Shown piece after piece: positions 1-32,634 of a DNA stretch of 32,634 nt (its first letter is position 1; the number at the start of each line of letters is the position of its first letter). The stretch spans positions 1 through 32,634 of the forward strand of contig WHSM01000009.1 of NCBI GenBank assembly GCA_009380105.1, in the 5' to 3' direction. The stretch comes from Micromonosporaceae bacterium (lineage in GTDB: Bacteria > Actinomycetota > Actinomycetes > Mycobacteriales > Micromonosporaceae). Under the pieces are notes generated by a model, which was not told where the DNA came from, did not search any database, and saw only the letters and a list, made by a program, of their open reading frames with translations. Position numbers and translations under genes: made by a program.

Positions 1-539
1 AGCGCCCGCAGCGCGGCGGCGTCCGGCACCGCCCGCGCGACCGCTTCCGGCGTCACCGCAAGGTAGTAGAAGCTGATGCCGCACCCGGCGACCCGGGGCG
101 GCGGCCCTGCGAAGTCGGACGCGGCGAGCCCCACGGCGGCGAGCACCGGCCCCGGGTCGAGCTTGGCGCTCACCTGTGGTGCTCCGCCGGTCAGCGTCGC
201 CTGGCCGTCGGTGACCGAGACCGGCAGCATGCCGGCGCCGCATTCCTGCACCACGTCGCCCGGACGGAGCCGGCCGAGCCGCGCCAGCGTCACCGCCGTG
301 CCGACGCTGGGATGGCCCGCGAACGGCAGCTCCTCGCTCGCGGTGAAGATCCGCACCCGGTAGTCGGCGCCCTCCGACGGCGGCAGCACGAACGTCGTCT
401 CCGACAGGTTGAACTCGCGCGCGACCGCCTGCATCTGGCCGCTGCCGAGGTCGGCCGCATCGAGCACCACAGCGAGCGGATTGCCCGCGTACGGGCGGTC
501 GGTGAACACGTCGACGATCTCGTACCGCAGCGTTTTCAT
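1..539 (-). CDS. PhzF family isomerase/epimerase, 3' part beyond the window
   Basis: The minus strand reads openly from an ATG at 539 to the window edge (179 codons, no stop), so the C-terminal part is missing; the ORF track omits it because it is incomplete. The N-terminus MKTLRYEIVDVFTDRPYAGN, the motif NLSETTFV with the glutamate that acts as general acid/base in PhzF, and FAGHPSVGTA are characteristic of PhzF/diaminopimelate-epimerase-fold proteins. These cytosolic enzymes catalyse proton-transfer isomerisation of small metabolites; the true substrate cannot be told from sequence, and phenazine synthesis genes are not nearby. There is no Shine-Dalgarno; instead TATGTT (552-547) lies 7 nt before the ATG, suggesting a leaderless mRNA. 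Confidence 0.88.
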   Translation of the reverse strand, partial: MKTLRYEIVDVFTDRPYAGNPLAVVLDAADLGSGQMQAVAREFNLSETTFVLPPSEGADYRVRIFTASEELPFAGHPSVGTAVTLARLGRLRPGDVVQECGAGMLPVSVTDGQATLTGGAPQVSAKLDPGPVLAAVGLAASDFAGPPPRVAGCGISFYYLAVTPEAVARAVPDAAALRA

Positions 540-552
540 ATCCGGCAACATA

Positions 553-627
553 ACGCGGCCCGCACGCCCATGCGGCAGGTACGGGGCACGGTCGTCGGCC
601 ACCTCTTTACACGCGGCCCGCACGCCC
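553..627. repeat. 17-bp perfect direct repeat pair upstream of the PhzF-like gene
   Basis: ACGCGGCCCGCACGCCC occurs at 553-569 and again at 611-627, 58 bp apart. It lies in the otherwise gene-free 540-694 stretch, just upstream of the PhzF-like gene's -10 box. It could be a regulator binding site or a small duplication. I see no gene in this stretch. Confidence 0.55.
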
Positions 628-668
628 CCACTGGGCAAGTCGGCGCGCCGCGTCGAGAACCGCGGTCC

Positions 669-700
669 TTGGTCATCAAGGGCCCCGGCTGGTGTAGTAT
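669..700 (+). promoter_or_regulatory. Putative promoter of the mgtE leader
   Basis: TAGTAT at 695-700 is a good -10 hexamer. The best -35 match, TTGGTC at 669-674, is at a long 20-bp spacing, so the -35 is weak or the promoter relies on its -10. A start near 707 would put the Pro-rich mini-ORF about 43 nt into the transcript and mgtE about 370 nt in, a long leader by the standards of this window. Confidence 0.4.
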
Positions 701-749
701 GCCCGATGGTTCCCGCGATCGCGCATGTCGGTTTGGAGGTGGTGCTGCG

Positions 750-806
750 ATGAGCAGTGAGCCTCCTAGTAAGCCGCCGCGTCGCGCCGCCGCGCCTGGA
801 GCGTAG
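750..806 (+). CDS. Proline-rich leader peptide upstream of mgtE
   Basis: An 18-codon ORF with ATG at 750, preceded by GGAGG (735-739) at 10-nt spacing, encodes MSSEPPSKPPRRAAAPGA. It has two Pro-Pro pairs after an acidic residue and then an Arg pair. The SD is complementary to CCTCC at 762-766 (codons 5-6), so the ribosome site of the mini-ORF can be folded into a hairpin that includes its own start codon. By analogy with the Pro-rich MgtL leader of enterobacterial mgtA, ribosome stalling or drop-off here could report Mg2+ and set expression of mgtE. This is inference: the peptide is too short to be assigned by homology. An upstream in-frame ATG at 699 overlaps the -10 box and is not favoured. 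Confidence 0.5.
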   Translation: MSSEPPSKPPRRAAAPGA

Positions 807-871
807 GCAGATGGCGGGTGGCGTGCGCATCCGTGCCCGAGTCGCGCTTCCCGTCTCGCGGAGGAACCGCC

Positions 872-1084
872 GTGTCCACATCTCGCCTGCACCTGCGGCT
901 GCAGTCAGCCCTGCGTCTCCTGTGCTCCACGCCGTCCGGCGATCCCACGCCCCTGCCGTCGGAAGAGCTCGCCCGGCGGCTCCGCGCGCTCGCGGATCGT
1001 GAGCGCTGCCGGCGTTCCCGGACCCGGCGCGAGGCGCCCGACTCCGTGCGGCAGCCGCTGACCGGCGGAGGCGACCGTGACTGA
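872..1084 (+). CDS. Small basic protein overlapping the mgtE start
   Basis: The GTG at 872 is preceded by GGAGGA at 860-865 (6-nt spacing), a strong ribosome site, and opens a 70-codon ORF whose TGA at 1082-1084 overlaps the first 8 nt of mgtE. Third codon positions are strongly G/C rich, as in the neighbouring genes, which argues for real coding. The product is not recognised; it has a helical, Arg-rich middle (SEELARRLRALADRE) and no signal peptide or membrane segment. The overlap suggests translational coupling to mgtE, either as a small partner protein or as a second regulatory uORF. The ORF-track start at 818 lacks a ribosome site. Confidence 0.5.
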   Translation: MSTSRLHLRLQSALRLLCSTPSGDPTPLPSEELARRLRALADRERCRRSRTRREAPDSVRQPLTGGGDRD

Positions 1085-2411
1085 CGAAGAAGGCCTGGCG
1101 GACCTGCTGGAGCGCAACGACCTGCGCGGCATGCAGGACTGGATGGACCAGCATCCGCCGTACGTCATCGCCGACGAGCTCGCCCGGATGGACGGGGTCA
1201 CGTCGGTGGTGCCGTTCCGGCTGCTGGGCAAGGACCGGGCCCTGGCGGTGTTCGAGGAGTTGGAGCCGGTCGACCAGCAGGCGATCCTGGCGGGCCTGCG
1301 GGACCAGGCGCTGCGGGATCTGGTGGAGGAGATGGATCCCGACGACCGCGCCCGGATGCTGGGCGAGGCGCCGGCCAAGGTCGCCAAGCGGGTTCTGGCT
1401 GGGCTCAGTCCGCGCGAACGTCAGATGACCGCCGCGCTGCTGGGCTACCCGGAGGGGTCCGTCGGCCGGATCATGACTCCGGAGACCGTGGCGCTGGGGC
1501 TCAACCTCACCGCCGAGGACGCGCTGCGCGTCGTACGAGACAAAGGCCCCGACGCCGAGACCATCTACACCTTGCCGGTGGTCGACGTCGGCCGGCGTCT
1601 GGTAGGCGTGGTGGAGCTGCGAGAGCTGGTGCTGAGCCGGCCCGAGGGCACGGTGAGCGGGCTGGTCGACACCGAGGTGCCCCGCGTGCGCGCCACCGAC
1701 CCGGCCGAAGACGCCGCCCGCCTGATGCGCGAGACCAACATCTTGGACCTGCCGGTGGTGGACAGCGAGGGCCGGTTGGTCGGCCTGCTCACCATCGACG
1801 ACGCGGTCGAGGTGATCGAGGCGGCCGACACCGAGGACGTGGCCCGGCAGTCTGGCGCGAGCCCGTGGCAGGGCCACTACATGTCGGCGAGCGTGTGGCA
1901 GCTCGCCCGCGCCCGCGCGCCGTGGCTGCTCGTGCTGATGGTCGCCGCGGTGCTCACGGTGAACGTGCTGCAGGTGTTCGAGGCGACGCTGGCCGAGGTG
2001 ACCGCGCTCGCCCTGTTCATCCCGCTGCTGGTCGGCACCGGCGGGAACGCCGGCGCGCAGGCGGCCACCGCCGCGGTCCGGGCCATCGCCGTCGGCGAGG
2101 TGCGCGGCTCCGACCTGGTGCGGGTGGTGTGGCGGGAGTGCCGCGTGGGTCTGGCGCTGGGCGGCATGCTCGCGCTGATCGGGCTCGTCGTCGGGGTGTT
2201 CGTGGTCGGCGGGAGCATCGCGCTCATCGTCGGCCTGTCACTGGTGGCGATCTGCGCCTGGGCCGCCACGGTCGGGGCGACGATGCCGCTGCTGGCCAAG
2301 CGGCTCCGGATCGACCCCGCCGTGGTGTCCGCTCCGATGGTGACGACGTTCGTCGACGCCACCGGGCTGATGATCTACTTCCTCACGGCCCGCGCGGTGC
2401 TGGGATTGTGA
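1077..2411 (+). CDS. mgtE: Magnesium transporter MgtE
   Basis: A 444-residue MgtE channel for Mg2+ (family also passes Co2+) in the cytoplasmic membrane. The N-terminal superhelical MgtE_N domain (about 1-120) is followed by two CBS domains (about 130-250; 'RIMTPETVALGLNLTAEDAL', 'TIDDAVEVIEAAD') and a C-terminal transmembrane domain from about 273 with the family motif PLLVGTGGNAGAQ and a final helix FVDATGLMIYF. In known MgtE structures the N and CBS domains bind Mg2+ and close the pore. GTG start at 1077 has GGAGG at 1067-1071. It follows a long leader with two small ORFs and overlaps the second by 8 nt. In related actinobacteria an MgtE-type gene lies near mrp, as here. Confidence 0.95.
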   Translation: MTDEEGLADLLERNDLRGMQDWMDQHPPYVIADELARMDGVTSVVPFRLLGKDRALAVFEELEPVDQQAILAGLRDQALRDLVEEMDPDDRARMLGEAPAKVAKRVLAGLSPRERQMTAALLGYPEGSVGRIMTPETVALGLNLTAEDALRVVRDKGPDAETIYTLPVVDVGRRLVGVVELRELVLSRPEGTVSGLVDTEVPRVRATDPAEDAARLMRETNILDLPVVDSEGRLVGLLTIDDAVEVIEAADTEDVARQSGASPWQGHYMSASVWQLARARAPWLLVLMVAAVLTVNVLQVFEATLAEVTALALFIPLLVGTGGNAGAQAATAAVRAIAVGEVRGSDLVRVVWRECRVGLALGGMLALIGLVVGVFVVGGSIALIVGLSLVAICAWAATVGATMPLLAKRLRIDPAVVSAPMVTTFVDATGLMIYFLTARAVLGL

Positions 2412-2420
2412 CGACCACGA

Positions 2421-2449
2421 GCCCGGCGGTGTGTGTCGGCGCACCGGGC
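2421..2449. terminator. Possible bidirectional terminator between mgtE and the hydrolase
   Basis: GCCCGG (2421-2426) and CCGGGC (2444-2449) form a 6-bp GC stem with a 17-nt loop in the 53-bp gap between two convergent genes. There is no U-tract, as is common for actinobacterial terminators. Confidence 0.4.
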
Positions 2450-2464
2450 CCGCGGCCATGTCTG

Positions 2465-4273
2465 TCAGGTGGTGGCCGGCGACCACCCGTTGGCGGCGAA
2501 CGCCTTCGCCCCGTGCGGAGTCTCGGAGTTCAGCAGCACCCCGGCCGGGCCGGCGACGAGCACGCCGTCGACGTACATCCCGCGGCCCCGGGAGTTGCCG
2601 TCGGTGAGGTAGCTCCAACGCACGTGCGTGGCCCCGTCGGGCAGCGCGGCCTTGACCCAGGCCCACTGCCGTCCCTGATAACCGTGGAACTGCCCGGTGT
2701 TCGACCAGCGGTGTCCGTCCGCGACCAGCGAGTGCGGCAGCAGCGACCACGTCTCGCCGCCGTCGCTGGACACCTCGACGCGCCCGGTGTCGAACCAGGT
2801 CTCGGTGTCGTACCAAAGCGCAAAGGACAGCTCCGCGCTCCGGGCGGGACGGTCCAACGCGCCGGTGAGCGTCAACTGCGCCCCGTCCCGCTCGTCCGCG
2901 CGCCAGGCGTGCGTGCCGGCGGTCGGCCGCACCGGGGTCGCGTTGCCGAACGCGCCGGTCATGGCGCGGCGGGACGGGTTGTTGCCGCCCCAGTTGCGGC
3001 TCGGGTGCACCCGGTTCGACAGGAAGATCACGAACTGGCGCGCGATCGGGTCGATGGTCACCGTGGTCCCCGTGTACCCGGTGTGGCCGAAGCCGACCGG
3101 CGAGGAGAGCGAGCCCATGTACCAGTGCTTGTTCAGCTCGAAGCCGAGACCTCGCTGGCTGGCGGACGTGCCGATGTGGGCGTTGTAGTTCACCAGCGCC
3201 ATCCGGATGGTCCGGTCTGAGAGAATCCGGGCGCCGTTGTACGTCCCGCCGTTGAGCAGCATCTGGCTGAAGACCGCCATGTCAGCGGCGGTCGAGAAGA
3301 TCCCGGCGTGGCCCGCGACGCCGCCCAGTGACCAGGCGTTCTCGTCGTGCACCTCGCCGTGGATCATCGGACGGTTGGCCCAGGGCTGCTCTTCCGTGGC
3401 CGCGACGCGGTGGTGCAGCGAGGCCGGCGGGTTGTACATCGTGTCGGTCATTCCGAGCGGCCCCGTGACCCGCTCGGCAACCAGCTGGTCCAGCGGCTTG
3501 CCGGTCAGCTTCTCGGCGAGCTTGCCGAGCGTGATCAGGCCCAGGTCGGAGTAGATGTACTGCTTGCCGGGCGCGGCGCCGGGCTGCAGGGTCGAGGCGT
3601 ACACGGCGGCGATGCGCTCTTCCGGCGTGTCCCATCCGCTGTAGAGCGGGACCCAGGCGCGCATCCCGGAGCTGTGGGTGAACAGCTGCTTGACGGTGAT
3701 CTCGCCCTTGCCGTTGGCCGCGAACTCGGGGATGTGCGACGCGACCTTGTCGTCCAGGGCGAGCTGGCCGCTTTCGATGAGTTGCAGCACCACCACGGTG
3801 CAGAACAGCTTCGACACCGAGGCCATGTCGAAGATGGTGTCCTCGCGGGCCTCGATCCACTCCTCGCGCGGCAGCTCGACGCCGACGGTCCTGCCGTCTT
3901 CGACGCGGGTGCCGCTGTACCGGACCGCGTGGCCCACGGCGACGTGCTGCACCACGACGCCGTCCTTGGCGCCGAGCACCACAGCCCCGCTGTACGACGG
4001 GTAGTTCGGGTGATCGTCGGTCGGCTCCAGATACCGCTCGGCCTCCGTGACCATCGTGTCGATCTCGTCCGGCAGCAGCCCCACCTGCTCCGGGGAGCCG
4101 GCGCGCAGGGTGCGCGGCTGGAAGACGAGGTCGTCCGGGGTGACGGTGGGCGGCCCGGAGCGAGGCTCGACGCCGGCCGGCGAGTTGTGGGGGGCGGCCC
4201 ACGAGGCGGAAGGGGTCACGATGGTCAGGCTGGCCCCGATCAGGATGACGAGCAAGCCACGGCAGCGGGTCAC
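2465..4273 (-). CDS. Secreted serine beta-lactamase-like hydrolase with C-terminal beta-sandwich domain
   Basis: A 602-residue exported protein of the beta-lactamase/DD-peptidase/esterase family (PF00144-like). With the GTG at 4273 the protein begins VTRCRGLLVILIGASLTIV...SASWAA, a clear Sec signal peptide; GAGGAAGG lies about 9 nt upstream, so I prefer this start over the ORF-track start at 4375. Catalytic motifs are visible: SVSK (Ser152/Lys155, SxxK), YSD (Tyr241) and HTG (about 397). Residues about 445-602 form an extra domain with WRADERDGAQ, SSDGGETWSLL and YVDGVLV motifs, resembling the beta-sandwich 'immune inhibitor A-like' modules of secreted peptidases. The substrate is unknown: cell-wall D-peptides or esters are possible. 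It is convergent with mgtE. Confidence 0.85.
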   Translation of the reverse strand: MTRCRGLLVILIGASLTIVTPSASWAAPHNSPAGVEPRSGPPTVTPDDLVFQPRTLRAGSPEQVGLLPDEIDTMVTEAERYLEPTDDHPNYPSYSGAVVLGAKDGVVVQHVAVGHAVRYSGTRVEDGRTVGVELPREEWIEAREDTIFDMASVSKLFCTVVVLQLIESGQLALDDKVASHIPEFAANGKGEITVKQLFTHSSGMRAWVPLYSGWDTPEERIAAVYASTLQPGAAPGKQYIYSDLGLITLGKLAEKLTGKPLDQLVAERVTGPLGMTDTMYNPPASLHHRVAATEEQPWANRPMIHGEVHDENAWSLGGVAGHAGIFSTAADMAVFSQMLLNGGTYNGARILSDRTIRMALVNYNAHIGTSASQRGLGFELNKHWYMGSLSSPVGFGHTGYTGTTVTIDPIARQFVIFLSNRVHPSRNWGGNNPSRRAMTGAFGNATPVRPTAGTHAWRADERDGAQLTLTGALDRPARSAELSFALWYDTETWFDTGRVEVSSDGGETWSLLPHSLVADGHRWSNTGQFHGYQGRQWAWVKAALPDGATHVRWSYLTDGNSRGRGMYVDGVLVAGPAGVLLNSETPHGAKAFAANGWSPATT

Positions 4274-4369
4274 TGACAACACCCTTCCTCTCGTACGGAC
4301 GTATTGAAGGAATCCTGCACCCTCGCGGCGCGTGACGGAAGCCCCAATCGAGAATCTCTTAGGCCGCCG

Positions 4370-4385
4370 TAGCATGGGGCGTATG
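4370..4385 (+). promoter_or_regulatory. -10 box for leaderless mrp
   Basis: TAGCAT (4370-4375) lies 7 nt before ATG 4383 and there is no Shine-Dalgarno. This is the leaderless pattern seen repeatedly in this window and decides the start of mrp. Confidence 0.5.
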
Positions 4386-5528
4386 GCCTCACCAGCTCAC
4401 GAACTGGAATCCGCGGTACGCGAAGCGCTCACCCGCGTGCAGGACCCGGAGATCCGCCGCCCGATCACCGACCTGGACATGGTCCGCTCGGTGGACATCG
4501 ACGGCGCCGGCGCCGTGACGGTGGGTCTGCTGCTCACCGTGGCGGGCTGTCCCCTCAAGGACACGCTGCGCACCGACATCGAGGCGGCCGCCGGCGGCGT
4601 GCCGGGTGTGACCTCGGTCACGGTCGACTTCGGCGTCATGAGTGACGGGCAGCGCCGCGACCTGCAGGCGAAGCTGCGCGGCGGCGGCAGCCCGGAGCCG
4701 GTGATCCCCTTCGCGCAACCCGGCTCCCGCACCCGCGTGTACGCCATCGCCTCCGGCAAGGGCGGCGTCGGCAAGTCCAGCGTCACCGTCAATCTCGCCG
4801 CCGCGCTCGCCGAGCGGGGCCTGGACGTGGGAGTCGTCGACGCGGACATCTATGGGCACTCGGTGCCGCGCATGCTCGGCGTCGACCAGCCGCCCACCCA
4901 GGTGCAGGACATGATCATGCCGCCGCAGTCGCACGGCGTGAAGGTGATCTCGATCGGCATGTTCACCCGCGGCAACGCCGCGGTCGTCTGGCGCGGCCCG
5001 ATGCTGCACCGGGCGCTGCAGCAGTTCCTCGCCGACGTCTACTGGGGCGAGCTGGACGTGCTCCTGATGGACCTGCCGCCCGGCACCGGCGACATCGCGA
5101 TCTCCGTCGCGCAACTGGTCCCGAGCGCCGAGATCCTGGTCGTGACCACCCCGCAGCAGGCCGCCGCCGAGGTGGCCGAGCGGGCCGGCGCGATCGCCCT
5201 GCAAACCCACCAGCGCCTCGTCGGCGTGGTGGAGAACATGTCGTGGCTGGAGCTGCCGACCGGGGAGCGGATGGACGTCTTCGGCTCGGGCGGCGGCGCT
5301 CAGGTCTCCGCCGCCCTGACGAAGCTGGTCGGCGCCGACGTGCCGCTGCTCGGCCAGATCCCGCTCGACACCCGGCTGCGTCAGGCCGGCGACGAAGGCA
5401 AGCCGCTGGTGCTCACCGAGCCGGACGCGCCCGCCAGCACGGCGATGCGCAAGGTAGCCGACCGGTTGGCGGTCCGGCGCGACAGCCTGCTCGGCAAGCC
5501 GCTCGGGCTGAGCCCCGCCCGCCCCTGA
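4383..5528 (+). CDS. mrp: Mrp/NBP35-family Fe-S cluster carrier ATPase
   Basis: A 381-residue cytosolic P-loop ATPase of the Mrp/ApbC family, which carries and transfers Fe-S clusters. Residues 5-90 form a DUF59/MIP18 domain (with Cys56 in AGCPLKD), followed by the deviant Walker A SGKGGVGKSS (124-133), DADIYGHSVPRML, the Walker B-like LMDLPPGTGDI and VVENMSW. The paired CxxC seen after VENMS in many proteobacterial members is absent (VENMSWLELPTGERM); as I recall, mycobacterial Mrp lacks it too, so this is probably a clade feature rather than a defect. Start chosen at ATG 4383 rather than 4332 because of the leaderless -10. Only 4 nt separate it from the convergent tatB. Confidence 0.92.
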   Translation: MASPAHELESAVREALTRVQDPEIRRPITDLDMVRSVDIDGAGAVTVGLLLTVAGCPLKDTLRTDIEAAAGGVPGVTSVTVDFGVMSDGQRRDLQAKLRGGGSPEPVIPFAQPGSRTRVYAIASGKGGVGKSSVTVNLAAALAERGLDVGVVDADIYGHSVPRMLGVDQPPTQVQDMIMPPQSHGVKVISIGMFTRGNAAVVWRGPMLHRALQQFLADVYWGELDVLLMDLPPGTGDIAISVAQLVPSAEILVVTTPQQAAAEVAERAGAIALQTHQRLVGVVENMSWLELPTGERMDVFGSGGGAQVSAALTKLVGADVPLLGQIPLDTRLRQAGDEGKPLVLTEPDAPASTAMRKVADRLAVRRDSLLGKPLGLSPARP

Positions 5529-5532
5529 GGCG

Positions 5533-5943
5533 CTACGTGGCGTCCGCGTCGAACTTGGCGCGCTTGTGGCCGTTCGGCTTGGTCGCCCCGGCGCTGTCCG
5601 ACCCCTCGTTCGGGTCCAGGGCCGAACGCAGATCGGTGTCCGCGCCCTTGGCGACGTCTTCCATGTCGGAGTAGAGCCCGTCGAGGGGCCGCCGCAGCAT
5701 CGCCTCGTCCTCCTCGGACAGGACGTGCTTGCGCAGGAACGTCTTCGGGTTCAGGTCCTCCAACTGGACGTCCGTGCCGAGCTGGTCGCTCAGGTCAGCG
5801 GTCGCGTTGCGGGCCATCTGACGCAGCTTTCGCAGGCCGTTCATGATGTCGCGGAGCATCTTCGGCAGCCGCTCCGGGCCCAGGATGAAGAGGGCGACCA
5901 GCAGCAGGGCGAAGATCTCCTGCCAGCCCAGATTGTCGAACAT
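5533..5943 (-). CDS. tatB: Sec-independent protein translocase TatB
   Basis: A 136-residue TatB-type protein: an N-terminal membrane helix (MFDNLGWQEIFALLLVALFI) followed by the LGPERLP hinge and an amphipathic helix (LRDIMNGLRKLRQMARN), then a charged, poorly conserved tail ending GHKRAKFDADAT. TatB forms the twin-arginine signal receptor with TatC. GGGAGGAGC sits directly upstream of ATG 5943, so the longer ORF-track version (to 6036) is rejected. The neighbours htrA and mrp match the actinobacterial htrA-tatB-mrp arrangement; tatA and tatC are not in the window. Confidence 0.9.
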   Translation of the reverse strand: MFDNLGWQEIFALLLVALFILGPERLPKMLRDIMNGLRKLRQMARNATADLSDQLGTDVQLEDLNPKTFLRKHVLSEEDEAMLRRPLDGLYSDMEDVAKGADTDLRSALDPNEGSDSAGATKPNGHKRAKFDADAT

Positions 5944-6095
5944 GCCGCTCCTCCCACGCTGCCGGCGCCGCCACGATAGCGACCGCTCGCTCCGGTCGTC
6001 GCCGCCGCGTCCAACCGCCGGCACATCGTGCGCCAAGCCGTTGACCCTTGAAGGGTACGCGGAAAGCGCAGCCGGGCGGACACGGCGGCCGGTCC

Positions 6096-7337
6096 TCAGG
6101 CAGACGGGTCGAGCAGCGGCGCGGGCGCCGGCGCTTCGTACTCCGGGCGAATCCCCAGTCCGATCAGTCGCGCCGGCAGCCCTTGCAGGACCGGTAACCG
6201 GCCCACCAGCCGGATCGCCAGCGGCGCCGTCTGCTCACCGGACGTGAGCACGTCCAGGACGCCGCGCTGCATCACGCGCTGCACCAACTGGGTGCCGACG
6301 GTCGGGAGCCGCCGACGCCGACGCACCCGCTCCAGGTCGCCCTCGGTGAGTCGCCCGGCGCGCAGCGGCTCCGCGAGCAGCCTGGCGGTCGCCACCGCGT
6401 CCTGGATCGCCAGGTTCACCCCCACTCCCCCGATCGGCGACATCGCGTGCGCCGCGTCGCCGATCAGCAGCGCGCCGGGCACGTGCCAGCGCTCAAGGCG
6501 GTTGAGCTGGACGGTGAGCATCTTGACCTGCTCCCAGTCGTCGAGCTGGCCGACGCGGTCGGCCAGCGTCTCGGCGAGCTCGCTCACCGACGCGCGGAAC
6601 GCCGCCAGCCCGCGAGCCACGACCTGGTCGTATCCGCCTTTCGGGATCACGTACGCGATCTGCCAGTAGTCGCCACGGTCGATCGTCAGCATCAACCTGC
6701 CCGCGCCGGCCCGCATCATCAGGCCGTCCCCGTCGCCGGGGCGCCGGGGCAGGCGGAACCAGAGCACGTCCATCGGCGCGCCGAACTCCCGGGGAGTCAT
6801 ACGGAGCACGCGCCGCACTGCCGAGTCGCGGCCGTCGCAGCCGACGGTCAGGGCGGCGGACACCTCGACCGGCCCGTCCGGCCCCTGCGCGCGCACCCCG
6901 CGCACCGCGTCGCCGTCCCGGATCACGTCGACGACCTCCGTGGAGCGCAGCAGCGTGAAATGCGGATAGTTCGCCGCTTCGTCCGCGAGGAAGTCCAGGA
7001 AGTCCCATTGCGGGAGGAAAGCCAGATAGCGGTACGGCCCAGGCAGTCTCGTGAAGTCGACCATCTGGTACGTCCGGCCCGCGATCGTCAGGCGCAGCTG
7101 GCCCACTTTCCGGTGCGGCAGGTCGAGGAAGCCCTCGGCGAGCCCGAGTCGGTCCAGCAGGCGGATCGTGGACGGGTGCACCGTGTCGCCCCGGAAGTCC
7201 CGCAGGAAGTCGGGGTGCTTCTCCAACACCGCGACCGGCACCCCGGCCCGCGCCAACAGCAGCCCGAGCATCAACCCCGCCGGGCCGCCGCCCACCACGC
7301 ACACATCCGCCGAGATTCGGCGCATTCCGTCCGACAT
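6096..7337 (-). CDS. FAD-dependent monooxygenase (PHBH/UbiH class)
   Basis: A 413-residue flavoprotein aromatic hydroxylase-like enzyme (PF01494). It has the Rossmann motif VVGGGPAGLMLGLLLARAG with E at the end of strand 2 (VLEKH), the DG motif VGCDGRDSAVRR and the GD motif LLIGDAAHAMSPIGGVGVNLAI. Such enzymes use NAD(P)H and O2 to hydroxylate phenols, quinones or antibiotics (rifampicin or tetracycline monooxygenases are relatives); the substrate cannot be told. ATG 7337 has GGGAGG at good spacing. The perfect palindrome 22 bp upstream suggests ligand-induced derepression by a TetR- or MarR-type protein, but no such regulator gene is adjacent. It interrupts the htrA-tatB pair conserved in mycobacteria, so it may be an insertion. 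Confidence 0.88.
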   Translation of the reverse strand: MSDGMRRISADVCVVGGGPAGLMLGLLLARAGVPVAVLEKHPDFLRDFRGDTVHPSTIRLLDRLGLAEGFLDLPHRKVGQLRLTIAGRTYQMVDFTRLPGPYRYLAFLPQWDFLDFLADEAANYPHFTLLRSTEVVDVIRDGDAVRGVRAQGPDGPVEVSAALTVGCDGRDSAVRRVLRMTPREFGAPMDVLWFRLPRRPGDGDGLMMRAGAGRLMLTIDRGDYWQIAYVIPKGGYDQVVARGLAAFRASVSELAETLADRVGQLDDWEQVKMLTVQLNRLERWHVPGALLIGDAAHAMSPIGGVGVNLAIQDAVATARLLAEPLRAGRLTEGDLERVRRRRRLPTVGTQLVQRVMQRGVLDVLTSGEQTAPLAIRLVGRLPVLQGLPARLIGLGIRPEYEAPAPAPLLDPSA

Positions 7338-7358
7338 GACCGCCTCCCGTCGTCGTTT

Positions 7359-7378
7359 ATTTCATCGTACGATGAAAT
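7359..7378. promoter_or_regulatory. Perfect 20-bp palindromic operator
   Basis: ATTTCATCGTACGATGAAAT is a perfect 20-bp palindrome, AT-rich in a GC-rich background, located 22-41 nt upstream of the monooxygenase start. Size and symmetry fit a TetR- or MarR-family operator. Confidence 0.7.
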
Positions 7379-7498
7379 CGTAGTCCACGAAACAGTCGGA
7401 CACCACGAAAAGGGCGACCGAAACGACGAGGCACAGACCGCCACCGGAGACGCAGGACCGGGGGTTCTCAAACACCTGAAGGACGTGCAGCGTCGAGG

Positions 7499-7586
7499 CT
7501 CAGATCTTCGCTGCCAAGGCCGCAGCGAGGGCCGCGTGCGGTCTTGGCACGCAACCGAGCGAGAACGCCGGCAGCGAAGAGCTGAG
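7499..7586. repeat. Nested inverted-repeat element (17-bp arms) between htrA and the monooxygenase
   Basis: CTCAGATCTTCGCTGCC (7499-7515) and GGCAGCGAAGAGCTGAG (7570-7586) are complementary at 16 of 17 positions. Inside, CCAAGGCCGCA (7514-7524) pairs with TGCGGTCTTGG (7537-7547) at 10 of 11. It ends 11 nt from the htrA stop codon, so it may serve as the htrA terminator, but the long two-stem architecture with a 22-nt asymmetric bulge also fits a small MITE-like element or structured RNA. The rest of 7379-7597 shows no gene. Confidence 0.65.
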
Positions 7587-7597
7587 TCCGACGATGC

Positions 7598-9010
7598 CTA
7601 TTCGGTGGAGCCGGCCACGGTTACCCGGGCCTTGCGCGACTCGCCGCCACGGCGGTACTCGAGCGAGATCACCGTGCCGGGCGCGTACTTGCGGACCAGC
7701 GCCACCAGGTCGATCGCCTCGTACAGCGCGCGCTTGTTGACGCGGGTGACGACGTCGCCCTTCTCCAGGCCGGCCTTCCCGGCCGGGCCGCCCGAGTCGA
7801 CGGAGGCCAACTTCACCCCGCCGTTGGCGTCCTGGTAGCCGGTGTCGACCTGGACGCCGAGCACCGTCTCGCGGGCCTTGCCGCTCTTGATGATCTCCGT
7901 CGCGATGCGTTTGGCCTGGTTGACCGGGATCGCGAAGCCCAGCCCGATGTTCCCGCCGCTGTCGTCCTCACCCCGCTTCAGCGTGGCGATCGCGGTGTTG
8001 ACGCCGATCACGCGGCCCGCCCCGTCCAGCAACGCGCCGCCGGAGTTGCCGGGGTTGATGGCGGCATCGGTCTGGATCGCGGCGAAGGCGTCGGCGGGGT
8101 CGTCCTCGCTTCCGCTCACCGCGCGGTCCAGCGCGCTCACCACGCCGGTGGTCACCGTGTCCTGCAGGCCGAGCGGCGCCCCCACGGCGATCACCGGATC
8201 TCCGACCGCGACCCCGTCGGAGTCGCCGAACGTGACCGGCGCGAGGTCGTCGCGTTTGACCTTCAGCACCGCGATGTCGGTGTTCGGCGCGGCGGCCACG
8301 AGCTCGGCGCGGGCGGTCTCGCCGTCGTGGAAGCGCACGGTGATGTCCGCGTCGTCGCCCGCGCCTGTCGCGACGTGCGCGTTGGTCACGATGTACCCGT
8401 CCGCGGAGACCACGAAGCCGGAGCCGTTCCCGCCGCGGTCGCCCTTCCGGATGATCACCGTGACCAGGCTGGGCATGACCTGCTGCACCACGCCGGCCAC
8501 CGACTTCGGCGGCCGTTTCGCCAACGGCGGCACGTCTCCGGGAGCGGTGGCGACACCACCGCCGGAGCGGGCCGCCACCACGTATCCGAGCGCTCCCCCG
8601 AGACCCCCCGCGAGCAGCGCTGTGATGAACACCACCAGGAACACCACGCGCATCGGAGCCGTCCCGCCGCCGCTCGGCCGCTCCTCGGGCAGCGGCTCCA
8701 GCGGCGGACCGGGATCCGCGGGCCGGCCCGGCACGGTGACGGCAGCCTGGGCGTTCGGGTCGCGCCACGGGTCGTTCAGCGCATCGGTCCACCACGGGGA
8801 CGCGCCGGTCGGGGTCGCGGCGAAGCCGTTCGACGCCGGCCGCGCTGACGAGTTGACCGCAGACGCGCCGCTCTGCGGGCCTGCCTGGCACGGGCTCTGA
8901 GAGCTGCCCCGGTAGGGCACGCCTGGAGGAGCCGCAACGCTCGGCGGCGTGGAGCCGGCGTACGGCTGGCCGCTTGCCGGGCCCCCGTAGGGGTTGGCAC
9001 GGTCGGTCAC
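7598..9010 (-). CDS. htrA: Membrane-anchored HtrA/DegP-like serine protease
   Basis: A 470-residue envelope quality-control protease. A Pro/Gly/Ser/Ala-rich cytoplasmic region (1-118) leads into one membrane helix (about 120-146, MRVVFLVVFITALLAGG), then a trypsin-like domain with His212 (VTNAHV), Asp245 (NTDIAVLK) and Ser323 (NPGNSGGALLDG), and a PDZ domain (about 383-468). GTG at 9010 (VTDRANPYGG) is chosen because AGGAGGTG lies 10 nt upstream; the ORF-track start at 9070 would cross the ribosome site. In mycobacteria htrA follows sigE-rseA, which are missing here. A hairpin abuts the SD in its 5' leader. Confidence 0.92.
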   Translation of the reverse strand: MTDRANPYGGPASGQPYAGSTPPSVAAPPGVPYRGSSQSPCQAGPQSGASAVNSSARPASNGFAATPTGASPWWTDALNDPWRDPNAQAAVTVPGRPADPGPPLEPLPEERPSGGGTAPMRVVFLVVFITALLAGGLGGALGYVVAARSGGGVATAPGDVPPLAKRPPKSVAGVVQQVMPSLVTVIIRKGDRGGNGSGFVVSADGYIVTNAHVATGAGDDADITVRFHDGETARAELVAAAPNTDIAVLKVKRDDLAPVTFGDSDGVAVGDPVIAVGAPLGLQDTVTTGVVSALDRAVSGSEDDPADAFAAIQTDAAINPGNSGGALLDGAGRVIGVNTAIATLKRGEDDSGGNIGLGFAIPVNQAKRIATEIIKSGKARETVLGVQVDTGYQDANGGVKLASVDSGGPAGKAGLEKGDVVTRVNKRALYEAIDLVALVRKYAPGTVISLEYRRGGESRKARVTVAGSTE

Positions 9011-9026
9011 GCTTTTGAAACACCTC

Positions 9027-9050
9027 CTGGACAGCTTTGCTGTTATCCAG
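9027..9050 (-). promoter_or_regulatory. Hairpin touching the htrA ribosome site
   Basis: On the minus strand CTGGATAACAGC-AAA-GCTGTCCAG folds into a 9-bp stem with a TAA bulge. Its 3' arm ends inside AGGAGG (complement at 9023-9028), so it could partly occlude the SD. Confidence 0.4.
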
Positions 9051-9152
9051 CATCGCACGGCTCCGCACACTGTCGGACGGCCAGCCTGTCCCCGCGACGG
9101 CCATCCGGGAGCGGCGCGCCAAGATTGGGTGCGGGTCGCTCACCCCGCGCCG

Positions 9153-9830
9153 GTGCTCCATGTCCTTACACTCGCCCTCAGGAGGTGCGTCATCGACAAG
9201 CCGACACTCCCACCGGCGGTGCGGGAGTTCACCGAGTCGTACGTCGCCGAGGGCCCGATCCTCACGGCCACGCGGGCGCGCGCCATCGAGGTCGGGGCGA
9301 CGCCGATCCAGTCTGGCGGAGGCGCCGCGCTGCGGCTGCTGGCCGCCGCGACCGCCGCGAAGGCCGTGGTCGAGGTCGGCACCGGCGTCGGCGTGAGCGG
9401 CCTGTGGCTGTTGAGCGGCATGCGGAGCGACGGGGTGCTCACCACGATCGACATCGAACCCGAGCACCAGCGGATGGCGAGGAAGGCGTTCCTGGAGGCC
9501 GGCCACGCTCCGTCACGCACCCGGTTGATCGCCGGGCGGGCCCTGGAGGTGCTACCCCGGCTCGCCGACGGGGCGTACGACATGGTCTTCGTCGGCGCCG
9601 ACAAGACCGAGTTCGACCGGTACGTCGCCGAGGCGTACCGCCTGCTGCGACCCGGCGGCGTGCTGGCGCTCGACAACGCCCTCGCTGCCGGAAAGGTGGT
9701 GGATCCGGCCGCCCGAGACCCGGAGTCCGTGGCGCTGCGGGAAGTGGTGAAGTCGCTGCGCGAGGTCGAGGAGTGGATCAGCGCGCTGCTCCCGGCCGGC
9801 GACGGCCTGCTGGTGGCGGTCAAGCGCTAG
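9153..9830 (+). CDS. Class I SAM-dependent O-methyltransferase (Rv1220c-like)
   Basis: A protein of about 212-225 residues of the caffeoyl-CoA/catechol O-methyltransferase type (PF01596), with the SAM-binding motif [19 protein letters not shown], the acidic IDIEP and the late motif [16 protein letters not shown]. It closely resembles the methyltransferase found beside sigE in mycobacteria. Substrate unknown. The start is uncertain: GTG 9153 is the nearest conventional in-frame codon but has no ribosome site, while AGGAGG (9180-9185) sits 6 nt before an in-frame ATC at 9192 and just downstream of a -10-like TACACT (9167-9172). The end overlaps glgC on the other strand by a shared CTAG. Confidence 0.85.
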
Positions 9831-11047
9831 GCAGTGCGCACCAGCTCGTTCTTGCCGAGGACCACGATGCCGGAGTCGGTGACCCTGTGGCGCTCCCGGT
9901 CGGCGTCGAGGTCGACGCCGAGTTGCGCGCCCTCCGGCACCTCGACGTTCTTGTCCAGGATCGCGTTGCGCACCACCGCGCCGCGGCCGACCCGCACCCC
10001 CGGCATCAGCACCGACCGCTCCACCACGGCTCCGTCCTCCACCATCACGTCCGGGGAGAGCACCGAGGTGCGCACCGTGCCGGTGACGATGGACCCGGAG
10101 CACACCAGCGACTCGTGCGCCCGCCCGTCGAGCACGAACTTCGCCGGCGGATGCGACGAGACGTGGGTCAGGATCGGCCAGTCGTAGTTGTACAGGTTGA
10201 AGATCGGGTTCACCGACACCAGGTCCATGTGGGCGTCGAAGTACGAGTCCAGGGTGCCCACGTCCCGCCAGTAGGCGCGGTCCCGGTCGGTGACGCCGGG
10301 CACGTGGTTGCCGCTGAAGTCGTACACGGCCGCCTCGCCTTTGCCGACGAGCAGCGGGATGATGTCGCCGCCCATGTCGTGCTTGCTGCCCGGGTCTTCG
10401 GCGTCGCTGCGCAGGGCCTCGATCAGGGTGTCCGCCGTGAACACGTAGTTGCCCATCGACGCGTACGCCACGCTCGGGTCGTCGGGAGTGCCGGGCGGCT
10501 GCGCGGGCTTCTCCAGGAACTGCGCGATCGTGTGACCGTCCTCCCCGGTCCCGATCACACCGAACGCCCGCGCCTCCTCCCGCGGCACCCGGATGCCGGC
10601 CACGGTCGCCCCGGCGCCGGACTCGATGTGGGCGTCGACCATCTGGCGGGGATCCATGCGGTACACGTGGTCGGCGCCGAACACGACGATGTGGTCGGGG
10701 CGCTCGTCGTACACAAGATTCAGGGACTGCAGGATGGCGTCGGCGCTGCCGGTGTACCAACGCGGGCCGAGCCGCTGCTGCGCCGGCACCGGAGTGATGT
10801 AGTTGCCGAGCAGCCCGCTCATCCGCCACGTCTGGGAGATGTGCCGGTCCAGGGAGTGCGACTTGTACTGCGTGAGCACGCAGATCTTCAGGAAACCGGC
10901 GTTGACCAGGTTGGACAGCACGAAGTCGATCAGCCGGTACTGGCCGCCGAACGGCACTGCGGGCTTGGCGCGGTCGGCGGTGAGCGGCATCAGGCGCTTG
11001 CCTTCGCCGCCGGCGAGCACGATCCCGAGCACCCGTGGCGCAGCCAT
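9827..11047 (-). CDS. glgC: Glucose-1-phosphate adenylyltransferase
   Basis: A 406-residue ADP-glucose pyrophosphorylase making ADP-glucose from ATP and glucose-1-phosphate for glycogen or maltosyl-phosphate synthesis. Conserved motifs: [30 protein letters not shown] (nucleotide site, read in part), [10 protein letters not shown], and a C-terminal left-handed beta-helix with hexapeptide repeats ([20 protein letters not shown]). Length is normal for the family. There is no SD; TAGGGT (11059-11054) lies 6 nt before the ATG, identical in sequence and spacing to the divergent glgA, suggesting coordinated leaderless expression. Confidence 0.95.
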
Positions 11048-11053
11048 GCCCCG

Positions 11054-11155
11054 ACCCTAAACCGCGCGCAGGGCGGCGGCACACCCCACGCGCGGCGCCG
11101 CCGGCTCCGCGTCACGGTCCGACTCGGCCGCGGCGCCGCGGCTTAGGGTGGGCGG
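11054..11155. promoter_or_regulatory. Divergent glgC/glgA leaderless promoters
   Basis: The 108-bp gap has TAGGGT 6 nt before each start codon: on the minus strand at 11059-11054 for glgC and on the plus strand at 11144-11149 for glgA. No convincing -35 hexamers are visible. Confidence 0.55.
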
Positions 11156-12313
11156 ATGCGGGCCGCTGTGTTGACCAGGGAGTATCCGCCGGAGATCTAT
11201 GGCGGCGCCGGGGTGCATGTGGATTTTCTGGTACGGGAGCTGCGCCGCCTGATCGACGTCGAGGTGCACTGCTTCGGCGCCCCGCGCGCCGACGCGCGCG
11301 CGTACCAACCGACGCCGGACCTGGAGGACGCCAACGCCGCGCTGCGCTACCTGTCGGTGGACCTGCAGATGGCGGCGAGCGTCGGCCCGGTCTCGGCAGC
11401 GCACTCCCACACCTGGTACGCCAACCTCGCCGGTCACCTGACCAAGCTGCTGCACGGCGTGCCGCACGTGGTGACCGCGCACTCGCTGGAGCCGCTGCGG
11501 CCGTGGAAGGCCGAGCAGCTCGGCGGCGGGTACGCCTTGTCCTGCTGGGCGGAGCGGACCGCCTACCTCGCGGCCGACGCGGTGATCGCGGTGAGCGAGG
11601 GCATGCGCGCGGACGTGCTCCAGGCGTACCCGGAGATCGACCCGGGTCGGGTCCACGTGATCCACAACGGCATCGACTCCGCCCTGTACCGGCCCGCACC
11701 CGACCCGGCTGTGCTCGCGCGGCACGGCGTCGACCCCGACAGACCTTTTGTGTTGTACGTGGGGCGGATCACCCGCCAGAAAGGGCTGCCGCACCTGCTG
11801 GCCGCGGCCCACCGGCTGGCCCCTGGGGTGCAGCTGGTGCTCGCCGCGTCCGCCCCCGACACGCCGGAGATCGCCGCCGAGGTGGCGGACGAGGTGCGCG
11901 CGCTGCGCGCGGAACGGGGCGAGGCCGAGGTGATCTGGCTGCGGGACATGCTGCCGCGCGAGGAGGTGATTGCGCTGCTGTCTCAGGCCACGGTGTTCTG
12001 CTGCCCTTCGGTGTACGAGCCGCTCGGCATCGTGAACCTGGAGGCGATGGCGTGCCGGACCGCGGTGGTGGCCAGCGACGTCGGTGGGATCCCCGAGGTG
12101 GTGGCCGACGGCGAGACGGGGCTGCTCGTCCACTACGACCCCGGCGGTCCCCAGGCGTACGAGGGGGCCCTGAGCGACGCGCTGAACGAGCTGGTCGGCG
12201 ATCCGGCGCGAGCCGCCGCGATGGGAGCCGCGGGACGGGAGCGCACGGTCGCCGAGTTCGGATGGGACGCGGTCGCGGCCCGCACGGCGGAGCTCTACCG
12301 CTCGCTGCGGTGA
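11156..12313 (+). CDS. glgA: Glycogen synthase / alpha-maltose-1-phosphate synthase (GT4)
   Basis: A 385-residue GT-B glycosyltransferase. The N-terminus MRAAVLTREYPPEIYGGAGVHVDFLVREL holds the donor-site loop, with HSLEPLRPWK, VIHNGIDSALYRP, LYVGRITRQKGLPHL and the C-terminal nucleotide-sugar motif PSVYEPLGIVNLEAMAC (E-x7-E). It is the actinobacterial enzyme named GlgA or GlgM; in mycobacteria it makes alpha-maltose-1-phosphate from ADP-glucose and glucose-1-phosphate for the GlgE pathway, so glgM is the likelier biochemical label. The partner glgC is divergent. The start is set by the leaderless -10. Confidence 0.92.
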   Translation: MRAAVLTREYPPEIYGGAGVHVDFLVRELRRLIDVEVHCFGAPRADARAYQPTPDLEDANAALRYLSVDLQMAASVGPVSAAHSHTWYANLAGHLTKLLHGVPHVVTAHSLEPLRPWKAEQLGGGYALSCWAERTAYLAADAVIAVSEGMRADVLQAYPEIDPGRVHVIHNGIDSALYRPAPDPAVLARHGVDPDRPFVLYVGRITRQKGLPHLLAAAHRLAPGVQLVLAASAPDTPEIAAEVADEVRALRAERGEAEVIWLRDMLPREEVIALLSQATVFCCPSVYEPLGIVNLEAMACRTAVVASDVGGIPEVVADGETGLLVHYDPGGPQAYEGALSDALNELVGDPARAAAMGAAGRERTVAEFGWDAVAARTAELYRSLR

Positions 12314-12364
12314 CGGGCCCCTGCCATGACCGCTCCCCGCGGTGACGGGTGCTTGCGGTGACGG

Positions 12365-13180
12365 TCAGGCGGGCAGCGCGGAGCTGGCCGCCGGCGCCCT
12401 GATCCGGATGGGAACGGCGATCGCACCGCGCTGGAGTGGCCACACCCGGGCGAAGCTGAGCGTCGCCGCACCCTCCGGCAACCTGCCAGGGAAGGTGATC
12501 ACGCCCGCCTGCGCCACACCCGGCGCCACGTCCTCCGACCAGTCACTGCGGAGGTTGTCCGGCTCCAGGGTCCGGCCGTTGGCAGCGACCAGCCGGCAGT
12601 TCTGGTACAGCGACAGACTGATCGACATGTCGTTGGAATGCTTCGCGGTGACCGCCACCTTGGTGAAATGCCGGGTGACCGTCACTTCCCGCACGGTAAG
12701 GGTGAGCGGGCCCGTTTCGCCCGATGCCCGCGCGACCAGCCAGTTCTCGCCATCCTCGTTGCCGGTGACCCAGCCGTAGCCGTACCCGACGCCATACATG
12801 GCCGCCAGGCCGCCGCCGCCGCAGAAGACCAGGAGCACAAGCAGCCCGGCAGCCAACGGGATTCCCACCCTCCTGGGCCTGGGCTGCGGGCGCTCAGGCT
12901 GCTGCCAGCCAGGTCGGGGCTGTCGCCAGCCAGGTCCGGGTTGCTGTCCGGGGATCTCAGGCTGTTGTTGCCTCTCCCCGGTGCTCTTGATCATCGCGGT
13001 GATGCCCGCCTTCGCGCCGACGATGACCAACGCGAGGGACGGCACCAGCACGAACTGCCACGTCTGAGCGGCGCTGTCCGTGACGAAGTTCGCCGCCATC
13101 GTCAGCGCCATGCCGACGACTTCGACGACCATGGCGATCAGCATCGCCTGCGCGAACAGACCGCCGGGCATCCGACGCAT
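12365..13180 (-). CDS. Hypothetical membrane protein with Pro/Gln-rich linker
   Basis: A 271-residue protein I cannot assign to a family. Two N-terminal membrane helices (about 8-29 and 38-59) are followed by a Pro/Gln/Trp-rich repetitive linker (RQPRPGWQQPERPQPRPRR), a third helix (about 106-131, PLAAGLLVLLVFCGGGG) and a roughly 140-residue extracytoplasmic beta-rich domain ('TLTVREVTVTRHFTKVAVTAK'), which resembles the small Ig-like domains on actinobacterial membrane proteins (DUF4352-like, uncertain). ATG 13180 has GGAGG about 14 nt upstream. It is convergent with glgA. Confidence 0.7.
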   Translation of the reverse strand: MRRMPGGLFAQAMLIAMVVEVVGMALTMAANFVTDSAAQTWQFVLVPSLALVIVGAKAGITAMIKSTGERQQQPEIPGQQPGPGWRQPRPGWQQPERPQPRPRRVGIPLAAGLLVLLVFCGGGGLAAMYGVGYGYGWVTGNEDGENWLVARASGETGPLTLTVREVTVTRHFTKVAVTAKHSNDMSISLSLYQNCRLVAANGRTLEPDNLRSDWSEDVAPGVAQAGVITFPGRLPEGAATLSFARVWPLQRGAIAVPIRIRAPAASSALPA

Positions 13181-13781
13181 AGCCGGTCACCGCCTCCAGC
13201 CGAGCCAATCGCCGCTGCGGACACTCCACGACGTGCACCCATCAACCTACATAGAGCGATCGTTTCGGAACTATCAGCTATCCATCAGTTGGACAGCACT
13301 TCCGTGGCCAGGCGCCAGCCGGATCATGCCGTACCAGCCAGGCGCGGCGTGCCGCAGGTCCACAGCACCGCGCGCCGGCGAGTCGCCTGATCCGACGGTC
13401 CTCCCGGGTCGGTGTGACGGATCGCGAGTCGCTGACGCTGTGTATCTATGTGGCAGTGGCGAGCGGGCCGATGACGATGACGCGTGCGCACCGCTTCGAC
13501 ATGACCGGTACGCCGGGAAGACCGGTCCTGTCGGAAAATTCGCCGACCGCTGCGGGTCGGGAATGAAGCGCGTCGCGCGCTCACGTCCAGCCGCCGCCGC
13601 AGCCTCAGTCGGGTCCGCCTCGGAGAGACCGGGAAACCAGCCAGTCTCCCACGAGGCGGGCCCGGCGCCGTTCCCGTCAACGCCGGGCCCGAGCCCGTCG
13701 GAGCCGATTCCGTCGCCAGCGGAGCGGTCTGGCGAAGCGCGGCTCGCGTCCGCGAAGGAACTCAAGGCAGAATCGGACCCC
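13181..13781. promoter_or_regulatory. Intergenic region with an ECF-type promoter match
   Basis: No convincing separate gene here; ORFs on the minus strand have unfavourable composition. GGAAC (13267-13271), then 16 nt, then GTT (13288-13290) matches the GGAAC-N16-GTT layout of ECF promoters, pointing rightward towards the sigma gene. From ATG 13563 the sigma reading frame is open with moderate GC3 bias and Pro-rich coding, so the sigma factor may begin there instead. Confidence 0.35.
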
Positions 13782-14552
13782 GTGTCGACCGCGTACCCCT
13801 CGAACGGCCGCCGCGCCACCCAGCGCGGCGCCCCGGCAAACACCGCGCCCACCGGCCAGTCCGAGCTGGCGGCCGACGACCTGACCGACGCCGTGTCGGC
13901 GGCGCAGCGCGGCGACGAGGAGGCGTTCCGAGCGCTGTACCGCGCGACCCAGCCACGCCTGCTCCGCTACCTGCGCACGCTCGTGCCGGATGAGGCGGAG
14001 GATGTCGCGTCGGAGTCCTGGCTGCAGGTCGCCCGGGACCTGCCGACGTTCAAGGGCGACTACGCCGGGTTCCGGGGGTGGGTGGCCACGATCGGCCGGC
14101 ACCGCGCCCTGGACCACCTGCGCAGGAAGCGGCGCAGACCGGTGGACGCGGCGGAGGAGCAGCTCGTCAACCTCCCGTCACGCGAGGACACGGAGGCGCT
14201 GGCCACGGACTCGGTCGCCACGCAGTCAGCCGTGCGGTTGATCCGCCAGTTGCCCCGGGACCAGGCCGAGGCGGTGCTGCTGAGAGCCGTGATGGGTCTG
14301 GACGCGCCAGCAGCCGGGCGGGTGCTGGGCAAGCGCGCCGGAGCGGTGCGCACGGCCGCCTACCGAGGGTTGCGGAGGCTCGCCGAGCTGTTGGAGCAGA
14401 GCGGGCACGCGATCCCGGCGCAGCGCGGGAGCAGCCACCCAGCGGTTCGTGATCATACCACCGGCGTGCCTCAGCAGCCGGCGTCGAGGGAGACGTCAGC
14501 CAACCAGCGGGTGACACGAAGGGCGGCTGCGGCGCTGAAGGAATTGAGATGA
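13782..14552 (+). CDS. ECF-type RNA polymerase sigma factor
   Basis: From GTG 13782, a 256-residue sigma-70 family protein. Region 2 (DEEAFRALYRATQPRLLRYLRTL...AEDVASESWLQVARDL, then WVATIGRHRALDHLRRKRRRP) binds core and the -10; region 4 (LPRDQAEAVLLRAVMGLDAPAAGRVLGKRAGAVRTAAYRGLRRL) binds the -35. About 50 extra C-terminal residues are unassigned. The start is uncertain: ATG 13563 gives a 329-residue version with a Pro/Ala-rich extension, and neither has a strong SD. Its stop overlaps the next gene as ATGA, so the two are translationally coupled and the partner probably controls it. Regulon unknown. Confidence 0.85.
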   Translation: MSTAYPSNGRRATQRGAPANTAPTGQSELAADDLTDAVSAAQRGDEEAFRALYRATQPRLLRYLRTLVPDEAEDVASESWLQVARDLPTFKGDYAGFRGWVATIGRHRALDHLRRKRRRPVDAAEEQLVNLPSREDTEALATDSVATQSAVRLIRQLPRDQAEAVLLRAVMGLDAPAAGRVLGKRAGAVRTAAYRGLRRLAELLEQSGHAIPAQRGSSHPAVRDHTTGVPQQPASRETSANQRVTRRAAAALKELR

Positions 14553-15412
14553 CCAGACACAGAGCCACCAAGCTGGACCGCGACGCCGCCGAGCGGCTGC
14601 TCGCCGGCGCCCGCGCGGCCCGCCAGTCCGCGCCGTCCACTCAGGCCGCGCCGTCCGCCCCAGGCGCGCCATCCGCCCAGACCGAGCCGCCCTCCCAGGG
14701 AGCGCCATCCGCTCAGGGCACGCCATGTGCTCAGGCCGCGCCGCTCTCCCGGGGAGCGCTGGGCGATCACCGTGGATCCGCCGAGGAGGGCGTGGCGAAC
14801 CACCGGCGCGCGTCCTTCGGTCGGGGCGTGGCCGCCCCACGGGGCGTGGAGTCGCTGGCCGCGCTACTCGCCGCGGCCGCCGCCCCGGCGCGAGGTGGGG
14901 CGATCCCGGGCGAGGAGGCGGCGTTGGCCGCGTTTCGCGCCACGCGACTCGACACGGCTCCGGCACGGAGGTCCTCGATGCTCAGAAGGCTGCTCACCGC
15001 CAAGGTCGCCGTGGGAGCCGCCGCGGCGCTGCTGGCCGCTGGTGGCGCCGCGCTCGCGGCCAACTCCGGCGCGCTGCCGGGCACAGCCGCCGAGCAGGCC
15101 GCGCCGCCCGCCTCCGCCACCTCACACGCGAGCCAGAGCGCGTCGCGTGGCTCTGCCTCGCCCTCCCCGTCGCTGCCCGGGCTGTGCCATGCGTACGACA
15201 AAGTGCGCGACAACCCCGGCAAGGCCCTCCGCAATCCCGCGTTCGGCGCGTTGATCGAGGCGGCTGGCGGCAAGGACAAGGTCGCCGACTACTGCGACAA
15301 GGTGCTGGCGGACAAGTCGGAGCGGGGACGGGGCGCCGCGCCTGACACTCGCCGCACCGGAGGCCCCAAGGACCATCCGTCCGGGCCACCCGCCAACAAG
15401 CCTGACAAGTAA
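14549..15412 (+). CDS. Single-pass membrane protein coupled to the sigma factor (probable anti-sigma)
   Basis: A 287-residue protein. The N-terminal cytoplasmic part carries a DRDAAERLLAG helix, a seven-fold six-residue tandem repeat (residues 27-68, QxAPSA type) and a conserved-looking block (VESLAALLAAAAAP...IPGEEAALAAFR, residues 100-130). A membrane helix (about 150-171) and an extracytoplasmic domain follow, with two Cys (LCHAYDKV...DYCDKVLAD) and a Pro/Lys-rich tail. There is no HxxxCxxC zinc finger, so it is not a classical ZAS anti-sigma. The role is inferred from the ATGA overlap with the sigma gene and the topology. The Cys pair could form a disulfide and confer envelope-redox sensing, which is speculation. 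Confidence 0.7.
   Translation: MTRHRATKLDRDAAERLLAGARAARQSAPSTQAAPSAPGAPSAQTEPPSQGAPSAQGTPCAQAAPLSRGALGDHRGSAEEGVANHRRASFGRGVAAPRGVESLAALLAAAAAPARGGAIPGEEAALAAFRATRLDTAPARRSSMLRRLLTAKVAVGAAAALLAAGGAALAANSGALPGTAAEQAAPPASATSHASQSASRGSASPSPSLPGLCHAYDKVRDNPGKALRNPAFGALIEAAGGKDKVADYCDKVLADKSERGRGAAPDTRRTGGPKDHPSGPPANKPDK
14627..14752 (+). repeat. Seven tandem 18-bp repeats inside the anti-sigma candidate
   Basis: Seven in-frame 18-nt units (for example GGCGCGCCATCCGCCCAG, GGAGCGCCATCCGCTCAG, GGCACGCCATGTGCTCAG) encode SAPSTQ/AAPSAP/GAPSAQ/TEPPSQ/GAPSAQ/GTPCAQ/AAPLSR. They form a flexible linker and probably vary in number between strains. Confidence 0.75.
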
Positions 15413-15452
15413 GCCTCTGGGCAGGCGTCTTCCCCCGTACGCCCGCCCAGAT

Positions 15453-15500
15453 CCCGCGCCGGCCAGCGGCGACCCCGTGGGGCTACCTGGCCGGCGCGGG
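15453..15500. terminator. Strong bidirectional terminator hairpin
   Basis: CCCGCGCCGGCCAG (15453-15466) pairs perfectly with CTGGCCGGCGCGGG (15487-15500), with a small CCCC-GT-GGGG stem in the 20-nt loop. It lies between the convergent anti-sigma candidate and pepA and has no U-tract. Confidence 0.75.
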
Positions 15501-15525
15501 CTCCCAGCCACCAGCCCGGCGTGGT

Positions 15526-17067
15526 TCAGGCTGCCGTCGTGCGCAACCAGTGCAGGAGCGTCCGCACGCCCCAGCCGGTGGCGTGCTTGACCAACTCGCC
15601 ATCGGCGCTCTCCGACCACGAGGTGCTGGACATGTCGATGTGCGCCCAACGATCGCGGTAGTCGCCGAGGAATTCGCGCAGGAACAGCGCCGCGGTGATC
15701 GCGCCCGCGCCTTCCTTCGCGCCGGGCGCGTTGTTCAGGTCGGCGACGTCGCTGGCGAGCAGCTCGACGTAGTCGTCGGCGAGCGGCAGCCGCCACACCC
15801 GCTCCCCTGCGGCTTCCGCGGCGTCGGCCAACTCGGCGGCAAGAGCGTCGTCGTCGCTGAGCAGCGCCGCCGTGCGCTTGCCGAGACCGACCCTGGCGGC
15901 TCCGGTCAGCGTGGCCAGATCCACGATCACGTCGGGTTTGAGCCGCGCCGCGTACGCCAAAGCGTCGGCCAGCACCATCCGCCCCTCGGCGTCGGTGTTG
16001 AGCACCTCGGTGGTCAGCCCGCCGTAGTGCGTCACCACGTCGCCCGGCCGGTACGAGTCGGGGCCGACCGCGTTCTCGGCGAGCGGCGCGAGCGCGGTCA
16101 CCCGCACGGGAAGCTTCAGCCGAGCGGCGCCGACGATCGCGGCGCCCACGGTGGCGGCGCCGCCCATGTCCTTGCGCATCAGCGACATGCCCTCCACCGG
16201 TTTGATGCTGATCCCACCGGTGTCGAAGGTGATCCCCTTGCCGACCAGCACGACGTGGCGCTTGGCGCCGCGCGGCCGCCATGTCAACTCGACCAGGCGG
16301 GGTCCACGCTTCCATTTCGGACCACCCCCGGAGCCGACCGCGAGGATCCCGCCGAAGCCTTCGCGGGCCAGTTGCGCGGGCTCGCGCACGGTCACGACAA
16401 CGCCGTGGGGCTCCGCGGCGCGGGCCAGTCGGGCGGCGAGTCTCGCGGGCGGCTTGTCGGCGCTGGCGAGGTTCGTGAGGTCGCGGGCCAGGCAGGTCGC
16501 CTCGGCGGTGACGACGGCCCGCTCGTGCGCGCCGGCGCAGCGGTCGACGTCGTCGACGACGAGCGTGACCGCGCGCAGCTTGCGGGAGTCGTCTGGTTTG
16601 TTAGCCAACCGATACCGATACGCGGCGAGTAGCAGCCCTTCGGTCGCCGCGCCGACCGCTTCCGGGTCGATGTCGGGGGGCAGCAGCACCGCGGCGGAGG
16701 GCTGCGACATGGCGGCCCGGGCGATCGCGGCGCCCGCCGCGCGCCAGCCGGCGAGCCCGCCGTCGCCCACTCCGGCGAACACTGTCCGTGACGGAGTGTG
16801 CAGCGGCTGCGGCAGAACGTGCGTCACGCCGGCGGCTCCGGAGTGCTCGACGTCGGCCAGGAACGCCTCGGCCACCTCCGCGAGCGAGTCCGGAAGCGCT
16901 GCGGCGTCCACCGCGAGCGTCCCGGCCGCCTGCGCGCCGGAGCCCGCCGCATCCGCTGCCGCGACGGTCTCCGTGTGCGATGTGGACGCCTCGTCGGCGG
17001 CCGCGCGCACCGGCGCGACCAGCACGGCGGGCCGACCCAGGCGGGTCGCCAGGCGTACCTGCAGCAT
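15526..17067 (-). CDS. pepA: Leucyl aminopeptidase (M17)
   Basis: A 513-residue cytosolic dinuclear-metal aminopeptidase that removes N-terminal residues in peptide turnover. The C-terminal catalytic domain shows VGKGITFDTGGISIKP (Lys and Asp metal ligands), RKDMGGAATV and the family signature NTDAEGRMVLADAL; the N-terminal macro-like domain is more divergent and Ala-rich. ATG 17067 (MLQVRLATRLG) follows AGGAGGAGCA, so the ORF-track start at 17124 is rejected. It is monocistronic and faces a strong terminator. Confidence 0.95.
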   Translation of the reverse strand: MLQVRLATRLGRPAVLVAPVRAAADEASTSHTETVAAADAAGSGAQAAGTLAVDAAALPDSLAEVAEAFLADVEHSGAAGVTHVLPQPLHTPSRTVFAGVGDGGLAGWRAAGAAIARAAMSQPSAAVLLPPDIDPEAVGAATEGLLLAAYRYRLANKPDDSRKLRAVTLVVDDVDRCAGAHERAVVTAEATCLARDLTNLASADKPPARLAARLARAAEPHGVVVTVREPAQLAREGFGGILAVGSGGGPKWKRGPRLVELTWRPRGAKRHVVLVGKGITFDTGGISIKPVEGMSLMRKDMGGAATVGAAIVGAARLKLPVRVTALAPLAENAVGPDSYRPGDVVTHYGGLTTEVLNTDAEGRMVLADALAYAARLKPDVIVDLATLTGAARVGLGKRTAALLSDDDALAAELADAAEAAGERVWRLPLADDYVELLASDVADLNNAPGAKEGAGAITAALFLREFLGDYRDRWAHIDMSSTSWSESADGELVKHATGWGVRTLLHWLRTTAA

Positions 17068-17286
17068 TGCTCCTCCTGCGTGACTACGGTCAGTCGCGGG
17101 CCGACATCGGCACAGCTGCGACATTCGCGGCGTGCCGGGCTATTCAAAGACGTGACAGGCCATTCAAACAGGCGCAGGCCCCGGCGTGCTCCTCCCTGCT
17201 CAGCAGTGAGGCGGGTGAACCAGGGAGATCGTCCGAGTCGAGTTTTCTCCGTGGAACCCTGCAGCCGGGGCCGTACGTCAAGCGAC

Positions 17287-17454
17287 TCAGCTCACGACGG
17301 ACTTGAGCGCATCACCAAGATCACTAGCTTCTTCGGGTGACATCTCCACGACGAGTCGTCCACCGCCCTCGAGTGGAACCCGCATGACGATGCCGCGGCC
17401 CTCCTTGGTGACCTCCAGCGGACCGTCGCCCGTCCGCGGCTTCATGGCCGCCAT
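17287..17454 (-). CDS. DUF3117 small conserved protein
   Basis: A 55-residue protein beginning MAAMKPRTGDGPLEVTKEGR and ending EASDLGDALKSVVS, a nearly invariant actinobacterial protein of unknown function (DUF3117). It has no signal or membrane segment. GGGGAGA lies about 5 nt before ATG 17454. The 17068-17286 gap upstream of pepA holds two ATTCAAA direct repeats 20 bp apart (17142, 17162) and no gene. Confidence 0.9.
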   Translation of the reverse strand: MAAMKPRTGDGPLEVTKEGRGIVMRVPLEGGGRLVVEMSPEEASDLGDALKSVVS

Positions 17455-17608
17455 GTTGTCTCCCCTCGACTCAACACCACGCCGCAGCAGATCCACGGCG
17501 ATGGGATCATTCAGATGCCGCTTGCCCGTGACGCTGGGTCCGCGGCGAGGTTCCGGATGATTATTTTCCCTGATGAGCGAGGCTGGACCCAAACTGGCCC
17601 CGGCAAGA

Positions 17609-17647
17609 TGTGACACTCGCTGGCAGTAACTGTAGATGAGTGTCACA
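17609..17647. promoter_or_regulatory. Inverted-repeat operator spanning the PaaX-type start codon
   Basis: TGTGACACTC (17609-17618) and GAGTGTCACA (17638-17647) are perfect 10-bp inverted arms with a 19-bp spacer. The right arm overlaps ATG 17636, so a protein bound here would block its own gene. This fits autoregulation by the encoded PaaX-type repressor. The rest of 17455-17608 shows no gene. Confidence 0.55.
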
Positions 17648-18496
17648 CTCCATGTCGTGCAGGCGCGCTCAGCACTATTCGATCTCTACGGCGACTACCT
17701 TCGGCCACGTGGCGGGTACGCGCCGGTGGCCGCGTTGGTGAGGCTGCTGGCGCCCCTCCGCATCGCGGCGCCGGCCGTCCGCACCGCCGTGTCCCGGATG
17801 GTCCGGCAGGGTTGGCTGCGGCCGCTGCGCCTCGCCGGCAGCCCCGGCTACTCGCTCACCCCGAAGGCGGCCCGACGGGTCGACGACGCCGGCCTGCGCA
17901 TCTACCGCTCCACCGCCCCGCCCTGGGACGGCGCGTTCGACCTGCTCGTGATCCAGTCGCCCGCCAACCGCGCCGCGCGGTCACGCCTGGCGAACAACCT
18001 GGCATTCCTGGGGTACGGCCAGCTCCCCGGCTCCACGTGGATCGCCCCGCGCCCGGCGGCCGAGGTGGACACACTGCTTGCCGAGTCCGGGATCGAGGCC
18101 GACCGTTTCACCGCCGCGCCCACCGGAGGGATCGGCGCCGCGGCCGCGCTCGTGCACCGCGCGTGGGATCTCGACCGGCTTGGCGCGGCGTACCAACGCT
18201 TTGTCGAGGATCTTCGCCCCGCCACCGAGCCCGTCACCGCTGTCGGGGACGACGAGGCGGCCTTCGTCGCGCGGTTCCGCCTGGTGCACGAGTGGCGCTC
18301 GTTCCTGTTCCGCGACCCGCAACTGCCGCCGGAGCTGCTGCCCACGCCGTGGCCCGGAGCCATCGCCACCGAGTTCTTCCAGCACCATGCCGGCCGGCTG
18401 CGTCCCGCCGCGGACCGGTACGTCGACACCCGACTCCGCGACGCCGAGCGCGCCAACGCCACGTCCGTCCCGACTCTCCACCGAGGTGCCCAGTGA
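17636..18496 (+). CDS. PaaX-family transcriptional repressor
   Basis: A 286-residue regulator with an N-terminal winged helix (ARSALFDLYGDYLRPRGGYAP..., then AVRTAVSRMVRQGWLRPLRL) and the typical PaaX central and C-terminal domains (LPGSTWIAPRP; FRLVHEWRSFLFRDPQLPPELLP). Family members repress phenylacetate and related aromatic acyl-CoA catabolism and release DNA on binding phenylacetyl-CoA. It is translationally coupled (GTGA) to the crotonase downstream; no other paa genes are in the window, so it may serve a different acyl-CoA. There is no SD, and translation probably starts at or near the mRNA 5' end. Autoregulation is suggested by the inverted repeat. Confidence 0.9.
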   Translation: MSVTLHVVQARSALFDLYGDYLRPRGGYAPVAALVRLLAPLRIAAPAVRTAVSRMVRQGWLRPLRLAGSPGYSLTPKAARRVDDAGLRIYRSTAPPWDGAFDLLVIQSPANRAARSRLANNLAFLGYGQLPGSTWIAPRPAAEVDTLLAESGIEADRFTAAPTGGIGAAAALVHRAWDLDRLGAAYQRFVEDLRPATEPVTAVGDDEAAFVARFRLVHEWRSFLFRDPQLPPELLPTPWPGAIATEFFQHHAGRLRPAADRYVDTRLRDAERANATSVPTLHRGAQ

Positions 18497-19305
18497 CCAA
18501 TCCCGCAGACTCGTCCGCCAGCCCGCTGCTCGTCGAGACCCACGACGGCGTGACGACGCTGACCCTGAACCGGCCGGACTCGCTCAACTCACTGGACGTG
18601 GCGCTCAAGGTGGAGCTGCGGGAGGCGCTCACCGCGCTCGCCGACGACGACCAGTGCCGCGCGATCGTGCTCGCCGGCGCCGGACGGGCATTCTGCGTCG
18701 GCCAGGATCTCAAGGAGCACGTGGCGACGCTGGATTCCGGCACAGGAGATCCGCTCGCCACGGTGCGGGAGCACTACAACCCGATCACGCGGCTGCTGGG
18801 CGGAATGCCGAAACCGGTGGTGGCGGCGGTACGCGGGATGGCCGCCGGAGCCGGCGCGTCGCTGGCGTTCCTCGCCGACTTCCGGATCGGCGGGCCCGGG
18901 ACCGGGTTCCTGATGGCCTTCGCGAACGTGGGGCTGGCCGGCGACACCGGCGTGTCCTGGAGCCTGCCCCGGCTGGTCGGCTACCCGAAGGCGGCCGAGT
19001 TGATGCTGCTCGCGAAGCCCGTGAAGGCCGACGAGGCGGCGCAGCTGGGCCTGCTGACCGAGCTGGTCGACGACGACGAACGGGTGCTTCCCACCGCGCG
19101 GGAGTTCGCCGCCCGGCTCGCGGCCGGCCCGACAGTGGCGTACGCGCAGATAAAGCGGGAACTGGCCGTCGGCGCCACGGGCAGCCTCGACGAAGCCCTC
19201 GCGGCTGAGGCGGACGCCCAGGCGACCTGCGGAGCCACGGCCGACCACCGCGAGGCCACAGCGGCATTCGTCGCCAAGCGCAAACCCAGTTTCAAAGGCG
19301 CATAG
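18493..19305 (+). CDS. Enoyl-CoA hydratase/isomerase (PaaG-like crotonase)
   Basis: A 270-residue crotonase. Oxyanion-hole segments GAGRAFCVGQDLKEH and RGMAAGAGASLAFLADFRI are visible, and NVGLAGDTGVSWSLPRLVG carries an Asp in the position typical of PaaG/PaaF isomerase-type members rather than the Glu pair of classical hydratases. Probably a 1,2-epoxyphenylacetyl-CoA isomerase or related acyl-CoA isomerase in aromatic degradation, supported by the coupled PaaX-type regulator. GTG 18493 overlaps the regulator stop (GTGA), with GAGGTG upstream. The ORF-track start at 17812 lies inside the regulator gene and is wrong. Confidence 0.88.
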   Translation: MTNPADSSASPLLVETHDGVTTLTLNRPDSLNSLDVALKVELREALTALADDDQCRAIVLAGAGRAFCVGQDLKEHVATLDSGTGDPLATVREHYNPITRLLGGMPKPVVAAVRGMAAGAGASLAFLADFRIGGPGTGFLMAFANVGLAGDTGVSWSLPRLVGYPKAAELMLLAKPVKADEAAQLGLLTELVDDDERVLPTAREFAARLAAGPTVAYAQIKRELAVGATGSLDEALAAEADAQATCGATADHREATAAFVAKRKPSFKGA

Positions 19306-19322
19306 CTCCCCGCTCGCGCCGG

Positions 19323-19988
19323 TCAGGCGCTGGACTGGCCCAGAGTTTCGCCCTCGCTGGCGCGCCCGCCTGAGCCGCCGCCCGAGCCGCCGTTGCCGCC
19401 GCCGGGCACGTCGCCGGCTCCCGGAACCACCTTCGAGCCGCCACCGTCGCCGCCCTGACCGCCGCCCGGATGCTCGCCACCGGGCCTGCCGCCCGGCCCG
19501 CCGCCCTCGCCGCGGCCGGCGCCGTCGCCACCGCCCGGTGCGTCGCTGCCGGAGTCTCCGCTGTCCGCGGGCGGCTGGTCCGGGCTCTCCGTCGGCGCGG
19601 GCTGCTCGCCGCCGCCCGACGGAGGCGCGTCAGCCCCAGAGTCCGTGCTGCCGCCAGAGTCACCGCCGCCAGAGTCACCGCCGCCCGCGCTGCCAGAGCC
19701 GCCGGAACCGGAGCCCGCGGAGCCGGAGTCGGTGATCTCCTCGGACCGGTCCAGGTAGCCGTCGCCGTCGTCGTCGACCCAGCGGGTGTCCATGTCCCCG
19801 TCGAAGTCGTCGTCGTACTCGGCCGAGTCGATCAGCCCGTCGCCGTCGTCGTCGTGGCCGACGAAGTCCACCGCGCCGTCCCCGTCCATGTCCGCCTCAA
19901 CGGTCACGCTGCCGTCGTCATTCTCGGTGACCTCGACATTGTCCCAATCGCCGTCGCCGTCCACGTCGACGTAGTACTCGTCGCTCAT
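19323..19988 (-). CDS. Acidic DxDGDG-repeat protein with Gly/Ser/Pro-rich tail
   Basis: A 221-residue protein beginning MSDEYYVDVDGDGDWDNVEV. Residues 7-90 contain several calcium-loop-like motifs (DVDGDGDWD, DMDGDGAVD, DDDGDGLID, DDDFDGDMD, DDDGDGYLD), like EF-hand, dockerin or thrombospondin type 3 loops. Residues about 95-221 are low-complexity Gly/Ser/Asp/Pro. No signal peptide or membrane segment is visible, so it looks cytoplasmic or non-classically exported. Calcium binding is inferred from the motifs; the function is unknown. Start at 19988 rather than 20048 because the repeat unit begins immediately and GAGGGG is nearby. Confidence 0.75.
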   Translation of the reverse strand: MSDEYYVDVDGDGDWDNVEVTENDDGSVTVEADMDGDGAVDFVGHDDDGDGLIDSAEYDDDFDGDMDTRWVDDDGDGYLDRSEEITDSGSAGSGSGGSGSAGGGDSGGGDSGGSTDSGADAPPSGGGEQPAPTESPDQPPADSGDSGSDAPGGGDGAGRGEGGGPGGRPGGEHPGGGQGGDGGGSKVVPGAGDVPGGGNGGSGGGSGGRASEGETLGQSSA

Positions 19989-20092
19989 CTCAACAGTGCC
20001 CCTCTGTGACTGCGTGCAACCCCACCCACCATAGGGTCCGGGTACCACGCGTAGAGTCCCACGTCCGTGCCAGCCCGTTTCTCGCGCCGGCT

Positions 20093-20098
20093 TAGGCT
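20093..20098 (+). promoter_or_regulatory. -10 box of the thioredoxin-like gene
   Basis: TAGGCT at 20093-20098 predicts a start near 20105 and a leader of about 40 nt with its SD, unlike the leaderless genes. The -35 is not obvious. Confidence 0.35.
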
Positions 20099-20143
20099 GG
20101 AAGCGACAGCACAGTCACACGCAGATCTTCAAGGAGTGTGCCA

Positions 20144-20707
20144 ATGCCGGCGGTGTCGTCCTTCATGGTCCCCCTGGGCAGCCCAGCACCCGACTTCGCG
20201 CTGCAGGCGATCGAGCAGACCACGGTGAGCAGGGACGACTTCGCTGACGCGCCGGCTCTGCTGGTGATGTTCCTGTCCAACCACTGCCCGTACGTGCGGC
20301 ACCTGGAGCGGGAGCTGGGCGAGGCGTTGTCCGCGTACCCGCACCTGGGCGTCGTGGCGATCTGCAGCAACGAGACGGACAACTACCCCGACGACGCGCC
20401 GCGCTACCTACGCGAGCAGCGGGCCCGGGCCGGCTGGAACTTCCCGTACCTGATCGACGAGACCCAGCAGGTCGCCAAGGACTACCGCGCCGCGTGCACA
20501 CCCGACTTCTTCCTGTACGACCGACAGGGCCGCCTGGCCTACCGGGGCGCCTTCGACCACTCGACGCCAGGGAACGGCAAACCGGTGACCGGAGAGCTGC
20601 TCCGCGCCGCGATCGACGCCGTGCTGGCCGGCGGGGCGTCGCCGGAGCCGCATCAGCCGAGCGTCGGCTGCTCCATCAAGTGGCGCCCCGAGAACGAGCC
20701 CGCATAG
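20144..20707 (+). CDS. Thioredoxin-fold (AhpC/TSA-like) protein
   Basis: A 187-residue cytosolic thioredoxin-fold protein of the 'thioredoxin family/PRX-like' group. Motifs are APDFALQAI, FLSNHCPYVRHLERELGE, CSNETDNYPDD and PDFFLYDRQGRLAYRG. The active-site segment SNHCPYV has a single Cys in place of CxxC, so a peroxiredoxin-like or binding role is likelier than disulfide exchange; two more Cys are present (AICSN, AACTP). AAGGAG lies 7 nt before ATG 20144, preferred over 20138. It is convergent with the GH15 gene, 7 bp away. Confidence 0.85.
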   Translation: MPAVSSFMVPLGSPAPDFALQAIEQTTVSRDDFADAPALLVMFLSNHCPYVRHLERELGEALSAYPHLGVVAICSNETDNYPDDAPRYLREQRARAGWNFPYLIDETQQVAKDYRAACTPDFFLYDRQGRLAYRGAFDHSTPGNGKPVTGELLRAAIDAVLAGGASPEPHQPSVGCSIKWRPENEPA

Positions 20708-20714
20708 CGGACCG

Positions 20715-22514
20715 CTACCCGCCGAGCCCGGCGCCTTCCAGCGAGTCCGCCGCGGACAGCAGCGCCAGGTGGCTGAACGCCTGCGGGAAGTTGCCGGTCA
20801 TCCGGTCGGCCGCCGGGTCGTGCTCCTCGGCGTAGAGGCCGACGTCGTTGGCGAGTTCGAGCAGCTCCTCGAACAACGATCGGGCGTCGTCGCGCCGGCC
20901 GATCAGCGCGTACGCCCGCACCAACCAGAAGCCGCACGCGAGGAACGCGCCTTCGCCGGGCGGCAGGCCGTCCACGGTCTGGCCGTCGTGCTCGGCCCCG
21001 GTGCTGTACCGGTAGACCAGCGGGCCTTCGCGCAGCTCCCGCTCGATCGCCTCGACGGTGCCGACCACGCGGGGGTCGTCCCCTGGGAGGAACCCCAGGT
21101 GGGGCATCTGGAGCAGGCTGGCGTCGAGGCTGCGGCCGCCGTAGTACTGGGTGAACGCGCCGCGGTCGCTGTCGAATCCCGCCTCGCACACCTCGTCGTG
21201 CACCTTCTTCCGCAGCGCTCGCCACCGCTCGGCCGGCCCCGGCAGACCGAAGTCCTCCACCGCCCGGATCGCACAGTCCAGAGCCACCCACACCATCACG
21301 CGGGAGTGGGTGAAGTGCCGCTGCGGTCCGCGCACCTCCCAGATGCCGTTGTCGGGCTGGTCCCAGGTCTGCTCCAGCTGGCCGAGCAGCGCCTTCTGCA
21401 GCGGCCACGAGAACCCGTCCTCGGCGATGCCGGCCAGCCGCGCATGGTGCAGCGCGCCGAGCACCTCGCCGTAGACGTCGGCCTGATACTGCCGGTGCGC
21501 GGCGTTGCCGATCCGCACCGGAGCGGCGCCCTGGTAGCCGGGCAGCCACTCGGCGACCCACTCCCCGATCCGGCGCTCACCGGCCACGCCGTACAGGATC
21601 TGCAGGTCGGCGGGATCGCCGGCCACCGCGCGCAGCAGCCAGTCCCGCCAGCGGCGCGCCTCCTCGCGGTGGCCGGTCGCGAGCAGCGCGCGCAGCGTCA
21701 GCGCGGCGTCGCGGAGCCAACAGTAGCGGTAGTCCCAGTTCCGGGCGCCGCCCAACTGCTCCGGCAGCGACGTGGTCGGCGCCGCGACGATCCCGCCCGT
21801 CGGGTGGTACGTCAACGCCTTCAGCGTCAGCGTGGAGCGGATCACCGCGTCGGCGTACCGCCCGCTGTAGCGGCACCGGCCCGCCCAGCGGCTCCAGAAC
21901 GACTCGGTCCTGGCCAGCGCCGGCTCCAGCGGCTGTGGGCGGGGCGGCCGCTGGTGCGAGTCGTACCAGGTGAGAGAGAAGTCGAGCGTGTCGCCGGCCC
22001 GCACGGCAAAGGAGCACCGGTGCTGGTGGTCGGCGCGTTGCGGCAGCACGTCGCCGCGGAAGCAGACGGCGTCCGGGCCGGCGGTCGCGGTGATGGCGGG
22101 CTCGCCGTCGACCTCGACGCGGCGCACCCACGGAAGCACCTCGCCGTAGCCGAAGCGGATCACCAGCAGCATCGCCATCTCGACCTCGCCGTCGAGGCCT
22201 TCGACCCGGCGACGCAGGTCGATGCGCCGGTCCCGGGGCGGCATGAAGTCAGTGACCCGCACCCGGCCGGACGCGGTCGCGAACTCCGTCTCCAGGATCA
22301 TCGTCGGGCCGCGATAGCGGCGGCTGACGGAGATCACCTCGCCGGCCGGGGCGAGCCGCCAGCAGCCGTGCTCCTCGTCGCCGAGCAGCGCCGCGAAGAC
22401 GGCCGGGGAATCGAAGCGCGGCAGACACAGCCAGTCGATCGACCCGTTGGCGCCGACCAGGGCCGCCGAGTGGGTGTCTCCAAGGAGCGCGTACTGCTCG
22501 ATGGGCAAAGCCAT
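20715..22514 (-). CDS. Glycoside hydrolase family 15 (glucoamylase/trehalase-like)
   Basis: A 599-residue cytosolic enzyme. The N-terminus MALPIEQYALLGDTHSAALVGANGSIDWLCLPRFDS is typical of the trehalase-like N domain of actinobacterial GH15; the (alpha/alpha)6 domain holds RNWDYRYCWLRDAALTLRAL, the general-acid region QPDNGIWEVRG and, towards the C-terminus, the second conserved acidic region after EGAFLACGFWLVRAYALIG. Actinobacterial members are either alpha-glucan hydrolases or trehalases; sequence alone does not decide. ATG 22514 follows CAGTAT by 6 nt (leaderless), so the longer 22742 start is rejected. Glycogen genes lie about 10 kb away. Confidence 0.9.
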   Translation of the reverse strand: MALPIEQYALLGDTHSAALVGANGSIDWLCLPRFDSPAVFAALLGDEEHGCWRLAPAGEVISVSRRYRGPTMILETEFATASGRVRVTDFMPPRDRRIDLRRRVEGLDGEVEMAMLLVIRFGYGEVLPWVRRVEVDGEPAITATAGPDAVCFRGDVLPQRADHQHRCSFAVRAGDTLDFSLTWYDSHQRPPRPQPLEPALARTESFWSRWAGRCRYSGRYADAVIRSTLTLKALTYHPTGGIVAAPTTSLPEQLGGARNWDYRYCWLRDAALTLRALLATGHREEARRWRDWLLRAVAGDPADLQILYGVAGERRIGEWVAEWLPGYQGAAPVRIGNAAHRQYQADVYGEVLGALHHARLAGIAEDGFSWPLQKALLGQLEQTWDQPDNGIWEVRGPQRHFTHSRVMVWVALDCAIRAVEDFGLPGPAERWRALRKKVHDEVCEAGFDSDRGAFTQYYGGRSLDASLLQMPHLGFLPGDDPRVVGTVEAIERELREGPLVYRYSTGAEHDGQTVDGLPPGEGAFLACGFWLVRAYALIGRRDDARSLFEELLELANDVGLYAEEHDPAADRMTGNFPQAFSHLALLSAADSLEGAGLGG

Positions 22515-22544
22515 GGCCCCATACTGACGCACGGCCAAGGAATC

Positions 22545-22602
22545 CCGCGGGACGCACGGCCCTGGATCTCCGCGGGACGCGGCGCCGGACTCCGCGGGAC
22601 GC
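22545..22602. repeat. Three 11-bp direct repeats upstream of the GH15 gene
   Basis: CCGCGGGACGC occurs at 22545-22555, 22570-22580 and 22592-22602 (periods 25 and 22 bp), each containing the palindrome CCGCGG. They fill the gap between ycnI and the GH15 start and could be operator sites or a GC-rich terminator cluster. Confidence 0.6.
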
Positions 22603-22624
22603 GTGGCCCCGCGGCGTCCGGTGG

Positions 22625-23368
22625 TCACTCCCCCGCGTCGTACCCCGCGGCGGCGGGCCTGCGGCCGCGGCCGCGGAGCAGCGCCGCGGCGCCGAGCGCG
22701 AGTCCCGCGAGACCGGCGACCAGGCCCGCGACAGCGAGCCACATCGGCGCGCCGGTCTCGGCCGGCGTGGCGGGGTGCTCCTTCGCGGCCGGCTGCTCGT
22801 CGCCGGCGTCGTCGGGGGCGCCGTTCTCGGCCGGCGGGGGAACCAGCCGCAGCACCGGCGCGGGGTGCTCGGGCTCGTCCCCCTCGGTGTGCTCCTCGAT
22901 CCAGCGCACCACTTCGTCGTTGTCATAGGTCTGGATCGTCTTGAAGACGAGCTGGTCGACCTCAGGCAGGGGGCCCAGCGACACCGGGAACTCCTGGAAC
23001 TCGTTCGGCTTGACCTCTGCGCCCTTGGACGCGGTCCAGGTGATCGTCCCGACCACTTCCTCGATCTTGCGACCGTGCAGGTCGAGCGGCTCGTCCAGCT
23101 TCCGCATGGCGATCTTGACGTTCCAGCCGGGCACCGGAGTGGTCAGCACCGAGGCGATCGGGTGGTCCTCCGGCATGTGCACTTCGAGCTTGACGGTGTT
23201 GGCGTTGTCGCGCTCGTTCGGCATCCGGAACGCCACCCTGGCGTATCCGCCCTGCGCGGCGTCCTGCGGATCCACGGTGACATGCGCCGCCGCTGGGGCG
23301 GCGAATCCGGCGGCTCCGACGAGCGCGGCGGCGCACGCCGCGACCGCGCCTCGGACGAACCTGCTCAT
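22625..23368 (-). CDS. ycnI: YcnI-like copper-binding membrane protein (DUF1775)
   Basis: A 247-residue exported protein. A Sec signal (about 1-28, ending AAPAAA) is followed by AHVTVDPQDA, whose His would be the mature N-terminal copper ligand as in YcnI, then the DUF1775 beta-sandwich (ARVAFRMPNERDNANTVKLEVHMPEDHP, VVGTITWTASKGA) and a C-terminal membrane anchor (about 216-238, WLAVAGLVAGLAGLALGAAALL) with an RGRGRR stop-transfer. GGAAGGGAA precedes ATG 23368. It lies 33 nt downstream of copC-copD in the same direction, so it belongs to the copper operon. Confidence 0.92.
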   Translation of the reverse strand: MSRFVRGAVAACAAALVGAAGFAAPAAAHVTVDPQDAAQGGYARVAFRMPNERDNANTVKLEVHMPEDHPIASVLTTPVPGWNVKIAMRKLDEPLDLHGRKIEEVVGTITWTASKGAEVKPNEFQEFPVSLGPLPEVDQLVFKTIQTYDNDEVVRWIEEHTEGDEPEHPAPVLRLVPPPAENGAPDDAGDEQPAAKEHPATPAETGAPMWLAVAGLVAGLAGLALGAAALLRGRGRRPAAAGYDAGE

Positions 23369-23401
23369 GCTGTTCCCTTCCTAGGTGTGCTCACTGTGGG
23401 A

Positions 23402-25117
23402 CTAACGAACCCGGACCGTGGTCTTCACGGTGGCCTGGTCGATCTCGGAGATCCGCAGGGTGAACCGGAACACCCATCGCCCCGCCTTGGGAAGCCCGAT
23501 CCGGCCGGTGGCGTGGTCGCCGGTCACAGCGACCACTGGCACGTCGACAGCAGCGATCCCCGCGGACGGCAGCGCCGCTGTCACCTTCCATTCGAGCACC
23601 TTCAACGGCTTGCCGCCCGGCGTCGCGGCGTACAGGCGGACCTGGTTGTCGCCGACCCTGGCGGGGTCGATCTCGATCCGGAGGGTGTAGAGCTTGTGGC
23701 TGAGCTCCGCCTGGCGGCTTCCGGTCGGCTGCGCCGCGGCGTTGGCGGCTGCGTCGGTACGCGCCGGAGTGGTCTGCGTCAGCACGGCGGTCACCGCGAG
23801 CACGACAGCGGCAAGGGTGAGCTCGACGGCGACCAACCGACGCAGCGCGCCCCCGCGCGTCGGGGCCCCAGGCGGGGGATCAGGCGCCGGGGCGCCCGCC
23901 GGGCCCGGCGACGGGGCGCCACGCGCGAGGCGGCGGGCGAAGGACGCCGCCGCCAGGATCGCCGCGAGCAGCCCGGCCTTGGCCAGCACCAACAGGCCGT
24001 ACCGGCTGGTGACCAGGGCGTCCAGCGTCCGCACCTCGATCACCGCCTGAGCGACGCCGGCCAACGCCAGCACCGCGACCGCGCCCATCGCCACCTTCGA
24101 CCAGGTGCGCAGCCACGGCGGCAGGGCTTCGGCGAGCGCCTCGCGGGCGCTGCGCCGGAGCAGCAGCCCGACCAGCACCAACAGGCCGCCGAGCCAGACG
24201 CTGGCCGCGGCCAGATGCGCCACGTCCAGCAGTACCGACAGCCACGGCAGCGGCGACCCGGCCGGGTGCCCGGACAGCGGCCACGTCAGCAGCGCCGCCA
24301 CGCCGACGCCGGCCAGCAGACCCTGGTCCCGCTTGGTCGGCGTACCGCGGGACACTCGCCGCAGCAACGGCACGGCAGCCGCGAGCAGCGCGAGCCGGGC
24401 GAGGTGGGCGTAGCCGTACCGGCTGTCGACCACGGACAGCACATCGGAGCCGCGCAGGTCCGACAGGCCGCCGCCGAGCAGATACGGCGCCTGCAGCACC
24501 ACCTCGGCGACCGCTGGCGCCGCGACGAGCACGATGCCGCCGGTCGCCAGACGCCCCGGGCCACGCCGGGACAGCCGCGCGGGCCATCCGACGGCGAGCG
24601 CGCCGAGGCCACCGAGGAGGGCTACAAGCCCGGCATATCCGGCGTATCGCATCACGGCCAGCAACGTGACGACGACCGGATCGTCGCCGTCCTGGGCCTC
24701 CTGAGCCGGCGCGGCCGAGGGCGCGCCCACCGAGAACGAGAACCCTCCGCTCACCGGGTGACCGTCGGCGGAGATGACCCGGAAGCTCACCAGGTACGTG
24801 CCGCGGGGGGCGCCGGAGCGCAGCGGAATCCGCAACCGCTCGCCGGAGACGCGGGCCCCGCCCCGGTCGGCGCGGGCGCCGTTCGGGCCGATGATGCGCA
24901 CCTGGTCGGCCACCGCCTCCACCGGTTCGGAGAAGGTGAGCACCACCTGCTCCGGCGGGACCTCCACCACCGCGCCCTGGCCCGGTGACGTGCGCAGCAG
25001 CGCCGCGTGCGCCGCCGCAGGACTCGCCGGCGCCAGGGCGAGCACGATCCCGGTGATCACGCCAAGCAGCACGATCCAGCCCGGCGCGAACCAGCGCTGC
25101 GTGAGCGGGGCGCTCAT
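23402..25117 (-). CDS. CopC-CopD fusion copper-handling protein
   Basis: A 571-residue polytopic protein. After a signal or first helix (FAPGWIVLLGVITGIVLALA) the extracytoplasmic CopC domain begins at AHAALLRTSPGQGA (N-terminal His ligand about 38) and ends with SADGHPVSGGFSFSVG, another conserved ligand region. A CopD-type membrane domain of about eight helices follows (GYAGLVALLGGLGALAVGW..., DVAHLAAASVWLGGLL), and then a C-terminal extracytoplasmic FixH/YtkA-like domain (LYTLRIEIDPARVGDNQVRLYA). Such fusions bind Cu at the envelope and pass it inward. Start ATG 25117 overlaps the anti-sigma stop as ATGA, so the 25171 start is rejected. Confidence 0.9.
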   Translation of the reverse strand: MSAPLTQRWFAPGWIVLLGVITGIVLALAPASPAAAHAALLRTSPGQGAVVEVPPEQVVLTFSEPVEAVADQVRIIGPNGARADRGGARVSGERLRIPLRSGAPRGTYLVSFRVISADGHPVSGGFSFSVGAPSAAPAQEAQDGDDPVVVTLLAVMRYAGYAGLVALLGGLGALAVGWPARLSRRGPGRLATGGIVLVAAPAVAEVVLQAPYLLGGGLSDLRGSDVLSVVDSRYGYAHLARLALLAAAVPLLRRVSRGTPTKRDQGLLAGVGVAALLTWPLSGHPAGSPLPWLSVLLDVAHLAAASVWLGGLLVLVGLLLRRSAREALAEALPPWLRTWSKVAMGAVAVLALAGVAQAVIEVRTLDALVTSRYGLLVLAKAGLLAAILAAASFARRLARGAPSPGPAGAPAPDPPPGAPTRGGALRRLVAVELTLAAVVLAVTAVLTQTTPARTDAAANAAAQPTGSRQAELSHKLYTLRIEIDPARVGDNQVRLYAATPGGKPLKVLEWKVTAALPSAGIAAVDVPVVAVTGDHATGRIGLPKAGRWVFRFTLRISEIDQATVKTTVRVR

Positions 25118-25770
25118 GCGGCCCGTGGTCGGACCGCGAGGCGACTGCCGCCGTCGCGACTCAATCCCCACATCAGCCCGGCCTGCAACACCACCAGGCC
25201 GTGCCCCACCTCATGCAGCAGCGTGGTGCGAGCGCTGAGCAGGTCGATGCCGCTGGTCACGGTGAGGAACGCCGCCAACACGATGGCGACCGGAGCGAGC
25301 GCCCGCGCCCGCTCCGGGAAGCGCGCCACAAGGAGGAAGCCCACCGCCACCGCGATGTCGAACGATGCGTCCTCTCGCCCTGCGTGCAGCCCGTGCCCGT
25401 GTCCGAAGTGGAGCGACGGAATCCCGAGCAGCTCGGGCACCGCGAGCACGATCTGCGTCACGGCGATCACCGCGACCGTCCAGCGCAGCCAGGTCGTCTT
25501 CGCACGCCCCCGAACGCGTGTGGCGGCGACCTGACCGGCGCCGGCGCGTGCGGCCGCGTCGGCCGACACGGCGGCGAGCACCCGCTCGGTCAGGTCCGGC
25601 GCCTCGACCGACCGCGCCCGCACCGATCGGGTCACCTGTTCGGCCCGCGCCTGCCACGCCCGGCACTCCGGGCACCCGGCGACATGCCGGATCGCCGCCT
25701 GGGCGGGCATCGGCGGATCCTCACCGTCGAGCAACGCGGACAACGCCGCACGGACCTGTTCGCATTCCAT
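25114..25770 (-). CDS. Zinc-finger anti-sigma factor with four membrane helices, candidate metal sensor
   Basis: A 218-residue protein. The N-terminal ZAS (zf-HC2) domain has Cys3 and HVAGCPEC (His29, Cys33, Cys36; HxxxCxxC), which in this family clamps an ECF sigma factor. Four helices follow (about 93-112, 135-151, 157-174, 181-203). The loop after helix 1 contains HFGHGHGLH (His121, 124, 126, 129), and helix 4 opens with LLHEVGHG (His186, Glu187, His190), both predicted on the outer face. It is divergent from an ECF sigma gene and overlaps copC-copD (ATGA). I infer sensing of copper or another metal at the envelope, releasing the sigma factor. HEVGH matches HExxH formally, but no protease fold is recognisable. 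Confidence 0.82.
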   Translation of the reverse strand: MECEQVRAALSALLDGEDPPMPAQAAIRHVAGCPECRAWQARAEQVTRSVRARSVEAPDLTERVLAAVSADAAARAGAGQVAATRVRGRAKTTWLRWTVAVIAVTQIVLAVPELLGIPSLHFGHGHGLHAGREDASFDIAVAVGFLLVARFPERARALAPVAIVLAAFLTVTSGIDLLSARTTLLHEVGHGLVVLQAGLMWGLSRDGGSRLAVRPRAA

Positions 25771-25776
25771 GCATGG

Positions 25777-25806
25777 ATAGTCGTCACAGGAAGCGGCGCG
25801 GTTCCC
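25777..25806 (-). promoter_or_regulatory. ECF-type promoter of the anti-sigma/copper operon
   Basis: On the minus strand GGGAACC (25806-25800), 16 nt, then CGACTAT (25783-25777) fits the GGAAC-N16-CGNC pattern of ECF sigma promoters, and the ATG follows 6 nt later. It implies that the operon is transcribed by the adjacent sigma factor. Confidence 0.55.
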
Positions 25807-25873
25807 GCGAGTTCGCCCATACCGGCAGCGCGGCGCTTTCCTTCGCGCGGCGGGCTACGTACCCTCGATCCTC

Positions 25874-26539
25874 GTGGCTTTGCTGGAGCACTCGGATCAC
25901 AGCGCGCGCCCCGGAGACGCCGCGGCGCCGCGCCCTCCGCGCGCTGTGGCAAACGTCTCCGCGGACACGGCGCCACCCGACCCGGCAGTGCCGGACACCG
26001 CGCGACCAGACCCGGCCGGGCGGGATGTCGGGACGCAGTGGGCCATCGCCGCCGCGCACGGCGACCCGGTCGCGCAGGCCGCGTTCGTGCGGCACACCCA
26101 GGCCGGGCTGTGGCGCCTGGCCGCGGCGCTGGTCGAGCCGTCGGCGGCCGACGACCTCGTGCAGGAGACGTACCTGCGCGCGTTTCGGGCGCTGCCGTCG
26201 TTCGAGGCTCGTGCGACCGCCCGGACCTGGCTGTTCGGGATCGCGCGGCGGGTGTGCGCCGACCATCTGCGGGCGGTCACGCGGCGGCGGCGCCTCGAAG
26301 CCCTGCTGTCCCGGCAGCGCGCCGCGACGCAGGAGCCGGATCCCGCCGGCGCGGTCGGGGCCGCCGACCTGGTCAGGGCGTTGGCCCCCGAGCGGCGCAG
26401 CGCGCTGGTTCTCACCCAGGTGATCGGCTTGTCGTACGAGGAGGCCGCCACTGTGGAGGGCGTGCCGATCGGCACGATCCGGTCCCGGGTGGCACGCGCC
26501 CGCGCAGACCTGATCAAGGCGTTGGGCGACACCCGCTGA
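25874..26539 (+). CDS. ECF RNA polymerase sigma factor of the copper module
   Basis: A 221-residue group-4 sigma factor. After a Pro/Asp-rich N-terminal stretch (about 1-50), region 2 (QAAFVRHTQAGLWRLAAALV, ADDLVQETYLRAFRALPSF, ARTWLFGIARRVCADHLR) and region 4 (LAPERRSALVLTQVIGLSYEEAATVEGVPIGTIRSRVARARADLI) are complete. It is probably held by the divergently encoded zinc-finger anti-sigma factor and expected to drive the copCD-ycnI operon. GTG 25874 is preceded by TACCCT (25860-25865) at 8 nt, suggesting a leaderless transcript. Mycobacterial SigC is a distant comparison; I do not assign that name. Confidence 0.9.
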   Translation: MALLEHSDHSARPGDAAAPRPPRAVANVSADTAPPDPAVPDTARPDPAGRDVGTQWAIAAAHGDPVAQAAFVRHTQAGLWRLAAALVEPSAADDLVQETYLRAFRALPSFEARATARTWLFGIARRVCADHLRAVTRRRRLEALLSRQRAATQEPDPAGAVGAADLVRALAPERRSALVLTQVIGLSYEEAATVEGVPIGTIRSRVARARADLIKALGDTR

Positions 26540-26594
26540 ACGCCCGGGCAACCCGAGCCTTGATCACCAGCGGTGGGCGACGCGCGGGGGGCCG

Positions 26595-27437
26595 TTACTG
26601 GCTGTGGCGCGGGCGCCAGACGGTGAGGTAGCACGACGCGGTGACCGTGATCTCGCTCGGCAGCTCCGCGATCCGCGCGGCCAGGGCCCCGGGCGCGGCG
26701 TGCCACGCGCTCGGCCCCATCCTGACCAGCGCGGCCACGGCGTCGTGGTCCAGGCGCAGTGTCCGGTCCCGGAGCGACCGGCGTTGGAAGAAGAAGCAGT
26801 CGCCGAGCGTCTCCGCCAGTCGGCGCTCCTTGGCCTCGTCCACAGTCAGCAGATCCAGCAGGTCGACCAGTTCGGCGAGATGGCGGTCGGTCGGCGTCAC
26901 CGTCAGCAGTCGGCCGCCCGGCGCGAGGATCCGGCGGAACTCCCCGCAGTTGCGGGGCGCGAAGACGTTCAGCACGAGAGCCGCGGCCCCGTCGGCGACC
27001 GGCAACGGCCGCCAGAGATCGGCGCCGACCGCGCCGATGCGGGGGTGGGCGCGGGCGGCGCGGCGGAGCGCGTACGCCGAGGAGTCCAACGCGACGCCGC
27101 TCGCCGCGGGGCCGAGCCGGTCCAACACGGCCGCCAGGTAGAACCCGGTGCCGGAGCCGGCGTCCACGACGCGCCTCGGAGACCGCCCGACGTCCGCGGC
27201 CTCCTCGGCGACCGACTCGGCGAGCCAGTCGTAGTGCCCGGCGCCGAGGAACTCCTCCCGCGCGGCGACCATCGCGCCCGTGTCCCCGGGCGCCGCGAGG
27301 CCGGAGAGCAGCGTGACGTAGTCCTGCTTCGCAATGTCGTACGAGTGCCCGACCGGGCACCGCAGGGCCTGCCCGTGCCGCGTCAGCGGCCCCGCGCAGA
27401 TTGGGCACCTCAACGCGTCAGCCACGTCGTCAAGCAT
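26595..27437 (-). CDS. rlmA: 23S rRNA (guanine-N1) methyltransferase, RlmA/TlrB type
   Basis: A 280-residue SAM-dependent methyltransferase. An N-terminal zinc ribbon (CPICAGPLTRHGQALRCPVGH; CxxC-x-CxxxH) followed by SYDIAKQDYVTLL is diagnostic of RlmA/RrmA and TlrB, which methylate G745 or G748 in 23S rRNA helix 35. The SAM motif is VVDAGSGTGFYLAAVLDRLG; the NVFAPRN segment is also typical. The actinobacterial clade often includes TlrB, linked to macrolide tolerance, but that phenotype cannot be predicted. ATG 27437 overlaps the end of nikO by 8 nt, so it is probably the last gene of the transporter operon. Confidence 0.9.
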   Translation of the reverse strand: MLDDVADALRCPICAGPLTRHGQALRCPVGHSYDIAKQDYVTLLSGLAAPGDTGAMVAAREEFLGAGHYDWLAESVAEEAADVGRSPRRVVDAGSGTGFYLAAVLDRLGPAASGVALDSSAYALRRAARAHPRIGAVGADLWRPLPVADGAAALVLNVFAPRNCGEFRRILAPGGRLLTVTPTDRHLAELVDLLDLLTVDEAKERRLAETLGDCFFFQRRSLRDRTLRLDHDAVAALVRMGPSAWHAAPGALAARIAELPSEITVTASCYLTVWRPRHSQ

Positions 27438-28308
27438 CCACGCCTCGCGCGGCGCTCCGCTGCGCGGGGTCCTCGGCCGCGCCGCGGGTGGAGTCCTCGA
27501 GCGCGCCGCGCGCGGTCAGCTGGGACGCCGCCAGCGCCGGGTCGAAGCCGTACGGCAGCTCCAGCCGGTGCGCGGCCAGCAGCGCGGTGTCGGCGAGCAG
27601 CGACCCAGTCGGCCCGTCGGCGACGATCCGCCCTTCGTCGAGGATCACCGACCGGGGGCACAGCTCCAGCGCGTACGGCAGATCGTGGGTGACCATCAGG
27701 AGCGTCACCGGCAGGTCGCGCAGGATGTCGGCGAGCTCCCGGCGACTGGCCGGGTCGAGGTTGCTGGAGGGCTCGTCGAGCACCAGGATCTCCGGCCGCA
27801 TCGCGAGCACCGTGGCGACGGCGACCCGCCGCCGCTGCCCGTACGAGAGGTGGTGCGGCGCCCGGTCGCGGTGCTCGTGCATGCCCACCGAGCGCAGCGC
27901 CTCGTCCACGCGCGAGTCCAGGTCGGCGCCTCGCAGGCCGAGGTTGGCCGGCCCGAACGCCACGTCCTCTGCGACCGTGGGCATGAAGAGCTGGTCGTCG
28001 GGATCCTGGAAGACGATCCCGACCCGGCGCCGGATCTCGGCCAGCTGCGCCTTCTCGACCCGCAGGCCCGCCACCTCGACACGACCCGGATCGTCGCCGG
28101 GCGCGCCGGCGGCCCCAGCCCCGCCGGCAGAGCCGGCCCCGCCCAGGATTCCGTTCAGGTGCAGCACCAGCGTGGTCTTGCCGGCGCCGTTCGGCCCCAG
28201 CAGCGCCACCCGCTCCCCCGGCGGGATCGTCAGATCGACGCCCCGCAGCGCCACGTGACCGTCCGGGTACGCGTAGCTCACCCCTTCGACGAGCAGCGAG
28301 GCGGTCAT
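27430..28308 (-). CDS. nikO: ECF transporter ATPase (NikO/CbiO)
   Basis: A 292-residue ABC ATPase powering group I ECF uptake of Ni2+ or Co2+. Walker A GPNGAGKTTLVLHLNG, signature LSYGQRRRVAVATVL, Walker B EILVLDEPSSNLDP and the H-loop TLLMVTHDLPYAL are complete. A Gly/Ala-rich insertion (GGAGSAGGAGAAGAPG) follows the Walker A helix, an unusual low-complexity expansion. About 60 extra C-terminal residues are poorly conserved. ATG 28308 overlaps nikQ (ATGA), giving tight coupling. Nickel is preferred because of the Nur-type operator upstream of nikM. Confidence 0.9.
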   Translation of the reverse strand: MTASLLVEGVSYAYPDGHVALRGVDLTIPPGERVALLGPNGAGKTTLVLHLNGILGGAGSAGGAGAAGAPGDDPGRVEVAGLRVEKAQLAEIRRRVGIVFQDPDDQLFMPTVAEDVAFGPANLGLRGADLDSRVDEALRSVGMHEHRDRAPHHLSYGQRRRVAVATVLAMRPEILVLDEPSSNLDPASRRELADILRDLPVTLLMVTHDLPYALELCPRSVILDEGRIVADGPTGSLLADTALLAAHRLELPYGFDPALAASQLTARGALEDSTRGAAEDPAQRSAARGVDA

Positions 28309-29081
28309 GACATGAATACTGCCCTGCCCGCGGCGACGGCGAGCACGAGCCCCGCCGCGACGGGCAGCGCCAGCGCGGCCGACCACTGCGCGAGGCCGGG
28401 GCCGGGGCCGTACAGGGCGGGCAGCCGACCGGTGTACCCGCGCGAGACCATCGCCAGATACACCCGCTCACCGCGCTCGAAGGCGCGCAGGAACAGCGCA
28501 CCGGCGCCGACCGCGAAGCCACGGGCCTGCCACAGGAATCGCGGCGAGTCGCCGCGGGAGATCCGGGCGATCCGCATCCGCCGTGCTTCGGCGGCGAGCA
28601 CTTCGGCGTACCGCAGCATGAATGTCACGATCTGGGTCACGACGGCGGGGCACCGCAGCCGGTCCAGGCCGAGCACGAGGTCGCGCATCTGGGTGGTGGC
28701 CGCCAGCAGGAGTGACGACAGCACGCCCAGAGTGGCCTTGGCGACGATGTTCCAGGCGCCGAGCAGGCCCTCGACGGAGAGCGAAAGCCCCAGCCAGTCC
28801 ACGCGCGGCCCGGAACCCAGGAACGGCAGCAGCACGGCCAGCACCACGAACGGCGCCTCGATCAACGAGCGGGTCGCAAGCCACCACGGGGAGACCCGGG
28901 CGGCGAAGGCCACGCCGAGGAGCAGCAGCAGATAGACCCCGAAGGCCCAGAACTCGGTCCGCGGTGTGAGCACCATCAGCACCGTGAAGCCGACGGACGC
29001 GACGATCTTCACCTCGGGCGCCAGCCGGTGCACAGGCGACGACTGGTCCAGGTACAGCGGATGGCTGTGCCCGCCGGCCAT
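28305..29081 (-). CDS. nikQ: ECF transporter T component (NikQ/CbiQ)
   Basis: A 258-residue transmembrane coupling protein. The N-terminus MAGGHSHPLYLDQSSPVHRLAPEVKIVASVGFTVL is typical of CbiQ; about five helices are visible, and the cytoplasmic coupling helices carry ARRMRIARISRG and AFERGERVYLAMVSRGYTG, the conserved Ala-Arg-Gly-type motifs that contact the ATPase. It starts at ATG 29081, overlapping the stop of the small N component (TGATG). Confidence 0.92.
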   Translation of the reverse strand: MAGGHSHPLYLDQSSPVHRLAPEVKIVASVGFTVLMVLTPRTEFWAFGVYLLLLLGVAFAARVSPWWLATRSLIEAPFVVLAVLLPFLGSGPRVDWLGLSLSVEGLLGAWNIVAKATLGVLSSLLLAATTQMRDLVLGLDRLRCPAVVTQIVTFMLRYAEVLAAEARRMRIARISRGDSPRFLWQARGFAVGAGALFLRAFERGERVYLAMVSRGYTGRLPALYGPGPGLAQWSAALALPVAAGLVLAVAAGRAVFMS

Positions 29082-29452
29082 CAGCGCGACGCTTCCGCGC
29101 GCTCGGCGTCGGTCTCGCGGCGCGGCTCGGGTCGCCGTCGCGCCAGCCGGAACACCACGGCGCCGATCCCGAACACCAGCAGCACCCCGACCACCCCGGC
29201 CAGGCCGGTGGACAGGCGCGGGTTGTCGATCCCGGCGACGCCGTAGTCGGCCAGCGGCCCGCCGACCTCGTGCTCCCGGGCGTCACGCGCCATGCACTCC
29301 CCGCCGGCGATCTCGTCGCCGGAGTAGCGGCAGCCTTCCCTGGTGACGCTGTCCAGGCCGTCGGGATCGGAGGACGCGAGGTTGCTCGCCAGTCCCGCGA
29401 GCAGCAGCGACACCAGCAGACCGGCGAGCAGGAACCATCGGGTCCGGCTCAC
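29081..29452 (-). CDS. nikN: PDGLE-domain small component (NikN/CbiN-like)
   Basis: A 123-residue protein with two membrane helices (RWFLLAGLLVSLLLAGLAS near the N-terminus; LAGVVGVLLVFGIGAVVF near the C-terminus) and the DPDGLDSVTREG segment that defines the PDGLE family, the small partner of NikM/CbiM. The extracytoplasmic loop contains two Cys (GCRYSG, GECMAR). GTG 29452 overlaps the nikM stop (GTGA), with GGGGAG upstream, so the ORF-track start at 29632 is rejected. Confidence 0.88.
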   Translation of the reverse strand: MSRTRWFLLAGLLVSLLLAGLASNLASSDPDGLDSVTREGCRYSGDEIAGGECMARDAREHEVGGPLADYGVAGIDNPRLSTGLAGVVGVLLVFGIGAVVFRLARRRPEPRRETDAERAEASR

Positions 29453-30165
29453 GACGCGCTCCCCGCGCCCACCGCGACAGGAGCCTTTTCGGGGGTACGC
29501 CAACCAGCCTGACGCAGCGCGTGCACCAGATCGGGTCGCACCCGGGCCACGGCGACCACAGTGATCGCGGTGATGAGCCCTTCGCCGATCCCGATCAGCA
29601 GATGCGTGCCGCCCACGGCGCCGGCCACCCAACCCAACGGCATCGGGGCGACGCCGCCCAGGGCGTACTGAAGCACGAAGCCGAACGCCGCCGCCACCAC
29701 GCTGAGCAGGCCGGCGACGAAGGCGGTCACGGACAGGCCGGCGATCGTGCGCGGCAGCACGCGCAGCAGCAGCGCGATCACGCCGTAGGCGGCGACCGTG
29801 CCGACCAGGGCCATGTTCCCGATGTTGAGGCCGAGCGCGGTCACGCCTCCGTCCGCGAACACGAACGCCTGCACGATCAGCACGATCGACACGCAGAGCG
29901 CGCCGGCCCAGGGGCCGACCAGCAGCGCCGCGAGCGCGGCGCCGAGCAGGTGCCCGCTGACGCCGGGAAAGACGGGGAAGTTGAGCATCTGCACCGCGAA
30001 GATGTACGCCGCGACCAGGCCCGCCATCGGCGCGAGCCGCTCGTCGAGGTCACGCCCTGCCCGCTTGACGCAGACGACGAGCGCCACCACGGCGATGCCG
30101 AGGTACGCCAGCCAGACCGGCGCGTTCACGAGGCCGTTTGCGATATGCAGCGCCACCGGATCCAT
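29449..30165 (-). CDS. nikM: Nickel/cobalt ECF transporter substrate-binding subunit (NikM/CbiM)
   Basis: A 238-residue membrane subunit with about six to seven helices, the substrate-capturing S component of a NikMNQO/CbiMNQO system. The conserved GVSGHLLGAALAALLVGPWAGALCVSIVLIVQAFVFADGGVTALGLNIGNMA region is present (quoted motif: FADGGVTALGLNIGNMA). The family usually begins Met-His, which ligates the metal; here the corresponding His is in MDPVALHIANGL (His7), so the N-terminus is extended. Start 30165 is supported by TAGGCT 7 nt upstream; the 30201 ORF-track start would lie inside the promoter. Confidence 0.9.
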   Translation of the reverse strand: MDPVALHIANGLVNAPVWLAYLGIAVVALVVCVKRAGRDLDERLAPMAGLVAAYIFAVQMLNFPVFPGVSGHLLGAALAALLVGPWAGALCVSIVLIVQAFVFADGGVTALGLNIGNMALVGTVAAYGVIALLLRVLPRTIAGLSVTAFVAGLLSVVAAAFGFVLQYALGGVAPMPLGWVAGAVGGTHLLIGIGEGLITAITVVAVARVRPDLVHALRQAGWRTPEKAPVAVGAGSAS

Positions 30166-30172
30166 GGACCGA

Positions 30173-30201
30173 AGCCTATTACCGGTGACTTGCTCTTGCA
30201 A
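30173..30201 (-). promoter_or_regulatory. nikM promoter
   Basis: On the minus strand TTGCAA (30201-30196) and TAGGCT (30178-30173) are separated by exactly 17 nt and followed 7 nt later by ATG 30165, predicting a leaderless nik mRNA. The -35 is half of the Nur-type box. Confidence 0.6.
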
Positions 30202-30212
30202 AGAGGTTGCAA
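30196..30212. promoter_or_regulatory. Nur-type nickel-responsive operator
   Basis: TTGCAA-AGAGG-TTGCAA is a perfect match to the TTGCAA-N5-TTGCAA box that I recall for the Fur-family nickel regulator Nur of Streptomyces. It overlaps the -35 of nikM, an ideal repressor position, and points to nickel as the substrate of this transporter. Confidence 0.65.
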
Positions 30213-30274
30213 CAAGCCCTCCCGTGGTTGTGTCGCGCCACCTCCTCGCGCGCCCTGTCGTCGGGAGGGCTCGC

Positions 30275-30280
30275 TACGCT
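30275..30280 (+). promoter_or_regulatory. -10 box of the leaderless peroxiredoxin gene
   Basis: TACGCT at 30275-30280 lies 6 nt before ATG 30287 with no SD in between. It is divergent from the nikM promoter. Confidence 0.45.
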
Positions 30281-30286
30281 GCCGGC

Positions 30287-30769
30287 ATGACCGAGACTGC
30301 TCCCGTCCGCCTCGCCGAAGGTGACGCGGCCCCCGATTTCACACTTGCCACCGACTCCGGCGACACCCTGCGCCTGGCCGACCTGCGAGGTCGCACGGTG
30401 CTGCTGTACGCGTACCCCGCCGCGATGACGCCCGGCTGCACCAAGCAGGCGTGCGACTTCCGCGACTCGCTGGCCTCTCTGAAGGCGCAGGGGTACGAGG
30501 TCGTCGGCATCTCCCCCGACAAACCGGAGCGGCTGGCGACGTTCCGCGAACGGGACTCGCTGACGTTCCCGCTGGTCTCCGACCCGGACAAGCAGGTGCT
30601 GACGGCCTACGGCGCCTACGGCGAGAAGATGAACTACGGCCGCAAGACCATGGGCGTGATCCGCTCCACGTTCGTGATCGGTGAGGACGGCAGGATCGCC
30701 AAGGCGATGTACAACGTCAAGGCCACCGGCCACGTGGCGAAGCTGCGCCGCGACCTCGGCCTGGACTGA
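30287..30769 (+). CDS. bcp: Thioredoxin-dependent peroxiredoxin, BCP/PrxQ type
   Basis: A 160-residue cytosolic thiol peroxidase reducing H2O2 and organic hydroperoxides. The active-site segment YPAAMTPGCTKQACDFRDS has the peroxidatic Cys and a second Cys five residues later, as in BCP enzymes with an intrahelical resolving Cys. GVIRSTFVIGEDGRI and AKLRRDLGLD are typical of the C-terminal part. Start at ATG 30287 is set by the leaderless -10; the ORF-track version from 29798 runs through the nikM promoter and is wrong. Confidence 0.93.
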   Translation: MTETAPVRLAEGDAAPDFTLATDSGDTLRLADLRGRTVLLYAYPAAMTPGCTKQACDFRDSLASLKAQGYEVVGISPDKPERLATFRERDSLTFPLVSDPDKQVLTAYGAYGEKMNYGRKTMGVIRSTFVIGEDGRIAKAMYNVKATGHVAKLRRDLGLD

Positions 30770-30837
30770 CACCGCGGCTGTCACCGCGACGAGGCGTCGC
30801 GCTCCTGGCACAATGTTCGAGGGCGCGCGACGCCCAG

Positions 30838-30912
30838 GGGGCCGTAGCCCAACTGGCAGGAGGCACGCGGTTTAGGTCCGCGACAGTGCGAGTTCGAGTC
30901 TCGCCGGCCCTA
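30838..30912 (+). tRNA. tRNA with anticodon UAG (Leu codons), short variable loop
   Basis: A 75-nt cloverleaf: acceptor GGGGCCG/CGGCCCT (first pair G-U), D stem GCC/GGC, anticodon stem CGCGG/CCGCG with loop TTTAGGT (anticodon TAG), variable loop ACAGT and T arm GCGAG-TTCGAGT-CTCGC, discriminator A. Conserved T8, G18G19, T33 and TTC are present. The anticodon predicts Leu (CUA/CUG), but bacterial tRNA-Leu normally has a long class II variable arm, absent here. CCA is not encoded. A possible -10 (CACAAT, 30809-30814) lies upstream. Confidence 0.8.
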
Positions 30913-30968
30913 CTAAAGATTCCTGGCAGGGGTTGTAGGTTGACCCTCTTGCTGTGAAGGAGTCTGTG

Positions 30969-31062
30969 ATGCCCGTCCCCAGCGATCCCGGTCGAGGTGA
31001 AGGCCCGGGTCGTGCTCAGCGTGTTCGCCGGTGAGACGACCGTGGCTGAGGCGGCTGGCCGG
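30969..31062 (+). pseudogene. Transposase N-terminal remnant (IS3/IS481-like helix-turn-helix)
   Basis: After GAAGGAG and ATG 30969, the sequence reads MPVP and then, in a +1-shifted frame, IPVEVKARVVLSVFAGETTVAEAA, the N-terminal HTH of IS3/IS481-type transposases. Removing one C from the CCCC run at 30977-30980 restores the frame, so it is frameshifted. It then ends abruptly at the palindrome GTCTCTGAGAGAC. There is no DDE domain. It lies 57 nt downstream of the tRNA. Confidence 0.55.
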
Positions 31063-31148
31063 ACAAGGTCTCTGAGAGACTGTCGGGTAACTGGTTTACC
31101 ACGCGGCGATGATGCTTTCGAATGGTGCGGCGGCGCGCGGCTTCGCGC

Positions 31149-31600
31149 TCAGGCGTGTTGCTCCACCGGGTGGTGTGGGCGGTCATCGGCGCACGGAGCC
31201 TCCGGCATAGGCGCGTCGGGGTTGAAGACGGCTCGTACGGCGGCTTCATCGCCTTCGATGTCGACGAGCCCACGGGTGTCGTCAAGGCTGAGCACACCCG
31301 CTGCCAGCCCGAGAACGATCGAGGCGTCAGCGCGCACCACGGCATCGAGATCGCGGCCATCATGCGGGCTCACATCGAAGCCCGAGCGTGTCGTCCGAAC
31401 CTGGAGCAGGTGACCGTCGACCGCGATACCCACCGTCGATGGCCGGCGTGCGGCCGGCTTGTCACCGAGCAAGGCTGGGAGGGCGACGACGAGCCATTCG
31501 GCGCGGAAGCGGTCGCCGCCTGGCCCGCGCGCCATGAGCGGCGTGGACCAGCGGATGAGGCCCTCGACCGGTTCGCGGCAGCGATCCGCGACTGGCGGTT
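31149..31600 (-). pseudogene. C-terminal fragment of a winged-helix regulator with SCP2-like domain
   Basis: The minus frame reads EPVEGLIRWSTPLMARGPGG, FRAEWLVVALPALLGDKPAARRP and the SCP2-like VDGHLLQVRTTRSGFDVSPH...DAVVRADASIVLGLAAGVLSLDD before a stop at 31149. This is the C-terminal half of actinobacterial HxlR/PadR-type regulators with a sterol-carrier-like effector domain. The winged-helix N-terminus is missing, with only about 70 nt before the next gene on the other strand, so the gene is truncated. The longer 31835 start in the ORF track covers the TfoX-N gene and is an artefact. Confidence 0.55.
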
Positions 31601-31669
31601 CGCGCCCGGCGGGCGACGCACACCCCCGGCTCGCGGGGACGTCCAGCGGACAACGCCAAGAGAGTCGTA

Positions 31670-32014
31670 GTGGCCTACGACGTGCACCTGGCCGACCGTG
31701 TCCGGGAGCTGCTGGTGGACAGCTCGCCCGTGACCGAACAGATGATGTTCGGAGGACTCGCCTTCCTCGTCGCCGGCAAGGTGGCAGTGGCGGCAAGTAG
31801 TCAAGGCGGCCTTTTGGTGCGGGTCGGTCCCGCACGCGCCGACCGTCTCCTCGCGACCACCAACGCGCGGCCGATGGAGATGAAAGGTCGATTGGTTCAG
31901 GGTTGGCTGCACGTCAACGGCGCCGACCTGCGCACCAAGCGTCAGCTGTCCCATTGGATCGCCGTTGGCACAGCCACCGCCAGAAACGTTCCCGCCACGG
32001 GACTGAATCGATGA
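31670..32014 (+). CDS. TfoX N-terminal domain protein
   Basis: A 114-residue protein of the TfoX_N family (PF04993-like). The N-terminus reads MAYDVHLADRVRELLV, followed by EQMMFGGLAFLVAGKVAVAA, LLVRVGPARADRLL, RPMEMKGRLVQGWLHV and a final helix QLSHWIAVGTATA, matching the family in full. TfoX_N proteins are often annotated as competence or RNA-methyltransferase-like, but actinobacterial single-domain members have no proven role. GTG 31670 is weakly preceded by AGAGAG. It appears intact inside an otherwise decayed region. Confidence 0.82.
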   Translation: MAYDVHLADRVRELLVDSSPVTEQMMFGGLAFLVAGKVAVAASSQGGLLVRVGPARADRLLATTNARPMEMKGRLVQGWLHVNGADLRTKRQLSHWIAVGTATARNVPATGLNR

Positions 32015-32108
32015 CGGACACCCCATGCCCCAGGCGAGGCCCAGACTCTGACGCCCAGGAGGTGCTGACACGGTCCCGGCTGCGACGCACAGTGGCGCAC
32101 CCGACACC

Positions 32109-32330
32109 ATGGCCCAGGCTCGTGCGGCGTTGCGGGACGTTGTCCCCAGCCTCGTCACACTTGTGCGGAGCGTCCCTGACGACGACGTCGCGTCGCGTTC
32201 GCGAGCAGCCACCATCGATTGGCTGCAAGGTGCCCCCCTGCCGCCTTCGGCGGTGGCGTGTCACCTGCTCGGGCCAAGCGAGGCGTCCACCCAGGGCCGA
32301 GAGCGGTCGGTACCCGAGCAGACTTAGGTG
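32109..32330 (+). pseudogene. Possible N-terminal remnant of a DinB/maleylpyruvate isomerase-like gene
   Basis: From ATG 32109 the frame reads MAQARAALRDVVPSLVTLVRSVPDDDVA, resembling the first helix of mycothiol-dependent DinB-fold proteins, and then becomes unrecognisable and stops at 32327. Recognition rests on about 28 residues, so this is tentative. Stretch 32015-32108 shows nothing else. Confidence 0.3.
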
Positions 32331-32342
32331 GTCACGGATGAA

Positions 32343-32376
32343 CCGGACGTAGATCGTCCGGAACTGGTCCTAGTGT
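32343..32376 (+). promoter_or_regulatory. Hairpin/palindrome plus -10 box before the pentapeptide/DinB remnant
   Basis: CCGGACG-TAGAT-CGTCCGG (32343-32361) is a perfect 7-bp inverted repeat about where a -35 would lie. TAGTGT (32371-32376) is 7 nt before ATG 32384. It could be an operator or a terminator of upstream transcription. Confidence 0.45.
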
Positions 32377-32383
32377 GATGTCC

Positions 32384-32634
32384 ATGACCGAGTTCCGCGA
32401 GCAGGACCTCACCGGAGCACGCTTCGAGCGCGTGAGCCTCCGGGGCCACCTTCACCCGGGTGTTCCTCAATTGACGCCCGCATGCGCGCAGTCGACTTCA
32501 CCGGGGCGCAGGTACGCGGCGCCCTGTTCAACGAGAGCCGCATGCTCGGCGTCGAGTTGGTCGACGTCGAGATCTACGGCGAGCTACAGAACGTCGTTGT
32601 GAACGGCGTCGACATCGCACCGCTCGTCGACGCC
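32384..32634 (+). pseudogene. Pentapeptide-repeat/DinB family gene, twice frameshifted, 3' end beyond the window
   Basis: From ATG 32384 the frame reads MTEFREQDLTGARFERVSLR. The homologous reading then continues in the +1 frame (ATFTRVFLN) and in the +2 frame (DARMRAVDFTGAQVRGALFN...GVELVDVEIYGELQNVVVNGVDIAPLV) to the window end. This N-terminal layout is found in actinobacterial DinB proteins with pentapeptide-like A(D/N)LxG motifs. Two shifts within about 30 nt (near 32444 and 32471) break the gene, unless they are sequencing errors. The ORF-track version stops at 32602 in the wrong frame. Confidence 0.6.

Follow-up and report, generated by a model that had tools for sequence, protein, structure and literature searches.

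The window, that is, the whole stretch of DNA analyzed here, is 32,634 nucleotides of contig WHSM01000009.1 of a Micromonosporaceae bacterium (assembly GCA_009380105.1). The locus of interest consists of an ECF sigma factor gene and, divergent from it, a row of genes encoding an anti-sigma factor, a CopC-CopD fusion protein, and YcnI. These genes and the promoter in front of the anti-sigma gene are as follows.

22625 to 23368, minus strand: YcnI (DUF1775), copper-binding protein (Pfam DUF1775, 171.4 bits)
23402 to 25117, minus strand: CopC-CopD fusion protein of 571 amino acids, YcnJ-like (Pfam CopC, 88.8 bits, and CopD, 60.6 bits, both above cut-off)
25114 to 25770, minus strand: anti-sigma factor of 218 amino acids, with a cytoplasmic zf-HC2 part and a predicted four-TM domain
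25778 to 25806, minus strand: sigmaC-type promoter, GGGAAC-N17-CGACTA, an exact site directly before the anti-sigma gene
25874 to 26539, plus strand: ECF sigma factor, SigC-type, 221 amino acids as called (Pfam Sigma70_r2 and Sigma70_r4_2, both above cut-off)

The ATG of the CopC-CopD gene and the stop codon of the anti-sigma gene share 4 nucleotides, which bears out the overlap reported in the initial annotation and indicates that the anti-sigma, CopC-CopD, and YcnI genes form an operon-like row. The CopC-CopD protein, the CopC part of which has H37 as its first residue, and its DUF1775 partner match the YcnJ/YcnI pair by Pfam cut-offs, and CopC-CopD scores below the NCBIfam CopC and CopD equivalog cut-offs. 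The start of the sigma factor is uncertain, because its first ~48 residues are poorly conserved. The window also contains cbiMNQO-like genes 1 to 4 kb from the module.

Conservation of the module and the SigC relationship

In a profile search of named genomes, matches to the anti-sigma factor were found only in Actinomycetota, mostly in Micromonospora and its relatives. Among 40 homologues with up to 7 kb of flanking sequence, most of the copCD-linked branch consists of a divergent sigma factor, the anti-sigma factor, and CopC-CopD, mostly followed by YcnI, and the same layout is present in nearly all of 51 further named genomes, short or broken contigs excepted. A phylum-wide sample of ~300 genomes contains more distant copies, in some of which YcnI is on the opposite side of the anti-sigma gene. 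(That search, with a 26-row profile, A1, returned many short zinc-finger-only matches, and the full-length and a few partial matches were taken further.) The divergent arrangement of the sigma and anti-sigma genes is real and is kept in most copCD-linked loci examined, and, judged by gene order, the four-gene unit is a widespread conserved module of Actinomycetota and not a one-off. At one locus (L058), a single frame of 808 amino acids joins the anti-sigma factor and CopC-CopD, which we treat as supporting evidence only, because a one-base assembly error could mimic a single frame. Frequent C-terminal -AA residues were discounted as evidence, since the ATGA shared with the following gene may be enough to explain them.

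The sigma factor has ECF architecture, with sigma regions 2 and 4, and among PDB structures it matches M. tuberculosis SigC best (2o7g, E = 1.4e-21). In a tree with 16 ECF paralogues from its own genome, the anti-sigma-linked ECFs form one 40-row clade that lies apart from those paralogues and includes the mycobacterial SigC half of the fusions described below (support of 89/83, which is below the tree tool's star, with a bootstrap that had not settled). Against the NCBIfam SigC equivalog, the window sigma factor scores 140.6 bits, which is below the cut-off of 219, and we therefore name it a SigC-type relative and not SigC itself. On the best reading of these comparisons, the module appears to be a SigC-type (ECF36-like) system that is a relative of the SigC copper-deprivation system.

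An anti-sigma factor followed by SigC in one frame is found in 42 of 149 Mycobacterium-like genomes, in 39 of them without an in-frame stop. In one of these fusions (L142), the frame lies between a BlaC-type beta-lactamase gene (blaC) and cobK, and its C-terminal sigma half scores 363 bits against the NCBIfam SigC model, above the 219-bit cut-off. No sigmaC promoter is present upstream of the two fused genes examined. In a 3.3-Mb genome (L260), an anti-sigma homologue adjoins a copper-type P-type ATPase. A PPE gene there is preceded by a sigmaC-like site, GGGAAC-N17-CGACCA. This region resembles the ctpA-Rv0093c-ppe1 region of M. tuberculosis; the genome is presumably of that kind and the homologue presumably orthologous to Rv0093c. 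Judged by family membership and fusion, the anti-sigma factor of the window belongs to the SigC partner family. The initial annotation had not recognized the module as a described system, but parts of it are already in print: the sigma factor falls within the SigC-type clade, the promoter matches the C. glutamicum sigmaC consensus already published, and a review mentions a sigC-Rv0093c fusion, of unknown function, in the M. avium complex (PMC7563442). The window module and mycobacterial SigC/Rv0093c have in common the sigma clade, the anti-sigma family, and a copper-acquisition regulon (PMC7924339; PMC7563442). In contrast, mycobacterial SigC groups with paralogous group 2 while the window module is of the copCD-linked branch, and the SigC targets in mycobacteria are ppe1-nrp and ctpB, unlike the operon described here.

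A sigmaC-type promoter and its candidate regulon

The promoter in the window, the -10 end of which is 7 nucleotides before the anti-sigma ATG, is a perfect match to the C. glutamicum sigmaC consensus (-35 GGGAACT, -10 CGACTA) in PMC5483222, which cites Toyoda and Inui 2016. Of 120 homologous loci, 75 have an exact copy as their best match, and in 98 that match departs from the motif at no more than 1 position, a level reached by 0.13% of mononucleotide shuffles. The spacer is 17 in 107 of 110 loci, and the distance from the -10 end to the start codon is 7 bases in 83 loci. The occurrence of this promoter before the operon is far beyond chance. With the -10 element so close to the start codon, the mRNA is probably near-leaderless. 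Based on the agreement with the sigmaC consensus and the conservation of the promoter, it is very likely that the window sigma factor recognizes a sigmaC promoter and drives expression of its own anti-sigma gene along with copCD-ycnI. The proposal that copCD-ycnI is controlled by an envelope anti-sigma/ECF pair thus gains support from the conserved sigmaC promoter that immediately precedes the operon.

The only exact copy of the promoter within the window is that of the anti-sigma operon. A second copy in the same genome (C265, positions 248 to 276) precedes a lipoprotein-like gene and a gene for a membrane protein without a Pfam match. In relatives, 30 of 40 other exact copies have a copper-acquisition or related gene (CopC-CopD, YcnI, CtaG/CopD, PCuAC, PepSY_TM, HupE/UreJ, MauE, Dyp peroxidase, or an ECF gene) within 1.4 kb downstream, while none of the 24 one-mismatch sites of the window's own genome, which served as the control, precedes any such gene; this contrast is indicative, since some family queries came from the same loci and the control is one genome. 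The names PepSY_TM, HupE/UreJ, MauE, and Dyp peroxidase are not copper specific.

The anti-sigma factor and its candidate sensor site

The anti-sigma features considered are listed below; counts out of 51 refer to named homologues adjoining copCD.

25660 to 25764, minus strand: zf-HC2, predicted sigma-binding zinc-finger part (C3, H29, C33, C36; Pfam PF13490)
25393 to 25410, minus strand: loop-1 histidines H121, H124, and H126 (0/51 copCD-linked)
25384 to 25386, minus strand: H129 codon, start of TM2, predicted outer face (51/51 copCD-linked, 117/119 family-wide)
25372 to 25374, minus strand: E133 codon, one turn into TM2 (51/51 copCD-linked; E, D, or H in 119/119 scored family members)
25243 to 25245, minus strand: D176 codon, predicted outer end of TM3 (50/51 copCD-linked, 115/118 family-wide)
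25201 to 25203, minus strand: H190 codon, start of TM4 (51/51 copCD-linked, 116/118 family-wide)

The zf-HC2 part scores 36.9 bits (cut-off, 22.2) and contains C3 and H29-x3-C33-x2-C36, which is the ZAS pattern of HX3CX2C with an upstream Cys and agrees with the cytoplasmic HxxxCxxC clamp of the initial annotation. This C/H/C/C set is kept in 115 of 121 aligned family members and is missing from the zinc-finger-less ones. Like the ZAS anti-sigma factors RsrA, ChrR, and RsiW, the last of which the profile matches best in the PDB, the window protein has the HX3CX2C zinc-finger fold that clamps ECF sigma factors. It scores below the RsrA cut-off (21.4 versus 62.5 bits) and the ChrR cut-off (14.4 versus 124.5 bits), and it differs from these proteins in having a putative four-TM sensor domain that lacks a significant match to a solved structure. 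The divergent neighbors and the natural fusions suggest that the zf-HC2 part pairs with the divergent ECF sigma factor.

The AlphaFold model of the anti-sigma factor (mean pLDDT of 87.7, pTM of 0.57) has four TM helices, at residues 93 to 115, 128 to 150, 152 to 178, and 184 to 206, and a Foldseek search of the PDB with this model gave no significant solved fold. H129, E133, D176, and H190 are predicted to lie where helices 2, 3, and 4 meet the outer face. The four predicted helices and a cytoplasmic zinc finger are consistent with the earlier placement of two His-rich sites, an HGHGLH loop and HEVGH at the start of helix 4, on the same outer face. Conservation alongside copCD separates these sites. 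H129 and H190 are invariant in the copCD-linked homologues, as are R132 and D138 (51/51 each), and E187 (50/51) and H186 (44/51) are mostly kept, but H121, H124, and H126 are kept in none, so the loop is not a conserved site, and we rejected it as the sensor. HxH motifs in loop 1 are found in 15 of 24 members of paralogous group 2. Outside the zinc finger, the most conserved residues are A140, H129, H190, and D176 (effective sample of 56 sequences). The conserved E133 and D176 had been overlooked in the initial annotation. Our refined candidate site thus retains H129 and H190 from the original proposal, includes E133 and D176 as new residues, and leaves out the His-rich loop. The presence of a near-invariant His/Glu/Asp/His cluster on the predicted outer face in diverse homologues makes direct sensing of copper or zinc by a polytopic anti-sigma factor plausible, as originally suggested, although most of the histidines named for it are unsupported.

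The site has exceptions. Among five zinc-finger-less members (L148 to L152), three have all four residues, and one is absent from L150 and one from L152. Position 129 is R in L051 and L055, and L052 is missing D176 and H190, yet all three keep the promoter. In nine Corynebacterium-like homologues (L246 to L254, genus inferred), H129 is lost, only one of them retains H190, and neither the sigmaC promoter nor the copper neighbors remain. Of the loci with a scored promoter, 107 have both an intact site and the promoter, 13 have neither, and 19 have one without the other, an association that is inflated by relatedness. The C. glutamicum sigmaC regulon has the same -35/-10 consensus as the window module and is activated by copper limitation (PMC5483222, PMC7337898), whereas these Corynebacterium-like anti-sigma homologues are without the His/Asp site. 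Since the site is lost although activation of sigmaC by copper deprivation is reported in the genus, it cannot be the sensor there.

A proposed copper-limitation switch and alternative readings

SigC prevents copper starvation in M. tuberculosis (PMC7924339), and the C. glutamicum sigmaC regulon is activated by copper deprivation, although the stimulus has been described as possibly a defect in electron transfer by the oxidase and not copper itself (PMC7337898). YcnJ, the CopC-CopD protein of B. subtilis, is a copper importer that is needed in starvation and supports heme-copper oxidases, and both YcnJ and YcnI are copper-uptake proteins (PMC13344008). With a probability of roughly 60%, we interpret the window module as a SigC-type copper-limitation switch with the four-TM anti-sigma factor as its candidate sensor. 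The basis for this is in silico: the genes, their conserved order, the promoter, the fusions of the anti-sigma factor to SigC and to CopC-CopD, and the conservation of the site.

In such a switch, the membrane anti-sigma factor would use its zf-HC2 part to hold the SigC-like sigma factor in the cytoplasm. The site formed by H129, E133, D176, and H190 would be occupied when copper in the envelope is sufficient and empty when it is scarce. Because known SigC systems counter copper shortage, we propose by analogy that the sigma factor stays bound while copper occupies the outer site and is freed when the copper is lost. The freed sigma factor would transcribe the anti-sigma, CopC-CopD, and YcnI genes from the GGGAAC-N17-CGACTA promoter, so that the operon products could capture and take up copper for respiratory oxidases while fresh anti-sigma factor acts as a brake. 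In relatives, the freed sigma factor may also switch on other copper-acquisition genes.

For the sensing of copper shortage by SigC systems, the anti-sigma family offers a candidate sensor, including for tuberculosis-type bacteria. The analysis ties one family across Actinomycetota to a sigmaC promoter and copper-uptake genes and names four candidate residues. Our literature search found no anti-sigma factor described as a copper sensor of this kind and no description of this family's copper link or membrane site. We put forward only tentatively, with the balance leaning somewhat against it, the broader proposal that the four-TM domain is a new kind of envelope copper sensor reporting shortage straight to a SigC-type sigma factor and that its mycobacterial member, Rv0093c, is the SigC regulator that has been missing.

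In the main rival reading, the anti-sigma factor senses respiratory-chain status (heme, menaquinol, or a failing cytochrome aa3) and not copper directly, with the His/Glu/Asp/His cluster binding heme or a quinone. In favor of this, the response in C. glutamicum occurs when copper is withheld or when the insertion of heme a is disturbed (PMC7337898). Two histidines on neighboring helices near the membrane face could ligate heme, and CtaG/CopD and Dyp peroxidase are among the regulon candidates. However, the proteins encoded with the anti-sigma factor in operons across the phylum bind copper and are not heme or quinone enzymes. Carboxylates, as at positions 133 and 176, are unusual heme ligands, which also counts against this explanation, and we consider it unlikely.

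Less probable still is a response to excess copper (or zinc), in which metal at the outer site would release the sigma factor and copCD-ycnI would serve resistance. The names CopC and CopD do derive from resistance operons, a copper-binding anti-sigma factor could release its partner upon binding, and a few copies of the promoter are no more than ~2.6 kb from genes that, from their translations, are CsoR or copper-ATPase like (L182, L199). Against this, the characterized sigmaC systems considered all point to copper limitation (PMC7924339, PMC7337898), YcnJ and YcnI are proteins of uptake (PMC13344008), and the regulon candidates are mostly uptake or oxidase-assembly genes. If the initial annotation meant a response to metal excess, these observations do not support it.

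That the signal is cobalt or nickel is very improbable: cbiMNQO-like genes are nearby in the window and 36 of 120 loci have CbiQ-like genes close to the module, two of these loci being mycobacteria-like with an orphan anti-sigma factor, but this neighborhood may be inherited, since most of the 36 loci are close relatives, and both the window's one exact promoter, which belongs to the anti-sigma operon, and the copper proteins encoded in that operon argue against it.

The copper-limitation switch that we favor can be compared with known metal-responsive systems. The B. subtilis ycnKJI operon, like that of the window, pairs CopC-CopD (YcnJ) with YcnI for copper uptake, but it is controlled by the repressor YcnK, whereas the window operon appears to be controlled by an ECF sigma/anti-sigma pair. 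CorE of Myxococcus and CnrYXH of Cupriavidus are examples of the metal-responsive ECF control that we propose here. CnrH relies on a separate periplasmic sensor, CnrX, unlike the window module, in which the candidate sensor is the membrane domain of the anti-sigma factor itself. CorE differs from the window module in that it senses through its own Cys-rich extension (PMC8999054).

Homologues that differ in zinc finger, sensor site or promoter

The candidate His/Asp sensor site on the outer face of the anti-sigma factor and the sigmaC promoter are both lost in the Corynebacterium-like homologues (loci L246 to L254). The gene neighborhood of these homologues also differs, and in several of them a DoxX-like gene adjoins the homologue. 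Family members at L148 to L151 lack the zinc finger, and each adjoins an ECF sigma factor gene; the outer-face residues (H129, E133, D176, and H190) are mostly kept in these proteins. Two mycobacteria-like genomes encode anti-sigma/SigC fusions in a single frame, and the sigmaC promoter is absent upstream of both.

L139:5287-6660 (-), fusion
L142:5983-7356 (+), fusion

The anti-sigma factor and its homologues frequently end in -AA (25114-25122 in the window), perhaps as a side effect of the ATGA through which the gene overlaps the one that follows it.

A second promoter copy and nearby uptake genes

G000:C265:248-276 (L221), second exact sigmaC promoter in the window's genome
27430-30201 (-), cbiMNQO-like cobalt/nickel uptake genes, 1 to 4 kb from the sigma gene

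Downstream of the second promoter are a lipoprotein-like gene and a gene whose membrane protein product matches no Pfam family. CbiQ-like genes are close to the anti-sigma gene at 36 of 120 loci, including the mycobacteria-like L075 and L141, in which an orphan anti-sigma gene lies at two genes' distance.
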